From NCBI RefSeq assembly GCF_000719475.1, contig NZ_JOGO01000009.1, positions 62,001 to 126,000 of the forward strand: DNA of 64,000 nt. The letters are read 5' to 3'. A program made the translations under genes and the position numbers. This DNA is from Streptomyces sp. NRRL F-5630. Lineage in GTDB: Bacteria; Actinomycetota; Actinomycetes; Streptomycetales; Streptomycetaceae. This document shows, in pieces, positions 1 to 64,000 of this stretch (positions are counted from its first letter, which is position 1; every line of letters starts with the position of its first letter). The notes under the pieces are model-generated. The model was not told the DNA's origin. It did no database searches and saw only the letters and a list, made by a program, of their open reading frames with translations.

Positions 1-588
1 CATCGAGCGCGGGTGCGGGTAGCTCGGCAGGCCGTCGGGGGCCTTCGACTTCTCCTGCCGGAAGCCGTCGAGCTGGGCCTCCGTGAGGCGGTCCAGGAGG
101 AAGGCGCGCGCGTAGATGCCGGGCGAGGCGTGGCCCTGGAAGAAGATCTGGTCGCCGCCGTCGCCCTCGTCCTTGCCCCGGAAGAAGTGGTTGAAGCCGA
201 CGTCGTAGAGGCTCGCCGAGGACGCGAACGTCGCGATGTGCCCGCCGACCCCGATCCCCGGGCGCTGCGCGCGCGAGACCATCACGGCCGCGTTCCACCG
301 CGTCGCGTTGAGTACCTTGCGCTCGATCTCCTCGTTGCCAGGGAAGAAGGGCTCGTCCCTCGTCGCGATCGTGTTGACGTAGTCGGTGCTGCGCATCTCC
401 GGCACGGCGACGCGTTTCTCCCGGGCCCGCTCGATGAGGCGGAGCATCAGGTAGCGGGCGCGCTCGCTGCCGCGCGCGTCGACGGCGGCGTCGAGCGAGT
501 CGAGCCACTCCTGGGTCTCCTCGGGATCGAAGTCGGGGACCTGGCTGGGGAGGCCGCCGATGATGATCGGGGTGGGGTCCTGTGGCAC
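1..588 (-). CDS. aceE: Pyruvate dehydrogenase E1 component, N-terminal part (runs off left edge)
   Basis: This is the N-terminal ~196 residues of the homodimeric E1 subunit of pyruvate dehydrogenase, which decarboxylates pyruvate with thiamine diphosphate and passes the acetyl group to E2. The reading frame opens with the typical actinobacterial AceE start ([21 protein letters not shown]) and continues through [15 protein letters not shown] and [20 protein letters not shown], both characteristic of this family. GTG at 588 is chosen because it immediately precedes the conserved stretch and has GAAGGGAA upstream. The rest of the gene, including the ThDP-binding part, lies outside the window. 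It is transcribed away from the DUF3052 gene, across a repeat-bearing gap. Identification is confident; only the extent is unknown. Confidence 0.95.
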
Positions 589-1191
589 GGGGTTCCCTTC
601 GGGGGGCGGCGGTGGAGTTGACACGATATGTGCGGGTGTGCGTACGCACGGTGAAATGGCGCGTCGGGTTCGCCCTCTCCGTCGGCTTCCCTCGGGGCTC
701 CGCCCCGAACCCCGTGTGCGGCTCCGCTCCGGCGCCCTTCCGGGGCTCGGCCCCGTACCCCGCTCCTCAAGCGCCGGAGGGGCTGGGTTTGCGGGGCCCG
801 CTCCGCAAGCGCCCGGGGGTGGGTTCGTGGGGCGCCGCCCCACACTCCGCTCCTCAAACGCCGGAGGGGCTGGTGTTTGCGGGGCTCTGGTCCTCAAGCG
901 TCGGAGGGGCTGGAGGGCTGAGGGAGCGGAGTGCTGGGGGGAGGGCCTGTGGAGGCCCGGGAGGGGGTCGAGGTGCCGGGTGGGAGAATTGGGGAAGAAT
1001 GGGCTCATGGGCCGGTGCACGAAGCGGAGCGCAAAGGTGTCCGAAGTTGGAGGACACCGCCCGGAAAGTCACTGTTTCAGCGGTCTCGGCTGCCGGGTAC
1101 TTGCGCGATCGGTCCCGCCCGTGTGGACTACGCCCCATGCCCCCGCGCCCGCGGGGGCGCAGCACATCCCGAAACGATCAGGAGGCAATCC
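589..1191. other. Divergent intergenic region between aceE and the DUF3052 gene
   Basis: About 600 nt without a credible gene. The open frames here on both strands are GC-rich shadows with no start site or coding bias of their own. It must hold the aceE promoter (right-to-left) near 600-680 and the DUF3052 promoter near 1040-1190. The centre (about 680-950) is filled with hairpin-forming repeats listed separately. Confidence 0.6.
762..913. repeat. Three copies of a dispersed Streptomyces intergenic repeat
   Basis: Three near-identical units lie at 762-786, 849-873 and 891-913. Each reads CTCAAGCGCCGGAGGGGCTGG or a one-base variant (CAAACG, GCGTCG). The core CCTCAAGCGCCGGAGG is an imperfect inverted repeat able to fold as a short hairpin. 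The same unit recurs at 58175-58199 and partly at 58221-58241 in this window. This type of element is common between Streptomyces genes; its role is not established. Confidence 0.8.
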
Positions 1192-1632
1192 GTGAGCGCG
1201 ACCGCGGACCACGCGGAGGAGCGGACCAGCCCTGCCGTACGGCTGGGTTTCCAGCCCGAGCAGGTGGTCCAGGAGATCGGCTACGACGAGGACGTCGACC
1301 AGGAGCTCCGCGAGGCCATCGAAGAAGCCACAGGCACGGAGCTGGTGGACGAGGACTACGAGGACCTCGTCGACGCCGTGGTCCTCTGGTTCCGCGACGA
1401 GGACGGCGACCTGACGGACGCGCTGGTCGACGCCTCGCAGCTGGTCGACGACGGTGACCTCGTCCTGCTCCTGACCCCGAAGACGGGCCGGGACGGGTAC
1501 GTCGAGCCGAGCGACATCAACGACGCGGCGCGGACCGCCGGATTCACCCAGACCAAAAGCACGAGTGTCGGCAAGGACTGGATCGGCACCCGTCTGGTCA
1601 CCCCGAAGGCCAACGCGAAGGCCAAGCGCTGA
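1192..1632 (+). CDS. DUF3052 family protein
   Basis: A 146-residue acidic cytoplasmic protein of unknown function. The frame reads LGFQPEQVVQEIGYDEDVD near the N-terminus, then LVDEDYEDLVDAVVLWFRDEDGDLTDALVDA, matching the actinobacterial DUF3052 family, which usually sits beside aceE and a peroxiredoxin gene. No transmembrane or signal segment is visible. The start is GTG at 1192, which has AGGAGGCAATCC just upstream, a near-ideal ribosome binding site; the frame is open further upstream but without a comparable site. A hairpin at 1713-1741 follows. No catalytic residues can be assigned. Confidence 0.85.
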   Translation: MSATADHAEERTSPAVRLGFQPEQVVQEIGYDEDVDQELREAIEEATGTELVDEDYEDLVDAVVLWFRDEDGDLTDALVDASQLVDDGDLVLLLTPKTGRDGYVEPSDINDAARTAGFTQTKSTSVGKDWIGTRLVTPKANAKAKR

Positions 1633-1712
1633 ACCGTACGGCGCCCACCGGGCCCCCACCGCTCCCACGGACTCCTCAAGGGCGGCGGGGGCCCGGTGCG
1701 TAGGGTGGGGGC

Positions 1713-1741
1713 GGCGCCGGGCCCGTACGGCCCGGGGCGCC
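1713..1741 (+). terminator. GC-rich hairpin after the DUF3052 gene
   Basis: An 11-bp stem (7 bp plus 4 bp with a 2-nt bulge) around a CGTAC loop lies in the gap between DUF3052 and the peroxiredoxin gene. There is no U-run, which is normal for Streptomyces terminators. It could also sit in the peroxiredoxin leader. Confidence 0.45.
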
Positions 1742-1777
1742 GTTACCCGTACGTATCACCGCAAAGGATCGGTACCC

Positions 1778-2236
1778 ATGGCGATCGAGGCCGGCACCAA
1801 GGCCCCCGAGTTCGAGCTCAAGGACCACCACGGCCGCACCGTGCGCCTCTCGGACTTCCGCGGCGAGAAGAACGTGGTCCTTCTCTTCTTCCCGTTCGCC
1901 TTCACCGGGGTCTGCACCGGCGAGCTGTGCGCCCTGCGCGACGAGCTGCCGAAGTTCGAGAACGCCGACACCCAGCTGCTCGCGGTCTCCAACGACTCCG
2001 TGCACAGCCTGCGCGTCTTCGCCGAGCAGGAGGGCCTGGAGTACCCGCTGCTCTCCGACTTCTGGCCGCATGGCGAGGTCTCGCGCGCCTACGGCGTCTT
2101 CGCCGAGGACAAGGGCTGCGCGGTGCGCGGCACCTTCATCATCGACAAGGAGGGCGTCGTGCGCTGGACGGTCGTCAACGACCTCCCGGACGCGCGCGAC
2201 CTGGGCGAGTACCTCAAGGCGCTCGAGACCCTCTGA
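1778..2236 (+). CDS. Peroxiredoxin (AhpE/Bcp-like thiol peroxidase)
   Basis: A 152-residue thioredoxin-fold peroxidase reducing peroxides through a cysteine. The active-site segment [14 protein letters not shown] places the peroxidatic Cys at residue 46 within the PxxxT/SxxC signature, and a second Cys at 51, the CxxxxC spacing used as a resolving cysteine in Bcp-type enzymes. The surrounding AFTG and LRDELPKF resemble mycobacterial AhpE. Start ATG at 1778 gives the usual N-terminus ([21 protein letters not shown]). It lies between DUF3052 and the first TerD gene, all on the plus strand but separated by hairpin-containing gaps, so co-transcription is uncertain. The adjacency fits a general oxidant/metal stress region. 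Confidence 0.92.
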
Positions 2237-2316
2237 TCCGGCTCGTTGCCCGGCGCGTCCCGGGCCTTCGACACGCACCGCGCGAGCCCGGACGCAAGAC
2301 CCCGTTTCCGGCGGGA

Positions 2317-2326
2317 ACCGGTCACT
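2317..2326 (+). promoter_or_regulatory. ACCGGTCACT motif upstream of terD, shared with the lyase promoter
   Basis: The 10-mer ACCGGTCACT occurs about 85 nt upstream of the first terD start and again at 6849-6858 upstream of the CitE-like gene. In both places a TACTAT-like element lies within a few bases. It may be a common regulator site or promoter element of the Ter locus; only two copies are visible. Confidence 0.35.
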
Positions 2327-2409
2327 ACTATCCGTACGTTGTCCCGGATGACGACATACGAAGGTGGCGACCGGTACCCGCCACCCACCCCGACATCATT
2401 GGAGGACCC

Positions 2410-2985
2410 GTGGGAGTCAGCCTCAGCAAGGGCGGCAACGTATCCCTGACCAAGGAGGCCCCCGGCCTCACCGCCGTGACCGTGGGTCTCGGCTGGGACG
2501 TGCGCACGACGACCGGCACCGACTTCGACCTCGACGCCAGCGCGATCCTCACGAACGCCGAGGGCAAGGTCTCCGGCGACGGGGACTTCGTCTTCTTCAA
2601 CAACCTCAAGAGCTCCGACGGCTCCGTCGAGCACACCGGTGACAACACCACCGGTGAGGGCGAGGGCGACGACGAGGCGATCAAGGTCAACCTCGCCGCC
2701 GTCCCCGCGACGGTGGACAAGATCGTCTTCCCGGTCTCGATCTACGACGCCGAGAACCGCCAGCAGTCCTTCGGCCAGGTCCGCAACGCCTTCATCCGCG
2801 TCGTGAACCAGGCCAACGGCACCGAGATCGCCCGCTACGACCTCTCCGAGGACGCCTCGACCGAGACCGCCATGGTCTTCGGCGAGCTGTACCGCAACGG
2901 TGCCGAGTGGAAGTTCCGCGCCATCGGCCAGGGCTACGCCTCGGGCCTGCGCGGCATCGCCCAGGACTTCGGCGTCAACGTCTGA
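2410..2985 (+). CDS. terD: TerD family stress protein (first of tandem pair)
   Basis: A 191-residue cytoplasmic TerD protein, full length for the family. TerD proteins bind calcium and belong to tellurite/stress-resistance loci of uncertain mechanism. Visible hallmarks are the N-terminal [19 protein letters not shown], the DFDLDASAI acidic strand, the loop [13 protein letters not shown] (residues ~77-90) that supplies Ca ligands, and the conserved tail [17 protein letters not shown]. The start is GTG at 2410 with GGAGGACCC right before it. The next gene encodes a close paralogue of identical length 228 nt downstream. The pair, the TerC-type gene and the later biosynthetic genes make a complete Ter locus. 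Confidence 0.95.
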
Positions 2986-3042
2986 GCCGTACGGACCGAG
3001 CCCCCCGGGGCTCCGAGCCGTACGAAGGTTTTGAGCCGTACG
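2984..3042 (+). repeat. Three direct repeats of GAGCCGTACG between the terD genes
   Basis: GAGCCGTACG occurs at 2984-2993 (overlapping the stop codon), 3015-3024 and 3033-3042. The second copy is preceded by the palindrome-like CCCCCCGGGG. Spacing is uneven (31 and 18 nt). The remaining gap to 3212 holds no other clear structure. It may be a regulator landing site for the second terD gene or just local duplication. Confidence 0.5.
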
Positions 3043-3212
3043 CGGCTCCGAGCAGCCGTGCGGGCAGGGACCGGCCGCGCGCCCCCCGTCCCCCGTCCGC
3101 GGCGGAGACCGCCCCCCGGGGCGCCGTCGCCGCCGCGGGCGGCCCGGACGGCGGCGCGCGGCTTGTTCCGTACCGCCTCCGCTCTTCAGCGGTCCACCAG
3201 GGGAGGAAACAC

Positions 3213-3788
3213 ATGGGTGTCACGCTCGCCAAGGGAGGCAATGTCTCCCTCTCCAAAGCCGCGCCGAACCTGAGCAACGTCCTCGTCGGCCTCGGCTGGG
3301 ACGCCCGCTCGACCACCGGTGCCCCCTTCGACCTCGACGCCAGCGCCCTGCTGTGCGCGAACGGGCGGGTCCTCGGCGACGAGTGGTTCGTCTTCTACAA
3401 CCAGCTCACGAGCCCCGACGGCTCCGTCGAGCACACCGGGGACAACCTCACGGGTGAGGGCGAGGGCGACGACGAGTCGCTCCTCGTCGACCTGAACAAG
3501 GTCCCCGCGCACTGCGACAAGATCGTCTTCGCCGTCTCCATCCACGAGGCGGAGGCCCGCAGGCAGAGCTTCGGGCAGGTGTCCAACGCCTTCATCCGCG
3601 TGGTCAACCAGGCGGACGGGCAGGAACTGGCCCGGTACGACCTCTCCGAGGACGCCTCGACCGAGACGGCGATGATCTTCGGCGAGGTCTACCGCTACGG
3701 ACAGGAATGGAAGTTCAGGGCGGTGGGCCAGGGGTACGCGTCCGGCCTCAGGGGCATCGCTCTAGACTTCGGGGTCAACGTTTCGTAA
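3213..3788 (+). CDS. terD: TerD family stress protein (second of tandem pair)
   Basis: A 191-residue paralogue of the preceding gene, with the same N-terminus ([17 protein letters not shown]), DLDAS strand, acidic loop [13 protein letters not shown] and terminal [13 protein letters not shown]. The two have diverged mostly in the segment after DLDAS ([19 protein letters not shown] instead of the first copy's sequence), suggesting a tandem duplication with some specialisation. ATG at 3213 is preceded by GGGGAGGAAACAC, a strong ribosome binding site. The TerC-type membrane gene follows after 73 nt and could share the transcript. The product likely acts with that membrane protein at the cytoplasmic face, as proposed for Ter systems. 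Confidence 0.95.
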
Positions 3789-3861
3789 AGCCGGACACGG
3801 CGCGGAGGGAGAGCTCCTCCAGACAGGTCCGGAGGGGCCCTCCAACGATGGGGAATACGCA

Positions 3862-4989
3862 GTGCTGTTGAAAACCTTCGGCTGGTCCTTCGCGATCACC
3901 GTGCTCGGCCTGGTGGCCGCCGCCTTCTACGGCGGCTGGACCGCCTTCGGCGTCGTGGCGATCCTCGCGGTCCTGGAGATCTCGCTCTCCTTCGACAACG
4001 CGGTGATCAACGCCGGAATCCTGAAGAAGATGAACGCCTTCTGGCAGAAGATCTTCCTCACCATCGGTGTCCTGATCGCGGTCTTCGGTATGCGGCTCGT
4101 CTTCCCGGTCCTGATCGTGGCGGTCACCGCCAAGATCAACCCGGTCGACGCCGTGGACCTCGCGATCAACAACAAGCACCACTACCAGGAACTCGTCACC
4201 GACGCCCACCCGGCCATCGCGGCCTTCGGCGGGATGTTCCTGCTGATGATCTTCCTCGACTTCATCTTCGAGGACCACGACATCAAGTGGCTGGGCTGGC
4301 TGGAGCGCCCGCTCGCCAAGCTGGGCAAGGTCGACATGCTGTCGGTCTGCGTCGCCCTGATCCTGCTGCTCATCGCCTCCATGACGGTCGCGACGCACGC
4401 GCACGTGCACGGCGGCGGCCACGTCGACAAGGCCGAGACCGTCCTGCTCTCCGGCATCGCGGGGCTCATCACGTATCTCATCGTCGGCGGGCTCTCCGGA
4501 TTCTTCGAGAACAAGCTCGAAGAGGAGGAGGAACGCGAGGAGGAGGCCGAGGAGGAGGCCGTCAAGAGCGGCAAGTCCCGCTCCGCCGTCGCGCTCGCCG
4601 GCAAGGGCGCCTTCTTCATGTTCCTCTACCTGGAGGTCATCGACGCCTCCTTCTCCTTCGACGGGGTCATCGGCGCCTTCGCGATCACCAACGACATCAT
4701 CCTGATGGCGCTGGGCCTCGGCATCGGCGCGATGTACATCCGTTCGCTGACGGTCTACCTCGTCCGCCAGGGCACCCTGGACGACTACGTCTACCTGGAG
4801 CACGGCGCGCACTACGCGATCGGCGCCCTCTCCGTCCTCCTCCTCGTCACCATCCGGTACGAGATCCCCGAGGTCGTCACCGGCCTCATCGGCGTCGTGC
4901 TGATCGCCGCTTCCTTCTGGTCCTCGGTGCGGCGCAACAAGCGCATCGAGGCGGAGGAGGGGCACGAGGCCGAAAAGGTCTCCGCCTGA
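3862..4989 (+). CDS. TerC-superfamily integral membrane protein (DUF475 type)
   Basis: A 375-residue polytopic membrane protein with about eight hydrophobic segments. The paired acidic membrane motifs typical of TerC-like proteins are present: LEISLSFDNAVIN in the second helix and IDASFSFDGVIGAF after the middle loop. These are the presumed metal- or ion-interacting sites. A cytoplasmic loop at residues ~213-235 is extremely acidic (EEEEEREEEAEEEA), and a His-rich stretch (THAHVHGGGH) precedes it; both could bind cations. GTG at 3862 gives VLLKTFGWSF. It follows two TerD genes, the classic TerD-TerC pairing. Substrate is unknown; the assignment to the family is firm. Confidence 0.9.
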   Translation: MLLKTFGWSFAITVLGLVAAAFYGGWTAFGVVAILAVLEISLSFDNAVINAGILKKMNAFWQKIFLTIGVLIAVFGMRLVFPVLIVAVTAKINPVDAVDLAINNKHHYQELVTDAHPAIAAFGGMFLLMIFLDFIFEDHDIKWLGWLERPLAKLGKVDMLSVCVALILLLIASMTVATHAHVHGGGHVDKAETVLLSGIAGLITYLIVGGLSGFFENKLEEEEEREEEAEEEAVKSGKSRSAVALAGKGAFFMFLYLEVIDASFSFDGVIGAFAITNDIILMALGLGIGAMYIRSLTVYLVRQGTLDDYVYLEHGAHYAIGALSVLLLVTIRYEIPEVVTGLIGVVLIAASFWSSVRRNKRIEAEEGHEAEKVSA

Positions 4990-5054
4990 GCCCTCGCGGG
5001 ATCCGGGAGACAGCCGGGCCGCGCGCTTTCGGCCAGGTCACGGCAGAAGCGCGG

Positions 5055-5078
5055 GCCCGGGTGTAACGGGACCCGGGC
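5055..5078 (+). terminator. Hairpin terminator after the TerC-type gene
   Basis: A perfect 8-bp stem GCCCGGGT/ACCCGGGC with an 8-nt loop lies 65 nt past the stop codon. There is no U-run, as is usual in this genus. It likely ends the terD-terD-terC transcript. Confidence 0.55.
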
Positions 5079-5171
5079 GCTGGGCACCCTCTTCGTGCGG
5101 GGCGGTCCGAGGACACCTCGGGCCGCCCCGCGCGCGTTGGTCACGACGGGAACGACAGAGGTGTGAGGGGC

Positions 5172-5918
5172 ATGGCCTTCCTGGACGGGCTGCGGGGCGG
5201 AGCCGCCGCCTTCGACAGCGGAAACACGAGCGGCAGCGCGATCGAGCTGACCAAACGGCACCCCACGGTTTCCCTCTCCAAAGAGGGCGCCGTCTCGGGG
5301 AACCTGCGGGTCAATCTCTCCTGGCGGATGCGGACGAGCGACTTCGGCGAGCGGCGCCCCGGCGGGGGGCTGCGCGGCGGCTGGCGCAACCCGCTGAAGT
5401 TCTTCCAGCCCGAGGTCGTCCAGGCGCACACGCAGTCCATGGTCAATGTCGACCTCGACCTCGGCTGCCTCTACGAGCTGAAGGACGGCACCAAGGGCGT
5501 CGTGCAGCCGCTCGGCGGCTTCCTCGGCGACCTCAACGAGCCGCCCTACCTCAAGCTCAGCGGCGACGACCGCTTCGGCGCCCCCTCCGGCGAGACGATG
5601 TACGTCAACCTCGACCAGAAGGACGAGTTCAAGCGGCTGCTCGTCTTCGTCTACATCTACGACCAGACGCCCGCCTTCGAGCGCACGCAGGCGCAGGTCA
5701 CCCTCTACCCCAGCAGCGGCCGGCAGATCGTCATCGACCTCGACGAGCGGGCCCCCGAGGCGCGCTCGTGCGCGGTGCTGCGGATCGAGAACGTGAAGGG
5801 CGACCTGGTCGTGCACCGGGAGGTGCGGTTCGTGTACGGCTTCCAGGCCGAGCTGGACCGCCTGTACGGGTGGGGCCTGCAATGGGGGCGCGGGTTCAAG
5901 CCGAAGGCGGGGCGCTGA
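5172..5918 (+). CDS. TerA-like tellurium-resistance/stress protein
   Basis: A 248-residue soluble protein belonging to the extended TerD/TerA group. It has the VSLSKEGAVSGNLRVNLSWRMR opening strand, then DLDLGCLYELKDG, an internal SGDDRFGAPSGETMYVNLDQ segment and VFVYIYDQTPAF, which parallel the TerD beta-sandwich but with an extra central insertion (HTQSMVNVD). The insertion and lack of the GEGEGDDE loop separate it from true TerD proteins. ATG at 5172 is preferred; GTG at 5163 in the same frame is an alternative and neither has an ideal ribosome binding site. It stands between the TerC-type gene and a convergent TerD gene, so it is part of the Ter locus. Biochemical role is not known. Confidence 0.8.
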   Translation: MAFLDGLRGGAAAFDSGNTSGSAIELTKRHPTVSLSKEGAVSGNLRVNLSWRMRTSDFGERRPGGGLRGGWRNPLKFFQPEVVQAHTQSMVNVDLDLGCLYELKDGTKGVVQPLGGFLGDLNEPPYLKLSGDDRFGAPSGETMYVNLDQKDEFKRLLVFVYIYDQTPAFERTQAQVTLYPSSGRQIVIDLDERAPEARSCAVLRIENVKGDLVVHREVRFVYGFQAELDRLYGWGLQWGRGFKPKAGR

Positions 5919-5945
5919 GGAGCGGCCCGCGCCGGACGCGAGCCG

Positions 5946-6695
5946 TTACCTGAGGAACTGCGGCCCCATCAGCGGCAGGCCGCTCTCCGGCTCCTGCTGC
6001 GGGTGGCTGTACGGGTCGGGGACGGGCTGCCGCGGGTACCCGTACGGGGCGGGGGGCGCCGCCGGGGGCGGCGGGTAGCCGTAGGCCGGGACGGGGGCGG
6101 GGGCCGGGACGGGGGCCGGTTCCGCCGCCGGGGCCGGGGCGGGCGCCGCCGACTCGTCGACCGTGATGCCGAAGTCCGTCGCGAGGCCGATCAGGCCGTT
6201 GCTGTACCCCTCGCCGAGCGCGCGGAACTTCCACTCGCCGCCCCTGCGGTACAGCTCCCCGCAGATCAGCGCCGTCTCGGCGCCCGTCTCCGGGCGGATG
6301 TCGAAGGACGCGTACGGCTCCGCGTTCTCCCCGGCCGCCGCGTCGAGCAGCAGCAGGCGCAGGTCCCGTACGCCCTCGAAGGGCAGGCCCTCGGCCGAGG
6401 CGACGAGCAGGACCCGCTCCACCTCCGCGTCCACCCGCGCCAGATCGGCCTGGATCGAGTCCCGCATACTGCTGCCCAGGCGCCGCTTGCCGAGGCTCCA
6501 CACCGTCCCCGAGGGGTGCCTCGGCTGGTTGTAGAAGACGAAGTCGTCGTCGGAGCGCACGCGTCCGTCCGCCCCGAGCAGCAGCGCCGAGGCGTCGACC
6601 ACCGAGACCTCGGGGCTGGGTGACCAGCACACGACGGCGCGGACCGCCGCCGCCTCGACCGGGACGTTCGAGCCTTTCAGCATGGCGTGCGTCAT
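5946..6695 (-). CDS. TerD family protein with proline-rich C-terminal tail
   Basis: A 249-residue protein whose first ~175 residues are a TerD domain: SALLLGADGRVRSDDDFVFYNQP, VWSLGKRRLG, and WKFRALGEGYSNGLIGLATDFGITV. The calcium loop of the plain TerD proteins is replaced by HPSGTVWSLGKRR, so calcium binding may be lost. Residues ~176-249 are a low-complexity Pro/Ala/Tyr tail (PAPAPAAEPAPVPAPAP, YGYPPPPAAPP) resembling tails used for scaffolding. ATG at 6695 is preceded by a weak AAGGCAGGATG site. It is divergent from the CitE-like gene and convergent with the TerA-like gene. Probable role: a Ter accessory or adaptor protein. Confidence 0.88.
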   Translation of the reverse strand: MTHAMLKGSNVPVEAAAVRAVVCWSPSPEVSVVDASALLLGADGRVRSDDDFVFYNQPRHPSGTVWSLGKRRLGSSMRDSIQADLARVDAEVERVLLVASAEGLPFEGVRDLRLLLLDAAAGENAEPYASFDIRPETGAETALICGELYRRGGEWKFRALGEGYSNGLIGLATDFGITVDESAAPAPAPAAEPAPVPAPAPVPAYGYPPPPAAPPAPYGYPRQPVPDPYSHPQQEPESGLPLMGPQFLR

Positions 6696-6848
6696 ACCGT
6701 CATCCTGCCTTCCCGGGGTACCCGTGGACAACGCGGGTGTCCCCGTGCCGCACGGGCGGGCGCCCCTTCCGTGTCGAGCCGCCCACCCCGGGGACACCAG
6801 AAGTTCACGGGCCGGGGGAACCACTCCGGCCAGCCCGTACGTACTATT

Positions 6849-6858
6849 ACCGGTCACT
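6849..6858 (+). promoter_or_regulatory. Second ACCGGTCACT motif, upstream of the lyase gene
   Basis: It lies 35 nt before the CitE-like start and next to TACTATTACC, which may be a -10 element. It is identical to the site upstream of the first terD gene. Confidence 0.35.
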
Positions 6859-6892
6859 TCTCTTCGAACGTTTCTTCCACTTGCGGGGTCAG

Positions 6893-8068
6893 ATGCAGCA
6901 TTTCGGGCACATCGCCCCGGCGGAACGCGCACGGCTCTTCCACCGGGAGCCGCGCCCCTTCGCCGCGGACTCGCCGCCGGAGTTCCTCGCGACCGCGCTC
7001 GGCGCGACCCTGTACACGCCGGCGACGCGGCCCCGGCTCGCCGAGGACGTGCGCAAGCAGGCCGCGCGCGGCACGGTCTCCATGGTGCTGTGCCTGGAGG
7101 ACTCCATCAGCGACGAGGACGTGCCCGCCGCCGAGCGGAACCTCGTCCACCAGCTCGGCGTCCTCGCCGCCGGGCCCGCCGACGGGCTCCCGCTGCTCTT
7201 CGTGCGGGTGCGCACGCCCGAGCAGCTCGGCGACCTCGCCCGCCGTCTCGGCCCCCTGATCCGGGTGCTCAGCGGCTTCGTCCTGCCCAAGTTCACCGAG
7301 AAGTGCGGACTCGCCTTCCTGGAGGCCCTCGCCGCCGCCGAGAGCGCCGCCGGACACCGGCTCTACGCGATGCCCGTCCTCGAATCGCCCGAACTGCTCC
7401 ACCTGGAGACCCGCCACGAGGCCCTGGCCGGAATCGCGCGCACCGTCGGCGCCCACCGCGACCGCGTCCTCGCCCTGCGCCTCGGGGTCACCGACTTCTG
7501 CTCCGCCTACGGACTGCGCAGGCCCGCCGACCTCACCGCCTACGACGTCCGGATCGTCGCCTCGGTCATCGCCGACGTCGTCAACGTCCTCGGCCGCGCG
7601 GACGGCAGCGGCTTCACCATCACCGGACCCGTCTGGGAGTACTTCCCCGTCGCCGAGCGCATGTTCAAGCCCCAGCTGCGCCGCACGCCCTTCGTCGGCG
7701 GCGAGGCCGACGACCTGCGGGACGCGCTCATCGAGCACGACATGGACGGACTCCTGCGCGAGATCGCGCTCGACCGCGCCAACGGGCTGCTCGGCAAGAC
7801 CTGCATCCACCCCAGCCACGTCGCCCCCGTGCACGCCCTCTCCGTCGTCACGCACGAGGAGTACAGCGACGCCGAGGACATCCTGCGGCCCGAGCGGGGC
7901 GGGGGCGGGGTGCTCCGCTCCGCGTACACGAACAAGATGAACGAGGTGAAGCCGCACCGCGCCTGGGCCGAGCGCGTCCTGCGCCGCGCGGACGCCTTCG
8001 GCGTCGCCCGCGAGGACGTCGGCTTCGTCGACCTCCTCGCCGCCGTCACCCCCCAGGACGCCCTGTGA
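6893..8068 (+). CDS. CitE-like HpcH/HpaI aldolase of the Ter biosynthetic module
   Basis: A 391-residue TIM-barrel C-C bond lyase related to citrate lyase beta subunit and HpcH/HpaI aldolases. Recognisable elements are LYTPATRPRLAEDV, MVLCLEDSISDED (position of the metal-binding acidic residue), LFVRVRTPEQL, FVLPKFTEKCG, ALRLGVTDFCSAYGLRRP and LGKTCIHPSHVAPVHAL. In published analyses of Ter-dependent stress systems (Anantharaman and colleagues) this lyase belongs with phosphoribosyltransferases and an HAD enzyme in a predicted nucleoside-like metabolite pathway. ATG at 6893 is chosen; the open frame extends upstream without a good start. Its stop overlaps the next start by GTGA, so the three genes are translationally coupled. 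Confidence 0.85.
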   Translation: MQHFGHIAPAERARLFHREPRPFAADSPPEFLATALGATLYTPATRPRLAEDVRKQAARGTVSMVLCLEDSISDEDVPAAERNLVHQLGVLAAGPADGLPLLFVRVRTPEQLGDLARRLGPLIRVLSGFVLPKFTEKCGLAFLEALAAAESAAGHRLYAMPVLESPELLHLETRHEALAGIARTVGAHRDRVLALRLGVTDFCSAYGLRRPADLTAYDVRIVASVIADVVNVLGRADGSGFTITGPVWEYFPVAERMFKPQLRRTPFVGGEADDLRDALIEHDMDGLLREIALDRANGLLGKTCIHPSHVAPVHALSVVTHEEYSDAEDILRPERGGGGVLRSAYTNKMNEVKPHRAWAERVLRRADAFGVAREDVGFVDLLAAVTPQDAL

Positions 8069-10548
8069 GCCCCGCGCGACACCCCCGGCGACCGGACGAA
8101 AGAGACGCACACGTGGTGTGGACAGGAAGCTGGGTCACCGAGCGCCTCGGCGTACGGCTGAGCGGCGGCCCCGGCATCGAGGACATGCTCGGCCTCGCGC
8201 TGCGCCGCAACCCCAAGCGCGCCCACCTCCTCGTCTCGCACGTCCTCGGCAAGCACGTCCCGCGCTCCCCGCGCGTCGTCGCCGAGGCCGGGCGCGCGCT
8301 CGGCCGCGAGGTCCGGGCCCTGCTCGGCGCGGCGGCGGACGAGGCCGTCGTCCTCGGCTACGCCGAGACCGCCACCGGACTCGGGCACTGCGTCGCCGAC
8401 GGCATCGGCACCGCCCCGTACCTCCACTCCACCCGCCGCCCCGTCCCCGGCATCACCCCCGTCGGCGGCTTCGAGGAGGCGCACTCGCACGCCACCTCGC
8501 ATCTCCTGCTCCCCGCCGACCCGGCGCTGCTCACCGCCCCGGGACCGCTCGTCCTCGTCGACGACGAGTTCTCGACCGGCTCCACCGTCATCAACACCCT
8601 GCGCGAACTGCACGCCCTGAGCCCCCGCACCCACTACGTCGTCGTCGCCCTCACCGACATGCGCGGCCCCGCCGACCGCGCCCGCCTCGACGCCTTCGCC
8701 GCCGAGCTGGACGCCCGCGTCGACCTCGTCGCCGCCGTCGCCGGTCACGTCGAGCTGCCCCCCGACGTGCTGGACCGCGGGCTCGCCCTGGTGGCCGCCG
8801 AGGAAGCGCGCCAGGCAGGCCGGGCCCGTACCGCCGACGACGCGGGGACCCGGGCGACGCCCCTGCGCCTGGAGCTCGACTGGCCCGCCGGGCTCCCCGA
8901 AGGGGGCCGCCACGGCTTCACGCCCGCCGACAGGGACCGGCTCGACGCCGCGCTGCCCGGCCTCGCCGAGCACGTGCGCGCGGCGCTCCCCGAGGGCGGC
9001 GGGCGGCTGCTCGTCCTCGGGACCGAGGAGCTGATGTACGCGCCGCTGCGCCTCGCCGAGGCGGTCGAGACGGAGGCGCCGGAGTGGGACGTGTGCTTCT
9101 CGACCACGACCCGCTCCCCGGTCCTCGCCGTCGACGACCCCGGCTACGCGATCCGCACCGCGCTCACCTTCCCCGCCCACGACGACCCGGCGGACGGCCC
9201 CGGCCCGCGCCACACCTACAACGTCGCGGGCGCGGGCTTCGACGCGCTCCTCCTCGTCACCGACGCCGCGGGCGACACCCCCGCGCTCCACGCCCCCGGC
9301 GGCCTCCTCGACACGCTCGCCGCGCACACTCCCCGGCTCCTGTACGCGGCGCTCCCGCACCACGCGCCCCGCGTCCCCCACCCCCGTACCGCACCGGAGG
9401 ACACCCTGCTCCCCGAACCGCTCCGCGGCCCCGCCTTCTCAAGCTACCCCGCCGCCGACGTCGGCTGGCTGCTCCAGGACCTCTCGGACACGGCGCTCGA
9501 AGCCCCCACCGAGGAGCGCGAGGAGGCGATCCAGAGCGGCGGCGCGCACTACGCCGAGTCGCTGCCCGTCGAGTACCAGCCGACCCCCGCCTACCAGCGG
9601 CTCTACCACGAGGCGCTCGACGCCTCCGCCGCGCGCGTCGCGACCGCCGTGGGCACCGTCACCGAGACGGTGCTCGCCGAGCGCTCCCCGCGCCCCGTCC
9701 TCGTCTCGCTCGCCCGCGCCGGGACCCCCGTCGGGGTGCTCATGCGGCGCTGGGCGCGAGAGCGGCACGGCATCGACGTGCCCCACTACGCCGTCTCGAT
9801 CGTGCGCGGACGCGGCATCGACGCCAACGCGCTGCGCTGGCTCGCCGCCCACCACGACCCGCGCGACGTCGTCTTCGTCGACGGCTGGACCGGCAAGGGC
9901 GCCATCACCCGCGAACTCGCCGAAGCCCTGGAGGACTTCCCGGGCTTCGACCCCGGGCTCGCCGTCCTCGCCGACCCCGGCTCCTGCGTACGCACCTACG
10001 GCACGCGCGAGGACTTCCTCATCCCGTCCGCGTGCCTCAACTCCACCGTCTCGGGGCTCATATCCCGTACGGTCCTGCGCGCCGACCTCGTCGGACCCGA
10101 CGACTTCCACGGCGCCAAGTTCTACCGCGAACTGGCCGGTGCGGACGTCTCGAACGCCTTCGTCGACACCGTCGCCGCCCGTTTCACCGAGGTCGCCGAG
10201 ACCGTCGGGCAGCGCGTCAAGGAACTCGCCGGCAGCGACCGCGCGCCGACGTGGGAAGGTTGGCGGGCGGTGGAACGCCTCAGCGAGGAGTACGGGATCA
10301 ACGACGTCAACCTCGTCAAGCCCGGTGTCGGCGAGACCACACGCGTCCTCCTGCGCCGCGTGCCGTGGCGCATCGTCGCGCGACGCGACGCGGGCGCCGA
10401 CCTCGACCACATCAGGCTCCTCGCCGAGCAGCGCGGCGTCCCCGTCGAGGAGACCGACGACCTCCCGTACACGTGCGTGGGGCTCATCCACCCCCGCTAC
10501 ACGCGCGGCGCCACCGGCGCGAACGGCAAGGCGGTGAACGTCGCGTGA
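8065..10548 (+). CDS. Fused phosphoribosyltransferase-TRSP-StiP/PRTase-PELOTA protein
   Basis: An 827-residue multidomain enzyme. Residues ~17-250 form a phosphoribosyltransferase with the PRPP loop LVLVDDEFSTGST near residue 163. Residues ~290-400 match the TRSP domain that follows this PRTase. Residues ~470-720 correspond to the StiP-type unit with a second PRPP-loop-like VFVDGWTGKGAIT near 602. Residues ~745-815 resemble a PELOTA/L7Ae-like RNA-binding domain (INDVNLVKPGVGETTRV). In many bacteria these are separate genes. The start is taken as GTG 8065, overlapping the lyase stop (GTGA); GTG 8113 or 8116 would give a shorter N-terminus and cannot be excluded. The next gene also begins with GTGA overlap. 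Predicted to attach ribose-phosphate to an unknown base. Confidence 0.85.
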   Translation: MSPARHPRRPDERDAHVVWTGSWVTERLGVRLSGGPGIEDMLGLALRRNPKRAHLLVSHVLGKHVPRSPRVVAEAGRALGREVRALLGAAADEAVVLGYAETATGLGHCVADGIGTAPYLHSTRRPVPGITPVGGFEEAHSHATSHLLLPADPALLTAPGPLVLVDDEFSTGSTVINTLRELHALSPRTHYVVVALTDMRGPADRARLDAFAAELDARVDLVAAVAGHVELPPDVLDRGLALVAAEEARQAGRARTADDAGTRATPLRLELDWPAGLPEGGRHGFTPADRDRLDAALPGLAEHVRAALPEGGGRLLVLGTEELMYAPLRLAEAVETEAPEWDVCFSTTTRSPVLAVDDPGYAIRTALTFPAHDDPADGPGPRHTYNVAGAGFDALLLVTDAAGDTPALHAPGGLLDTLAAHTPRLLYAALPHHAPRVPHPRTAPEDTLLPEPLRGPAFSSYPAADVGWLLQDLSDTALEAPTEEREEAIQSGGAHYAESLPVEYQPTPAYQRLYHEALDASAARVATAVGTVTETVLAERSPRPVLVSLARAGTPVGVLMRRWARERHGIDVPHYAVSIVRGRGIDANALRWLAAHHDPRDVVFVDGWTGKGAITRELAEALEDFPGFDPGLAVLADPGSCVRTYGTREDFLIPSACLNSTVSGLISRTVLRADLVGPDDFHGAKFYRELAGADVSNAFVDTVAARFTEVAETVGQRVKELAGSDRAPTWEGWRAVERLSEEYGINDVNLVKPGVGETTRVLLRRVPWRIVARRDAGADLDHIRLLAEQRGVPVEETDDLPYTCVGLIHPRYTRGATGANGKAVNVA

Positions 10549-11372
10549 GCCCCGTCCTCGTCGCGAGCGACCTCGACCGCACCCTCATCTACTCCTCGCG
10601 CGCGCTCGCCCTCACGGGCCCCGACGAACAGGCCCCGCGGCTGCTGTGCGTCGAGGTCTACCGGGGCGAGCCGCTCTCGTACGTCACCGAGACCGCCGCC
10701 GCGCTCCTCACCGAACTCGCCGCGCGCACCGCGTTCGTCCCCACCACGACGCGCACCCCCGCGCAGTACGCCCGCGTCCACCTCCCCGGCCCCCCGCCCC
10801 GCTTCGCGATCTGCGCCAACGGGGGCCGCATCCTCGTCGACGGCGAGAGCGACCCCGCCTGGAGCCGCCGGGTGGAACGCGCCGTCGCCGACGGCTCGGC
10901 GCCGCTCGCCGCGATGCGCGAGCGCCTGCTCGACGGCGCGGAGCCCACGTGGCTCCTCAAGGAACGCGTCGCGGAGGACCTCTTCGCCTACCTCGTCGTC
11001 GACCGCGCGCTCCTCCCCGCCGACTGGCTCGACGAGACGGCCGCCTGGGCGCACGCCCACGGCTGGACCGTCTCGCTCCAGGGCCGCAAGCTCTACGCGG
11101 TGCCGCGCGCCCTCACCAAGAGCGCGGCCCTCCGCGAGGTCGCCGACCGCACCGGCGCGACGCTCACCCTCGCGGCGGGCGACTCGCTCCTCGACGCCGA
11201 CCTGCTCACCGCCGCCGACCGCGCCTGGCGTCCCGGCCACGGCGAACTCGCCGACCAGGGCTGGCGGCACGAGGGCGTGACGGCGCTGGAGGAGGTGGGG
11301 GCCGCGGCAGGCGAGGAGATCGTCCGCAGGTTCCTGAAGGCGGCGGAGGAGGAGGAGCGGGCCGGGGGCTGA
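10545..11372 (+). CDS. HAD family hydrolase of the Ter biosynthetic module
   Basis: A 275-residue haloacid dehalogenase-type phosphatase. The N-terminal ASDLDRTLIYSS carries the nucleophile and acid Asp pair (D9, D11), and AAGDSLLDADLLTAADRAW near the C-terminus supplies the motif IV acidic residues; the central cap runs between. GTG at 10545 overlaps the preceding stop by GTGA. The product would remove phosphate from the metabolite built by the two genes before it. A short acidic tail (AAEEEERAGG) closes the protein. Family and context are clear; the substrate is not. Confidence 0.85.
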   Translation: MSPVLVASDLDRTLIYSSRALALTGPDEQAPRLLCVEVYRGEPLSYVTETAAALLTELAARTAFVPTTTRTPAQYARVHLPGPPPRFAICANGGRILVDGESDPAWSRRVERAVADGSAPLAAMRERLLDGAEPTWLLKERVAEDLFAYLVVDRALLPADWLDETAAWAHAHGWTVSLQGRKLYAVPRALTKSAALREVADRTGATLTLAAGDSLLDADLLTAADRAWRPGHGELADQGWRHEGVTALEEVGAAAGEEIVRRFLKAAEEEERAGG

Positions 11373-11475
11373 GCGGGGCGTCGGCCCGGCCCCGGCCTCC
11401 TGGGAGCCCCGGGTCCGGAGGACGGCTCCCCGGCCCCTGCGGGCGGCCTCCCCGGTGCCTTCGGTGGGCCCGTCC

Positions 11476-11694
11476 TCAGCCGCAGCAGCCGCCTCCGCAG
11501 CAGCCGCCGCCCCCGCCCTGCGGCGCGGGCGCGGCACCGCCCGAGGCCCGGCCGCCGACGGCGACGGTCGAGAGCAGCTTGACGGTGTCCGCGTGCCCCG
11601 CCGGACAGTTCGCGGGAGCGCCCGACTCGGCCATCGGACGGTTCAGTTCGAAGGTGTCGCCGCAGGCACGGCAGCGGTACTCGTATCGAGGCAT
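11476..11694 (-). CDS. FmdB-type zinc ribbon protein with Cys-rich tail
   Basis: A 72-residue protein starting PRYEYRCRACGDTFELNRPM, the FmdB-like zinc ribbon, with CRAC and a second C..H pair (NCPAGHADTVK) as likely Zn ligands. The C-terminus ends in a Gly/Cys tail (CCGGGCCG) unusual in richness and possibly an extra metal site. ATG at 11694 is chosen; GTG at 11700 is an in-frame alternative. It lies convergent to the HAD gene and downstream of the coiled-coil membrane protein on the same strand. Members of this family are regulators or metal-linked small proteins of uncertain function. Confidence 0.82.
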   Translation of the reverse strand: MPRYEYRCRACGDTFELNRPMAESGAPANCPAGHADTVKLLSTVAVGGRASGGAAPAPQGGGGGCCGGGCCG

Positions 11695-11758
11695 GAGCAC
11701 AGGGTACGGGCGCGGGCGCGGCCCGGCGAGAGTGCCCGGAGGCCGTGCCCGTACCGCC

Positions 11759-13204
11759 TCAGCTCCCGCCGCGCTCCTCGCGGATCAGCTCCACGACCCG
11801 CGCGGCCGTCTCGCGCACCGCCTCCGTCTCGCGCAGGAACTGCCAGTAGTCCGGGTGGCGGCCCTCCAGGGCCGCCACCGCCCGGTCCAGGCGCGCCACC
11901 GCGTCGTCGAGCGGGCGGGCGTGGCGCGGGTCCGGGGTGTGGCGGCCCGTCATCGCGAGCCGCTGCGCGTCCCGTACCGCGAAGCGCGTCCGCTCGATCT
12001 CGCGCTGCGGGTCCTTCGCCACCTCGTTGAGCTGCCGCAGCCGGTCCCCGGCGGCCGAGACCGCCTCGTCGGTCTCGTCGAGCAGCGCCCGCACGGTCGC
12101 GAGCAGCGCGGTCGCGTCGGCCCAGCGCTGTGCCTCGCGGGCCTGCCGCGCCTCCGCGAGCTTCGCGCCCGCCTGCGCCACGTGCTTGGCCGCCTCCTCC
12201 GGCACGTGCTGGAGGTCCTGCCAGCACGGCGCGGTGAACCGGCGCCGCAACTCACTGAGCACCGGCTCGACCTGCGCGCTCCGCGTCGTCAGCGCCTCCG
12301 CCCTCGTCCGCAGCGAGACGAGCCGCCGGTCGATCTCCCCGGCCCGCTCCGGCAGCCGCTCCGCCTCGGCGCGCAGCGCCTCCGCCTCCCGGCGGACCCG
12401 GTCCGCGCGCTGGATCGTCTCCGCCACGCCGTGCCGCGCGGCGCCCTCGTTGAGCCGGGTCAGCTCGGGGGCGAGCGCCGCGAGCCGCGCGGCCAAGTCG
12501 TCGGCGCGCAGCCCCTGGGCCCGTACGGTGTCGAGCGCGGTCGTCGTGGCGAGCAGCGACTGCTTGGCGCGCTCCACGGCGGGGGCGAGCCGCGCGAGCT
12601 GCGTCTCGGCCTTGCCGAGCAGCGGCCCGAGGCTCTCCGCGAACCGGTCGAGCTCCGCCTTGACGCGCGTCAGTTCGTCCTTCGCGCCGTCCAGCGCGCG
12701 CCGCGCCTGCGAGGCCGCCGCGCCGTCCAGCTCGTCGCGGTCGAGGTCCACGGCGTCGACGGCGGCGATGTACGTCCCGCTCGCCTCGTCGATCTTCCGG
12801 CCGAGCGCGGCGAAATCGGAGACCGCGCGCTGCCCGGCGGGGGTGTCGTCGACGGCCGAGATCGTCTCGATTGAGATGCGTAGATCGCGCTGCGCGGTGT
12901 CCAGCTCGTAGAAGGCGCTCGCGGCGGCGTCCTTCGCGGCCTGCGCCTCCGCGCGTCTGCTCTCGCCCCGCCCGCCACCGCCGAACCAGCGCCGCGAACC
13001 GGCCCCGCCCCCGGTGAGGGCGCCGGGCAGCGCGAGGAGGAGGGGGAGGGGGAGCAGGGCCAGCGCCACGACATCGCGCAGCGGGGACCGCGCCGGGCGG
13101 GCCGGGGAACGGGAGGGGCGGGCCGCGGGCCCTTCAGGAGCGGCACCCGGTCCGGGCCGCCGTGCCGCCCGCCCGGTGCACGACCGCCGAGGTGTCGCCG
13201 TCAC
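11759..13204 (-). CDS. Membrane protein with long coiled-coil domain
   Basis: A 481-residue protein of unrecognised function. After a ~50-residue basic N-terminus there is one hydrophobic segment (DVVALALLPLPLLLALPGALTG, residues ~48-68), followed by ~400 residues of alanine- and charge-rich helix with heptad character (ELDTAQRDLRISIETISAVD, KAELDRFAESLGPLLGKAE, RREAEALRAEAERLPERAGE). GTG at 13204 has GGAGAGGGATT upstream, a good binding site; the long frame upstream of it is noncoding-like. It likely spans the membrane once with the coiled coil on one side. Adjacent genes (DUF4097 lipoprotein, FmdB) suggest an envelope role but give no specific clue. Confidence 0.7.
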   Translation of the reverse strand: MTATPRRSCTGRAARRPGPGAAPEGPAARPSRSPARPARSPLRDVVALALLPLPLLLALPGALTGGGAGSRRWFGGGGRGESRRAEAQAAKDAAASAFYELDTAQRDLRISIETISAVDDTPAGQRAVSDFAALGRKIDEASGTYIAAVDAVDLDRDELDGAAASQARRALDGAKDELTRVKAELDRFAESLGPLLGKAETQLARLAPAVERAKQSLLATTTALDTVRAQGLRADDLAARLAALAPELTRLNEGAARHGVAETIQRADRVRREAEALRAEAERLPERAGEIDRRLVSLRTRAEALTTRSAQVEPVLSELRRRFTAPCWQDLQHVPEEAAKHVAQAGAKLAEARQAREAQRWADATALLATVRALLDETDEAVSAAGDRLRQLNEVAKDPQREIERTRFAVRDAQRLAMTGRHTPDPRHARPLDDAVARLDRAVAALEGRHPDYWQFLRETEAVRETAARVVELIREERGGS

Positions 13205-13326
13205 AATCCCTCTCCCGTGCCGCGTCTCGCTTGCTCGTTTCATTCTCCCATCCAGGAGGACGAACGCGCGGGCCCAAAAGTTCGCGGAAGCGGGTGCCGG
13301 TTGTGACGGGTGGTGCGGCGGGGCCG

Positions 13327-14079
13327 TCAGCCCGCCGCGCGGATCGTGACGGAGCCGTCGACGCTGCGCGCCCGCACCTTGTGCGCGCCGTCCTCCGCAC
13401 GGTCCACGGAGACGTGCGTACTCCCGTCCCTGACCTCGGTCCGCACGGCGTACCGGACCGAGCCCGGCACCTCCACGGTCGTCGAGCCGTCCTTGGAGTC
13501 CGTGTCGACGAGCGCGGGCGCGGTACGGGCCACGAGGTGGAGCGAGCCGTCCGTGCTCCGCATCCGCACGGTGCGCGAGCCGATCCCGCGCGCGTCGACG
13601 CTGCCGTCCGCAGTGCGCACGTCGAGCGGCCCCGAGACGTCCCGCACCGTGAGCGAGCCGTCGTCCACCCGCGCCGCGACCGCCGTCCGGAACCCCGAGA
13701 CGCTGACCCCGCCGTCCTTGCCCCGCACCGTGAGCGCGAGCGCGCGCGGCACCTTCACCTCGTACCGCGCGTCGCAGTCGGCGACGACCCCCGCGCACGA
13801 GGTCCGCAACCGCAGCCGGTCGCCGTCGAGCCCCCATGTGGACGTCGGCCCCTTGCCCAGCACGACGTGGCCCGCGATCCGCCGCGTGACCTCGACCTTC
13901 TCGACGTCGGCCGCGACGACCCGGAGCCGCGCGCCGTCCACGTCGACCGTCAGCCGCTTCCCCTCGAAGGCCCAGGCCCGGTGCTCCGCCTTCGCCTCCG
14001 AGGCGTCCGCGCACCCGCCGAGCACCGCCACGAGCCCCGTCCCGAGCACCACCGCCACCACCGCACGCACCCGCCGCAT
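13327..14079 (-). CDS. DUF4097-type beta-repeat lipoprotein
   Basis: A 250-residue exported lipoprotein. ATG at 14079 starts MRRVRAVVAVVLG, a signal peptide ending in the lipobox LGGC with the acylated Cys at residue 23. The mature part repeats strand units such as RLRVVAADVEKVEV, DGSLTVRDVSGPLDV, ADGSVDARGIG, TDGSLHLVAR, KDGSTTVEV and VDGSVTIRAAG, the DxSxxV spacing of DUF4097/DUF2807-like beta-helices. It would sit on the outer face of the cytoplasmic membrane. A broken relative lies at 30563-30975. The tRNA-Val gene is just downstream in genomic coordinates but on the other strand. Confidence 0.82.
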   Translation of the reverse strand: MRRVRAVVAVVLGTGLVAVLGGCADASEAKAEHRAWAFEGKRLTVDVDGARLRVVAADVEKVEVTRRIAGHVVLGKGPTSTWGLDGDRLRLRTSCAGVVADCDARYEVKVPRALALTVRGKDGGVSVSGFRTAVAARVDDGSLTVRDVSGPLDVRTADGSVDARGIGSRTVRMRSTDGSLHLVARTAPALVDTDSKDGSTTVEVPGSVRYAVRTEVRDGSTHVSVDRAEDGAHKVRARSVDGSVTIRAAG

Positions 14080-14217
14080 GTTTCCCCCGTCCCCGCTCGC
14101 CGTCGTCACCCCCCGACGGTACGAGTCCGTGGGTCCTCCCCACGATGACGCGACCCCCCGCCCTCAGCCGGGGGTTTTCCCCACCGCACCCTGTCCCGGC
14201 CCCCGCTCGGGGCAAGG

Positions 14218-14223
14218 TAGGCT
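14218..14223 (+). promoter_or_regulatory. -10 element of the tRNA-Val gene
   Basis: TAGGCT lies 13 nt before the tRNA 5' end, matching the TAgxxT -10 consensus. No strong -35 hexamer is visible at the expected spacing. Confidence 0.5.
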
Positions 14224-14236
14224 GTCGGCTCGACCC

Positions 14237-14308
14237 GGGCGCGTAGCTCAGGGGTAGAGCGTCGCCCTTACAAGGCGAATGTCGGCGGTTCGAAACCGTC
14301 CGCGCCCA
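14237..14308 (+). tRNA. tRNA-Val(TAC)
   Basis: A 72-nt cloverleaf: acceptor GGGCGCG/CGCGCCC, D-arm GCTC/GAGC, anticodon loop CTTACAA with anticodon TAC (reads GUA valine codons), and T-loop TTCGAAA between GGCGG and CCGTC. The discriminator base is A, followed by CC then G, so CCA is completed enzymatically. A 3' flanking hairpin follows. The accessory region to its right suggests it served as an integration site. Confidence 0.95.
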
Positions 14309-14321
14309 CCGGGAAGAGCTG

Positions 14322-14368
14322 GGGCGCCCCGCACGACCTGCCTGTTCAGGCGGGGGAGCGGGGCGCCC
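14322..14368 (+). terminator. Hairpin terminator of the tRNA-Val gene
   Basis: Perfect 11-bp stem GGGCGCCCCGC/GCGGGGCGCCC with a 25-nt loop, followed by TTCTC. It ends 60 nt after the tRNA. Confidence 0.7.
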
Positions 14369-14467
14369 TTTCTCGCATATCCGCGCGGTCACTACATCCG
14401 CGCTACGTGCGCCCTACGTCCTCGATACGGGCGGCTGTCTCCTCAATCCCTCCTATGAGAACCCGGG

Positions 14468-14542
14468 TCGGACGCGAGGATCAGCCACCTCGCCGACCTC
14501 GCCGCCGCTCTCGACTGCGAGGTGCGCGACCTGCTGCCGTGA
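14468..14542 (+). pseudogene. C-terminal remnant of an XRE-type HTH regulator
   Basis: The frame ending at the TGA 14540-14542 reads RISHLADLAAALDCEVRDLLP, the conserved last helix of XRE-family helix-turn-helix regulators. Upstream of about 14468 the frame loses coding character and no full HTH domain exists; the first ~50 residues are missing. A perfect hairpin follows immediately. It is a truncated relic beside the tRNA. Confidence 0.5.
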
Positions 14543-14576
14543 GCCCCCGGCCGACCGTGCGCTCCGGCCGGGGGCT
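14542..14576 (+). terminator. Perfect hairpin directly after the XRE remnant
   Basis: A 12-bp perfect stem AGCCCCCGGCCG/CGGCCGGGGGCT with an 11-nt loop starts at the stop codon of the XRE fragment. Its preservation supports the idea that a real gene once ended here. Confidence 0.65.
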
Positions 14577-14627
14577 GCGGCGTCCCGCCCCTGACGGGGG
14601 GCGTGGGGCGGGGAGTCGGAGGTCCTG

Positions 14628-14792
14628 CTACAGGGCGGGCTGACCGCTATCCGGGCAGGTGCTGCGGTCGCCCGGGGGCTGGTGGATGGTGGTGGGCTCG
14701 CCGGTCTGGGAGCCGACACTCTGCCCGCAGGCGGGGCAGTTGCCGTACCAGCGGCCGGGGTCGAAGTCGCGTCGTCGGGCACGTACAGGCAT
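14628..14792 (-). CDS. Small zinc-ribbon-like protein of the island
   Basis: A 54-residue protein, RRDFDPGRWYGNCPACGQSVG then STCPDSGQPAL, with a CxxC and a distant Cys that could form part of a zinc site. ATG at 14792 is taken as the start; a GAGGACGCT sequence lies upstream. No function is known. It is the leftmost of a leftward-reading set of small island genes. Confidence 0.5.
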   Translation of the reverse strand: MPVRARRRDFDPGRWYGNCPACGQSVGSQTGEPTTIHQPPGDRSTCPDSGQPAL

Positions 14793-14877
14793 AGCGTCCT
14801 CCTGGAAGAGGTCGATGGATTCCTGTGGTGGTGCGTTTCCTCGTCGCGCGGCCGGGCCCTGGCCGGGCGGCGAAGCC

Positions 14878-15279
14878 TCAGAGGGCGCGGACGAAGGTCT
14901 TGGCGCCGTTGTGGTAGTCGATGGTGAGGCCGTAGTTCCCGGACCGTTCGCCCTCGCGGGTGGACCAGCGGGTGACCGCGGCGATCTGGGGGTTCTCGGC
15001 GGCGAGGAGGATTCCGGCGAGCCACTCCTCGGCGCCCGCGTCCCCGGCCGGCGCGGGGCCGGAGGCCGGGGTGCCCTCGACGGGCGCGGTCGGGGCGTCG
15101 AACTTCTCGCCCGGGGCGAGCTGCCCGATGAACTGCCAGCGCTCGTCCTTGCCACGGGTGATCGCGAGGCCGTAGGGGTGCGTCTTGTCCCCGGCATCGG
15201 CGAGGGTCTGCACGCGGGTGACGCCGGGCGCGTTCTTCGCGAGGTCGAGGGCGTAGTCCTGGAGCTGCTCGGGGCGCAT
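14878..15279 (-). CDS. Hypothetical island protein (133 aa)
   Basis: An apparently intact 133-residue cytoplasmic protein (RPEQLQDYALDLAKNAPGVTR, LAITRGKDERWQFIGQLAPG, TRWSTREGERSGNYGLTIDY). ATG at 15279 has GAAGAGGAAGAGATC upstream, a strong ribosome binding site. A Pro/Ala-rich linker occupies residues ~68-88 between two similar alpha/beta halves. I do not recognise a function; similar small proteins occur in Streptomyces integrative elements. Confidence 0.65.
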   Translation of the reverse strand: MRPEQLQDYALDLAKNAPGVTRVQTLADAGDKTHPYGLAITRGKDERWQFIGQLAPGEKFDAPTAPVEGTPASGPAPAGDAGAEEWLAGILLAAENPQIAAVTRWSTREGERSGNYGLTIDYHNGAKTFVRAL

Positions 15280-15481
15280 GATCTCTTCCTCTTCTCGGGG
15301 CGGGGCGTCGGCAACCCTACCCAGGCACGGCATGTGCGGGGACGCTCGGGAGGCGGCGCGGCAGGCACGCGCGGCGCGGCGGGCAGCCCGCGTGCACCGA
15401 GGCGTCGGGCCGGGCCCCGGAGACGGCCTCTCGGGGTATCGCCCCGACCGCCTGGGCTGGCTCGAAGGGGAGGCCGCAGAC

Positions 15482-15662
15482 TCACATGTGCTGGTGTGCG
15501 CGCGACGCCACCTCCTCGCCGCGCCCGAGGCGCCGGGCGGATCGCCAGGCCCGGTACAACGTGGCCGCTGCGGGGCATTCGTCGTCGCCGCCCCGGCAGC
15601 GCGCAGCACTCGGTCGCGTGGTCATTGACGGCGGCGAACGCGGACCTCTCCTTCTCGGACAT
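15482..15662 (-). pseudogene. Frameshifted small Cys-rich island gene
   Basis: ATG at 15662 (with GAGGAGC upstream) reads MSEKERSAFAAVNDHATECCA. The homologous continuation CRGGDDECPAAATLYRAWRSAR then lies in another frame and ends at TGA 15482-15484. One extra base near 15600 separates the halves. Joined, the product is ~60 residues with a CxxxxxxC Cys pair and resembles a family of small proteins common in Streptomyces mobile elements. A sequencing error in the GC-rich stretch is possible. Confidence 0.65.
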
Positions 15663-15839
15663 GCTCCTCGCTTCTTCCTGGAGATCAGGCGGTACGTCTC
15701 GCGGCAGCGGCGGCAGGCGTAGAGGACGCCGCCGGGGTCGGTGGCGGGTTCGGGCGCCGGCTGGACGAGGACGATGTCGTCCCGCGAGGTCGCGGTGCCA
15801 CGCGCACCAGGCGATGGTGCGGGCGCGCCTGGCGGTCAT
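15663..15839 (-). pseudogene. Frameshifted small island gene (IAWCAWH family)
   Basis: ATG at 15839 reads MTARRARTIAWCAWHRDLA; the continuation DDIVLVQPAPEPATDPGGVLYACRRCRETYRLI is shifted by one extra base near 15780 (a G/C run). The restored protein has WCAWH and CRRC as paired Cys/His motifs, typical of a short island protein family. Its ATG overlaps the upstream stop (ATGA), showing it was once coupled to the preceding gene. Confidence 0.6.
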
Positions 15840-16045
15840 CGGTCCTCCCCGCCATAGCAGCAACGGGGGCAACCGCGCGGGAACCAGGCGGGCCCGTTGC
15901 GGGTGGCCCGGCGGGCGCCGAGGTCGACGTCGTCGATGCCGGGCCGGAGTGCCGTCTCGCACCACACGCACGCGGCGCCGCGCAGTTGCTCGGCCGTGAG
16001 CGTCTCGACGGCGGGGAGGAGGTCCTCGTTCGCGTGGGTACTCAC
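15836..16045 (-). CDS. Small Cys-rich island protein (69 aa)
   Basis: A 69-residue protein, AEQLRGAACVWCETALRPG followed by VDLGARRATRNG and WFPRGCPRCCYGG. The CVWC and CPRCC motifs form a plausible zinc ribbon. GTG at 16045 overlaps the preceding stop (GTGA) and its own stop overlaps the next ATG, so it sits in a tightly coupled operon. It appears intact, unlike its neighbours. No function is known. Confidence 0.6.
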   Translation of the reverse strand: MSTHANEDLLPAVETLTAEQLRGAACVWCETALRPGIDDVDLGARRATRNGPAWFPRGCPRCCYGGEDR

Positions 16046-16482
16046 CGGGCCGTCACCCCGGCCGGGCCGAACGCGGCGTCGAGCTGGGCCGCGGGTGTGA
16101 GTCGCCCGCTCCCGTCCGGGGGTTCGAGCCACAACCGCCCCTCGCTTCCGATGCCTTCGTGCGGGCAGTCGAGTACCCAGCCGCGTGGGTGGACGGTGAG
16201 CTGTTTGCGGTGGGAGAGGTTGTCCGCCTCGTCGGCCGGCACGAGTCACCAGGCCAGCGGTTCGCGGACGGAGGCGAGGACAGGGCCCAGCGCCCCCGAG
16301 GCGCGAAGGGCGCACATGGCATCGATCGACGGGTAGAGCGGCGCCTCGACGACCCGCCACGCGCCGGACGAGGGAACGGGCACGAGCCGGTCGTCGTGCG
16401 CCCATGTGCGGAGTGCCTGCTGCGGGTTCGCCATGGTGCGTGTGAGCCAGCGGCGCCCGATCTCACCTCGGATGACTGCCAT
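16042..16482 (-). pseudogene. Island gene split by a single in-frame TGA
   Basis: ATG at 16482 opens a frame reading WLTRTMANPQQALRTWAHDD and ending SVREPLAW at TGA 16246-16248. The same frame continues straight on: LVPADEADNLSHRKQLTVHP, then LWLEPPDGSGRLTPAAQLD, to a stop at 16042. The joined 146-codon product matches a common Streptomyces small-protein family in which the segment reads W-W-L-V-P, so TGG to TGA is the simplest change. It could instead be two short proteins (GTG at 16242 restarts), which I consider less likely. Confidence 0.65.
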
Positions 16483-16569
16483 GCCACGGACCGTAGGCGG
16501 CCGGGTTGTGCGCTCGCGCGGCGATTGCGTCGCATTGCGGACCGGGCGCGGGGGTTGTGCGGATTGCTG

Positions 16570-17412
16570 CTACGCGAGCCCCAAGGAGGCCCTGGCGCGC
16601 GCGATCAGGCGGTGTGCGTGAGGGCCTGACACGGCCGACTCGGCAGCCCAGGACCACGCCTTTTCGTAGAGCGCGATGCTGGCTTCGTCGGTCAGCCACA
16701 GCTCGGCTGCCATTGTCTCCACGATGACGAGGCGCTGATCGTAAATCCAGAAGCCGTGGGACGGAGTGCGCCGCAACCGTGCCGTCATGGGGACGATGCG
16801 GAGGTCCACAGTGTCCAGGCCGATAAGGGACACGAGCCGATCAAGCTGAGCGGCCATGACTTCGGGAGGGCAGGGCAAGGCGTGCAACGCCGCCTCCCAC
16901 ACCAGGAACTCGAAGCGCTTGCCTGGCTCGTAGAGGGCCTGTTGGCGTTGTACGCGGCTACGGACCGCCTCCTCCGTGTCCCGGGGGGTCCGGCGGAACT
17001 CTGCGCTGGCGGTGAAGAGGCAGCGCGCGTAGTCGGCGGTCTGCAGCAGCCCGGGGACGCGGACCATTTCGAGCGCCCTGAGCCGTCTGGTCTGCCGCGT
17101 CTCAGCCGTCCCCAGCTCTTGTCGGCTCCGATGCCCCGCTGCCACTTGCCGCTGCCACGATCGGACCTGCGAGGCCATGCCAGCGAGGAGCCCCACCAGT
17201 TCGGCGGTCGCTTCAGGCCGGCCGACCGCCTGCGCCCACGCTTCCAGGTCGGGCCGCGAGGCAGTCTGCCGCCCGTTTTCCAGCCGGGACACCTTTGACC
17301 GCTGCCATCCCAGCAGCTCCGCCACGCTCTTCCCGTCGAGTCCGGCCTCGGTGCGCAGCTCGCGGAGCCGCGCACCGAGGGCCACGCGGGCAGACTGAAA
17401 GTCATTGCTCAC
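16570..17412 (-). CDS. XRE-family regulator with DUF5753 domain (WhiJ-like)
   Basis: A 280-residue DNA-binding protein. Residues ~8-65 are a helix-turn-helix (LGARLRELRTEAGLDGKSVAELLGWQRSKVSRLENG); residues ~100-275 match DUF5753, with VPGLLQTADYARCLF, RQQALYEPGKRFEFLVWEAAL and TVDLRIVPM. Proteins of this type act with a small partner in developmental or defence-like regulation in Streptomyces (the WhiJ group). GTG at 17412 overlaps the DUF6879 stop by GTGA, fixing the start. It is the third gene of a compact leftward set. Confidence 0.9.
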   Translation of the reverse strand: MSNDFQSARVALGARLRELRTEAGLDGKSVAELLGWQRSKVSRLENGRQTASRPDLEAWAQAVGRPEATAELVGLLAGMASQVRSWQRQVAAGHRSRQELGTAETRQTRRLRALEMVRVPGLLQTADYARCLFTASAEFRRTPRDTEEAVRSRVQRQQALYEPGKRFEFLVWEAALHALPCPPEVMAAQLDRLVSLIGLDTVDLRIVPMTARLRRTPSHGFWIYDQRLVIVETMAAELWLTDEASIALYEKAWSWAAESAVSGPHAHRLIARARASLGLA

Positions 17413-17942
17413 GCGCGGGACGGTACCTGGAGAATGAAGTCGCGGGTCGGGATCGCGTGCTTTGTCGCAAGGTCGCGGGCCCAGCACGCGGCAGCGACTT
17501 CGTTCGCGTCCTCGGAAAGCATCACGCCGAGGGTCACGTCGTCCTCGTCGAAGACGAAGCGTGCAAGCAGCCGTGAGTCGAAGAGCCAGAAGTCCTCGGC
17601 GGGAAGGCCGAGGCGCTCTGCATCGGCGCGCCAGAGGTTCCGAATGTCCTCGCCTGCTGCCACGTTACCGAGGCCGGTGGCGAGAAGGAATCGCTGTCCC
17701 TCGGTGGGTGGTGAGTCGATGAGACGCACCCGAGCGAATCTCTTGCCTGCGCTCGTGGCTGCGCGGACCGTTGCGTGCCAGGGGCGGTTCGGGTCGTATC
17801 CGAACTCGTCACCGGCAGAGAAGCGATCCCAGCTTGGGCTGGAGCGGTCGGAGGCGTAGCCCTTGCGTGTCTCCAGGCGCCACGCCTCCTCCTCGAATTC
17901 TTTGAACAGGTGAGCGGCATCCGAGAAGGGGATCAGCGACAC
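17409..17942 (-). CDS. DUF6879 family protein
   Basis: A 177-residue cytoplasmic protein matching the DUF6879 family that accompanies XRE-DUF5753 regulators. Visible conserved segments are LFKEFEEEAWRLETRKGYASD, GKRFARVRLIDSPPTEGQRF, WLFDSRLLARFVFD and EVAAACWARD. GTG at 17942 has GAAGGAGTGAC upstream. It lies directly between a 67-residue protein gene and the XRE gene with overlapping or touching junctions, so the three act as one unit. No enzymatic residues can be named. Confidence 0.85.
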   Translation of the reverse strand: MSLIPFSDAAHLFKEFEEEAWRLETRKGYASDRSSPSWDRFSAGDEFGYDPNRPWHATVRAATSAGKRFARVRLIDSPPTEGQRFLLATGLGNVAAGEDIRNLWRADAERLGLPAEDFWLFDSRLLARFVFDEDDVTLGVMLSEDANEVAAACWARDLATKHAIPTRDFILQVPSRA

Positions 17943-17943
17943 G

Positions 17944-18147
17944 TCACTCCTTCGGCGCGTAGCGGGTAAGCAGTTCCCGGGGGACGACGACGAAGGTCTC
18001 GGAGTCCTTTACGTCGCGGAGTTGCTCCAAGTGCTCGGGGTCGGTGAGCCGGTCCCCCTGGACGACGATGTCGCCGGTTTCCTCGATCTCGTAGAGGGTG
18101 GGGCAGTCCCCGTCTTCGCTGGTGGTGCCGATGAACCGCAGCGTCAT
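17944..18147 (-). CDS. Small acidic protein of the XRE-DUF6879 operon
   Basis: A 67-residue acidic protein (LRFIGTTSEDGDCPTLYEIEE, then GDIVVQGDRLTD and VVVPRELLTRYAPKE). ATG at 18147 has GGAGGAAGCAGAC upstream; ATG at 18162 in the same frame is less well placed. The stop lies one base before the DUF6879 GTG, so translation is coupled. Genes of this size and position are usual partners of XRE-DUF5753 regulators and may antagonise them. Confidence 0.75.
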   Translation of the reverse strand: MTLRFIGTTSEDGDCPTLYEIEETGDIVVQGDRLTDPEHLEQLRDVKDSETFVVVPRELLTRYAPKE

Positions 18148-18274
18148 GTCTGCTTCCTCCATGTCGGCTGAACGTCCGCTCAGGATGCTCCGGAGCGAGC
18201 GGCGGTGGGGGGCGATTGCTGGGAATTGCGCCGATGATCGGTGGAACATCGAGACCGAGCAATGCCCGAGCAAC

Positions 18275-18299
18275 AGAAAGCCCCCCGCGCGTGGCGGGG
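18275..18299 (-). terminator. Terminator with U-run for the leftward unit
   Basis: On the minus strand CCCCGC-CACGC-GCGGGG is followed by GGCTTTCTG, a 6-bp stem with a weak U-run. It would end transcription coming from 18326-18725, that is, from the short frame at 18327 or from the terpene synthase operon. Confidence 0.55.
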
Positions 18300-18326
18300 A
18301 GAGGGCGGGTTACTGGTGCCAGGGAG

Positions 18327-18545
18327 TCAGGTCCAGGTCGGCGGGCGGGGGTCCGGAGGCGGGCCGACCGGGGTGTCCGGGCCGACGCGTCCGCCCCAGC
18401 GCCACAGCTCGATCACGTAGCGCGTGAGGACGCGGCGCTGCGTGCGCTCGTCGCGCGGCTCGCGGTCCAGGCGCTCCGTGACGGCGGTGAAGTCCGACCG
18501 CCGGTTGTGTCGCGCGGGACTGGCTCCAGGGGAGCGGGCCCACAA
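18327..18545 (-). CDS. Possible short protein or gene remnant of unknown function
   Basis: The last ~60 residues read RSDFTAVTERLDREPRDERTQRRVLTRYVIELWRWGGRV, a charged amphipathic stretch that looks more protein-like than its shadow frames. No good start or ribosome binding site is visible upstream, and the first codon of the open frame is TTG. A terminator lies 28 nt past its stop. It could be the end of a truncated island gene. Confidence 0.25.
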   Translation of the reverse strand: MWARSPGASPARHNRRSDFTAVTERLDREPRDERTQRRVLTRYVIELWRWGGRVGPDTPVGPPPDPRPPTWT

Positions 18546-18725
18546 CGAGCGCGACGGCCGCAGCCGCTACGGCGCGGACCTGCGGGGGGTGCCCGAGGGC
18601 GAGCGAGGCACGAGCCCGCCCGGGAGCGCCGGACGGGGCTTGGCCCCGCGCACCGGCTCAGCTCCAGGCGCGGCCCTGCCCGGAGTGAAGCCCAAACGTC
18701 ATGGCCGCCGCAGCCTGTGGTTTCC

Positions 18726-19829
18726 TCAGCAGTGGTCCCACCACCAGGAGATGCTCGGGTAGCGCAGGGGGCTGGTGTCGGTGGTCGACAGCGAGGGGGC
18801 CCAGCACTCGGGTGTCCTGATGACGTCTTCCAGAGCCGTGCGTGGTGCGGCTGTCGGGTTGTAGCGCGGCGCGCACAGGGTGACTTCGGTGTTGGCGACG
18901 ATGAGCTGGCCGAGCCGGTCGATGAGGTACTGGAGAGGCGTCTCGGCCGTGGGCAGCAGGCGCTCGCGCAGGCGGAGGAAGAGAAGCATCAGGCGGTCGC
19001 GCGTCTCGATCGCCGCGGTGACGGCCTGGTCGAAGGAGAGCCGGCGGGTCGTTTGCAGGATGCCCAGGAAGTTCGGGGACGTCTGGCCTTCTGCTTTCTC
19101 CTTGTGGTAGGAGACGACGTCGTTCTCCACGGCGACAAGCAGAATGGCGCACCCGATCAGGGCCTGGACCGCCGGTGCGTTCCAGTCCTCGTCCTGGAGG
19201 GGGGCGGGGCCGCACATCTCGATCTCCGTCGCGAGCACGTACCCGCCGATGTCGTGGATGCGCAGGGCGAGGTATTCGTCTTCGTCGGGTTCGTCCAGGT
19301 GGATCTTGTGCACGCCGCTGGTGAGCACGGCCCTCATGCCGCCGCTCAGACGGGCCACCTGGGTCGGTGTGCACGCGGCGCGCAATTGCTCCATCACGTC
19401 ATGTACTGCCGCGATGAAGGGACTTGCAGTCTCCGGTACCCGGTATCCGGGGGATTCCAACACGCGGGTGATCTGCCCCACGAGGCGGACGACGTCGCCG
19501 ACCCGACTGCGGGCCTCCGGGTGATCGAGCACAGCGTCGTCGATGACGAGCGCCCACTCGGCCAGGCAGCCGATGGCGCGGATCACCGCCTTGTCGGTCT
19601 GTGAGGTGGAGTACCTTCCGAGGCACCAGGTCACGACGGTGCCGGGGACGTGGTGGGGTCCGGGGCTCAGTTCGGGAAACCCGTACGACTCTTTCCACGC
19701 CTGGACCTCGGCCATGACCTCCGTGGGGACGTGGGAGGGCGCCGACATCGGCAGAGGGTAGTGGAAGCGCGGCGTGCCTCCCCGCGGGGCCGGAATCACC
19801 GTCTGATCCGCTTCCGATGTGCTGCTCAT
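18726..19829 (-). CDS. Class I terpene synthase
   Basis: A 367-residue terpene cyclase that ionises an isoprenyl diphosphate. All catalytic signatures are in place: the Asp-rich motif DDAVLD at residues 97-102, the pyrophosphate-sensor Arg190 exactly 46 residues before the NSE triad, NDVVSYHKE with N236, S240 and E244, and the RY pair (R322-Y323) near the C-terminus. ATG at 19829 has GAAGGAGCAGC upstream. It is the last gene of a three-gene leftward operon with an ABC transporter, 100 nt after the permease stop. Product class (mono-, sesqui- or diterpene) cannot be read from sequence alone. The C-terminal WWWDHC is unusual and aromatic. Confidence 0.93.
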   Translation of the reverse strand: MSSTSEADQTVIPAPRGGTPRFHYPLPMSAPSHVPTEVMAEVQAWKESYGFPELSPGPHHVPGTVVTWCLGRYSTSQTDKAVIRAIGCLAEWALVIDDAVLDHPEARSRVGDVVRLVGQITRVLESPGYRVPETASPFIAAVHDVMEQLRAACTPTQVARLSGGMRAVLTSGVHKIHLDEPDEDEYLALRIHDIGGYVLATEIEMCGPAPLQDEDWNAPAVQALIGCAILLVAVENDVVSYHKEKAEGQTSPNFLGILQTTRRLSFDQAVTAAIETRDRLMLLFLRLRERLLPTAETPLQYLIDRLGQLIVANTEVTLCAPRYNPTAAPRTALEDVIRTPECWAPSLSTTDTSPLRYPSISWWWDHC

Positions 19830-19929
19830 GCTGCTCCTTCGTCGGTGGTCGATGGGGAGTCCTGAGGGCGAGGGACGGAGGGCGTTCCCGCGCGGTCGGC
19901 GGAGCGCGCGCCGCCCGACCGGACACCGG

Positions 19930-20799
19930 TCACGGGGCGCTGGGCGAGGAGTTCCGGCCGGCGGCTGCTGCCCGCTGGGCTTCGGGGGACGCGGCGTCGC
20001 GCGGGTCCGCCGTCGAAGGCCGGTGGTGACGGCTGGACCGGGGCAGGGCGTTGCGGGTGCGGTGGTGGAAAGCCAGGAGACCCAGGAACGTGGCGACGGC
20101 GCACCACAGCAGTTGCAGGGCGAGGTACGCCGGTGTGGAGGTGGTGGAGAAGGCGGCCGCGGTGGCGGACTGGACGGAGCCGTAGGTGGGCAGCAGGTGT
20201 GTCAGCGGGTTGTCGGCGCCGGAGCTGACGACGGGGTTCTGCAGGGCGACGTCGATGACGCTCGTCATCACCAGGGCGAACATGCCCTCGACCTCGCGGC
20301 GCAGCAGGGAGCCGAAGACCACGCCGAGGGCGCCGTACGTCAGCGCGGCGCAGAACAGGGCGGCGGCCAGCAGGAGGGGTTGTCTCGGTGTCCAGGCGAG
20401 GCACATGGCTTCGGTGGCGTAGGCGGCGAGGAGTGCGGAGGCCAGGACCAAGGAGGCCGCCTTGGCCAGGACGAGATGGGCGCGGGGGTAGCCGGCCATG
20501 GCCAGGCGCCGGTCGAATTGTCCGCCGGTGAAGGTGGCGGCGAACATCATGAACCCGGTGACCAGGGTGACGGCGTTGAGGGCCCCGGTGATCTGCGTCA
20601 GCTCGTTTCCGGCCGGCGCCAGCCGCTCTCCGGTGGACACCAGGCGGAACGGGGCCGCTTTGCCAGGGATGGTGAGGTAGACCAGGCTGACCCAGGTGGG
20701 AATGAAGAAGACGACCAGCAGCATGGCGAACCGGTTGCGGGCGTGCTCGATCAGGTCGTACCGGGTGGCCGTGGTGAACAGCTTCAGGCGTCTCCTCAT
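19930..20799 (-). CDS. ABC transporter permease of the terpene synthase operon
   Basis: A 289-residue membrane protein with about six hydrophobic segments (FAMLLVVFFIPTWVSLVYLT, NAVTLVTGFMMFAATF, ALLAAYATEAMCLAW, LLLAAALFCAALTYGALGVVF, LALQLLWCAVATFLGLLAF). It fits the ABC-2 efflux permease type. The C-terminus is a basic, Ala/Ser-rich cytoplasmic tail. ATG at 20799 overlaps the ATPase stop by ATGA, so the two are coupled. Paired with the downstream terpene synthase, it may export the terpenoid or protect against it. Confidence 0.85.
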   Translation of the reverse strand: MRRRLKLFTTATRYDLIEHARNRFAMLLVVFFIPTWVSLVYLTIPGKAAPFRLVSTGERLAPAGNELTQITGALNAVTLVTGFMMFAATFTGGQFDRRLAMAGYPRAHLVLAKAASLVLASALLAAYATEAMCLAWTPRQPLLLAAALFCAALTYGALGVVFGSLLRREVEGMFALVMTSVIDVALQNPVVSSGADNPLTHLLPTYGSVQSATAAAFSTTSTPAYLALQLLWCAVATFLGLLAFHHRTRNALPRSSRHHRPSTADPRDAASPEAQRAAAAGRNSSPSAP

Positions 20800-21416
20800 G
20801 CCGCTGCCGCCGTCTCCAGGCGCAGTGTGCCCGCCTCCAGGCGCCACAGCTCGTCGAGCCGTTCGGTGTCGTAGGCCAGGTGGGAGACGACCAGGACGGA
20901 GCGACCGGCGTCGCGCAACTGGGCGGCCAGTTCCCAGAACCGCCGGTAGGTGTCCCAGTCGAACCCCTGGTACGGCTCGTCCAGCAGCAGGACCTGGGGA
21001 TCGTGCATGAGCGCGAGCGTGAGGTTCAGCTTCTGCCGGGTCCCGCCGCTGAGCATCCCGGCCCGCACATCGGCGTACTGGGAGAACCGCAGGGCCTCCA
21101 TGACCCTCTCGGCATGACACAGATCGTCAAGCGCGAAGGCCGTCTGGAAGAACTCCAGGTGCTGTCGGACGGTCAGGGCGTCGTTGAGGACCACATCCTG
21201 CGGGCAGTAGCCGAAACGTCCCCGGTGACACACCGCCCCACGATCCGCACGCAGTTCACCGGCGAGGATCTTCAGCAAGGTCGTCTTGCCCGCGCCGTTC
21301 TCGCCGACGATCCCGGCCAGCACACCAGGCCCGAGGTCCAAGTCGACACCCCGCAGGACCACCCGCCGACGGTAGGCGTGATGCACCCCCCTCACCTCCA
21401 CCGCGCCGCCTCCCAC
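20796..21416 (-). CDS. ABC transporter ATP-binding protein of the terpene synthase operon
   Basis: A 206-residue ATPase with Walker A GENGAGKTT (residues 38-46), signature LSGGTRQKL (122-130), Walker B LLLDEP (143-148) and the H-loop SHL near 179. It is short for an ABC ATPase, with a compact C-terminus after the H-loop. The start used is GTG 21416, with AGGAG upstream; ATG 21420 lies in another frame. It is the first gene of the ABC-ABC-terpene synthase operon. The 450-nt region to its right should contain the promoter. Confidence 0.9.
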   Translation of the reverse strand: MGGGAVEVRGVHHAYRRRVVLRGVDLDLGPGVLAGIVGENGAGKTTLLKILAGELRADRGAVCHRGRFGYCPQDVVLNDALTVRQHLEFFQTAFALDDLCHAERVMEALRFSQYADVRAGMLSGGTRQKLNLTLALMHDPQVLLLDEPYQGFDWDTYRRFWELAAQLRDAGRSVLVVSHLAYDTERLDELWRLEAGTLRLETAAAA

Positions 21417-21866
21417 CCATCCAGTGCTCCTGCCGCCATGTCATCGGGAAAACCGAGGCCAGGGGCACGGCCAAGCCCATAACCGCATCGTCAAACCGCT
21501 CGAAACGGTGAAACAGACACACCGGGTAACTCGATCCGTCGCGTGAGCGCCACTGTGTGGAGACCAGTTCTGCCACGAGGACCGGAAGGGGAGGGGCGGT
21601 TGAGGGCTGCGCTTCCGGCCAGGCGGCCAGGCGGCCAGGGGACCGGGCGAGCAACCGAAAGAGACGCCTCCCCGCCCTATTCGGGGCCGCTGAGGGGCTT
21701 TTCGCGGGCGGGGGGCGATGGCCAGGTACGGGGCGAGCGACTCGATTGCCTGTGGCCGGCGGGGCCTTGCCGAGCCTGAGGACCCGGCCGGGCCGGCAAG
21801 GGCCCCACCTGGACGGTGGTTCGGCGGGTGGGTCTTTCCCGCGTCGTCGCGGGTAGGCGCGGGGGT
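21417..21866. other. Intergenic region upstream of the ABC-terpene operon
   Basis: About 450 nt without a credible gene. It should carry the leftward operon promoter. A short tandem GGCCAGGC/GGCCAGGG stretch occurs near 21617-21640, and a loose inverted repeat (GGGGCCTTGCC with GGCAAGGGCCCC) spans about 21765-21808. No clear operator is visible. Confidence 0.5.
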
Positions 21867-22049
21867 ATGAGGCGGTTCTTGCGGTGGGTGTTGGCGGCGG
21901 TGGTGGTCGGAGGGGTCGTGGCCGTGGTGATGTCCGCGGTGACGGGGAAGTGGGGGTGGGACTTCGGGCTCCGGTGGGCCGTGGTCTCCCTCGTGTACGG
22001 GGGTGTGGCGCCCTTCGTGGGACGGCCCCGGCGACGGGTCGCGCGCTAG
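21867..22049 (+). CDS. Small membrane protein (60 aa)
   Basis: A 60-residue frame with basic N-terminus MRRFLRWVLA and hydrophobic VVVGGVVAVVMSAV, then GLRWAVVSLVYGGVAPFVG, two possible membrane segments. ATG at 21867 follows a G-rich stretch that can act as a ribosome binding site. Coding bias agrees with a real gene. No function is assignable and no partner is evident. Confidence 0.5.
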   Translation: MRRFLRWVLAAVVVGGVVAVVMSAVTGKWGWDFGLRWAVVSLVYGGVAPFVGRPRRRVAR

Positions 22050-22155
22050 CCGACCTCCCCCCGGCGTGCCACCGGCCCGGCGGCGGAGGAAGGCTGCTCG
22101 GGGCGGGCGGGGCCGCCCCGTACTGTGACCCCCGCAGGCCCCCGCACCGCGCGGC

Positions 22156-22656
22156 CTACGCCCGCAGCTCCTTCAGCAGGTCCGGGTTGACGCGCGCCAG
22201 GATCGTCGCGATGTCCTTGGCCGGGACGGCTGCCCACAGGACGGAGCGGGCGGCGCGGTACTTGGCGGTCAGCCGTTCCGCCTGCGGCGGGGGGAGGTGA
22301 GCGGTCCGGTCGGCACGGCTGTTGTGGGCGTTGTCCGCGATCTTCACGAGGGCGGCGAGCGGGTCGGCCGCGATACGGCGGATCTTCTCCTCGTAGGCGA
22401 GGCCGGGGACGTTGGTCACGGCCTCGACGAGGGCGACGACCCGGTCGGGGACCCCCGCCGCGCGCAGCCGCTCGGCCGTCCGCTCGGTGTCCTCGATGAT
22501 GTCGTGCAGCAGTCCGGCCCTCTGGAGGTCGGGGCCGAAGGGGGCGAGCCCGGCGGCCACGGCGCGGACGTGGGCGAGGTACGGCACGCCGATCTTGTCC
22601 ACCTGCCCGGCATGGGCGAGGGCGGCGAGGGCATCGGCCTCGGCGACGGTCGTCAT
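22156..22656 (-). CDS. HD-domain phosphohydrolase (RelA/SpoT hydrolase-like)
   Basis: A 166-residue metal-dependent phosphohydrolase. H29 in AHVRAVA, the H51-D52 doublet in LLHDIIEDT with E55-D56, and the downstream KIADNAHNSRAD are the HD and ED elements of the small alarmone hydrolases (Mesh1-like) and the RelA/SpoT hydrolase domain. No synthetase domain is attached. ATG at 22656 is the only plausible start. It may hydrolyse (p)ppGpp or a related nucleotide; the exact substrate is unknown. It stands alone on the minus strand between the ABC operon and the hydratase gene. Confidence 0.88.
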   Translation of the reverse strand: MTTVAEADALAALAHAGQVDKIGVPYLAHVRAVAAGLAPFGPDLQRAGLLHDIIEDTERTAERLRAAGVPDRVVALVEAVTNVPGLAYEEKIRRIAADPLAALVKIADNAHNSRADRTAHLPPPQAERLTAKYRAARSVLWAAVPAKDIATILARVNPDLLKELRA

Positions 22657-22777
22657 GGCGCCATTCTCGCCCGAAGGGGCGGGGGAGCGGGAGCTGTTGA
22701 TCCCGGGAGGGGGTCGACGCGCTCCTCGTGTTCCGGGCCGCGCGGCTCCTCGGCTCCGTCGGCCGGGAGCGGCGGGC

Positions 22778-23599
22778 TCAGCGGCGCAGCTCGGTGAGGG
22801 CGAGGGCCATGAGTTCCGGGTCGAGGAGGCTCGCGTCGGCCAGCCGGGTGGGGGCCGCGTGGGCGTTGAAGAGCGTCTTGGTGAGGCGCAGCGCGGTGGG
22901 GGAACGGCGCAGCAGCGGCTTGGCCCAGGCGAGGACGGCGGCGTCCAGAGCGTTCTCCGGCACGACCCGCTGGAGGATCGACAGGCGCAGCGCCTCCTCG
23001 GCCTCGATCACACGGGCCGTCAGGACGAACTCGCGGACGCGGGCCGCGCCGGCCTCGTTGATGAGGCGGGGCAGGAGGCCGCCCCAGGCGACCGGCAGGC
23101 CGAGGGCCAGTTCGGGCAGGCGGAAGCTGGCGGTCTCGGCGCCGACACGCAGGTCGCAGGCGAGCGCGAGGGCGAATCCGGCGCCGATCGCGCGTCCCTG
23201 GACGCGGGCGATGGTCACGGCGGGTCCCGTGCTCAGCGCCTCGCACACACGGCGGGCCCGGGCGCCGGAGAGGCGTACGGCGCCCCCGGCCGGGTCGTCG
23301 GCCATGTGCGCGGAAAGTTCGTGGCGGTCGCCGCCGAGACAGAAATCGGGCCCGGCGCTGGTGAGGACGACGACCTTCGTCGCGCTGTCCTGGGCGTCGA
23401 GCACTTCGTGCAACTCGTCGAGCAGGGTGTCCGTGACGGCGTTGCCCTGCTCCTGCTCGCGCAGCTCCACGACGAGCAGGCCGCCCTCGCGGCGGGTGCG
23501 GAGGGTTTTGCGGTCGCTGTCCAGGGGGAGGTGGGAGAGCGGGGAAGGCGGTACGGGCGTGGCCGGTGGTGCTCCGGCGGGCTCCGGTCGGTCGGTCAT
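22778..23599 (-). CDS. Enoyl-CoA hydratase/isomerase family protein
   Basis: A 273-residue crotonase-fold protein. The oxyanion-hole segments GPDFCLGGDRHEL and GRAIGAGFALALACDLRVG are present, with LPELALGLPVAWGGLLPRLINEAG following. The usual catalytic Glu region is partly altered, so hydratase, isomerase or another crotonase reaction is possible. A ~30-residue Pro-rich N-terminus precedes the fold. ATG at 23599 overlaps the P450 stop by ATGA, so the two genes are translationally coupled; this pairing suggests modification of an acyl-CoA product. Confidence 0.88.
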   Translation of the reverse strand: MTDRPEPAGAPPATPVPPSPLSHLPLDSDRKTLRTRREGGLLVVELREQEQGNAVTDTLLDELHEVLDAQDSATKVVVLTSAGPDFCLGGDRHELSAHMADDPAGGAVRLSGARARRVCEALSTGPAVTIARVQGRAIGAGFALALACDLRVGAETASFRLPELALGLPVAWGGLLPRLINEAGAARVREFVLTARVIEAEEALRLSILQRVVPENALDAAVLAWAKPLLRRSPTALRLTKTLFNAHAAPTRLADASLLDPELMALALTELRR

Positions 23600-24864
23600 A
23601 TCTGGACGTCCAGGGAGACGAGTCGGCGGAAGACGAGGCGGGTGTCGTCGAAAACGGGCGGTGTGACCGCGCGCAAAGTGGGGAAACGTTGCAGCACTTG
23701 GTGGAGGAGCTCTTGGGCCTCCAGCCGGGCCAGACCGGCTCCCAGGCAGTAGTGCAGGCCGCCCCCGAAAGAGAGGTGACCGCCCCGGCGCAGCGGGTCG
23801 AAGGTGTCCGGGTCGGGGTTGCGGCGCGGATCGTGCGCGGCGGCCCCGTACATCACGTGGACCGTGGTGTCGCGCGGTACCGGGACCCCGGCGAGAACGA
23901 GATCCTCCGAAGCGACGCGGGAGTTGATCGCGATGGGCGGGTCGTAGCGCAGCGTCTCCTCGACCATGGACGGGATGTGCTCCGGGTGCGCGCCCAGCCA
24001 GGCGGCGCGGCCCGGGTCGGCGGTGGCGAGGTGGACCGTGTTGCCGAGGAGGACGGCGCTGGTCTCCAGCGAGGCGATGGTGACGAACATGGTGAGGTCG
24101 TAGATGACCTGGTCGGCGGCGGCCCGGTCGCCCTCGGACAAGGCGTCGAAGTGCGCGATCCACTGCGTGAGGGCGTCGTCGCCGGGCTGGGCGCGGCGCT
24201 CGCGGATGAGCCGGGTGAAGAACTCCCGCATCTCCAGGGTGGCCTGTTCGGAGACGGCGAGCTGCGTCCTGGTGGGCAGCAACTCCTGCGCGTAGACCTG
24301 GCGGTGGGTGAAATCGAGGAGGTGGGCATGGTCGGCGCGATCGATGCCGATCCACTCGCCGACCGAGCGGGCGGGCAACTGCTCGCCCACGATCCGCATG
24401 AAGTCGGCGTGCCCCTCGACCCTCATCTCGGCCTCCAGTTCGTCGAGGAGCGAGGAGACGAGCGTGGCGATCACGGGGCGCAGGGCTTCGACCGAGGCAC
24501 GGTCGAAGGGGGTGCCGACGGCGCGGCGCTGGCAGGTGTGCGCCGGGGCGTTGAGCCGGGGGAGGGTGCGGGTCATCTCCCGGGTCGCGAGGTCGGCCCA
24601 GCGTTCCGGGTTGCTCTGGCGTTCCTGCCAGGCGAAATCGGTGGTCTGCCATTTCCTGCCGCGCAGGACCTCGTTGCAGGCGTCGAAGCCGACCACGAAA
24701 TAGCCGCCCCAGGGTGCGGGGATGATGTCGCCGAGTTCGTGGAGGGCGGCCCAGACGGGGCGCGGGTTCGCTGTCCCCTCGGGGCTGCGAAGTCGCCGCA
24801 GCAGGGGGATGATGGCACGGCGGCTGACAGTGGGAGTGCCGGGGTGATGGCTCACGGCGTTCAC
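23596..24864 (-). CDS. Cytochrome P450 coupled to the enoyl-CoA hydratase
   Basis: A 422-residue soluble bacterial P450. The heme motif FGGGLHYCLG places the axial Cys at 373; ExxR is EETLR with E303 and R306. The I-helix reads ASLET (A264-T268), where the usual Gly is Ser, but the acid-Thr pair is kept. GTG at 24864 has AAGGAGCTATGC upstream. Its stop overlaps the hydratase start. A strong hairpin (25039-25071) separates it from the conservon P450 upstream, so it probably has its own promoter. Substrate is unknown. Confidence 0.92.
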   Translation of the reverse strand: MNAVSHHPGTPTVSRRAIIPLLRRLRSPEGTANPRPVWAALHELGDIIPAPWGGYFVVGFDACNEVLRGRKWQTTDFAWQERQSNPERWADLATREMTRTLPRLNAPAHTCQRRAVGTPFDRASVEALRPVIATLVSSLLDELEAEMRVEGHADFMRIVGEQLPARSVGEWIGIDRADHAHLLDFTHRQVYAQELLPTRTQLAVSEQATLEMREFFTRLIRERRAQPGDDALTQWIAHFDALSEGDRAAADQVIYDLTMFVTIASLETSAVLLGNTVHLATADPGRAAWLGAHPEHIPSMVEETLRYDPPIAINSRVASEDLVLAGVPVPRDTTVHVMYGAAAHDPRRNPDPDTFDPLRRGGHLSFGGGLHYCLGAGLARLEAQELLHQVLQRFPTLRAVTPPVFDDTRLVFRRLVSLDVQI

Positions 24865-25038
24865 GCATAGCTCCTTCGGCCAAGGCTGCCGTTACCGGCG
24901 AAAGTTACCCTTCCCGTCTGCATGTCATGCGCCACAGGGTGTTTCCTCTGTCACATGCGGTGGTTCTGGCCTCGAAAACACCGTGCGCGGTGCCTCTTTT
25001 TCTCTGCTTCTGTCGTGATTCGCTCCGGGTGCGACAGA

Positions 25039-25071
25039 GGTGCGGAGGGCCCTGTACGGGCCCTCCGCACC
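25039..25071 (-). terminator. 14-bp perfect hairpin between the two P450 genes
   Basis: Arms GGTGCGGAGGGCCC and GGGCCCTCCGCACC pair perfectly with a TGTAC loop. It lies 90 nt past the stop of the CYP157-like gene and is expected to end the conservon transcript. No U-run follows on either strand. Confidence 0.75.
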
Positions 25072-25103
25072 TCGAAACGCGCACTTCGAAGTCGGCCTGA
25101 ATT

Positions 25104-25116
25104 ATCACCAGGTGAT
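25104..25116. promoter_or_regulatory. Short palindrome ATCACC-A-GGTGAT
   Basis: A perfect 6-bp inverted repeat with one central base, in AT-richer sequence between the hairpin and the CYP157-like stop. It could bind a regulator of the downstream P450-hydratase pair, but there is only one copy. Confidence 0.3.
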
Positions 25117-25159
25117 GATCAGTCACGCACGCCGGGGTCCCGGTGGACCCGAGGGGAGG

Positions 25160-26515
25160 TCAGGCGCGGAAGACGTCGAGGAACGCCGACCAGAAGCCCT
25201 TCTTGCGGGCTGGTTCGGCCGCACCCGCCGTGCCGCCCGCGCCCCGCGCGCCGCCGGAGGGGGGCTGCCGCTCCTCGCCGGGTGCCGGCTGGGGGCGGTG
25301 GGAGGCCATGCGGGTGGCCGGAGAAGGGCTGAAATTCACCGGCAGGGAGACCAGGGCACGGTGGAAGGGGCCGGGACGCCAGCGCAGTTCGTGCTCGGGC
25401 ACGGCGAGCGCGAGGTCGGGCAGCGCGTTGAGCAGCCGCTCGATGGCGGCGCTCGCGATGACCTGGGCGGGGTCCTTGGCGGGGCAGGCGTGCGGGCCCG
25501 CGCCCCAGGCGAGGTGCGCTCCCTTGCTCTGGTTGCCGCGCGCCTCGGCGAGCCGGGGGTCGCCGTTGGCGCCCGCGAAGGAGATGAGGACGGGGGTGTT
25601 CGCCTCGGCGATGTGCCCGCCGAAGTCCACGTCCTGCACGGGGTAGTGGGCCGCGTAGTTGGCGATCGGGGAGGCGTTCCACAGCACGTGGTCCATCGCC
25701 TCCTCGATCTGCGGCCCGGAGTCGTGGTCGCCCGAGGAGGAGAGCATGAGCAGCAGCGTGTTGCCGATGAGGTTGCGCTCCGGCTCGACACCGGCGCCCA
25801 TCATCATGACGAGCTGGTCGTTCAGCTCGGCGTCGGTGAGCCCGGCCGGGTGCTGGATGAGCCAGGACGTGATGTCGTCACCGGGCTGGCGCCGCTTGAG
25901 CGCGATCAGCTCCATGAGGCACGCCGTCAGTTCCTCGTTGGCGCGCAGCGGGTCGCGGCCGTCGAAGATGGCCGACATCGACGAGGTGAGGGTGTCGCCG
26001 ATACCGGCGGGGCAGCCGAAGAGCTTGTTGAAGAGCAGCAGCGGCAGCAGCTTGGCGTAGTCGGCGAGCAGATCCGCCCGGCCCCGCTCGCTGAACTGGT
26101 CCAGGAGGTGGTCCGCGATGGGCTCCACATCGCGGCGTATCCGGCTCATGTTGAGCTTGGCGAGGCTGTCGGTGACCGCCTTGCGCAGGCGCAGGTGCGT
26201 GGAGCCGTCACTGAACATCGTGTTGGGCCGGTAGCCCAGCATCGGCAGCAGCGGGTTGTCGGCGGCGACGCGCCCCTCGACGAGATCCCGCCAGCGGCGC
26301 GAGTCGCGCACGAACAGTTCCGTGTTGCGCAGCACCTGGAGAGCCGTGCCGTGGTCGACGACGAGTGTGCCCTCGATCCCGGGGGCCAGCTCGACGGCCC
26401 CGGCGGCGCCTTCGGCGCGCAGCTTGTCGTACACCCGGTGGGGGTCGGCGGCGAAGGCCGCGTCGTGCAGGGGGCATCCGCCGCCGGTCGGGGCGGACGC
26501 GCGATGAGCGTTCAT
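25160..26515 (-). CDS. CYP157-like cytochrome P450 lacking ExxR, conservon-linked
   Basis: A 451-residue P450 downstream of a conservon. The heme segment WGAGPHACPA gives Cys344, with Trp instead of Phe at the first position and Ala instead of the last Gly. The K-helix has DHVLW (D275, L278, W279) where ExxR is expected, so the Glu-Arg pair is absent; loss of ExxR is a published feature of the CYP157 family. The I-helix reads GAGVEPE. A Pro/Gly-rich linker (~400-437) leads to an amphipathic end KKGFWSAFLDVFRA, an unusual extension. ATG at 26515 has AAGGAAGTCCG upstream. It lies 209 nt after cvnD. Confidence 0.9.
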   Translation of the reverse strand: MNAHRASAPTGGGCPLHDAAFAADPHRVYDKLRAEGAAGAVELAPGIEGTLVVDHGTALQVLRNTELFVRDSRRWRDLVEGRVAADNPLLPMLGYRPNTMFSDGSTHLRLRKAVTDSLAKLNMSRIRRDVEPIADHLLDQFSERGRADLLADYAKLLPLLLFNKLFGCPAGIGDTLTSSMSAIFDGRDPLRANEELTACLMELIALKRRQPGDDITSWLIQHPAGLTDAELNDQLVMMMGAGVEPERNLIGNTLLLMLSSSGDHDSGPQIEEAMDHVLWNASPIANYAAHYPVQDVDFGGHIAEANTPVLISFAGANGDPRLAEARGNQSKGAHLAWGAGPHACPAKDPAQVIASAAIERLLNALPDLALAVPEHELRWRPGPFHRALVSLPVNFSPSPATRMASHRPQPAPGEERQPPSGGARGAGGTAGAAEPARKKGFWSAFLDVFRA

Positions 26516-26724
26516 CGGACTTCCTTCATGAACCGGGAGGGGGCTCCCGGGGAGCGAGGGGAAGCGGCCGGGGGAGGGCCGCGTGGACGAGGGAGCGGAA
26601 GGGGGTGGCGGTGCGCCTGCCGGAAGGAGAGCCGCCGCCGGGCCCGTGGGCGCCGGGTCCGTACGCGCGAAGGCCGCGTCCCCCGCCGTACGGGACGGTG
26701 CGGCCCGTACGGCGGGGAACGCGG

Positions 26725-27327
26725 TCAGGCCGCGTGTTCGAGCAGGTGGCGGACGAGTGCGATGAGCGCCTGCGCCGAGGAGCGCTGATCGCGCGCGTCG
26801 CAGACGACCACCGGGGTGTCCGGGAGCAGGTCGAGCGCCTCGCGTACCTCCTCCGTGCTGTAGGAGTGGCCGGCGTCGAAGGCGTTGACGGCGACCGCGT
26901 ACTCCAGGCCGTAGCTCTCCAGCAGGTCGATGACCGGGAAGGTCTGCTCCAGGCGCGAGGGGTCGACGAGCAGCAGCGCGCCGAGGGCGCCGCGCGCCAT
27001 GTCCTCCCACAGCTGCATGAAGCGCTGCTGGCCCGGCGTCCCGAAGAGGTAGAGGACGAGGTCCTCGCTCAGGGTGAGCCGCCCGAAGTCGAGCGCGACG
27101 GTCGTCGTGCTCTTGTCACCCGTGCCGCGCAGGTCGTCCACGTCGACCGAGGCGCGGGTCATGCGCTCCTCGGTACGCAGCGGAGTGATCTCCGAGAGCG
27201 AACCGATGAGGGTCGTCTTCCCTACGGCGAAGTGCCCGACCACCAGGATCTTCGCGGCGTTGGTCACCGCGCTGGGAACGTAGATGGAGCGCGGCGCGAC
27301 CTCAGCCGATGAGGGATTGGAGTCCAT
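26725..27327 (-). CDS. cvnD: Conservon GTP-binding protein CvnD
   Basis: A 200-residue small GTPase of the conservon type. P-loop GHFAVGKTT (residues 31-39), the switch II equivalent FGTPGQQRF and a VAVNAFDAG segment in the NKxD position are clear. An N-terminal ~20-residue extension precedes the G-domain. ATG at 27327 overlaps CvnC by 26 nt. In conservons these GTPases cycle with the CvnA-B-C complex at the membrane as a GPCR-like module. The P450 gene follows on the same strand. Confidence 0.92.
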   Translation of the reverse strand: MDSNPSSAEVAPRSIYVPSAVTNAAKILVVGHFAVGKTTLIGSLSEITPLRTEERMTRASVDVDDLRGTGDKSTTTVALDFGRLTLSEDLVLYLFGTPGQQRFMQLWEDMARGALGALLLVDPSRLEQTFPVIDLLESYGLEYAVAVNAFDAGHSYSTEEVREALDLLPDTPVVVCDARDQRSSAQALIALVRHLLEHAA

Positions 27328-27676
27328 TGAGAACCTTCTCCAGAGTCGCTCTGTCAACGTGCTGGGCCCGGGGCGGTTCGGCTCGGCGCATGAGGTGCCC
27401 TTGTCGCGCGAGGTCGGTGAGGAGCAACCGCACGACGCCGACGGGGAGCCCGAGGTGGCCCGACACCTCGGCGACGGAGAGGTAGCCCCCGCCGCACAGG
27501 TCCCAGATCGCGCGGGTCTCGGGACTGGCACCGAGCGGCAGGGTCCGGTCGGGCGCCAGCGTCACCAGGGTGTGCAGCGCCAGGTCCTCGGGGGAGGGCA
27601 GTTCCCTGCCGCCGGTGATGACGTACGAGCGGACGAAGTCGCTCGTGACGGAAGCCTCCTCGTCGGGGGCCGTCAT
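27302..27676 (-). CDS. cvnC: Conservon DUF742 protein CvnC
   Basis: A 124-residue DUF742 protein. Typical segments are VRSYVITGGRELPSPEDLALH, WDLCGGGYLSVAEVSGHLGLPVGVVRLLLTDL and a short terminal helix. It forms a winged-helix-like fold and binds the other conservon proteins. ATG at 27676 overlaps the CvnB stop by ATGA, and its stop lies inside the cvnD start region. Confidence 0.9.
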   Translation of the reverse strand: MTAPDEEASVTSDFVRSYVITGGRELPSPEDLALHTLVTLAPDRTLPLGASPETRAIWDLCGGGYLSVAEVSGHLGLPVGVVRLLLTDLARQGHLMRRAEPPRAQHVDRATLEKVLNGLQSLIG

Positions 27677-28074
27677 ACGCCGACACCGTTGTCCGTGCGC
27701 GGGGCGATGCTCATCGCCTTCGCGAGCGCCGTCACTGTCTTCTGCATCCGGAAGGACACGGCCTCCATGTCGACGTCGACCGCGGCCGACACGGCGAGGT
27801 AGGCGCCCGAGCCCGCGGCGATGAGGAAGATCCAGCCGCCGTCGTACTCCAGCAGCGTCTGCTTCCAGAAGCCGTTGCCCGCGCCGACGAAGGGCGCGAC
27901 GGCGCGACTGAGCGACTGCATGGAACTCATCGCGGCCGCGTTGGTCTCCGCGTCGTCGCGGGATATCTCGTCGGAGCGCTGGAGCAGCAGCCCGTCACCC
28001 GAGACAAGGATCGCGTGGCGTGCGCCGCGCACTTCCAGCACGTCGTTCAGCACCCATGACAGGTCGGTGTTCAC
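27673..28074 (-). CDS. cvnB: Conservon roadblock/LC7 protein CvnB
   Basis: A 133-residue roadblock/LC7 protein (LSWVLNDVLEVRGARHAILVSGDG, ending VTALAKAMS). Such proteins regulate small GTPases. The start is GTG at 28074, overlapping the CvnA stop by GTGA. Membership of the conservon is shown by gene order A-B-C-D. Confidence 0.92.
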   Translation of the reverse strand: MNTDLSWVLNDVLEVRGARHAILVSGDGLLLQRSDEISRDDAETNAAAMSSMQSLSRAVAPFVGAGNGFWKQTLLEYDGGWIFLIAAGSGAYLAVSAAVDVDMEAVSFRMQKTVTALAKAMSIAPRTDNGVGV

Positions 28075-29270
28075 GGCTGATCTGGTCCTTCCAAGGAGGT
28101 CGTGCTCCGCCCGAGCTGGGTGCCCCGTGCGAAGGCACCGAGGCGGGAAGCGGTCACTTCGCTGGACTGTCCCGGTGCCATCGCCTCACCCGCGGCGGGC
28201 TCGGGGACGACCGAGATGGCGCGCTGGCGGCGGCTGCGCTTGGGGAGCCCGCCGGAGGTGCGGCCCACGATGTGCGAGGGGCCGACCGGTACGGGGGCGA
28301 GGCGCTGGGGGGCCTCCTCGCCCTGCGCGGGGTCCTGCCGGACGGGCTCGGCGGGGGCCGCCGACTGGGCGCTGAGGAGCTCTTCCGGTACGCGGATCAC
28401 GGCACGCACGCCTCCGTAGGGGGATACCGAACCGACCGAGACCGCGAAGCCGTAGCGGGTCGCGAGCATCCCGCACACCGCGAAGCCGAAGCGGGGCGGG
28501 TCGCCGAGCTTGGTGATGTCGACGGTTTCCTGGGCCGAGAGCAGCGACGCCGCCCGGTCCTTCGTCTCCTGGTCCATGCCGAGGCCCGCGTCGTCGACGA
28601 TGAAGCAGATGCCGGTGGGCACGGTCTGGATGTTCACCTCGACCGGGGTGCCCGGGGCGCTGTACGCCGTCGCGTTGTCGAGCAGCTCGGCGAGCACGAC
28701 GGCGAGCGGTTCGACCGCCTTGCTCACGACCTGGGCGCTGACCTGGGCGTGCACGCTGACCCGGCCGAAGCCCTTGATGCGGCCCTGGGCGCTGCGTGCG
28801 ACGTCGTAGACGTTCGCGGGGGCCTGGCGGCGGCCGAGCCAGCCGCCGCACAGCACCGAGATGCCCTTGGCACGGCGCCCGATCTGGCTGCCCGTGTGGT
28901 CCACCGACATGAGGTCGGCGAGCATCTCGGAGTCGTCGCCGTACTTCTGGAGCAGCCCGTCGAGCAGGAGCTGCTGCTCCTCGGCGAGGGACTGGAGCGT
29001 CCCCATCGCCGATTTCAGCACGGCCTTGGTCGAGGACTCGGCGTCCGCGCGGACATCCGCGAGTTCGCCGTGGTGCCGGTCGGCCAGTGAGGCGGCTCTC
29101 GCCTCCAGGTGCGCGAGGTCACCCCTGGCCCGGCCGAGTCCCGCCTCCAACTCGGCCTTCGCCTTCCTGAGTGAGAGGTTGGTCCTTCGCGCCCGCAGCA
29201 CGGCGAACACCGCGACCACGAGCACTACCAGCGAGAACCACAGCAGCGGATCTCGGAAAAATGAAGTCAT
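28071..29270 (-). CDS. cvnA: Conservon sensor-kinase-like protein CvnA
   Basis: A 399-residue membrane-anchored protein with one N-terminal transmembrane helix (residues ~9-27), a coiled-coil stretch (~30-90) and a histidine-kinase-type ATPase domain. The N-box is AELLDNATAYSAPGTPVEV and the G1 box DDAGLGMD. No conserved phosphoacceptor histidine is obvious, as usual for CvnA proteins. The last ~90 residues are a Pro/Ala/Arg-rich disordered tail. ATG at 29270 has AAGAGAG upstream. It heads a coupled operon cvnA-B-C-D, with the CYP157-like P450 behind it. Confidence 0.93.
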   Translation of the reverse strand: MTSFFRDPLLWFSLVVLVVAVFAVLRARRTNLSLRKAKAELEAGLGRARGDLAHLEARAASLADRHHGELADVRADAESSTKAVLKSAMGTLQSLAEEQQLLLDGLLQKYGDDSEMLADLMSVDHTGSQIGRRAKGISVLCGGWLGRRQAPANVYDVARSAQGRIKGFGRVSVHAQVSAQVVSKAVEPLAVVLAELLDNATAYSAPGTPVEVNIQTVPTGICFIVDDAGLGMDQETKDRAASLLSAQETVDITKLGDPPRFGFAVCGMLATRYGFAVSVGSVSPYGGVRAVIRVPEELLSAQSAAPAEPVRQDPAQGEEAPQRLAPVPVGPSHIVGRTSGGLPKRSRRQRAISVVPEPAAGEAMAPGQSSEVTASRLGAFARGTQLGRSTTSLEGPDQP

Positions 29271-29733
29271 GAGACTCTCTTCAACTCGCACCGCGCGAGG
29301 ACGGGGACGGGTCCTCCGGGGCACCGCGCGGGGTCGTGCGTCGTGGCGGGTGGCGCGGAGCCGCCTGGCGTATCCGTCCCGCGCCCTTGGGCGATGGGGC
29401 CTTTGAGACTGTCCCCCGCACGCGCATGACGCGTCATCAGCCTACTGAAAGTCCAATGATCGTATCAGTCGGTACTTGTGGCATCGGACGGTTGGCCGCA
29501 TCAGGATGCGATTCTCACCTCATCTGCACCAGTCCGGGGTGTCCGGCGGTAACAGGGCTGGCGAGGTGGGGAGTTGAGAGGGTGCGGGTCAAGGGTGGGG
29601 GTGTGGAGGTTGGGGAGGTATGGGGGAGGTCGCGAGGAGGTCCGGTCTCCCGGTGAGGGGGCGTGAGGAGGCGGTCCCCGGGGTGGCAGGGCCGTGAGGG
29701 GGCAGCCCTCCTGTGGGGCCGAGTCGCGAGGGG
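29271..29733. other. Regulatory gap upstream of the conservon
   Basis: About 460 nt with no credible gene. The conservon promoter must lie here. The perfect palindrome at 29426-29437 is listed separately; sequence around 29441-29500 is less GC-rich and is the best place for promoter elements. Confidence 0.55.
29426..29437. promoter_or_regulatory. Perfect palindrome ATGACGCGTCAT upstream of cvnA
   Basis: A 12-bp perfect palindrome 156 nt upstream of the cvnA start, in a locally AT-richer patch. It has the symmetry of a dimeric regulator's operator. Which protein binds is unknown. Confidence 0.45.
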
Positions 29734-30123
29734 TCAGCCCTCCGGTGGGGCCGGGGGCTGGGCGGCGGGACCCTCCGGCGCGGCGGGTCGTGGCGCCGGT
29801 GGCGGTGCCACGTGCTTGAGGCGGCTGCGGGCCTCGACGCGGCGCTCCTCGGCGACCTCGGCCCAGTAGGGGTGAGAGGTCACGAAGACGGTCAGCTCGA
29901 ACTCGCGGGCGCGCAGCTTGCTGACGAGCGCCTGGTCCTCGGCGCCCCAGCCCGGGGAGGCGGGCCGCTCCACGCGGCGCCACCCGTTGTCGTCGCTGAA
30001 GCCGTCGTGCGGTGCCACGGACCAGGGCAGCCGCTTCAGCAGCTCGCGCAGCTCCGCCCGCACCTGGTGCAGTTCCTCCTGGCCGGCGCGGAGGTCGTCG
30101 GGGAAGTCTCGGGTCTCTGCCAC
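29734..30123 (-). CDS. Hypothetical protein (129 aa)
   Basis: A 129-residue cytoplasmic protein with a helical N-terminus (DFPDDLRAGQEELHQVRAELRELLKRL), a central Trp-rich segment (PWSVAPHDGFSDDNGWRRVERP) and a helix (LVSKLRAREFELTVFVTSHPYWAEV), ending in a Pro/Ala-rich tail. The start is GTG at 30123. It is conserved in Streptomyces as far as I recall, but its function is unknown. Confidence 0.7.
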   Translation of the reverse strand: MAETRDFPDDLRAGQEELHQVRAELRELLKRLPWSVAPHDGFSDDNGWRRVERPASPGWGAEDQALVSKLRAREFELTVFVTSHPYWAEVAEERRVEARSRLKHVAPPPAPRPAAPEGPAAQPPAPPEG

Positions 30124-30320
30124 GCTCCGAATGGTACGCCTGTTCGATTTTCTGAAGCGAACGCGGCGGGTGGTGCGGGCGGGGATTCATTCGAACGTGT
30201 GAACAGGTGGTGCGGGATGACGCGCGAGGCACACCGCCACGACGGTGCCGACCCGCGCCGGGAAGCGCCCGGTCCCGCGTTCGCGCCGCATGTCGCGCAC
30301 CGGCACGGCAGGGTGGGGGC

Positions 30321-30536
30321 ATGTGCCGCAACATCAGGACCCTGCGCCCGCCCGCCCAGCCCGCCTGGGCGACCGGGGAAGAGATCCACGGGGCCGCGCT
30401 CCAGTACGTCCGCAAGGTGTCCGGCTTCCGCGTCCCGGCCGCGCACAACCGCGAGGTGTTCGAACGCGCGGTGGCGGAGGTGGCCCGGGCGACGGCGGAG
30501 CTGATGGCGGGGCTGGAGGTGAGGGGCCAGGGCTGA
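30321..30536 (+). CDS. DUF2277 family protein
   Basis: A 71-residue protein beginning MCRNIRTLRPP, the hallmark of DUF2277, then AALQYVRKVSGFRVPAAHN and FERAVAEVARATAELMAGLEV. ATG at 30321 is firm because the N-terminus is the conserved signature. Function unknown; no operon partner is visible. Confidence 0.9.
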   Translation: MCRNIRTLRPPAQPAWATGEEIHGAALQYVRKVSGFRVPAAHNREVFERAVAEVARATAELMAGLEVRGQG

Positions 30537-30562
30537 GCGGTCCCGGTTCAGCGGGCGCGGAC

Positions 30563-30975
30563 TCAGCCCGGGTGGACCTTCGTGTCGCCGTTCCCCGTGC
30601 GCGGCGTGAGGAGGTGGTCCGGGGCCGCCGAGGGGTCCGGCAGGTCGTGCACGGTGCGTCCGCCGCACGCCGTGGCGCGCAGCGCGTACGGCGGCGGGTC
30701 GGCGGGGAGGGTGACACGCGCGCCGAACCGTCGCGCGTCGTGCCGCTCGGACGCGGGGCGGGGCTGGCCGTACGGAGGCCGAGGCCGCCGCTGACGGTCC
30801 CGGCCTCCACGCGTCGCGAGCCCGTGACCCGCACCGCACCGTTGCGGGTCACGAGCCGCTGGGGCCCGCGGGCGTCGCCCGTGTCCCGCACGACGACGTC
30901 CCCCTTGCCCGTGCTGCGCGGCGGGGGGCCCCGTACGTCCGGGAGCTCCACCCCGGCGTTCCGGCGCTCCCACCG
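30563..30975 (-). pseudogene. Frameshifted DUF4097-type beta-repeat gene remnant
   Basis: Two protein-like pieces lie in different frames on the minus strand. The upstream part reads GKGDVVVRDTGDARGPQRLV, TRNGAVRVTGSRRVEAGTVSG; the downstream part reads FGARVTLPADPPPYALRATA, GGRTVHDLPD, RTGNGDTKVHPG. Together they match the C-terminal half of a DUF4097-like protein such as the intact one at 13327. The upstream piece begins without a start or signal peptide. At least one frameshift near 30740 and an N-terminal truncation are needed, so this is a decayed gene. Confidence 0.6.
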
Positions 30976-31160
30976 TCACGGCGGTCGCGCACGGACCCCC
31001 GGACCCAGGCGCCGCCTACGGCCAGGCCGCCCGGGCTTGCTCCCGGCTCGGCGGTCGCAAGCGGTGATACGCGGCATCCGTGGTCAAAGCCGGAGGAGTG
31101 CCGACGGAGCGGAACGTCGTCCGGCCGCGCGGGCGCCCAGCCGGACGTCGGCTTCCTGGG

Positions 31161-32729
31161 TCACCACCGCGTGCCGTCGGGACGGAATGCGGCCAGGTGG
31201 CGGATGATCTCCGCCTCGTCACCGCCGGGAACGCGTGCGGCGAGATATCCGTCGGGGCGGATCAGGAAGAGCTCGTTGGGGGTCGCCTGGTACTGGCGCT
31301 GGAACGCGCCCGCGCTGTCGTGGATCGCCCCTTCGGCGGGCGACGCGGTGATGCGGTGCACGTGCAGGTGTGCGGGCTTCGCGCCGTCGAGTGCGAGCGG
31401 CCGCGCGTGCTCGAACGCCAGCAGGGTCCAGTGGGGTCCCCGGAGCAGGTCGAACAGGGTTCCCGCGAAGCCGTGACCCTCCAGGTCCGCGGCCTCCGGT
31501 GCGCGGTCTCCGGGCAGGACCCTCGCGTCGGCGTTCTGGGGGGAGCGCAGGGTGAGCGGGCTGTCCGGGTACCCGATGGGGAGACCGGTGGTGATGTCGT
31601 CGGCGATGCTGCCGAGTGCGGAGGAGAGTCCCGCGTCGCTGGGCCCGGTGACGGTCCGCAGGGTGGCTCGCATCTTCCGGGTGCTGTCCTCGAGGACGGC
31701 GCGGGCCACCGGGATCCGCTCCGAGCCGTAGGTGTCGAGAAGCGTGTCGTGCGCGCCGCGAAGTACGGCCGCGAGCTTCCACCCGAGGTTGTAGGCGTCT
31801 TGGATGCCGGTCGCCATGCCCTGCCCGCCCGCCGGGGAATGCACGTGGGCGGCGTCGCCGGCCACGAATATCCTGCCCCGCCGGTAGTGCTCGACCATGC
31901 GGACGTTGACCCGGTACACCGACAGCCAGGTCGCGCTCGTGAGGGTCACGGTGCCCTTGCCCGCCCGTTCGTCGAGCATCGCCTGGTAGAGCTCCAGCGA
32001 GGGGTCCTCCGGCTCCTCCTCCGGGCGGATCGGGCTCTGGAACTGCCACAGGTCCGACCCGGGCAGCGGCGTCAGGCCGATCATCCCGCGCTCGGAGGTC
32101 CAGATGTGCAGGTGGTCGCGGTCGATGCTCGTGGTCGTGACATCGCCGAGGTACCAGCGCTGCTTCTCATAGGTCTCACCCACGAGCGGCAGCCCGGCGA
32201 TCTTGCGCATACTGCTTTTGCCGCCGTCCGCGGCGACGACGTAGCGGGCGCGTACGAGCTGTTCGCCACCCGGCGTGGAGACCGCGACGGTGACTCCGTC
32301 CGCGTCCTGCTCGGCGCCTGTGGCGCGGGCGCCGTACTCCACCGCGCCACCGAGGGACGCGAGCCGGTGGCGCAGCGCGGCCTCGACATCGAACTGACCG
32401 ACCCACACCGGGTCGGGATACGGCGTGGAGAAGCTCTCACCGGCCCGGGCGGGCAGGCTGGGCTTGTCGACGACGGCACCGGACGGCTCGTGGAACCGGG
32501 TCGGCAGATCGATCACCCCGCGTGCGGTGACGAACGGCGCGGCGCCGAGATCGTCGAGTACCTCCAGGGCGCGCGGCTGGATCGCCTTCGCCTTCGACGC
32601 GCGGTTCGCTTCGTGCGACTGCTCGATGATCCGGCACGTGACGCCGCTCCGGGCGAGATCGACTGCCAGAGTGAGGCCCGTCGGCCCGGCGCCGATGATG
32701 AGGACGTCGGTGGTGGCCTTGCTGTGCAT
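31161..32729 (-). CDS. FAD-dependent aromatic-type monooxygenase
   Basis: A 522-residue class A flavoprotein hydroxylase. Dinucleotide motif IIGAGPTGLTLAVDLA sits at the N-terminus, with the second FAD motif FVAGDAAHVHSPAGGQGMAT near residue 290. The C-terminal ~130 residues (LRSPQNADARVLPGDRAPEA, ALDGAKPAHLHVHRIT, LIRPDGYLAARVPG) form the thioredoxin-like domain typical of MhpA/RdmE-type hydroxylases. ATG at 32729 has AAGGAGCATTCCC upstream. It is divergent from a TetR regulator with a palindrome in between, so regulation by that protein is likely. Substrate is unknown. Confidence 0.9.
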   Translation of the reverse strand: MHSKATTDVLIIGAGPTGLTLAVDLARSGVTCRIIEQSHEANRASKAKAIQPRALEVLDDLGAAPFVTARGVIDLPTRFHEPSGAVVDKPSLPARAGESFSTPYPDPVWVGQFDVEAALRHRLASLGGAVEYGARATGAEQDADGVTVAVSTPGGEQLVRARYVVAADGGKSSMRKIAGLPLVGETYEKQRWYLGDVTTTSIDRDHLHIWTSERGMIGLTPLPGSDLWQFQSPIRPEEEPEDPSLELYQAMLDERAGKGTVTLTSATWLSVYRVNVRMVEHYRRGRIFVAGDAAHVHSPAGGQGMATGIQDAYNLGWKLAAVLRGAHDTLLDTYGSERIPVARAVLEDSTRKMRATLRTVTGPSDAGLSSALGSIADDITTGLPIGYPDSPLTLRSPQNADARVLPGDRAPEAADLEGHGFAGTLFDLLRGPHWTLLAFEHARPLALDGAKPAHLHVHRITASPAEGAIHDSAGAFQRQYQATPNELFLIRPDGYLAARVPGGDEAEIIRHLAAFRPDGTRW

Positions 32730-32765
32730 GGGAATGCTCCTTACGCCCGTCGAGCTAAGTAAACT

Positions 32766-32779
32766 ACACCGTACAGTGT
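32766..32779. promoter_or_regulatory. Candidate TetR operator between the divergent genes
   Basis: ACACCGTACAGTGT is a 14-bp near-perfect palindrome centred on GTAC with a single mismatch pair. It lies midway in the 80-nt gap between the monooxygenase and the tetR starts, the standard location for a shared operator. Confidence 0.55.
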
Positions 32780-32809
32780 GATTAGCGCGTGTCCAGGAAA
32801 TGAGAACCG

Positions 32810-33469
32810 ATGACGAACGTCGACCAGCAGCCACCCGTCCGCCGCGGGCGTTCCCCGAAGAAGCGGGCGGCGATCTTGAGTGCCGCTGAGGCACTGTTCA
32901 TCGCTGAGGGGTACGAAAGCGCGAGTGTGGACGCGATCGCGGAGCGGGCCGGGGTGTCGAAGCGGACCGTGTACGACCACTTCGGCGGCAAGGAGAACTT
33001 GTTCTCCGCCGTCACGGCGCAGGTGTCCTCAACCCTGTTCGAAGGGGTACGCCGTGCCGTCCAGGAGGAGCTGCCCGACGGATGTGACCCCGGCCCGTCC
33101 TTGCTGGCGTTCGCGCGGCGCGTCTCGACCGTGACGTTCGGGTCCTCGCATTACGTGCTGTACAGGAAGCTCCTCGCGGCGGCAGGACCTCTCCAATGGC
33201 GTTTGACCGAGGAGCTGGACGACCCCGCCGAGCTGCTCGAGGAGCGCATCACCGCCTTCGGCGCCACCGGTGCCCTGCGCGTGCCGAACCCGCGCCGCGC
33301 GACCGGCCATTTCGTCGCGCTCACGCTCCTTCTCGCCCTGGAGGCTCTCGACAGGCAGCAGGATGCCGATGCCATCGACGAACTCCTCATCGACGGCGTC
33401 GAAGCATTCCTGCGCGCTTACGTGCCCTCTCCGGAGGGGGGACGGTCGTACACCGGAGCGTCCCGCTGA
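32810..33469 (+). CDS. TetR family regulator of the adjacent monooxygenase
   Basis: A 219-residue TetR protein. The N-terminal HTH is complete: AAILSAAEALFIAEGYESASVDAIAERAGVSKRTVYDHFGGKENLF. The C-terminal ligand-binding part carries helices similar to the TetR_C family with AefR-like features (VLYRKLLAAAGPLQWRLTEEL). ATG at 32810 has AGGAAATGAGAACC upstream. It is divergent from the flavin monooxygenase gene with a palindrome between, implying local repression. Confidence 0.92.
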   Translation: MTNVDQQPPVRRGRSPKKRAAILSAAEALFIAEGYESASVDAIAERAGVSKRTVYDHFGGKENLFSAVTAQVSSTLFEGVRRAVQEELPDGCDPGPSLLAFARRVSTVTFGSSHYVLYRKLLAAAGPLQWRLTEELDDPAELLEERITAFGATGALRVPNPRRATGHFVALTLLLALEALDRQQDADAIDELLIDGVEAFLRAYVPSPEGGRSYTGASR

Positions 33470-33763
33470 CCGGGTCCTCCACGCATGGGCTCGACAACCG
33501 GGCCGTGGTGCGCCCGCGGGCGGCAACGGCCGGGGAGCGCGTCCGCGTCGCGTGCACAGGGCGCGGCAGTCATCGGCCCCCGCGCGCCCGGCGACGCGGT
33601 GCCGACGCCGCCGACCCGCGTCACTTCGCTCGTCACGGTGGGCGGCGCGGCCCTTGCCATGTTCCTCACGGACTTGTTCGCACAGGTGACCGTGCACGCC
33701 GGGGCCCCTCGGACGCGGGCTCAAGCCTTGCGGCGTCGCGCCCTTCGGTCGCGGCTCGTCCGG

Positions 33764-34411
33764 TCAGCTCTGCGGCGCGTTCCGGCCCGCGTGCGGGACG
33801 GGGGCGGAGGGGGCCGGGCGGCGCATGAGGAAGGCCGCCCCCGTGCCGGCGCCGAAGAGGGCCGCCACCGAGATCGCCGTACCGAACCAGTTGGCGCCGA
33901 GCCACTGGCCGCCGAAGTAGCCGAGGGCCACGCTGTAGGCGGCCCAGGCGACGCCCGCGACCGCCGACCACGGCAGGAAGTCGCGGGTACGGCGGTGCGC
34001 GGCGCCCGCGACGAGGGAGACGACCGAGCGGCCGGCGGGGGCGAAGCGGGCGAGGACGACAAGAGCCCCGCCGCCGCGCGCGAGTGCCCAGCCGAGCCGC
34101 TGTTGCGCGGTGCTGAGTTTGCGCGAGCGCGCGATGGCCCGGTCCAGGCGCGCACCACCGCGCAACGCGAGCCGGAAGGCCAGCAGGTCCCCGAGCACGG
34201 AGGCCACCGCCGCGCAGGCGGCGAGCAGGACGACGTGCGGGATCTGGCTCACGTGCGGGGTCGCCGAAGCCGTCGCGGCGGCCGCCGTCGCCGCCGTCAC
34301 GACGAGGACACCGCTGGGCAGCACGGGGAGGAAGACGTCGAGCGCGACCGAGAGCGCGATGACCGCGTACATCCACGGGCTGCCGGTCAGCGGCCCCAGG
34401 CTCTCGAACAC
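33764..34411 (-). CDS. DedA family membrane protein
   Basis: A 215-residue DedA/SNARE-associated membrane protein. Hydrophobic segments are MYAVIALSVALDVFLPVLPSG and HVVLLAACAAVASVLGDLLAF; the conserved loop ARFAPAGRSVVSLVAGAAH (R-rich FxRxxPxGR pattern) and WSAVAGVAWAAYSVALGYFGG follow. GTG at 34411 with GGGAG upstream is chosen over the longer open frame. DedA proteins are linked to membrane lipid transport or homeostasis. Monocistronic here. Confidence 0.88.
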   Translation of the reverse strand: MFESLGPLTGSPWMYAVIALSVALDVFLPVLPSGVLVVTAATAAAATASATPHVSQIPHVVLLAACAAVASVLGDLLAFRLALRGGARLDRAIARSRKLSTAQQRLGWALARGGGALVVLARFAPAGRSVVSLVAGAAHRRTRDFLPWSAVAGVAWAAYSVALGYFGGQWLGANWFGTAISVAALFGAGTGAAFLMRRPAPSAPVPHAGRNAPQS

Positions 34412-34646
34412 CGAAAACTCCCGGTCATGGACAGCGCCACGCTGTCGCACGGGAGGCGGCAAGGGCGATCGGATCTCAGCCGTACAGCGTACGCGGACTG
34501 ATCACGAGGGGCTTTGCCGGGGGTGCGCTTGTAGGGCATCTCACGTTCACCCACGTGCCCCGCCCGAGCGGCGCCCGGCCGCCCCGTCCCGTACGAGTGA
34601 AGACACCCAAGGTAATCGAACGGGGACCGAGCGCGAGGAGCAGCAG

Positions 34647-35459
34647 ATGGTGTCAGGAAGGGTCGCCGGGGCCGTCGCCGCGGCCGTGCTGGCGGCGGCC
34701 GGGGCGAGTGGCCAGGCCGTCGCCGTACCGACAGGGCCGGGCGCCCGACCGGAGCCGCCCCGGCCGGTTGCGGACCGCGAGGTGGTGGGCGCGCCCGCGC
34801 ACGGCCCGCTCCCCGCCTCCTACCTGCGCCCGGCCGCGCCCCCGGCCAGGCCCGCGCTGCGCCCGCTGCCGCGCCCCGCCGCCGACACCTCGGTGCGCCC
34901 CGTGACGCCGCGGGTACGGGCCGGGTCGGCGCCCGCCGGCACCCTCGGCACCCCGGCGGGTCCGCGCCCCGCCGCGACCTACCAACTGGTCGTCGGCTCG
35001 CGCTTCTCCGCCGTGCCGAAGGCGCTCGCGCCCGCCGCGGACCTCCCGAAGGCGCTCACCTACAAGCCCTCGCTCGTCCCCGCGGGGGCGGGCGTCCAGG
35101 TCGAGCAGCGCACCGACGGCGAGGGCACCCGCGTCACGCTGCGGGTCACCGGCCTCCCGGCCGGTCACCGCTACGCGGCGCACGTGCACACCGGCGTCTG
35201 CGGCGCCGAGCCGGCCGCCGCCGGGGGGCACTACCAGCACGAGAAGGACCCGGTGTCGCCATCGGCCGACCCGGCCTACGCGAACGCGAGCAACGAGGTC
35301 TGGCTCGACGTCACCACCGACGCCCGCGGCGACGGCACCGCGTCCGCCACCCACCCGTGGGGCTTCCGCCCCGGCGGGGCCCGGTCGGTCGTCCTCCACG
35401 AGGCGTCGGTCGCGACCGAACGGGCCGCCTGCGTCTCCGTGCCCTTCCGGGGGCGCTGA
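34647..35459 (+). CDS. Secreted Cu/Zn superoxide dismutase-like protein
   Basis: A 270-residue exported protein with a signal-like N-terminus (VAGAVAAAVLAAAGASGQAVA) and a ~90-residue Pro/Ala-rich linker. The C-terminal ~120 residues resemble SodC: AAHVHTGVCGAEPAAAGGHYQHEKDP supplies the His ligands around the metal site, and SATHPWGFRPGGARSVVLHE fits the later part of the fold. The usual fourth ligand set looks incomplete, so enzymatic activity is uncertain. ATG at 34647 has GAGGAGCAGCAG upstream. Confidence 0.8.
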   Translation: MVSGRVAGAVAAAVLAAAGASGQAVAVPTGPGARPEPPRPVADREVVGAPAHGPLPASYLRPAAPPARPALRPLPRPAADTSVRPVTPRVRAGSAPAGTLGTPAGPRPAATYQLVVGSRFSAVPKALAPAADLPKALTYKPSLVPAGAGVQVEQRTDGEGTRVTLRVTGLPAGHRYAAHVHTGVCGAEPAAAGGHYQHEKDPVSPSADPAYANASNEVWLDVTTDARGDGTASATHPWGFRPGGARSVVLHEASVATERAACVSVPFRGR

Positions 35460-35504
35460 AAGCGTCCGGCGGGCGGTGCGCCGGGGTTTCGGGTCGCCCA
35501 CCGC

Positions 35505-37277
<1,773 letters not shown>

Positions 37278-37459
37278 CCCCGCCCGCCCTCCACGTTCGT
37301 CGTCGCCCCGCGCCCCCGCGCTTACCCGCTCCTTCGAACGGGACGCGTGGCCCTCGCACGGAACCACTACGGAGAACGGCGGGCGGGGCGGGAACGGTTC
37401 CCGCCGCCGGGGCGTCCGGCGGCGGAAGAGCGGTGCGCGCCGCCTCCCCCGGCCCCGCT

Positions 37460-38158
37460 TCAGCAGCCGTTCAGCACCCCCTGCAACGCCGACTTCTCCG
37501 CCGTGTCGACATCGAGGTCGTAGTAGTGCTTCACCTGGACCCACATGCGCGCGTACACGCAGCCGTACGAGGCGAGCGGGGGCATCCAGGTGGCGGGGTC
37601 CTTGTCGCCCTTCGACTGGTTGACGTTGTCCGTGACGGCGACGAGCTGGGGGCGCGTGAGGTCGTTGGCGAGGGCCTGGCGCTGCGCGGTGGTCCAGGAA
37701 CTCGCGCCGGAGCGCCACGCCTCGGCGAGCGGGACGACGTGGTCGATGTCCACGTCCGAGGCCGCCGTCCAGGTGGCGCCGTCGTAGGGGGACTTCCAGG
37801 TGCCGGAGGTCGCGGAACAGCTGGAGTTCTGCTCGACGTTCGTGCCGTCACGTTTCAGCACGACCTCGCGGGTGTCGCACGTGCCGGACTGCGTGATCCA
37901 GTGCGGGAACTTGTCGCGGCTGTAGCCGCTCATCGAGCCCTGCGCGGCGACCGTCAGCTGGGAGAGGTAACTCCGGGCCGTGGACGCGGCGATGGGGGTG
38001 GGCGGGGCGGCCTGCGCGGGCGGCCCCGCGAGGACGGAGGCGGTGGTGAGCGCGGCGGTCAGGGCGCCGAGCGCGCCGAGCAGGCGGCGGGGGCGGCGGG
38101 GGACCGGGCGGTCGTGACGCGCGTAGAGCGGGAACGAACTGTCCTGGCGTGAGGGCAC
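37460..38158 (-). CDS. Secreted HNH nuclease-like protein (DUF1524 type)
   Basis: A 232-residue exported protein. After a basic start the signal segment LLGALGALTAALTTASVLAGPPAQA leads to a catalytic domain with DIDHVVPLAEAWRSGAS (catalytic His) and VTDNVNQSKGDKDPATWMP (metal and phosphate region), the pattern of secreted HNH nucleases common in Streptomyces. Cys residues in the mature part (GTCDTRE, SSCSATSG, YGCVYA, LNGC) could form disulfides. GTG at 38158 has GAGGAGTCGAC upstream. Probable extracellular nuclease. Confidence 0.9.
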   Translation of the reverse strand: MPSRQDSSFPLYARHDRPVPRRPRRLLGALGALTAALTTASVLAGPPAQAAPPTPIAASTARSYLSQLTVAAQGSMSGYSRDKFPHWITQSGTCDTREVVLKRDGTNVEQNSSCSATSGTWKSPYDGATWTAASDVDIDHVVPLAEAWRSGASSWTTAQRQALANDLTRPQLVAVTDNVNQSKGDKDPATWMPPLASYGCVYARMWVQVKHYYDLDVDTAEKSALQGVLNGC

Positions 38159-38554
38159 GTCGACTCCTCGGTGTGGGGGTGGGTCCGTCTTCAGGCTGGC
38201 GGCCCGGGGTTTCCGTGGGGTGGGCGCCAGGTAACAGCGTGGCGTCATGCGCACGTCACTACAAGGGTGGTGAGCGACCGTCGGTCGTGCGCGGGCGTGC
38301 GGATGCCGCGCGCGGGACGGGGGAGTTGTGCGGGCTTGGTGTGGGCACGCGGAAGGCGCTTGCCGTACGGGCCGGGGCGGGCGAGAGGCGCCCGGCGCCG
38401 TCCGCCGCGCGAGATCCCGCCCCCGTCACCGCGAACTCCCGTCCCCCACGCCCCTCGCCGGTGCGTCCGCACTCCCCGGGACCCGGTACCTTCGGTGGCC
38501 GGGTGCAGGGGTGGGCCGGTGCCGGTCCGGAGGGTGTCGCGGGAGGCGGGAAGC

Positions 38555-39145
38555 GTGTTCGATCTCGGGGTGGCCGCGCTGGCCTTCGGGGTGGTCGCGC
38601 TCGCCGAGTTGCCGGACAAGACGGCGCTCGCCGGGCTCGTCCTCGGCACCCGGTACCGCGCCTCGTACGTCTACGCCGGGATGGCCGCCGCCTTCCTGCT
38701 CCACGTCGTCCTCGCCATCGCGGCGGGCAGCGTGCTGACCCTGCTGCCCACGCGGCTGCTGCGCGCCCTCACCGGCGTGCTCTTCCTCGCGGGGGCCGCG
38801 TTCCTGCTGCTCCAGCGACCGCCCGACGAGGCGGCCGTCGCCAGGGCGCGCGAGCCCGGCGGGCAGAGCTTCTGGCCGGTGGCGGGGGCCGGGTTCTCCT
38901 TCATCCTCGCCGCCGAGTTCGGCGACCTCACGCAGATCGTGACCGCGAACCTCGCCGCCCGCTACGCCGGTCAGCCGCTCTCGGTCGGGGCCGGCTCCGT
39001 CGCCGCGCTGTGGGCGGTCGGGGCGCTCGTCGTGCTCGGCGGACGCGGGCTCATACGGAAGGTGCCGCTCGGCCTGGTCACGAAGGCCGCCGTGCTCGTG
39101 ATGCTCGCCCTCGGCGCGCTCAGCCTCTTCGAGGCCGTCGCCTGA
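38555..39145 (+). CDS. GDT1/UPF0016 family cation transporter-like protein
   Basis: A 196-residue membrane protein with six predicted helices. The signature ELPDKTA occurs in helix 1 region and EFGDLTQ in helix 4 region, the paired ExGDKT-type motifs of the UPF0016 (GDT1) family, linked to manganese or calcium transport. GTG at 38555 has GGGAGGCGGGAAGC upstream and is the best start. Monocistronic; the HAD gene follows after a leader with a hairpin. Confidence 0.88.
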   Translation: MFDLGVAALAFGVVALAELPDKTALAGLVLGTRYRASYVYAGMAAAFLLHVVLAIAAGSVLTLLPTRLLRALTGVLFLAGAAFLLLQRPPDEAAVARAREPGGQSFWPVAGAGFSFILAAEFGDLTQIVTANLAARYAGQPLSVGAGSVAALWAVGALVVLGGRGLIRKVPLGLVTKAAVLVMLALGALSLFEAVA

Positions 39146-39277
39146 GCCGGGACGGGTGGTGGGACGCGCGGCGGAGACTGGAACGCGCGGCGGGTGCGGG
39201 ACGCGCGGCGGGGGCAGGGATGCGCGGCAGGGGCGGTGTGGCGCTTCCCCGGCCCGTTTTGTATCGTGACCGAACAA

Positions 39278-39320
39278 AGTGGTTCCGCCCACACACCCTG
39301 ACCTGGTGGGCGGGACCACT
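39278..39320 (+). promoter_or_regulatory. Long imperfect hairpin in the HAD gene leader
   Basis: Arms AGTGGTTCCGCCCAC and GTGGGCGGGACCACT pair over 15 positions with a single G-U type mismatch, loop 13 nt, followed by CTTGTTCTCC. It lies 42 nt upstream of the HAD start and downstream of a plausible promoter, so it may be an attenuator, a terminator read through, or an operator. No ligand is known. Confidence 0.5.
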
Positions 39321-39361
39321 CTTGTTCTCCGCCCGTGTTCCCCGCGCCCGTGAGGTGTGAC

Positions 39362-40015
39362 ATGCCGCGTACCGAGTTGCACGTCAAGGCCCTGCTCATC
39401 GACATGGACGGCACGCTCGTCAACTCCGACGCCGTCGTCGAGCGCATCTGGCGCGCCTGGGCCCTGCGCCACGGGCTCGACCCGGAGGAGGTCCTGCGCG
39501 TCGCGCACGGACGCCAGGGGCACGCGACGATGGCGGCGCTGCTCCCCGGCCGCCCCGTCGAGATCAACCTCGCCGAGAACGAGGCCATGCTCGCCGAGGA
39601 GACCCGCGACACCGAGGGCGTCGTCGAGATCCCCGGCGCCGCCGCGCTCCTCGCCGCGCTCGCCCCCCACCCGCACGCCCTCGTCACGTCCGCCGACGTC
39701 CCCCTCGCCACGGCCCGTCTCACGGCCGCCGGGCTCGAGGTCCCCGCCGTGCGGGTCACCGCCGAGGACGTCGGCGCGAGCAAGCCGGACCCCGAGGGCT
39801 TCCTGAAGGGCGCCGCCGCGCTCGGCGTGGACCCCGCCGACTGCCTCGTCCTGGAGGACTCCGCCGCCGGCATCGCCGCGGGCCGCGCCGCCGGGTCCAC
39901 GGTCCTCGGCGTCGGCCCCCGCGCGACGGCCTACGCGCCGGACCACCACGTCATGGACCTGCGGGCGGTACGGGTCGAGGGCACGGCGGACGGGGTACGG
40001 GTCCAACTGGGCTGA
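39362..40015 (+). CDS. HAD family phosphatase (sugar phosphatase-like)
   Basis: A 217-residue HAD subfamily IA enzyme. Motif I is LLIDMDGTLVNSD (D14, D16), motif II VTSADV, motif III Lys in GASKPDPEGF and motif IV LEDSAAGI. A helical cap (residues ~20-85) fits beta-phosphoglucomutase-like sugar phosphatases. ATG at 39362 has GAGGTGTGAC upstream. The unusual hairpin in its leader suggests specific regulation. Confidence 0.9.
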   Translation: MPRTELHVKALLIDMDGTLVNSDAVVERIWRAWALRHGLDPEEVLRVAHGRQGHATMAALLPGRPVEINLAENEAMLAEETRDTEGVVEIPGAAALLAALAPHPHALVTSADVPLATARLTAAGLEVPAVRVTAEDVGASKPDPEGFLKGAAALGVDPADCLVLEDSAAGIAAGRAAGSTVLGVGPRATAYAPDHHVMDLRAVRVEGTADGVRVQLG

Positions 40016-40039
40016 CGGGCGGGCGGCTTCGGCCCGGTC

Positions 40040-40230
40040 CGGAGGGCGCCGGGCCCTGCGGGGCGCCGGGCCTCGCGGACCGGCCCTCTCGGGGCGCTTT
40101 GCCTTGCGGGGCGCTTTGCCTTGCGCAGCGCCTGGCCTCGCGGAGCGCCCGGCCCCCTTGACTCCCGGACTCCCGTAGCCCGTCGGCTTCCGGAGCACCC
40201 GCCTCGCGGAGCACTCGCCTTCCGGAGCCC
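40040..40230. repeat. Degenerate tandem repeats of ~16-20 nt
   Basis: Units such as GGGGCGCTTTGCCTTGCG recur in imperfect form (GGGCGCTTTGCC twice, then GCGCAGCGCCTGGCC, GCGGAGCGCCCGGCC and GGAGCACCCGCCTCGCGGAGCAC). The array sits between two convergent genes and probably includes a transcript end. No coding frame in it looks real. Confidence 0.6.
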
Positions 40231-40255
40231 CCGGCGCCCCCGCCCCCGCGTCTCG

Positions 40256-41194
40256 CTACCCCAGCTGTGGTGTCTCCCCCTCCAGCTTCGTCCGCGTGTC
40301 GGCCCCGTAGACGCCGTGCTCGTCGGTGGCCCCGCGGGTCACCTGGTACGTCGTCAGCGCGTAGGCGAGGGCCCGGTCGAAGTGGCCGTCGTCGCGCCCG
40401 GGGTAGATCCCGACGGCCCGCAGCCGCGCCTCCAGTTCCGTGACCTCCGGGCCGCTGTCGCCCCGCCGCAGCACCACCGCCGTGATGCCCTTGGGCGGGC
40501 GTTGCTCGGACGGCCCCGCCGTGGGCGGCTCCGGCACGTCGTCGCGCGTCGGCAGGGGCGACGCCGCCTCGCTCGCGCTCGCCGAGGGGGACCCGGGGGC
40601 CGAGTCGTGCGGGCTCGGCGTCGTGCCGGAGGCCGAGACGCTGGGCGACGCGGACGCGGACGCGGAGGGAGAGGTACCGGCCGTGGGGGAGAGGGAGGCC
40701 GACGCGCTCGGGGGCGCTTGCGTCCCGCCCGTTCGCACCGTGCTGGGCCCGCCCTCCGCCGCCGCGACGCTCGGCGGCGGTCCCGCCGTGCCCGGGTCCG
40801 AGGAGAACGCGCCGCCCGCGAACAGCGCCGCGACGGCGCCCACGGCCACGACGGCCGCTCCCGAGGCCACGTACACCCCCTTGCGCCGCGCGCCGTCCCG
40901 CGCTTCCGCCTCCGGCTCGGCGGCGCCGGGAACGCCCGGTCCGGGGACGGGCGGCAGCGGCGTCGTCGCCTCGGGCAGCGCCGCGCCGTACGTCGTCGGC
41001 TCCGGTTCCGCCCCGTCGGCCTCCTCCTCGCCGACCGTCACGTACGGCCGCACCCGCAACGGGCTGAACTCCTCGGCGTCCGCGCCGCACTCGCACGGCG
41101 CCCCGCCCGCGCGCGGCCTTCCGCACTGCGGGCAGGGTTCCTGCCCGTCTGCCCTGCGCTGCCCGTCTTCTCTTCCGCGTTCCTCTGCGTCCAC
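40256..41194 (-). CDS. Single-pass membrane protein with peptidoglycan-binding domain
   Basis: A 312-residue protein. The N-terminus holds a zinc ribbon-like PCPQCGRPRAGGAPCECG, then a transmembrane segment (VYVASGAAVVAVGAVAALFAGG, residues ~105-127) and a Ser/Ala/Pro-rich extracellular stalk (~130-235). The C-terminal ~75 residues (VLRRGDSGPEVTELEARLRA, FDRALAYALTTYQVTRGA) match peptidoglycan-binding domain 1. The arrangement places the zinc ribbon inside and the binding domain in the cell wall. GTG at 41194 has GGAGGGGACCGC upstream. Substrate and partners unknown. Confidence 0.8.
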   Translation of the reverse strand: MDAEERGREDGQRRADGQEPCPQCGRPRAGGAPCECGADAEEFSPLRVRPYVTVGEEEADGAEPEPTTYGAALPEATTPLPPVPGPGVPGAAEPEAEARDGARRKGVYVASGAAVVAVGAVAALFAGGAFSSDPGTAGPPPSVAAAEGGPSTVRTGGTQAPPSASASLSPTAGTSPSASASASPSVSASGTTPSPHDSAPGSPSASASEAASPLPTRDDVPEPPTAGPSEQRPPKGITAVVLRRGDSGPEVTELEARLRAVGIYPGRDDGHFDRALAYALTTYQVTRGATDEHGVYGADTRTKLEGETPQLG

Positions 41195-41584
41195 CGCGGT
41201 CCCCTCCCGGCCCCCTGAGCGATTCCCGCGATTATGCCGAGCCCCGTGAGCGCCGGTTCGGCGGGGCGGGACATGACCACCCGTCAACGCGCCAGGAGGG
41301 CCGCGCTCCTTCCTCCACGGCTGTGGTCGCGGCGGGCGGGGCCGGTCCCCAGGGGCCGGAGACCTCCCCGCCGTACGCGCGCCACAGGTCAGGCGCTGTC
41401 GGGGTCCCGTGCGGCCCGGGCCGATCGCTCCGGGGGTGGCCGTCCTTCGGCCCTCACACCCGTGCCGGTCGCGGGCCAACGGTTTTGACCCGCCGTTCGC
41501 GGCAACCCGGAGTGCAGAACGCAAGACCCCGGGTCCGGGACAGGGACGCGGGTTCCGCCGGACTCATTCCCACGGAGGGCAAGC
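41195..41584. other. Intergenic gap between divergent genes
   Basis: About 390 nt with divergent promoters for the peptidoglycan-binding protein and the 246-aa membrane protein. Beyond a short ACCCCGGGTCCGGG inverted segment near 41530 I see no distinct element. Confidence 0.5.
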
Positions 41585-42325
41585 ATGTCTCCCGCCTTGA
41601 CAGTCGTGTTGATCGTGGTGGTGGTCGCCGTTCTCGCCGCCGTCGCGTTCTTCCTCGTACGGCGCGGCGCCGGCGCCTCGGGCGGCTCGTTGCCGCGCCG
41701 CTTCGGCCCCGAGTACGACCGGGCCGTACGCCACCACGACGGTGACAGGCGCGCCGCCGAGCAGGAGCTGAAGGAGCGCGTCAAGACGTACGGCTCGTTG
41801 CGCGAGCACACCCCCGCTCCCGAGGAGCGCACCCGTCTCCTCGCCTCCTGGAGCACTCTCCAGGAACGCTTCGTCGAGGCGCCGCGCGAGGCCGCGGCCG
41901 AGGCGGACCGGCTCCTCGCCGAGACCGCGACGGCCGTCGGCCACCCCGGCGGCGACCGGCACGCGGCCCGGCTCGACTCGCTCTCCGTCCACCACCCGCA
42001 CCACGTCGACGGCTACCGCAGGCTCCGCGCCGCGCTGACCCCCACCGAGGGCGGTCACGAGAGCACCGAGGAACTGCGCGAGGCGCTGCTCGCCGCGCGC
42101 GGCCTCTTCGAGGAGCTCATCGGCGCGGGCACGTCGGGGATGCGTACGGGACGGGGCACCGCACACGGCGCACCGCACCGCACCGCGCACGCGGACGAAC
42201 GCGCGCAGGGACCGGGTACACCGCCCGCAGCCGGCACGGCCGAGGCCCCGGCGCCGGGCACGGCCCCGGCCCCCGCCCCCGAAGCCGCAGAGACCTACGA
42301 GGGCCACGAGGCCCGGAGGAGCTGA
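41585..42325 (+). CDS. Membrane-anchored helical protein (first of related pair)
   Basis: A 246-residue protein with an N-terminal transmembrane helix (ALTVVLIVVVVAVLAAVAFFLV) and a soluble helical body containing TLQERFVEAPREAAAEADRLLAET and LRAALTPTEGGHESTEELREA. The EADRLLAET segment recurs in the next protein (EKADRLLAETVEQLHEAL), so the two share a domain. The C-terminus is Pro/Ala-rich. ATG at 41585 has GGAGGGCAAGC upstream. Six nt separate it from the next start, so the two are cotranscribed. Function unknown. Confidence 0.75.
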   Translation: MSPALTVVLIVVVVAVLAAVAFFLVRRGAGASGGSLPRRFGPEYDRAVRHHDGDRRAAEQELKERVKTYGSLREHTPAPEERTRLLASWSTLQERFVEAPREAAAEADRLLAETATAVGHPGGDRHAARLDSLSVHHPHHVDGYRRLRAALTPTEGGHESTEELREALLAARGLFEELIGAGTSGMRTGRGTAHGAPHRTAHADERAQGPGTPPAAGTAEAPAPGTAPAPAPEAAETYEGHEARRS

Positions 42326-42330
42326 CCGAG

Positions 42331-42951
42331 ATGACCGCGACACTGCCCGACGGGAAGACCACCACCACACGTACCGGCGACCACACCACGAGCTTCCTGC
42401 CCAGCGGCGCACGAGAGCGCCTCGAACCCCGGCTCCGCGAGGCGGTCAGCGAGTTCGTCGACTCGCCCGCAGAGGCCGTCGAGAAGGCCGACCGCCTCCT
42501 CGCCGAGACCGTCGAACAGCTCCACGAGGCCCTCGTCCACCGCCGCGGTGAACTCCGCTCGGCGTGGGACGGCAAGGGAGACGCGGGGAGCGCCCGGAAC
42601 GCGGAGAGCGCGCGGCGCGAGGACGGCGCGGGCTTCGGCGACGGCACGCCGGGCGGCGCCGGTACGGGCCTGGGCGGCGACCGGGCGGACCTGGCGAGCG
42701 ACCGGGCGGACCTGGTGAGCGACAGGGCCGACCTCGGCGGCGACCGGATCGATCCGAGCGGACCGCGCGACCGTACGGGTACGGTGCGCGACGCCGACCG
42801 CGACGGTGTGGCCGAGGACCGGACCGGCCTCTCCGGTGCCTCCGACACGCGGAGGCCCGGCGCCACGAGCGGCGCGGAGGCCGACACCGAGCGGCTGCGC
42901 CTCGCGCTCCAGGAGTACCGCGAGACGACGGAGCGCCTGCTGAACCTGTGA
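42331..42951 (+). CDS. Soluble partner protein with DRADL repeats
   Basis: A 206-residue protein in the same operon. Residues ~28-75 repeat the domain of its neighbour (REAVSEFVDSPAEAVEKADR); a middle part carries Gly/Asp-rich repeats DRADLASDRADLVSDRADL; and the C-terminal helix reads LRLALQEYRETTERLLNL. ATG at 42331 has GGAGGAGCTGACCGAG upstream. No membrane segment is visible. Probably a cytoplasmic companion of the membrane protein; function unknown. Confidence 0.7.
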   Translation: MTATLPDGKTTTTRTGDHTTSFLPSGARERLEPRLREAVSEFVDSPAEAVEKADRLLAETVEQLHEALVHRRGELRSAWDGKGDAGSARNAESARREDGAGFGDGTPGGAGTGLGGDRADLASDRADLVSDRADLGGDRIDPSGPRDRTGTVRDADRDGVAEDRTGLSGASDTRRPGATSGAEADTERLRLALQEYRETTERLLNL

Positions 42952-43297
42952 CGCCGCCGGACCGTGCGGACCTCGCGGGCCGTACGGACCACGCGCGGAC
43001 CTCGCGGACCGCGGGCGACGGAAGCCGGAAGGGGCGGACGACGGGTGGGACCCCGTCCTCCGCCCCTTCCTCATGCGCCGGGGCCGCGCGACGGGGGACC
43101 GGCTGCCTGCTCCGGTCCCGTCCCGGGCGAGAAGCCGCTCCCGGACAAGGGCCCGCACCATGACGAGATGCGGTGGAGCAGGGGAAAGACGGCCCGCGAG
43201 GACGCGAAGCCCACGCCGGGGGGCTTCACCCGGGTCGTGCCGCCGTCTCCGTCCACCGACGTCCCTCGCGCCTACGGGCCCCTCGCCCGCCGGGCGT
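42952..43297. other. Intergenic region with strong terminator
   Basis: About 345 nt between two convergent transcripts. It contains short near-repeats of CGGACCTCGCGG around 42968-43010 and the hairpin listed separately. No credible coding frame. Confidence 0.55.
43027..43070. terminator. Strong bidirectional hairpin terminator
   Basis: A 19-bp stem with one mismatch (GGAAGGGGCGGACGACGGG with CCCGTCCTCCGCCCCTTCC) and a 6-nt loop lies between convergent genes. It should end transcription from both sides. Confidence 0.8.
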
Positions 43298-43972
43298 TCA
43301 GGCGACGACGCGGGCCAGCGCGAAACCGTCGTACCCCTTGCTCCCCACCGTCTGCACCGCCGTCCCGCTCAGGCGCGGCTCGCGCGCCACGAGGTCGAGC
43401 GCGGCACGGGTGCCGAGAACGCTCGGGTCCGTGCTGTCCGCGTCCTTCACCGCCCCGTTCCGTACGACGTTGTCGATCACGATGAGGCTGCCCGGACGGG
43501 TCAGCGCCAGGGCCCACGTGACGTAGCCGGGGTTGTTCACCTTGTCCGCGTCGATGAAGACGAAGTCGAAGGGCTCCGGCTTCTCCTCGGCGAGCGCGGC
43601 GAGGCTGTCCAGCGCGGCGCCGACGCGGATCTCGACCGTCTCGGCGTACCCGGCGCGGTCGAGGTTGGCGCGCGCCACCTCGGCGTGCCTCGGCTCGTAC
43701 TCCAGCGTGACGAGCTTCCCGTCCGCGGGGAGCGCCGCCGCGAGCCACAGCGTGCTGTAGCCGCCGAGCGTGCCGATCTCCAGGACGCGGCGGGCGCCCT
43801 GCGTCTCGGCGAGGAGGCGAAGGAGCTTGCCCTGGTTGGGCGCGACGGCGATGGGCGGCAGCCCGGCCGCGTCGCTCGCGGCGAGTGCCGCGGCGAAGGC
43901 GTCCTCGGCGGGGGCGAGCAGATCGGTGAAGTAGGTGTCGACGTCGTTCCAGGTCTGGGCGGGGTCGGGCAC
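43298..43972 (-). CDS. SAM-dependent O-methyltransferase (class I, COMT-like)
   Basis: A 224-residue O-methyltransferase family 3 protein. Motif I is VLEIGTLGGYSTLWLA, motif with acidic residues FVFIDADKVNNPGYVTWAL, and the metal-binding DNVVRNG. Catechol-type methyltransferases of this family need a divalent metal. GTG at 43972 has GAAAGGCCGCACC upstream. A perfect palindrome at 44026-44042 lies in its promoter region, suggesting repression by an unlinked regulator. Confidence 0.9.
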   Translation of the reverse strand: MPDPAQTWNDVDTYFTDLLAPAEDAFAAALAASDAAGLPPIAVAPNQGKLLRLLAETQGARRVLEIGTLGGYSTLWLAAALPADGKLVTLEYEPRHAEVARANLDRAGYAETVEIRVGAALDSLAALAEEKPEPFDFVFIDADKVNNPGYVTWALALTRPGSLIVIDNVVRNGAVKDADSTDPSVLGTRAALDLVAREPRLSGTAVQTVGSKGYDGFALARVVA

Positions 43973-44400
43973 GGTGCGGCCTTTCGGTGCGCGGCGAGGC
44001 TCCCGGCGCGGAAGCTCTCGGGGTGAGTTCCCAAAGGGAACTTATCATCGGGCCGTCCCGGGGGGCTCCGGCCGGGCCGGGCGTCACGTAGGGTGACCAA
44101 TCGATCGCCGGGAGGGTGCGGTGAAAACCGGCCGCGCGCCGAGGGCTACGCTTTCCCCGCCCCGAGCGGGGCAAGAGGGAGCGTTCCGCGCCGTTCCGCG
44201 AGAATTCGGGAGGTGTCCGCTTCCTCGTCGGTGGGCGACCTTGTCCAGATCCTCTGTTTTCGGCCAAAAGCCGGTCAAAACATGGCCAACGGCAAGGTGA
44301 AAGAGAAGAGGCTATGAGGCGAACAGGGGCTCGGCCGCGTCTCCATACACGGGCGGCACGAGCCTCTGGGAGCACGGAGCGCGCCACCGAGGGCCGGGAC
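43973..44400. other. Regulatory region and leader of the GT87-PAP2 gene
   Basis: About 430 nt. Left part carries the methyltransferase promoter and palindrome. A TAGGGT -10-like box lies near 44088, so the rightward transcript may have a ~300-nt leader. Within it the frame 44093-44317 ends in ATGA overlapping an in-frame ATG of the large gene; its sequence is not protein-like and coding bias is poor. Confidence 0.4.
44026..44042. promoter_or_regulatory. Perfect palindrome AGTTCCC-AAA-GGGAACT upstream of the methyltransferase
   Basis: A 7-bp inverted repeat with AAA centre, 54 nt upstream of the methyltransferase start and partly overlapping an AT-rich TTATCATC that may be the -10. It has typical operator geometry. 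Confidence 0.55.
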
Positions 44401-46521
44401 GTGCCGGACAACGACGAGCGGGGCGGGAGGCCACACGCCGTGGCGAATGCGGAGCGGAGCGGGACGGACGGGATGTTCGGTCCCGGGGGGCCCGAAGGTG
44501 TCAGGGCCCGGACGCGGGTCCTCTGCATCGTGCTGTGGGCCGCCGCCGCGGCACTCGTGGCGCGGCAGCTCACGGCCGTCCTGCGGCTGCCCCCCGGGGA
44601 CCGGCTGACCGACCTGGAGACGTGGGTCGGCCCGGAGGGGGTGCTGCACGTCTCGGGTTCCCTGTACGACACCGGCCGCTTCACGGGGACGCCCTTCGGC
44701 GGGCTCGTCCTCAAGCCGCTGCGCGAGGCGGCGCAGGACACCCTCGGCGTGCTGTGGACGGTGGCCAGCCTCCTGCTCGTCGTCGTGCTCGGCCTCGTCG
44801 TCGCGCGCGCCGTGCCCCGGCCCCGCTCGCAGTCCCGCCTCGTACCGCTGCTCGTCGCGCCCGTCGCGATCTGCCTCTTCCTCGTCTCGCTCCCGGTGCG
44901 CAACGCCTTCCACACCGGGCAGCTGAGCATCCTCCCCGTCCTCCTCGTCGTCCTCGGCTGCTTCGCCGTGCGCAAGGACGTCCCCGCCGGAATCCTCATC
45001 GGCCTCGCGGCGGCCTTCCAGCCGACGATGCTGCTCTTCGCGCCGCTCCTGTGGCTCACCGGCCGCCGCCGCGCGGGCCTCTCCACGCTCGGCACCTTCC
45101 TCGTCGGCACCGTGCTCGCCTGGATCGCCCAGCCGCACGACTCGTGGACCTACTGGGTCCACCACGTCGCGGGCGCCGGCCTCGGCTCCAGCGACGAACT
45201 CGCCAACCAGTCGCTGCACGGCGCGCTGCTGCGCTTCGGCCTGCACGGCCCGGCCGAACTCGCGCTCTACGCCGTGCTCGCGCTGCTCGTGATCTTCGCC
45301 GGGCTGCGCCGCGCGGTGCGGTACGCGGCCGACGGGCAGCCGCTCCTCGCCGTGGCGATCACCGGCTGCGTCGCCGTGGCGGTCTCGCCGACGAGCTGGC
45401 AGCACCAGATGCTGTGGGTCCTGCTCACCGTCGTCGGCCGCGTCGGCACCAAGGCGGCGGACCGGTACGTGTGGCCCGTCGCCGTCGTGCTCGCGCTCTC
45501 GCTCACCCCCAAGGTGCTGCTGCCGAACATGGCGAGCCTCGACCCGGTCACGCAGAACATCATCCTCATCACCGCCCTCGCCGCGGCCTGCGTCGTGCCC
45601 TTCCTCAGCACCTCCGCACCCGCCTACGAGCACCCGGTGCCGACCGTCCACCTGCCGCGCCGCCCCGCGCGCTGGTCCTGGGTGCCGCTGCTCCCCGTGT
45701 GGCGCTGGGTCGCGCGGCGTCCCAACCTGCTCCTCGAACTGCTGCTCATCCGCGTCGGCTACGCGGCCTACTCCGAGGTCCGCAAGGCCGCGCGCGGCGG
45801 CCGGGCCACCGCCGAGCACCACGGCGACGTCATCCACAGCATCGAGAAGTTCCTCCACATCGACATCGAGCACTGGGTCAACCACGCCGTCGTGAAGGTC
45901 TCCTGGCTGGAGGACTTCTTCAACTTCTACTACGAGTCCTTCCACTTCGTCGTCCCGCTGGCCGTCCTCGCGGTCCTCTACATCCGGCGGCCCGCCGAGT
46001 ACCGGTGGGCGCGCAGCGCGCTCGGCTTCGCGACGCTCCTCGCGCTCCTCGGCTTCTGGCTCTTCCCGCTCGCCCCGCCGCGCCTCATGCCGACGCTCGG
46101 CTTCATCGACACCGTCCACGGGGTGCAGGACTTCAGCAAGCCGGACTACGGGACCCTCACCGCCGTCACCAACCAGTACGCCGCGATGCCGTCGCTGCAC
46201 TTCGGGTGGTCGCTGTGGTGCGGGCTCGTGATCGCGATCCTGGCGCCGAAGTGGTGGATGAAGGCGCTGGGACTGCTCCACCCGTTGTTCACGGTGTCGG
46301 CGATCGTGGCGACAGGGAACCACTGGGTGCTGGACGCGGTGGGCGGCGCCACGGTGGTGGGGCTGGGCTTCGCCCTCACGTACGCCCTGGCGGGGCCGAG
46401 GGGGCGGACCAAGGACATCGGGAGGGCCGCCGGGTCGGGCGAGCCCTCCGCGCCGGACGGGTCCGCCACGGAAGCTCCCCCCGCACGCCCCCGCTCCTCG
46501 GTCTCCGAAGGGACTCCCTGA
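44401..46521 (+). CDS. Fused GT87-type glycosyltransferase and PAP2 phosphatase membrane protein
   Basis: A ~706-residue membrane enzyme. The first ~430 residues have many hydrophobic segments of the DUF2029/GT87 polyprenyl-phosphate mannosyltransferase type (LVLWAAAAALV, TLGVLWTVASLLLVVVLG, FQPTMLLFAPLLWLT, SWQHQMLWVLLTVVG). The C-terminal ~270 residues are a PAP2/inositolphosphotransferase-like domain with PSLHFGWS near residue 595 and NHWVLDAVGG near 639 supplying catalytic His and Asp. GTG at 44401 is preferred since third-position GC falls upstream; ATG 44314 or GTG 44440 are alternatives. Likely acts on lipid-linked sugars in envelope synthesis. Confidence 0.85.
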   Translation: MPDNDERGGRPHAVANAERSGTDGMFGPGGPEGVRARTRVLCIVLWAAAAALVARQLTAVLRLPPGDRLTDLETWVGPEGVLHVSGSLYDTGRFTGTPFGGLVLKPLREAAQDTLGVLWTVASLLLVVVLGLVVARAVPRPRSQSRLVPLLVAPVAICLFLVSLPVRNAFHTGQLSILPVLLVVLGCFAVRKDVPAGILIGLAAAFQPTMLLFAPLLWLTGRRRAGLSTLGTFLVGTVLAWIAQPHDSWTYWVHHVAGAGLGSSDELANQSLHGALLRFGLHGPAELALYAVLALLVIFAGLRRAVRYAADGQPLLAVAITGCVAVAVSPTSWQHQMLWVLLTVVGRVGTKAADRYVWPVAVVLALSLTPKVLLPNMASLDPVTQNIILITALAAACVVPFLSTSAPAYEHPVPTVHLPRRPARWSWVPLLPVWRWVARRPNLLLELLLIRVGYAAYSEVRKAARGGRATAEHHGDVIHSIEKFLHIDIEHWVNHAVVKVSWLEDFFNFYYESFHFVVPLAVLAVLYIRRPAEYRWARSALGFATLLALLGFWLFPLAPPRLMPTLGFIDTVHGVQDFSKPDYGTLTAVTNQYAAMPSLHFGWSLWCGLVIAILAPKWWMKALGLLHPLFTVSAIVATGNHWVLDAVGGATVVGLGFALTYALAGPRGRTKDIGRAAGSGEPSAPDGSATEAPPARPRSSVSEGTP

Positions 46522-46558
46522 GCAAGCCCTTACCGGGGGGGTGAGGGCCCCCGCGCGG

Positions 46559-47698
46559 TCAGGACCGCACGTCCTGCCCCGTGATCAGGCGCAGGAAGCC
46601 GTGCGGGGCGTCCGGGCCGAACATCAGCTCGTGGAGGAGGAGCGCCTGCCCGGCTTCCTCGTGGCTGCGCGGGAAGACGTCCCGCTCGTACGCGGCGAGC
46701 GCGGCCTCCGTGTCGCCCGGGTGGGCGGCGAGCGTCTTCGCCAGTTCGGCCCCGTCGAACATCGCGAGGTTGGCGCCCTCGCCCGAGGGGATCATGAGGT
46801 GCGCCGCGTCCCCGATCAGCGTGACGCCGGGCACCCGCTCCCAGCGGTGGTCGGCGGGCAGCGTGTACAGCGGGCGGAGCACGGGGTCCGTCTCGCCCTC
46901 CGTGATGAGCGAGGTCAGCTCGGGCGCCCAGCCCTCGAACTCCCGGAGCAGCCCCGCCCTGACCGACTCCGGGTCGCCGAAGCCGAGCGCCTCGAACCAC
47001 TCCAGCGGGCGCCGCAGCGAGACGTACGTGTGCAGCCTGCCGCCCTTCTCGCGGTGCGCCTGGATGCCCTTGCCCGGCACCAGCGTGTACATCGCGCCGT
47101 CCCCGACCACCCCGGCCGCCGCCGGGTGGCGTGTGTCCGCCTCGTACAGGTACGTCTCGACGAAGGACGTCCCCGTGTACACGGGCTTCGCGTCCGACAG
47201 CAGCGGACGCACCCGCGACCAGGCGCCGTCCGCGCCGACGAGGAGGTCCGTCCGCGTGCGGGTGCCGTTCGCGAAGCTCACCTCGTGGCGGCCGTCGCCG
47301 AGCGCGCGCACCCCGCTGACCTTGTGGTCCCAGCGGACCGTGCCCTCGGGCAGCGAGTCCAGGAGGACCTGGCGCAGCTCACCGCGCTGCACCTCGGGGC
47401 GGCCCCCCGTGCCGTCGTCCTTCTCCTCCAGGAGCACGGACCCGTCGGGCGCGAGTGCCCGCGAGGCCTCGCGGCCCTCCAGGATTAGCGCGCGGAACTC
47501 CTCGGTGAGACCGGCTGCCGCGAGCGCGGGCTGCCCGTTGTTCTCGTGGATGTCGAGCATCCCGCCCTGCGCGCGGGACGTGGGCGACGATTCCGCCTCG
47601 TAGACCGTGGACGGGATGCCGTGGACGTGCAGGACGCGGGCGAGCGTGAGCCCGCCGAGTCCCGCGCCGATGATCGTGACGTGCGGGTGCGTGGTCAT
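46559..47698 (-). CDS. TetX-like FAD-dependent monooxygenase
   Basis: A 379-residue flavin monooxygenase. GAGLGGLTLARVL near the N-terminus binds FAD, a TSRAQGGMLDIHENNGQPAL stretch follows the TetX/PHBH pattern, and GDAAHLMIPSGEGANLAMFDGAELA is the second FAD motif. It lacks a C-terminal thioredoxin-like domain, unlike the hydroxylase at 31161. ATG at 47698 has GAAGGAGCCCGCC upstream. It is divergent from a TetR gene with three operators between, so expression should be tightly inducible. TetX relatives can inactivate antibiotics, but the substrate here is unknown. Confidence 0.92.
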   Translation of the reverse strand: MTTHPHVTIIGAGLGGLTLARVLHVHGIPSTVYEAESSPTSRAQGGMLDIHENNGQPALAAAGLTEEFRALILEGREASRALAPDGSVLLEEKDDGTGGRPEVQRGELRQVLLDSLPEGTVRWDHKVSGVRALGDGRHEVSFANGTRTRTDLLVGADGAWSRVRPLLSDAKPVYTGTSFVETYLYEADTRHPAAAGVVGDGAMYTLVPGKGIQAHREKGGRLHTYVSLRRPLEWFEALGFGDPESVRAGLLREFEGWAPELTSLITEGETDPVLRPLYTLPADHRWERVPGVTLIGDAAHLMIPSGEGANLAMFDGAELAKTLAAHPGDTEAALAAYERDVFPRSHEEAGQALLLHELMFGPDAPHGFLRLITGQDVRS

Positions 47699-47742
47699 GG
47701 CGGGCTCCTTCGCAGTCGTCCGGAGCGCTGTCCGGGGGTGTC

Positions 47743-47808
47743 TGGAATGTTGTTCCACCACTACCGTGGAACGGTGTTCCAGCATTGTCAAGCTGGAACC
47801 GCGTTCCA
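47743..47808. promoter_or_regulatory. Three near-identical TetR operators
   Basis: TGGAATGTTGTTCCA (47743-47757), TGGAACGGTGTTCCA (47767-47781) and TGGAACCGCGTTCCA (47794-47808) share the symmetric pattern TGGAAYnnnGTTCCA. Centre spacings are 24 and 27 bp. They occupy the gap between the divergent starts and must include the promoters of both genes. Confidence 0.85.
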
Positions 47809-47831
47809 GGCGGGTGTGCCAGGATGGGGCC

Positions 47832-48536
47832 ATGACGAAGAGGACCGCGCGCGCCGAGCCGCTCTCGCGCGCCCGCATCGTCCGGACCGCCGTCGAACTG
47901 CTCGACACGGCGGGCGTGCGGAAGCTGACCTTCCGGGCCCTGACGGAGCGGCTCTCGACGGGACCCGGCGCGATCTACTGGCACGTGGCGAACAAGGACG
48001 AGCTGCTCAGCGCGGCGACGGAGGCGGTGGTCGCGGACGCGGTGTCCGTGGAGCCCGGCGCCGGTGACACGCCGCGAGAGGCCATCCGCTCCGTCGCACT
48101 CGGCCTCTACGAGGCGACCGAGGCGCACCCCTGGCTCGCCGCCCAGCTCGCGGCGGAGTGCGCGCGCAGCCCCTGGGGCGCGGTGGCGCCGCGCGTCTTC
48201 GAGGCGCTGGGACGGCAGGTGCGGGCGCTGGGGATGCCCGAGAGCGGCTGGTTCACGGCCACGTCGGCGCTCATGCACTACGTCTTCGGCGTCGCGGCCC
48301 AGAACGCGGCGAACACCGCCATGGCCGCCGCCCTGCCGCAGGACGCGTCCCGCACCGAGTACCTGGAGACCGCCTCGCGCGCCTGGGAAGCCCTCGACCC
48401 GGCCGCGTACCCCTTCACGCGCGCCGTGGCCGGCCAACTGCGCGACCACGACGACCGCACGCAGTTCCTCTCGGGCGTCGATCTGGTCCTGGCCGGGATC
48501 GTGGCGTCGGCGGAGGGCGGGGAGCGGCAGGGGTAG
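47832..48536 (+). CDS. TetR family regulator of the TetX-like gene
   Basis: A 234-residue TetR protein. HTH segment RIVRTAVELLDTAGVRKLTFRALTERLSTGPGAIYWHVANKDELL is complete, and the C-terminal domain carries TetR_C-type sequence (HPWLAAQLAAECARSPWG, TALMHYVFGVAAQNAAN). ATG at 47832 with AGGATGGGGCC upstream. The three palindromes in front of it are almost certainly its targets, giving autoregulation and control of the monooxygenase. Confidence 0.93.
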   Translation: MTKRTARAEPLSRARIVRTAVELLDTAGVRKLTFRALTERLSTGPGAIYWHVANKDELLSAATEAVVADAVSVEPGAGDTPREAIRSVALGLYEATEAHPWLAAQLAAECARSPWGAVAPRVFEALGRQVRALGMPESGWFTATSALMHYVFGVAAQNAANTAMAAALPQDASRTEYLETASRAWEALDPAAYPFTRAVAGQLRDHDDRTQFLSGVDLVLAGIVASAEGGERQG

Positions 48537-48660
48537 GGCGCGCGGACGCGGGGCCGTGGGCAGTCGTCCCGGGTGGCGTGGGACGAAGGCCGCCGTCACG
48601 CGGAGCGGGTGGCGGCGGCCTCCGGGCCCTGCTCGCTCCGCGTCGCGGCGTGCTCGTGCC

Positions 48661-49572
48661 TCACTTTCGCGCCCCGTCTCCCTCGTCCGGGGGCGGCGTG
48701 GGCGCGTCCGCCGCGAAGGAGACCTCCGGCGCGAACGCCGCCCTGCGGGTCGCCCGGCGCAGGGTCTTCAGGACGGCGGGCCCCAGCGTCAGGCTCAGCA
48801 CCGCCGTGAGCGCCGCCCGGGGCAGGTCCCAGCCGAGCGAGGTCGCGAGGCAGTAGGCGAGGAAGCGGGCGAGGTTCGCGCCGAGCGGGTCGCCGGGCAC
48901 GTACGAGACGCCCGTGGACAGGCCGCCGAGGTAGGGCCAGCCCTGGAGGTTCATGACGAAGCCGTACGCGAGCGCCGCGAGCGCCCCGTACCCCGCCAGG
49001 ACCAGCAGCTCGCGCGTCCCGCGCAGCGACCGCGACCCCGGCAGCAGGCCCGCGCCGCCCGAGACCCAGCCCATCGCGAGCATCTGGAACGGCAGCCAGG
49101 GGCCCACGCCGCCGGTCAGCAGCGCCGAGGCGAACATCGACACCGCGCCGAGCACGAAGCCGAAGCCGGGGCCGAGCACCCGCCCCGCGAGCACCATGAG
49201 GAAGAACATCGGCTCGATGCCCGCCGTGCCCGCGCCGAGCGGCCGCAGCGCCGCCCCCGCGGCGGCGAGGACCCCGAGCATCGCCACCGCCTTCGCGTCC
49301 AGGCCCCCGTCCGCGATCGCGGCGACCACGACCGCGAGCAGCAGCGGGAGCAGCGCCGCGAAGAGCCACGGCGCGTCCCCCGAGTGCGCGACGCCCGCAC
49401 CGGGCGCGGCGAGCAGCGGCCAGCCGAAGGCCATGATCCCGATCACGGTGACGAGTGCGAGCGCCGCGGCGGCCCGGGGCCCGAGACGCACGGCACGGGG
49501 CGCGCTCCCGGTACGGGCGGTCGTACGCCCCTGAGGAGCGGCCGTGCTCCCGGTACGGGCGGTGCCCCTCAT
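48661..49572 (-). CDS. ECF transporter S component
   Basis: A 303-residue membrane protein with about six hydrophobic segments (AAAALALVTVIGIMAFGWPLL, LFAALLPLLLAVVVAAI, AVAMLGVLAAAGAALRPLG, MFFLMVLAGRVLGPGFGFVLG, LLVLAGYGALAALAYGF). It fits the substrate-binding S component of energy-coupling-factor importers. A ~30-residue basic N-terminus and an acidic tail (APTPPPDEGDGARK) flank the core. ATG at 49572 overlaps the ATPase stop. Substrate cannot be read from sequence; vitamins or metals are usual. Confidence 0.85.
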   Translation of the reverse strand: MRGTARTGSTAAPQGRTTARTGSAPRAVRLGPRAAAALALVTVIGIMAFGWPLLAAPGAGVAHSGDAPWLFAALLPLLLAVVVAAIADGGLDAKAVAMLGVLAAAGAALRPLGAGTAGIEPMFFLMVLAGRVLGPGFGFVLGAVSMFASALLTGGVGPWLPFQMLAMGWVSGGAGLLPGSRSLRGTRELLVLAGYGALAALAYGFVMNLQGWPYLGGLSTGVSYVPGDPLGANLARFLAYCLATSLGWDLPRAALTAVLSLTLGPAVLKTLRRATRRAAFAPEVSFAADAPTPPPDEGDGARK

Positions 49573-51407
49573 CGCGGCGCCGTCCCCTCGGACCCGAGCG
49601 CCTCGGCGACCTGCCCCACCGTGAGCCAGGCCGCGCCCGGCGCGAGGATCTTCGCCGTCTGAGGGGCGAAGAGCGGCGAGGCCACGACGACCTCGGCGGC
49701 CGGGCCGTCCGCGACGACCTCGCCCTCGGCCAGGATGACGACGCGGTGCGCGAGTTCGGCGGCGAGTTCCACGTCGTGCGTGGCGAGGACGATCGCGTGC
49801 CCGGCGCGGGCGAGCCCGGTCAGGATGCCCACGAGCCGCGCCTTCGCCGCGTAGTCCAGGCCGCGCGTCGGCTCGTCGAGCAGCAGCAGCGGCGGGCGCG
49901 CGGTGAGCACGACGGCGAGCGCGAGCGCGAGCCGCTGGCCCTCGGAGAGGTCGCGCGGGTGCGTCGCGTCGGGCACCTCCGGCAGCAGTTCGCGCACGAG
50001 GGCCCGGCACGTCCCGGGCGCCGCACCCGCGTCCGCGTCGGCGGCGGCGCACTCGGCGGCGACGGTGTCCGCGTACAGGAGGTCGCGCGGCTCCTGCGGG
50101 ACGAGCCCGACGCGCCGGATCAGCCGGGCGGGCGCGAGCGCGCGCGGCGCCTCGCCGCCGACCGTCACGGACCCGGCCGTCGGCGCGAGCAGCCCGACGA
50201 GGCACGAGAGCAGCGTGGACTTCCCCGCCCCGTTGCGCCCCATGAGCGCGACGGTCTCGCCGCCGCGCACGGTCAGTTCGACGCCCCGCAGCGCCCGCAC
50301 GGTCCCCCGCGTGACCGCGAGCCCCCGCACCCGGGCGGCCTCGGCGCCGTGGGCGGGGGCGGTGGGGGCGGCGTCCGGCGCGGCCCGGCGGCGGAGCACG
50401 CGGTCGAGCAGGCGGGAGCGCGGGGAGCGGGCTTGTGCGGGGGAGGGCCGCGGGGCGAGGGGCGCTCCGTCGCACGGGACCGCCCCCGGGTCCGGGGAGC
50501 CCCCGGACGGGTCCGCCGGGCGAGGGGTCCCGCCCTCCGGGTCCGCCGGGCCGGGCGTCCCGCTGTGCGGGGCCGCCGCCCCCGGCTCCAGGCCGCTCAG
50601 CCGCTCCCGCAGACCCCCCGCCGTGCGCCGCGCGTCCCGTACCGACAGCGGCAGCGGGTCCCATCCGGCCACGCGGCCGAGCGCCACGACGGGCGGGACG
50701 ACCGGCGAGACCGCCATGACCCCGCGCGGGGTGCCCGTGACGGGCCGTGCGCCGAGCGCCTCGATGAGGACCACCCGGTCCGCGTACTGGACGACGCGTT
50801 CGAGCCGGTGCTCGGCCATGAGGACCGTCGTGCCGAGGTCGTCGACGAGACGGCGCAGGACGGCGAGGACCTCCTCGGCCGCGCCCGGGTCCAGCGCCGA
50901 CGTCGGCTCGTCCAGGACGAGGACGCGCGGGTGCGGGGTGAGCACGGAGCCGATCGCGAGGCGCTGGCGCTGGCCGCCGGAGAGCGTCGCGAGGGGGCGG
51001 TCGCGCAGTTCGTGCAGGCCGAGGAGGTCGAGCGTCTCCTCGACGCGACGGCGCATGACGGCGGGGGCGAGGCCCAGCGACTCCATGCCGTAGGCGAGTT
51101 CCTCCTCGACCGTGTCGGTCACGAAGTGCGCGAGCGGGTCCTGGCCCACCGTGCCGACGACATCGGCGAGCTCGCGCGGCTTGTGCAGCCGGGTGTCGCG
51201 CCCCGCGACGGTGACTCTGCCGCCGAGCGTCCCCCCGGTGAAGTGCGGCACGAGCCCCGAGACCGTGCCGAGCAGCGTCGACTTGCCGACCCCGGAGAGC
51301 CCGACGAGGAGCGCCAGCTCACCCTCGGGCACGGTCAGGTCCACGCCCGCGAGCGCGGGCGCCGCCGCCTCGGCGTAGGTGACGGAGACGTTGTCGAAAC
51401 GGATCAC
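49569..51407 (-). CDS. Double ATPase of an ECF-type transporter
   Basis: A 612-residue protein with two ABC ATPase domains in one chain. The first has Walker A GLSGVGKST (36-44) and LSGGQRQRL; the second has GRNGAGKST near residue 390, LSEGQRLALA as a variant signature and a Walker B LLLLDEPTRGLD. A Pro/Gly-rich linker (~270-350) joins them. Fused ATPase pairs of this kind serve ECF systems such as YkoD. GTG at 51407 overlaps the CbiQ stop by GTGA, and its own stop overlaps the S-component ATG. Confidence 0.92.
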   Translation of the reverse strand: MIRFDNVSVTYAEAAAPALAGVDLTVPEGELALLVGLSGVGKSTLLGTVSGLVPHFTGGTLGGRVTVAGRDTRLHKPRELADVVGTVGQDPLAHFVTDTVEEELAYGMESLGLAPAVMRRRVEETLDLLGLHELRDRPLATLSGGQRQRLAIGSVLTPHPRVLVLDEPTSALDPGAAEEVLAVLRRLVDDLGTTVLMAEHRLERVVQYADRVVLIEALGARPVTGTPRGVMAVSPVVPPVVALGRVAGWDPLPLSVRDARRTAGGLRERLSGLEPGAAAPHSGTPGPADPEGGTPRPADPSGGSPDPGAVPCDGAPLAPRPSPAQARSPRSRLLDRVLRRRAAPDAAPTAPAHGAEAARVRGLAVTRGTVRALRGVELTVRGGETVALMGRNGAGKSTLLSCLVGLLAPTAGSVTVGGEAPRALAPARLIRRVGLVPQEPRDLLYADTVAAECAAADADAGAAPGTCRALVRELLPEVPDATHPRDLSEGQRLALALAVVLTARPPLLLLDEPTRGLDYAAKARLVGILTGLARAGHAIVLATHDVELAAELAHRVVILAEGEVVADGPAAEVVVASPLFAPQTAKILAPGAAWLTVGQVAEALGSEGTAPR

Positions 51408-52576
51408 GGTGCGGGCTCCGGGGCGGTACGGGTCAGGGGCGGCGCGGGCGGCGCGGCGAGGGCGGGGACGAGCCCGGCGAGCACGGCGAGCGCGGGCCAC
51501 AGCGGGAGGACGGGCGCGACGAGCGGCACGACGCCGGGGTGCAGCGCGGGATCGTCCGCCAGGAGGACGAGCAGCGCGGCGACCGCGACCCCCGAGCCCG
51601 CCACGAGCCACGCCCGCACCCCCCAGGGATCGGGCCGGTAGCGGCTGCGCACCGCGCGCCGCCCACCGAGCCACAGCCCGCCCGCCGCCGCGAGCACCCC
51701 GGCCGCGAGCAGCGGGAACCCGTAGGCGGCGCCGGTGTCGGCGAGGAGCGCGTACGTGCCCGCACAGACCCCGAGCAGTCCGCCGAGCGTCAGCGCGGCC
51801 GTCGTGCGGCGCACCGCGCGCGGTACCGAGGCGGTCCGGCCGTAGCCGCGCGCGTCCATGGCCGCCGCGAGGGAGACGGAACGTTCCAGCGCACCCTCCA
51901 GCACCGGCAGCCCCACCTGGAGCAGCCCGCGCGGGCCCCGGTCGGGCCGCCCCCGCAGCCGCCGCGCCGCGCGCAACCGGCGCACGTCGGCCACGAGGTG
52001 CGGCGCGAAGGTCATCGCCACGACGACGGCGAGCCCGGCCTCGTACAGCGCGCCCGGCAGCGACTTCAGGAGCCGTACGGGACTCGCGAGCGCGTTCGCC
52101 GCGCCCACGCACACGAGGAGCGTCGCGAGCCGCAGCGCGTCGTAGCAGGCGAAGAGCAGCCCCTCCGCCGTCACGCGCCCGCCGAGCCGCACGCCTCGCG
52201 CCCACTCGGGGAGCGGGATCTCGGGGAGCGTGAGGAGCGTGTGGGTACCGGGGATCGGGGAGCCGAGCAGGACGGCGAAGCCGAGCCGGATGAGGAGCAC
52301 GACCGCCGCGAGCCGCAGGAAGGCCCCGTACGCACGCGCCCACGGCGCCTCGGTGCGGCGCGCGGCGACGACGTAGCTCGCCACGCCGACGAGGAGCGCG
52401 AGGAGCAGCGGGTTCGTGGTCCGCGTCGCGGCGGCGGCGAGCCCGAGCGCCCACACCCACCAGGCTCCGGCGTGCAGGGGCGGGAAGTCGCGGCGCGAGG
52501 GGCCGGGGGCGGCTCCCGTCCCGGCACGGCGCGCGGGGCCCGTGCCGCGCGTGCTCCCCGTCGTCGCGCCGCTCAC
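51404..52576 (-). CDS. CbiQ-like ECF transporter transmembrane (T) component
   Basis: A 390-residue membrane protein with about six helices. The segment SVSLAAAMDARGYGR is the conserved A-R-G coupling motif of the T component that contacts the ATPases, followed by a second motif region (RRTTAALTLGG). GTG at 52576 overlaps the preceding stop by GTGA. A longer N-terminus is possible in the open frame. Forms the coupling membrane subunit for the S component. Confidence 0.88.
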   Translation of the reverse strand: MSGATTGSTRGTGPARRAGTGAAPGPSRRDFPPLHAGAWWVWALGLAAAATRTTNPLLLALLVGVASYVVAARRTEAPWARAYGAFLRLAAVVLLIRLGFAVLLGSPIPGTHTLLTLPEIPLPEWARGVRLGGRVTAEGLLFACYDALRLATLLVCVGAANALASPVRLLKSLPGALYEAGLAVVVAMTFAPHLVADVRRLRAARRLRGRPDRGPRGLLQVGLPVLEGALERSVSLAAAMDARGYGRTASVPRAVRRTTAALTLGGLLGVCAGTYALLADTGAAYGFPLLAAGVLAAAGGLWLGGRRAVRSRYRPDPWGVRAWLVAGSGVAVAALLVLLADDPALHPGVVPLVAPVLPLWPALAVLAGLVPALAAPPAPPLTRTAPEPAP

Positions 52577-53268
52577 GGCCGCCGTCGGCGACGGGTCTGC
52601 CACCCGATGCCCGCCGCCAGCACGACGAGCACGCCGAGACCGGCGAAGACGCCCACGGAGGGGCCGTCTCCGCCGTCCCCGCGCGCCGAGGTCTCCTCCG
52701 CGGCCTTCCCGGACGGCTCGCCGGACGCCTTCTTCGACGGTGCCGCGACCTGTTCGCCGCAGCCGTGGCGCGGGTAGTCCGCGATGCCGCACAGGAGGGC
52801 CGAGGCGTCGTAGCGCAGCGGCTTCGCGACGGCGGCGAGCGCGTCGGCGGCGCTCGCGTCCTCGGGGACCCGGGCGCAGGCGGTACGGGCCCCGGGCGGT
52901 CGCTCGCCGGACGGCGCGTCCGCCGCCGTGCCGAAGTCGATGACGAGGCCCACGCGTTTCTGGCCCGCCCGCGCCTCCGTTCCGGCGCAGAGGGCGGCGA
53001 AGTCCGGCGCGGTGCGCGGCCGGGTCGCGTCGCCCGCGTCCTCGCTCACCGCGAAGCGGAAACCGGCCACGTCACCGTCCCCGGGGCGCGCGAGCGCGGG
53101 GCCGCGCGTCGCGTACCGCCACGCGCCCGTGTCCGTGCGCTCCCAGAACGACCAGTACCGGTACGCGCTCGCGGCCGAAGCGGGCGCGCCCACGCCGAGG
53201 ACGCAGGCGAGCGCGGCGAGGAGGACGAGGAGGGGGACGGCCGGTGACCCCGTTCGGCGGACGGTCAC
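52573..53268 (-). CDS. Surface-anchored protein of the ECF operon (SCO2322-like)
   Basis: A 231-residue exported protein with signal segment (PAVPLLVLLAALACVLGVGAPASA), an extracellular domain (YRYWSFWERTDTGAWRYATRG, VAGFRFAVSEDAGD, CARVPEDASAADALAAV), Cys pairs (CAGTE, TACAR, LLCGI, HGCGE) and a C-terminal transmembrane anchor (GVFAGLGVLVVLAAGIGW) followed by a poly-Arg tail. It resembles the family I recall as SCO2322-like. GTG at 53268 overlaps the preceding stop (GTGA). Its co-translation with an ECF importer points to substrate capture at the surface. Confidence 0.82.
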   Translation of the reverse strand: MTVRRTGSPAVPLLVLLAALACVLGVGAPASAASAYRYWSFWERTDTGAWRYATRGPALARPGDGDVAGFRFAVSEDAGDATRPRTAPDFAALCAGTEARAGQKRVGLVIDFGTAADAPSGERPPGARTACARVPEDASAADALAAVAKPLRYDASALLCGIADYPRHGCGEQVAAPSKKASGEPSGKAAEETSARGDGGDGPSVGVFAGLGVLVVLAAGIGWQTRRRRRP

Positions 53269-54533
53269 CGTGAGGAGTTCTTCTTGTTGCGGCTGCTCAG
53301 CAGGAAGCCGATCCCGGCCCCCGCGGCGAGACCGACGCCCACGAACCACCACGGGCTCGGCCCGCCGCCGTCGTCCTTCTTCGCGTCCTTCTCGTCCTTC
53401 GCGTGTTGCCCGTCCTCGCCGGAGTCGTGCGCCCGCACGGTCTCGCCCGCGACCGTCTTGCCGCCGGGACCCGTGGCCGCGAGCTTCGCGGGCAGGTCGC
53501 GGCCCGCGAAGTCGGCGGGGTCGACGCCGGTCGCGTGCGCGGCCAGGATGAGCTGCGCCCACGCGGCGGGCCCCGTCTTCGCGGCCCACGCCGGGCCCTC
53601 GGACCGGAGCCAGCCGACCGCCTCGCGCGCCTCCTCGGGCATCCCGGCCGCCGCGAGCGCGACGGCGGTGTCCGCGGTGTTGCCCGGGTCCGGCTTCGGC
53701 TTCGCGCCCGGCAGCGCCGTCGTCACCGCGCCGTTCCCGCCGAGGACGCCGCCGAGCCAGAGGGCGCCGTTGCGCGCGGCGTCCTTCGCGGTACGGGGTG
53801 TCTCGCAGCCCGTGCTCCCGCCGCGCTCCTCGTCCGGGGCGGCGACGACGAAGCCCGCGCCGTAACCGGCGGTGACGGCGGCGGCCGTCGCGTCGGCGTT
53901 CGCGACGAGCGAGCCGTCCTTCTCCGGCTGGAACGCGAAGGCGGAGCCGGCCTTGCCGGGCGACTGCTTCGCGTCGCACTTCAGCGCGAGGGAGAGCAGC
54001 GCGTCCTCGGCGGACTTCCCGCCCTTCGTGACAGAGGCGGGCCGCACGCCGAGCGCGCGCAGCGCGCCGAGCACGACGGAGGTCGAGTTCGCGTCGGACG
54101 GCGAACCCGCCGTGTACCCCCAGCCGCCGTCCTTGTTCTGCACGGACTTCAGCCAGCCGAGCGCCTTCTCGGCCTCGGCCCGGTGCCCGCCGATCGCGGC
54201 GAGCGCCTGGATCGCCGCGCCCGTCTGGTTCGTGTCCACCTGCTCCTTCGGCCCGCAGTCCGCCGCGGGCTTCTCGCGGTACGGGGCGAAGGAGCCGTCC
54301 TCGCACTGCTGCCCCACGAGCCAGTCCACCGCCTTCACGGGCAGCCGGCGGCCCGCCGCGTCGAGCGCGACGAGGGAGAGGGACTGCCGCCACACCCCGT
54401 CGTACGTGGGGTCCTGCGTCCCGAAGAGCCCCTCGGCGGGACCCGGCGCGGCGGCGAGGGCGGGCGCCGAGGCGGCACCGAGTGCGCCGGCGGCGACGAG
54501 GGGGACGACAGCGGTGAGACGGCGGAGGTTCAT
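53265..54533 (-). CDS. Secreted alpha/alpha-toroid (prenyltransferase/squalene-cyclase repeat) protein, ECF operon
   Basis: A 422-residue exported, membrane-anchored protein. Signal peptide ~1-28 (VVPLVAAGALGAASAPALAA), then QW-like helical repeats: CEDGSFAPYREKP, VQNKDGGWGYTAGSP, NGALWLGGVLGGNGAV, and a Lys/Asp stalk before a C-terminal transmembrane segment (WWFVGVGLAAGAGIGFLL). The same toroid fold builds the N-terminal domain of mammalian cobalamin carriers, suggesting a binding rather than catalytic role. Cys pairs (QQCEDG/ADCGPKE and KCDAK/GCETP) are possible disulfides. It is the first gene of the five-gene ECF operon; ATG at 54533. Confidence 0.85.
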   Translation of the reverse strand: MNLRRLTAVVPLVAAGALGAASAPALAAAPGPAEGLFGTQDPTYDGVWRQSLSLVALDAAGRRLPVKAVDWLVGQQCEDGSFAPYREKPAADCGPKEQVDTNQTGAAIQALAAIGGHRAEAEKALGWLKSVQNKDGGWGYTAGSPSDANSTSVVLGALRALGVRPASVTKGGKSAEDALLSLALKCDAKQSPGKAGSAFAFQPEKDGSLVANADATAAAVTAGYGAGFVVAAPDEERGGSTGCETPRTAKDAARNGALWLGGVLGGNGAVTTALPGAKPKPDPGNTADTAVALAAAGMPEEAREAVGWLRSEGPAWAAKTGPAAWAQLILAAHATGVDPADFAGRDLPAKLAATGPGGKTVAGETVRAHDSGEDGQHAKDEKDAKKDDGGGPSPWWFVGVGLAAGAGIGFLLSSRNKKNSSR

Positions 54534-54843
54534 GCGGGCGGCTCCTGGCGGGGCGCGCCTGGCCTGGGGCGCGGGGATTTCGGGGCCGCACCACTTTAGC
54601 GGGCGGGGGGTTTCGGCTGCTTTGGCGGGCAGGACCCCGGACCGGCCCACGGCCCGTGGCGCGTAAGGGCCGTGCCCGTCGCCGCCCGCCCTGACGTGCT
54701 CTTCGTCACCTCGCGCACCCGGTGTCCCGCTGAGGCTACTTGCCGGTAGATTCTGGGGGCGGACGACGATCAAGGGGAACTTGTTCGGTTTTGCAGTCCC
54801 GGCGTAGGCTCGCCGGACGTTCAGGAAAGAGAGGGTGCCTGGA
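54534..54843. other. Divergent promoter region of the ECF and GT operons
   Basis: About 310 nt. A rightward promoter is visible (see next entry). For the leftward operon I looked for a cobalamin riboswitch and found no conserved B12 box, nor an obvious operator. The segment includes inverted pieces CGGCCCACGGCCCGTGG near 54640. Confidence 0.55.
54781..54810 (+). promoter_or_regulatory. Putative promoter of the glycosyltransferase operon
   Basis: TTGTTC (54781-54786) and TAGGCT (54805-54810) are spaced 18 nt apart, matching housekeeping sigma consensus. The start of transcription would lie near 54817, 27 nt before the GTG start. Confidence 0.55.
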
Positions 54844-56232
54844 GTGACCGCCGAGGCCCTGGGTGCCCGCGCCGGACTCGATCGCCCGCTGCGCATCGCC
54901 CTGCTCACGTACAAGGGGAACCCTTTCTGCGGGGGACAGGGCGTCTACGTGCGCCATCTCTCGCGCGAACTCGCCCGGCTCGGGCACGAGGTCGAGGTGC
55001 TCGGCGCCCAGCCGTACCCCGTGCTCGACGAGGGCGTCCCGCTCACCGAGGTCGCGAGCCTCGACCTCTACCGCCAGCCCGACCCCTTCCGCACCCCGCG
55101 CCGCGAGGAGTACCGGGACTGGGTCGACGCGCTGGAGGTCGCCACGATGTGGACCGGCGGCTTCCCCGAACCCCTCACCTTCAGCCTCCGCGCGCGCCGC
55201 CATCTCGCGGCCAGGCGCGGCGCCTTCGACGTCGTGCACGACAACCAGACGCTCGGCTACGGCCTGCTCGGCGGCCCCCGCGCGCTCGGCGCCCCGCTCG
55301 TCACGACGATCCACCACCCCATCACGGTCGACCGGCAGCTCGACCTCGCCGCCGCCGAGGGGCTCAAGCGGCAGCTCTCCGTGCGCCGCTGGTACGGGTT
55401 CACGCGGATGCAGAAGCGCGTCGCGCGCCGGCTGCCCTCCGTCCTCACCGTCTCGGGCACCTCCCGCGCCGAGATCGTCCGCCACCTCGGCGTCGATCCG
55501 CGCCGCGTCCACGTCGTGCACATCGGCGCCGACACCGACCTCTTCTCGCCCGGCCCCGTGCCCGAGGTCCCCGGCCGGATCGTCACGACGTCGAGCGCCG
55601 ATGTCCCCCTCAAGGGCCTCGTGCACCTCGTGGAAGCGCTCGCGAAGGTCCGCACCGAGCACCCCGAGGCGCACCTCGTCGTCGTCGGCAAGCGCGCCGA
55701 GGACGGCCCCGTCGCGCGCGCCATCGAGAAGTACGGGCTCGGGCACGCCGTCGAGTTCGTGAAGGGCATCACCGACGCGGAACTCGTCGACCTCGTGCGC
55801 TCGGCGCAGGTCTCGTGCGTGCCCTCGCTCTACGAGGGCTTCTCCCTGCCCGCGGCCGAGGCGATGGCGACGGGGACGCCGCTCGTCGCGACGACCGGCG
55901 GCGCGATCCCCGAGGTCGCCGGGCAGGACGGCGAGACGTGCCTCGCGGTGCCCCCCGGCGACGCGGGCGCGCTCGCGCAGGCCCTCGGGCGGCTCCTCGG
56001 CGACGCGGACCTGCGCGGCAGGCTCGGCGCGGCCGGGCGGGCCCGCGTGCTGGAGCGCTTCACGTGGGCGCGCGCGGCCGAGGGCACCGCGGAGCGCTAC
56101 CGGGCGGCGCTCGCCCGCACCCCCGCCTCCCGCCCCGTACGGCCGCCCGCCTCCCGGGCCCTGGCGAGGACCCCCGCCGTCCCCGCCCGCGAAACCGCCA
56201 TCCCCGACCGCGAAAGCAGGTCTTCGTGCTGA
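54844..56232 (+). CDS. GT4-family glycosyltransferase
   Basis: A 462-residue GT-B glycosyltransferase family 4 enzyme. N-terminal LRIALLTYKGNPFCGGQGVYVRHLSRELARLGHEVEVLG binds acceptor; the donor half has VPLKGLVHLVEALAKV and PSLYEGFSLPAAEAMATGTPLVATTGGAIPEV with the E(x7)E motif. GTG at 54844 is chosen; GTG 54835 is nine bases upstream. Its stop overlaps the methyltransferase start (7 nt). Probably sugars a lipid or polymer made with the next two enzymes. Confidence 0.92.
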   Translation: MTAEALGARAGLDRPLRIALLTYKGNPFCGGQGVYVRHLSRELARLGHEVEVLGAQPYPVLDEGVPLTEVASLDLYRQPDPFRTPRREEYRDWVDALEVATMWTGGFPEPLTFSLRARRHLAARRGAFDVVHDNQTLGYGLLGGPRALGAPLVTTIHHPITVDRQLDLAAAEGLKRQLSVRRWYGFTRMQKRVARRLPSVLTVSGTSRAEIVRHLGVDPRRVHVVHIGADTDLFSPGPVPEVPGRIVTTSSADVPLKGLVHLVEALAKVRTEHPEAHLVVVGKRAEDGPVARAIEKYGLGHAVEFVKGITDAELVDLVRSAQVSCVPSLYEGFSLPAAEAMATGTPLVATTGGAIPEVAGQDGETCLAVPPGDAGALAQALGRLLGDADLRGRLGAAGRARVLERFTWARAAEGTAERYRAALARTPASRPVRPPASRALARTPAVPARETAIPDRESRSSC

Positions 56233-56990
56233 CCGTCGACTTCACCCGCTTCCCGCTCGCCCCGGGCGACCGCGTGCTCGACCTGGGCTGCGGAGCGGGG
56301 CGGCACGCCTTCGAGTGCTACCGGCGCGGGGCGCGGGTCGTGGCCCTGGACCGGAACGCGGAGGAGATCCGCGAGGTCGCCACGTGGTTCGCGGCCATGG
56401 AGGAGGCGGGCGAGGTCCCCGCGGGGGCGAGCGCGACCGCGATGGAGGGCGACGCGCTCGCGCTGCCCTTCCCCGACGAGACCTTCGACGTCGTGATCAT
56501 CTCCGAGGTCATGGAGCACATCCCCGACGACAAGGGCGTGCTCGCCGAGATGGTCCGCGTCCTCAAGCCCGGCGGGCGCATCGCCGTCACCGTGCCGCGC
56601 CACTTCCCCGAGAAGATCTGCTGGGCGCTCTCGGACGCGTACCACGAGGTCGAGGGCGGCCACATCCGCGTCTACAAGGCCACCGAACTCGCCGCGAAGC
56701 TGCGCGGCGCGGGACTGCGCCCCTACGGCGCCCACCACGCGCACGCGCTGCACAGCCCCTACTGGTGGCTCAAGTGCGCCTTCGGCGTCGACAACGACAA
56801 GGCGCTGCCGGTGCGCGCGTACCACAAGCTCCTCGTCTGGGACATCATGAAGAAGCCCCGTACGACCCGTTACACCGAGCACTTCCTCAACCCGCTGCTC
56901 GGCAAGAGCTTCGTGGCGTACGCGACGAAGCCGCACCTGCCCCACGACGCCGCGCCGGACGCCCACGACGCCGCGCCCACCGCCGTATGA
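56226..56990 (+). CDS. SAM-dependent methyltransferase of the GT operon
   Basis: A 254-residue class I methyltransferase. Motif I is VLDLGCGAGRHAFEC, with ALDRNAEEI, GDALALPFPDETFDVV and EVMEHIPDDKGVLAEM following. GTG at 56226 lies inside the glycosyltransferase frame, and its stop forms ATGA with the next gene. The C-terminus (PHLPHDAAPDAHDAAPTAV) is low-complexity. Substrate unknown; tight coupling implies a shared product. Confidence 0.92.
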   Translation: MLTVDFTRFPLAPGDRVLDLGCGAGRHAFECYRRGARVVALDRNAEEIREVATWFAAMEEAGEVPAGASATAMEGDALALPFPDETFDVVIISEVMEHIPDDKGVLAEMVRVLKPGGRIAVTVPRHFPEKICWALSDAYHEVEGGHIRVYKATELAAKLRGAGLRPYGAHHAHALHSPYWWLKCAFGVDNDKALPVRAYHKLLVWDIMKKPRTTRYTEHFLNPLLGKSFVAYATKPHLPHDAAPDAHDAAPTAV

Positions 56991-58072
56991 CGACGCCCCG
57001 CGCCGACCTCCCCGTCCTCCCGGGCGTCCTCACCGCCGAGGAGGCGCGCGCGACGGTCGCCGCGCTCCTCGCCCAGCAGCGCGAGGACGGGGCACTGCCC
57101 TGGTTCCGCGGCCACCACCTCGACCCCTGGGACCACACCGAGGCCGCGATGGCGCTCGACGCGGCGGGGGAGCACGAGGCGGCGGCCCGCGCCTACGCGT
57201 GGCTCGCCCGCCACCAGAACCCGGACGGCTCCTGGTACGCGGCCTACCACGACGGCGACTTCGAGCGGCCCACCGACCGCTCGCGGGAGTCCAACTTCTG
57301 CGCCTACGTGGCGGTCGGCACCTACCACCACTGGCTCGCGACCGGCGACACGGCCTTCGTCGACACCATGTGGCCGGTCGTGAAGGCCGCGCTCGGCTTC
57401 GTGCTCGGACTCCAGCAGCCCGGCGGCGAGATCGGCTGGAAGCGCGAGGCCGACGGCACACCCGTCACGGACGCGCTCCTGACCGGCTCCTCGTCCGTCC
57501 TGCACGCCCTGCGCTGCGGCCTCGCGCTCGCCGCCGCCCGCGGCGAGGCGCAACCCGACTGGGAACTCGCCGCGGGCGAACTGCGCCACGCCATCCGCCA
57601 CCACCCCGAGCGCTTCCTCGACAAGAGCCGCTACTCGATGGACTGGTACTACCCGGTCCTCGGCGGCGCGCTCGAAGGCGCGGAGGCGAAGGCCCGGCTC
57701 GCCGCCCGCTGGGACGAGTTCGTCGTGCCGGGCCTCGGCTGCCGCTGCGTCGTGCCCAACCCGTGGGTCACGGGCGGCGAGAGCGCCGAACTCGCCCTCG
57801 CCCTCTGGGCGGTGGGCGACACGGACCGAGCCGTCGGCATCCTGCGCGACCTGGGGCGGCTGCGGGACACGGAGACGGGCCTGTACTGGACGGGGTACGT
57901 GTACGAGGACGACGCCCTGTGGCCGCGGGAGCAGACGACCTGGACCGCGGGCGCGCTGCTGCTCGCGGTGGCGGCGCTCGCCGGGGAACCGGCGACGTGC
58001 GGGGTGTTCGGGGCGGGGCTCCCGGACGGGATCGGCGAGACGGTGGGGGGTTGTGCGTGTGGGGTGGGGTGA
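56987..58072 (+). CDS. Prenyltransferase/squalene-cyclase-like toroid protein of the GT operon
   Basis: A 361-residue soluble alpha/alpha-toroid protein. Repeats QREDGALPWFRGHH, PDGSWYAAYHDGDF, GEIGWKREADGTP and ETGLYWTGYVYEDD resemble QW-type motifs, while no DxDD protonation motif is visible, so cyclase activity is doubtful; a sugar hydrolase- or epimerase-like role is also possible. No signal peptide. ATG at 56987 overlaps the preceding stop by ATGA. It is the third gene of a GT-MT-toroid operon divergent from an ECF operon that also encodes a toroid protein. Confidence 0.82.
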   Translation: MTTPRADLPVLPGVLTAEEARATVAALLAQQREDGALPWFRGHHLDPWDHTEAAMALDAAGEHEAAARAYAWLARHQNPDGSWYAAYHDGDFERPTDRSRESNFCAYVAVGTYHHWLATGDTAFVDTMWPVVKAALGFVLGLQQPGGEIGWKREADGTPVTDALLTGSSSVLHALRCGLALAAARGEAQPDWELAAGELRHAIRHHPERFLDKSRYSMDWYYPVLGGALEGAEAKARLAARWDEFVVPGLGCRCVVPNPWVTGGESAELALALWAVGDTDRAVGILRDLGRLRDTETGLYWTGYVYEDDALWPREQTTWTAGALLLAVAALAGEPATCGVFGAGLPDGIGETVGGCACGVG

Positions 58073-58268
58073 GGGGGCCGGGGCTGCGCCCCGAGCCCGT
58101 CGTGGGGCTGCGCCCCACGGCCCCCGGTGGGGCTGCGCCCCTCGCCCCGCTTGCGGGGCTCCGCCCCACGCCCCGCTCCTCAAGCGCCGGAGGGGCTGGA
58201 TGATGGCGCTGGATGGTGGTCGCCGGAGGGGCTGGATGATGATGGCGCCGGACGGGCTCTCGGAGGGG
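58073..58268. repeat. Hairpin repeats and dispersed repeat unit after the GT operon
   Basis: Three copies of GGGGCTGCGCCCC lie at 58080-58092, 58104-58116 and 58129-58141, followed by a full copy of the dispersed unit at 58175-58199 and a partial copy at 58221-58241. The small hairpins probably act together as a transcript end. Same family of element as at 762-913. Confidence 0.8.
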
Positions 58269-58550
58269 TCAGCGGGAGATGCGGCCTGCTGCCGCGTGGC
58301 CGATGGCCAGGTAGACGACCGCTGCGAGGCCGTAGCCGCACACGACGCGTGCCCACTCCTCGTCGAAGGTGAACAGATCGCGCGACCAGCCCGCGAGCCA
58401 GGCGGCGGCGTCGTGCACCCACTGCACGAGGTCGTTGCCCCGGTTCGCGTCCAGGAGATACATCAGTATCCAGACGACAATGATGGCGGCCACGACATCG
58501 GCGACGAGCGCGATGATCCGGCCTATCGAGGAACCGCTTCTGGTGGACAT
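58269..58550 (-). CDS. Small two-helix membrane protein (93 aa)
   Basis: A 93-residue protein with hydrophobic segments IIALVADVVAAIIVVWILMYLL and VVCGYGLAAVVYLAIGHAAAG flanking a polar loop (DANRGNDLVQWVHDAAAWLAGW). ATG at 58550 is preferred over GTG 58556. Function unknown; typical of conserved Streptomyces membrane proteins. Confidence 0.7.
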   Translation of the reverse strand: MSTRSGSSIGRIIALVADVVAAIIVVWILMYLLDANRGNDLVQWVHDAAAWLAGWSRDLFTFDEEWARVVCGYGLAAVVYLAIGHAAAGRISR

Positions 58551-58645
58551 GGCCACCGTATTACCGCTTGTGCATGGGTGAAACGGGGCCGGGGACAGGC
58601 CGTGTGCGGCCTGTCCCCGGCGGTGGGCCCGTGCGGGCGAGCTGA

Positions 58646-59509
58646 TCAGCCGCGCTGGATGCCCGTCGTGTCGCGCAGGAGGCCGCGCTTGCCGTCCTGG
58701 GTCTGGGCCACGAGGTCCTGACCGCGCTGGTCAACGGCCAAGTACCAAGTGCCCGGGGTGAGTTCGGCGACCGGGGTGGGTGCGCCGTCCTCGCCGTAGA
58801 TCGGACGCGGGACCGGGACGGCGAACCAGAACGGGGCGAAATCGCCGCCCGGCGCGGCCGGTGGCGGAGTCGCGCCGCCCTGCGAGGGCTGCTGCTGCCC
58901 CGCGGCGGGCTGACCCGCACCCGGGTACCCGTAACCGGGCTGCTGCGGCTGCCCCGCGCCGGGGTACCCGTAGCCGGTCTGCTGCTGGCCCGAGCCCGGG
59001 TAGCCGTACCCCGTCTGGCCCTGCTGCCCGTACGGCTGCGGCTGCGCGGGACGCGGGGCGGGGACCAGGGGACCCTTGAGCGCGGGCACGAGGGGGCTCG
59101 CGACGGCGGCGGCGGCGAGGACGAGAGCGGCGATGAGGCCGAGGACGAGGCCGGCGCCCGCGCCGATGCGCGCCACGCTCTGCACGTCGCTGAAGGAGCC
59201 CAGCGGGTCGAAGATCGTCCACAGCGCGGTCCAGGCGGCGAAGACCGTCAGGGCGGCGCCGAGCTGGCCGAGGTCCAGGCCGAGCACCTTGCGGGGCTGC
59301 GGCAGCAGCCTCGTGAGGAGGACGAGCGCGGCCCCGATGACCCCGGCAAGGTAGACACTCATCAGGAGCCCGAGACTGTCCCAGGCGTTGGGGACGCTGG
59401 TGCAACTGTCGCTGTCGCAGGAGAAGGTGCCGAGGAACGAGGCGATGAACAGCACCACCGCGGCCACGATCACCACCCCGTCGCCTCTGGTCAGAGAGCG
59501 GATGTTCAC
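58646..59509 (-). CDS. Membrane protein with Gly-Tyr-Pro repeats (DUF5336-like)
   Basis: A 287-residue protein with four N-terminal membrane helices (VIVAAVVLFIASFLGTF, LLMSVYLAGVIGAALVLL, LGAALTVFAAWTALW, AGLVLGLIAALVLAAAAVA), then a Gln/Gly/Tyr/Pro repeat region (TGYGYPGSGQQQ, TGYGYPGAGQPQ, PGYGYPGAGQP) and a short C-terminal globular part (VPRPIYGEDGAPTPVAEL). GTG at 59509 has GAAGGACC upstream. Function unknown; the layout recalls DUF5336 proteins. Confidence 0.78.
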   Translation of the reverse strand: MNIRSLTRGDGVVIVAAVVLFIASFLGTFSCDSDSCTSVPNAWDSLGLLMSVYLAGVIGAALVLLTRLLPQPRKVLGLDLGQLGAALTVFAAWTALWTIFDPLGSFSDVQSVARIGAGAGLVLGLIAALVLAAAAVASPLVPALKGPLVPAPRPAQPQPYGQQGQTGYGYPGSGQQQTGYGYPGAGQPQQPGYGYPGAGQPAAGQQQPSQGGATPPPAAPGGDFAPFWFAVPVPRPIYGEDGAPTPVAELTPGTWYLAVDQRGQDLVAQTQDGKRGLLRDTTGIQRG

Positions 59510-59678
59510 GTCGTCAGGTCCTTCGTCGGCAGTGGTCGGCAAGCCGGGGCGCGCTCACCGCCGACCGTGGGTCACCAGGTCCGTACGGCAGAGATCCCCC
59601 GAGCTCCCGAGGACCATACCGCCACCGGGCCGGGCCCGTCCGGTGGCCCTGCGCGCCCACCCCGGCGTCACAGCGTTC

Positions 59679-60608
59679 TCACGACTTCTCCCCGGCCTCC
59701 CGCGCCAGGTACGCGGCGACTCCCGCGGCGACCCCGCGCGCGGCGCGCTCCCGCCACTTCGCGCTGGTCATCAGCCCCGCGTCCCGCGCGTCGCGCATGT
59801 TCCCGCACTCCAGGAACACCTTCGGGACGCGGCTGAGGTTGAGGCCGCCGAGGTCGGAGCGGGTGTCAAGCCCCGTACCGCCGTTGATGTACGTGGCGGG
59901 GGAGGTGTCCGTGGCCTTCGCGAAGGCCGTGGCGAGGCGGGTGCCGAGCTCGTGCGAGGGCGCGGTGATCGCGCGGGTGTCGGCCTTCCCCGCGTGCACG
60001 GCGGCGGGCATGATCACGTGGAAGCCGCGCGCCCCGGCGGGGGCGCCGTCCGCGTGCACCGAGACGGCCGCGTCCGCCTCCGCCTCGTTGCCGATCTCGG
60101 CGCGCTCGTCGACGCAGGGCCCGAACTCCCGGTCCCCGTCGTGCGTGAGCCGCACCTCGGCGCCCTGCGCGCGCAGCAGCTTCCGCGCCCTGCGCACGAC
60201 GTCGAGCGTGAACTCCGCCTCCGGATAACCGGCGTTGGTCTCCGTCCCGGTCGTGTCGCACTCCTTGCGCCCGTTGCCGACATCGACCTGACGGTTGATC
60301 TCGGTGGTGTGCAGGCGGTTGTCGGGGTTGTGCCCGGGGTCGAGGACGACGACCTTGCCGCTCAGCGGCCCGGCGGACGGAGAGGGGCGGGGAGTGGGGC
60401 CGGTACGGGCCGGAGCGGGCGCCGCCTTCGCGTCGTCGCCGCCCGTACCGCCCCCGTCTTCGCCACCACGCCCCGCGAGGCCGTACCCGAGGCCCCCGGC
60501 GAGCAGGAGGACGGGCACGGCGACGGCGGCGGCGAGGAGCAGCCGCCGGGAACGCGGCGGACGGCTCGGCTCGGACGGGAAGGGCGGGGGTGCGGGGGAG
60601 GGGGACAC
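59679..60608 (-). CDS. N-acetylmuramoyl-L-alanine amidase (amidase_3)
   Basis: A 309-residue cell-wall hydrolase. After a Pro-rich cytoplasmic start comes a membrane anchor (LLLAAAVAVPVLLLAGGLGYGLAG) and a flexible linker, then the catalytic domain: H93 in DPGHN, E132 in AEFTLDV, H185 in SVHADG and the catalytic Glu267 in FLECGNM. These are the zinc ligands and base of amidase_3 enzymes. GTG at 60608 starts VSPSPAPPPF. It cleaves the peptide from muramic acid during growth or division. Confidence 0.92.
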   Translation of the reverse strand: MSPSPAPPPFPSEPSRPPRSRRLLLAAAVAVPVLLLAGGLGYGLAGRGGEDGGGTGGDDAKAAPAPARTGPTPRPSPSAGPLSGKVVVLDPGHNPDNRLHTTEINRQVDVGNGRKECDTTGTETNAGYPEAEFTLDVVRRARKLLRAQGAEVRLTHDGDREFGPCVDERAEIGNEAEADAAVSVHADGAPAGARGFHVIMPAAVHAGKADTRAITAPSHELGTRLATAFAKATDTSPATYINGGTGLDTRSDLGGLNLSRVPKVFLECGNMRDARDAGLMTSAKWRERAARGVAAGVAAYLAREAGEKS

Positions 60609-60643
60609 GCCCGCGATCGTAGGGGGTACGGGCCCTCGCGCGC

Positions 60644-61294
60644 TCAGCGGCGCCGCAGCACCCGCAGCGAGTCCACCGTCCGGACCTCGTCGAAGTCGCC
60701 CGAGCCGACGGCGCGCAGCCAGATCCGGTACGGGGCCTGGCCGCCGTCGGCGGGGTCGGGGAACACGTCGTGGATGACGAGGAGGCCGCCCGGGGCGAGG
60801 TGGGGCGCCCAGCCCTCGTAGTCGGCGTGCGCGTGCGCGTCCGTGTGCCCGCCGTCCACGAAGACGAGGCCGAGCGGCCGCCCCCACACCGCGGCGACCT
60901 GCGGGGAACGTCCCACGACGGCGACGACGTGCTCTTCGAGCCCGGCCCGGTGCAGGGTGCGGCGGAAGGCGGGCAACGTGTCCATGATCCCGAGTTCCGG
61001 GTCGACGGTCGCCGGGTCGTGGTACTCCCAGCCGGGCTGCTGCTCCTCGCTGCCCCGGTGGTGGTCGACGGTGACGACGGTCACCCCCGCGGCCCGCCCG
61101 GCGTCGGCGAGCAGCACCGTCGACCGCCCGCAGTACGTCCCCACCTCCAGGAGGGGCAGCCCCAGCCGCCCCGCCTCGGCAGCCGCCGCGTACAGCGCGA
61201 GCCCCTCGTGCACGGGCATGAACCCCTTGGCCTCCTCGAAGGCGGCGAGGACACCGGGCGAGGGGGCGGCATCGACGGCGTGCGGCTCGGGCAT
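60644..61294 (-). CDS. Class I SAM-dependent methyltransferase
   Basis: A 216-residue methyltransferase. Motif I is LLEVGTYCGRSTVLLA, with DHHRGSEEQQPG, LVFVDGGHTDAHAHADYEGW and LLVIHDVFPDPADGG downstream, close to TylF/CmcI-type and catechol-like enzymes. ATG at 61294 has GGAGG-like sequence upstream. It lies just upstream of the amidase gene on the same strand but is not obviously coupled. Substrate unknown. Confidence 0.88.
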   Translation of the reverse strand: MPEPHAVDAAPSPGVLAAFEEAKGFMPVHEGLALYAAAAEAGRLGLPLLEVGTYCGRSTVLLADAGRAAGVTVVTVDHHRGSEEQQPGWEYHDPATVDPELGIMDTLPAFRRTLHRAGLEEHVVAVVGRSPQVAAVWGRPLGLVFVDGGHTDAHAHADYEGWAPHLAPGGLLVIHDVFPDPADGGQAPYRIWLRAVGSGDFDEVRTVDSLRVLRRR

Positions 61295-61421
61295 GACGGG
61301 AGTCCTCCAGCGGTACGTGACAAGCGGCACCGCACCGGCACACACCACCGGCTGCCTCCGATACGGCCCCCGCATCGTGCCGCATCCCCGCGCGCGGCGC
61401 GCACCCCGCCCCCGCCGCGCG

Positions 61422-63206
61422 TCAGCCGCTCACCGCCTCCGCCCTGCCGCTGCGGTCCCGCAGGGGCGCGAGGACGAGGGGGACGAGGCGGGTGGCGTGG
61501 CCGCCGGGGAAGGAGACGGCGGCGGCGCGGGGGGTGTGGCCCGCGGCGCGGCAGGCGATGACGTAGGGGCCCGCGGTGAAGGCGGGGAGGGCGTAGCGGC
61601 CCGCCGTGTCCGTCGTGGTGAGCCCGGCCTGACGGCCGCGGCGGTCGATGAGGGTGACCGTCGCGCGGACCACGCGCGCGCCCTCCGCGTCCCGCACCTC
61701 GCCGCGGAAACCGCTGAAGCCGTCCGGGAGGAGGAAGTCGTCCCGCGCACCGGGGAGTTCGACGAGCGTGAGGCGTTCGCCGCCGCCCGCGGCGCGCGGC
61801 AGGAACCAGGCGAGCACGAGCCCGCCCGCCACGGCGCACAGCGCGATCACGAACGACGTGCGGAAACCGCTCAGCGAGGGCACGGCGACGCCCCCGTGCG
61901 AGGTCGCCGAACCCGCGAGCACCATACCGATCACCGCGCTGGACACCGAGGTCCCGATCGACCGCATCAGCGCGTTGAGGCCGTTCGCCGCCCCCGTGTC
62001 CTCCGGGCGCACCGCCGCGATGATGAGCGCGGGCAGCGAGGAGTACGCGAGCCCGATCCCGCCGCCGACGAGCACCGCGATCAGCACGGTCTGCCAGGCC
62101 GAGCCGAGCAGCCCGAGCCCGGCCCCGTACCCGATGCCGATGACGAGGAGGCCCAGCAGCAGCGTCAGGCGCGGCCCGCGCCGCGCGGCGATCCGCGCGT
62201 ACAGCGGCGCCGTCGCCATCATCGTCAGCCCCAGCGGCGCCACGCACAGGCCCGCGACGACCATCGACTGCCCGAGCCCGTAACCGGTCGCCTCGGGCAA
62301 CTGGAGGAGCTGCGGAAGGACGAGCGTGACGACGTAGAACGAGACCCCCACCATGACCGAGGCCAGGTTCGCGAGCAGCACCTCGCGGCGCGCGCTCGTG
62401 CGCAGGTCCACGAGCGGGGCGGCGACCCGCAGTTCGTACCAGCCCCAGCCGAGCAGCACGAGCACCCCGAACCCGAAGAGCCCGAGCACCCGCGCCGAGC
62501 CCCACCCCCAGTCCGCGCCCTTCGTCACGGGCAGCAGGAGGGACACGAGCCCGAGGCTCAGGCCGAGGGCGCCGGGCAGGTCGAAGCGCCCCGGGGCCCG
62601 TACCGGCGCGCCGGGCACGAGCGCCACGACGAGCGCGAGCGAGACGACGCCGAGCCCCGCCGCGAGCAGGAAGAGCGCGTGCCACCCGGCGTGCTGCGCG
62701 ACGATCGCGGCGAGCGGCAGCGCGAGCCCGCCGCCGACGCCGATCGACGAACTCATGAGCGCCATCGCGCCGCCGAGCCGTTCGCGCGGCAGCACATCGC
62801 GCATGATCCCGATGCCGAGCGGGATCGCGCCCATCGCGAGGCCCTGGAGCGTACGGCCCGCGAGCATCGGCACGAGCGAGTCGGTCAGCGCGCACCCCAC
62901 GGAGCCCGCGATCATCGCGCCGAGCGAGACGAAGAGCATCCGCCGCTTGCCGTACAGGTCGCCGAGCCGCCCCAGCACGGGCGTCGATACGGCCCCCGCG
63001 AGGAGCGTGGACGTCATGACCCAGGTGGCGTTCGCGGGCGAGGTGCCGAGGAGGTCGGGCAGGTCCTTGATGACGGGGACGAGCAGGGTCTGCATGACGG
63101 CGACCGCGATGCCCGCGAAGGCGAGCGCGGCGACGGTCGCGGAGGGATTGCGGGGACGGACCGGGGCCTTGCGGGGTATTCGGGGGCGGTCGTGGGTGTG
63201 GGGCAT
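61422..63206 (-). CDS. MFS transporter fused to a carboxypeptidase-regulatory-like domain
   Basis: A 594-residue membrane protein. The first ~475 residues form a 14-helix-type major facilitator transporter with the loop motif GRLGDLYGKRRML and a helix-5 motif region (LMSSSIGVGGGLALPLAA), fitting drug/H+ antiporters. After a linker, the last ~100 residues (FRGEVRDAEGARVVRATVTL, GRYALPAFTAGPYVIACRA, ATRLVPLVLAPL) match the Ig-like carboxypeptidase regulatory domain usually found in secreted proteins. ATG at 63206. The C-terminal domain should face the cytoplasm, an unusual setting. Confidence 0.88.
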   Translation of the reverse strand: MPHTHDRPRIPRKAPVRPRNPSATVAALAFAGIAVAVMQTLLVPVIKDLPDLLGTSPANATWVMTSTLLAGAVSTPVLGRLGDLYGKRRMLFVSLGAMIAGSVGCALTDSLVPMLAGRTLQGLAMGAIPLGIGIMRDVLPRERLGGAMALMSSSIGVGGGLALPLAAIVAQHAGWHALFLLAAGLGVVSLALVVALVPGAPVRAPGRFDLPGALGLSLGLVSLLLPVTKGADWGWGSARVLGLFGFGVLVLLGWGWYELRVAAPLVDLRTSARREVLLANLASVMVGVSFYVVTLVLPQLLQLPEATGYGLGQSMVVAGLCVAPLGLTMMATAPLYARIAARRGPRLTLLLGLLVIGIGYGAGLGLLGSAWQTVLIAVLVGGGIGLAYSSLPALIIAAVRPEDTGAANGLNALMRSIGTSVSSAVIGMVLAGSATSHGGVAVPSLSGFRTSFVIALCAVAGGLVLAWFLPRAAGGGERLTLVELPGARDDFLLPDGFSGFRGEVRDAEGARVVRATVTLIDRRGRQAGLTTTDTAGRYALPAFTAGPYVIACRAAGHTPRAAAVSFPGGHATRLVPLVLAPLRDRSGRAEAVSG

Positions 63207-63383
63207 GAGCGGTACTACCTCCGACCCTTGCGGACTGAAAGTGATCCGGTACGGAGGGTAGTCCGGTGGTTCTCGTACGAACGGCGAACCGGGGATCCCG
63301 GTGGAAGCGGGAGGGGCACGGGCCGGACGGAGTGTGCGCCCCCTGAGACCGCGTGTGCGTCGCGTGCGTCACAATCAAGCCCC

Positions 63384-64000
63384 ATGCCGCTCGACCCCGC
63401 CCGCCTCCTGGCCGCGCCGCCCCGCACCCGCACCCTGACCTGGTCCGCCAGGGACGTCCTGCTCTACCACCTGGGCGTCGGCGCCCCGCCGTCCCGCCTC
63501 CACTGGACGCTGGAGTCCCGCCTCCGCGTCCTCCCCTCCTTCGCGGTCGTCGCCGGTGGCCAGGACGTCCTCGGCGCACTGGACGTCCCCGGCGCGGAGA
63601 GCGTCGACCGCACCCGCGTGCTCCACGGGACGCAGGAGCTGGTCCTGCACCGCCCGCTCCCCGCCGAGGGTGCGGCCCGCGCCCGTACCGCCGTCACCGA
63701 CGCGTACGACAAGGGCTCCGCTGCCGTCCTCGGCGTCCGCACCGAGGCGGCCGACGCCGCGGGCCCGCTGTGGACCTCGCGGCAACTCCTCTTCGCGCGC
63801 GGCGCCGGCGGCTTCGGGGGCGCCCGCGGCCCGGCCCTGCCCAGGCCCCCGCGCCCCGAGGGCCCCGCGACGGCCGTCCACCGCCTCCCGCTGCGCGAGG
63901 ACGCCGCCCTCCTCTACCGCCTCAGCGGCGACATGAACCCTTTGCACGCCGACCCGGCCGAGGCGGCGCGCGCCGGTTTCCCGCGCCCGGTGCTCCAGGG
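63384..64000 (+). CDS. MaoC-like acyl dehydratase, N-terminal part (runs off right edge)
   Basis: The first ~205 residues of a hotdog-fold enzyme. LTWSARDVLLYHLGVGA and LHWTLESRLRVLPSFAVV fit the N-terminal hotdog of MaoC-type 2-enoyl-CoA hydratases, and YRLSGDMNPLHADPAEAARAGF carries the Asp/His catalytic dyad of hydratase 2. ATG at 63384 follows CAATCAAGCCCC without a strong binding site. The gene continues beyond the window, so its length and any second domain are unknown. Confidence 0.9.
   Translation, partial: MPLDPARLLAAPPRTRTLTWSARDVLLYHLGVGAPPSRLHWTLESRLRVLPSFAVVAGGQDVLGALDVPGAESVDRTRVLHGTQELVLHRPLPAEGAARARTAVTDAYDKGSAAVLGVRTEAADAAGPLWTSRQLLFARGAGGFGGARGPALPRPPRPEGPATAVHRLPLREDAALLYRLSGDMNPLHADPAEAARAGFPRPVLQ

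Follow-up and report, generated by a model that had tools for sequence, protein, structure and literature searches.

The window, a stretch of 64,000 nucleotides from Streptomyces sp. NRRL F-5630, carries on its minus strand a five-gene operon that raises two questions: which ligand is taken up by an ECF importer with two proteins anchored at the cell surface, and what do these two proteins do? Literature searches, whose reach ended short of the S. coelicolor riboswitch list, recognised no paper on the function of the SCO2321-2325 operon. The descriptions of the two NCBIfam models concerned, NF053823 (SCO2321) and NF040672 (SCO2322), state no function as shown, and the accessible text of PMC9237094 names SCO2321 as the protein from whose signal peptide a delivery peptide was derived. 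We propose that the operon most likely encodes an ECF importer of cobalamin or a close corrinoid, equipped with a split, intrinsic-factor-like surface trap in two pieces. A function is thereby proposed for two NCBIfam families named solely after SCO2321 and SCO2322. The proposed ligand class, the domain kinship and the permutation of these families are new here, while ECF vitamin importers were known before. The genes of the operon and the putative anchors of the surface proteins are as follows:

53265..54533, minus strand: gene 1 (P0001), secreted, C-terminally anchored alpha/alpha-toroid of the SCO2321 family (NF053823, 480.7 bits vs cut-off 300)
53292..53348, minus strand: P0001 residues 396-414, C-terminal hydrophobic segment, putative membrane anchor
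52573..53268, minus strand: gene 2 (P0002), secreted, C-terminally anchored protein of the SCO2322 family (NF040672, 221.3 bits vs cut-off 85)
52603..52659, minus strand: P0002 residues 204-222, C-terminal hydrophobic segment, putative membrane anchor
51404..52576, minus strand: gene 3 (P0003), EcfT/CbiQ transmembrane protein (PF02361, 30.9 bits vs cut-off 25)
49569..51407, minus strand: gene 4 (P0004), ECF ATPase, a single chain with two ABC domains (PF00005, 181.6 bits, 2 stretches)
48661..49572, minus strand: gene 5 (P0005), ECF S component, the substrate-binding membrane protein (PF12822 and operon homologues)

The initial annotation had described five genes with 4-nt overlaps throughout, an ECF importer and two surface proteins with C-terminal anchors, and this observation was confirmed. 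A 4-nt overlap was found at each of the four junctions, P0003 exceeded the Pfam cut-off as EcfT, P0004 contains two ABC domains, and putative C-terminal hydrophobic segments were located in both P0001 and P0002. The end of P0002 also resembles a GPS-CTERM tail (NF040681, 27.5 bits, slightly below the cut-off of 28). The match of P0005 to PF12822 reached 28.9 bits (E 1.4e-6), slightly below the cut-off of 30.7.

The search with P0001 gave 435 hits, of which the best 80, all Streptomyces loci, were retained for comparison. All five genes were present in 64 of these 80. Among the other 16, the sequence of 15 ends 3.4 kb or less from the toroid gene, and in L055 (Streptomyces misionensis strain 66), which has the toroid, beta, EcfT and EcfA genes, no S-component homologue was found in the 8 kb after the toroid. 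The 4-nt overlap was kept between toroid and beta in 78/80 Streptomyces loci, between EcfT and EcfA in 71/73 and between EcfA and S in 62/64, and between beta and EcfT in just 20/74. For the alignments A1 and A2, 47 of the 80 toroids and 44 of the 78 betas were used together with those of the window.

Across 396 genomes of the phylum, the SCO2322 model matched 54 at E<=1e-3 and 13 over the cut-off, the latter being all 12 genomes sampled from the window's genus and G062. Twenty loci were fetched from 19 of the 54 matching genomes, picked by score and spread, and homologues of EcfT, EcfA and S were present in every one of them. Because the ECF genes are there too, we regard the weak, partial SCO2322 matches in the fetched loci as real homologues. 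The 15 aligned S components from the operons of these relatives are 37-58% identical to P0005, and all except that of L128 come with a riboswitch match. The function proposed here applies to an ECF operon that was found in all 12 sampled genomes of the genus and also in actinobacterial families other than that of the window.

In 19 of the 20 fetched loci, the region immediately before the surface genes gave a cobalamin riboswitch match on the coding strand. Nine of these matches were over the Rfam gathering score (L113, L115, L118, L119, L120, L122, L123, L126 and L127) and ten were below it (L111, L112, L114, L116, L117, L124, L125, L129, L121 and L130); the match in L112 is to the AdoCbl model, and those in L121 and L130 come from the genome scan. 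No riboswitch match was found in L128, whose toroid ORF starts at base 151 of the contig. The surface genes and the ECF genes of L126 are on opposite strands. L121 is a second, canonical-order ECF operon in G171, a genome of the window's genus, and diverges from an adjoining solute-binding-protein ABC operon; a separate riboswitch match belongs to each of the two sides, at 5575-5768 (minus strand, 91.6 bits) and 5929-6132 (plus strand, 26.9 bits, under the gathering score).

Then, 13 genomes, 12 of them from the window's genus, were scanned for riboswitches genome-wide at E<=0.001. A riboswitch was found at the SCO2321 operon in 8/12 same-genus genomes, of which G161, G352, G369 and G246 reached the gathering score of 31.5 bits and the other four fell below it. 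The scan gave no match at the operon in the window's own genome, G023, G193 and G107, and a degenerate riboswitch core was seen by eye in the last three. Furthermore, a core pattern of 39 nt with 36 fixed bases was sought in the 520 nt that precede the codon corresponding to P0001 residue 35. The core was present with at most 9 mismatches in 76 of the 80 Streptomyces loci, and none of 79 control stretches, taken directly downstream of the toroid, had fewer than 14 mismatches. Since Rfam gathering was passed by only two of eight Streptomyces loci tested, seven of which carry the core, the Streptomyces riboswitch is a divergent form. Nine B12 riboswitches are counted in S. coelicolor by PMC4991794, in its accessible text, with citation of its reference 61. 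SCO2321 may already be on the published S. coelicolor list, and the riboswitch itself would thus be known. The reference numbered 61 there is presumably Borovok 2006.

The B12 physiology was compared in 20 operon-bearing genomes, namely the 19 from which loci were fetched and the window's own (G000). CobI/CbiL was over the cut-off in five (G000, G171, G204, G062 and G134) and in none of the remaining 15, and methylmalonyl-CoA mutase was found in 14 of these 15, the exception being G002. Judged from their gene content, the genomes with the mutase but without CobI/CbiL appear to use B12 but not to make it. No FecCD permease over the cut-off was found in 10 of the 15 (G390, G366, G102, G247, G106, G073, G016, G001, G002 and G294). 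Nine genomes, with stated completeness of 89-99%, combine a B12-dependent mutase with no CobI/CbiL and no FecCD (BtuC-type) permease over the cut-off, and for these nine the operon provides a candidate B12 importer.

These genomes also bear on an unlikely, though not far-fetched, alternative, in which the operon still belongs to cobalamin metabolism but its cargo is a precursor or a part of cobalamin (cobinamide, other cobamides, alpha-ribazole or cobalt) and not cobalamin itself. Cobalt transporters linked to B12 riboswitches are described in the accessible part of PMC2667541, and the riboswitch on the opposite strand of L121 precedes the solute-binding-protein ABC operon, which was read by eye as nickel/peptide-type. 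However, the mutase in 14 of the 15 genomes without CobI over the cut-off indicates that a whole corrinoid is what they need, and the Pfam and NCBIfam profile scans listed no CbiM/NikM match for P0005. Moreover, a ligand of large size would be a better match for a big alpha/beta trap than a metal ion would. We therefore keep cobalamin or a close corrinoid as the preferred ligand.

The window itself differs from most of its relatives in the region upstream of gene 1, where two features were located:

54590..54599, minus strand: promoter-like -10 motif CTAAAGTGGT (minus-strand reading), beginning 66 nt upstream of the start codon
54534..54589, minus strand: short leader at the position of the riboswitch in relatives; none found in the window

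No B12 riboswitch had been found earlier in the window, and this holds: RF00174 gave no match at E<=10 within 54400-54900, and the upstream region showed 15 mismatches to the core pattern, which is the control level. The other loci that miss the core are L031 and L032 (17 mismatches), which are the window's nearest relatives among the 80 loci with toroids 87-89% identical to its own, L049 (13) and L069 (12). The promoter-like TAAAGT motif at 54599-54590 is similar to the one located ahead of the riboswitch in relatives. We infer that the part of the leader with the riboswitch was deleted or lost in the window's small clade, and expression should therefore no longer respond to cobalamin there. 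The further step taken in the initial annotation, that the ligand may differ because no riboswitch was found, is unsupported, given the core and the riboswitch matches in the Streptomyces and fetched loci above. A cobalamin-linked regulon, which had been put forward as a check, was recovered in that the orthologous operons mostly stand behind cobalamin riboswitches, with the window in a small group without one.

The genome of the window has CobI and six cobalamin riboswitch matches. The five over the cut-off were inspected and precede, by eye, an iron/B12-type binding protein, MetE, CobN, a cobalamin-biosynthesis gene and a ribonucleotide reductase; a FecCD gene lies behind the first of these. 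The methylmalonyl-CoA mutase match in this genome is short (contig C28:50632-50904, 45.3 bits), much stronger matches were found in 18 of the 19 other operon genomes, and a loss of the mutase in the window's lineage is possible.

It could be argued that the clade adopted a new ligand once the riboswitch was gone, since the core is missing in the window, L031 and L032 and the mutase match of the window's genome is fragmentary. We consider this very improbable. All five genes of the window are open, P0005 keeps the residues that are invariant among S components, and the toroid is 48-57% identical to 45 other aligned Streptomyces orthologues, all of which except L049 have the riboswitch core. Import of cobalamin or a close corrinoid is thus also the reading that we prefer for the window.

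The AF2 model and PDB comparison gave an alpha/alpha-toroid fold for P0001, with squalene-hopene cyclases and drimenyl diphosphate synthases as the closest solved folds. Animal cobalamin carriers were not among the 50 PDB structure matches listed for P0001, the alpha/alpha-toroid being a generic fold, and in the PDB search with the relatives' toroids squalene cyclases scored far higher. No match of P0001 to PF01122, the eukaryotic cobalamin-binding protein family, was found at E<=0.1, and 3 of 14 relatives' toroids matched it, all under the cut-off of 25 (best 20.4 bits over 40 residues). Any relationship in sequence between the toroid and the animal carriers is suggestive at most. The earlier description of an intrinsic-factor-type toroid, for which a structure comparison had been proposed, was thus borne out for the fold, but not for the PF01122 signature or for carriers among the listed structures. 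It is extended here in that the second anchored protein looks like a counterpart of the beta domain. That the toroid is an enzyme of the terpene cyclase or glycosidase type, with an ECF module transporting something unrelated to B12, is hardly credible: the closest folds and a DxDD string, the class II cyclase motif, in 6 of 17 relatives' toroids (four of them at positions 256-263) speak for it, but the string is unconserved, with 5 of 48 SCO2321 proteins having it, and the pairing with the beta domain, the ECF genes and the cobalamin riboswitch would be left unexplained.

The toroid of the corrinoid importer proposed here is inside the fetched stretch in 16 of the 20 loci. No toroid was found in the fetched stretches of L111, L114, L115 and L116, which nevertheless have the riboswitch match, the beta domain and the ECF genes, and G062, the source of L111, had no SCO2321 match genome-wide. 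These results indicated that the beta domain is more regularly present than the toroid.

When the toroids of the relatives were compared with P0001, the order of their parts was found to be different:

53799..54437, minus strand: P0001 residues 33-245, equivalent to the C-terminal part of relatives' toroids
53466..53798, minus strand: P0001 residues 246-356, equivalent to the N-terminal part of relatives' toroids

The SCO2321 profile matched 12 of 18 relatives' toroid ORFs in swapped order, with the C-terminal part first; the order was straight in L130, and the remaining five ORFs showed one part or repeats. Seventeen ORFs were used in the rotation test. The P0001 family aligned with them over 294 columns (score 315.8) when rotated at residue 245, compared with 192 columns (208.8) unrotated (208.9 over 188 columns in a repeat run), and the optimum was smooth, at residues 235-255. 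Register shifts are a concern for this alignment, the toroids being built of repeats. The contiguous joining of the counterparts of the C- and N-terminal parts of P0001 in the relatives argues for a true permutation.

The second surface protein showed the same kind of rearrangement:

52981..53172, minus strand: P0002 residues 33-96, counterpart of the canonical beta domain's second half (YWSFW...GFRF)
52741..52980, minus strand: P0002 residues 97-176, counterpart of the canonical beta domain's first half (V.LVIDFG...C...LLCGI..YP..GC)

The relatives' beta profile matched in canonical order in all 18 loci from L112 to L129, and as two swapped pieces in L111 and L130. In native order, SCO2322 aligned with the canonical beta domain over 38 columns with a score of 76.5 (the same in a repeat run), while rotation gave 102 columns and a score of 135.8; the score stayed at about 136 for cut points 72-100 and was lower outside. 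The canonical beta domain in turn aligned with DUF4430 over 96 columns at an hhalign probability of 95.3%, where the E-values of such single pairs are not database E-values. Compared directly with DUF4430, SCO2322 gave 60 columns in native and 59 in rotated order, at about 85% either way. Because rotation brings no gain here, the link between SCO2322 and DUF4430 goes via the canonical relatives. The Pfam DUF4430 model found nothing in P0002 at E<=0.1 and one of 18 relatives, at E 0.12. The structure model of P0002 was of too low quality for a fold search. It is unusual in protein evolution for two partner domains both to be circularly permuted within one lineage.

In the phylum, DUF4430 was over the cut-off in 34/198 genomes, and its loci were compared with the operon. 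Among 25 short DUF4430 loci (L137-L161), 17 have an EcfT or EcfA homologue. Among six loci with or beside DUF4430 (L169-L174), a riboswitch above gathering was found in three and ECF homologues in four: the loci without such a riboswitch were L169, L171 and L172, and those without an ECF homologue were L171 and L174. L170 has a DUF4430 gene, a toroid, a SCO2322-like gene, EcfT and EcfA in series behind a riboswitch (69.2 bits), and L173 has DUF4430, EcfA, S and toroid genes, with a riboswitch (106 bits) further upstream.

Toroid and beta domain follow each other in a single chain in L117 (two copies), L118 and L119. This alpha-then-beta order of the animal carriers is not that of the window, where the proteins are separate and permuted. 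The toroids of relatives have other means of attachment, with CWB2 repeats in L117 and L119, S-layer domains in L124 and an LPXTG-like end, slightly below the cut-off, in L120, and the separate beta proteins of relatives end in hydrophobic tails, by eye. The database counterpart of L119 is named 'cell wall-binding repeat-containing protein' (Euzebya). PF28005, a newer Pfam family that did not come up in the Pfam scans made here, is precomputed for several fused toroid-beta-wall-binding proteins, and one of these domains may already be covered by it.

In animal intrinsic factor and transcobalamin, B12 is enclosed between an alpha and a beta domain. SCO2321 and SCO2322 are most likely the counterparts of these two domains, as suggested by the alignments above. 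In the proposed mechanism, both proteins would be exported, stay tethered to the outside of the membrane through their C-terminal segments, and together clamp the corrinoid there. As toroid and beta are separate and each is permuted, clamping would have to occur in trans. The reassembly of separate alpha and beta fragments of human intrinsic factor around cobalamin makes such a two-piece trap plausible. The pair would then pass the ligand to the S component, which the motor of EcfT and the double ATPase would turn over so that the ligand is freed inside.

The system can be set against four known ones. Intrinsic factor, transcobalamin and haptocorrin of animals consist of an alpha/alpha toroid and a beta domain. 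The likeness to the window lies in the toroid, in the probable beta-domain counterpart and in the alignment of the relatives' beta domain with DUF4430; unlike the carriers, the two putative halves in the window are separate, membrane-anchored, circularly permuted and without the PF01122 signature. DUF4430 is placed at the C-terminus of TCN proteins in the accessible part of PMC4350170. ECF-CbrT of Lactobacillus delbrueckii is, like the system proposed for the window, an ECF importer, and transport of both cobalamin and cobinamide by it was demonstrated; other S components use the same ECF module as CbrT (PMC5997447, accessible text), whereas the module of the window, with its double ATPase, is in one operon with its S component and two surface proteins. 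Similarity to CbrT was sought with the S-component profile A4, which found no relevant PDB chain at E<=1. BtuFCD, which in the accessible part of PMC2667541 was called the only known prokaryotic B12 transporter in 2009, with organisms lacking it noted, also imports corrinoids, and the window's genome has the FecCD gene behind a cobalamin riboswitch mentioned above; its membrane architecture and binding protein are different from those of the window system. CbiMNQO/NikMNQO share with the window a CbiQ-family EcfT and a CbiO-like ATPase, but the window has a surface trap and no listed CbiM/NikM match.

An intrinsic-factor-like alpha/beta architecture beside a bacterial importer makes the origin of the animal B12 carriers testable. 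We tentatively suggest, as a possibility that has somewhat more against it than for it, that Streptomyces has a split 'intrinsic factor' whose two anchored, permuted halves assemble on cobalamin and feed the ECF pump, and that the animal alpha/beta carriers share ancestry with this bacterial system.

In addition, the divergent neighbours of the operon at 54835-58072 on the plus strand look, by eye, like a glycosyltransferase, a methyltransferase and a prenyltransferase-repeat protein, and the last of these showed a weak match to the SCO2321 profile (22.2 bits at 57038-57250).
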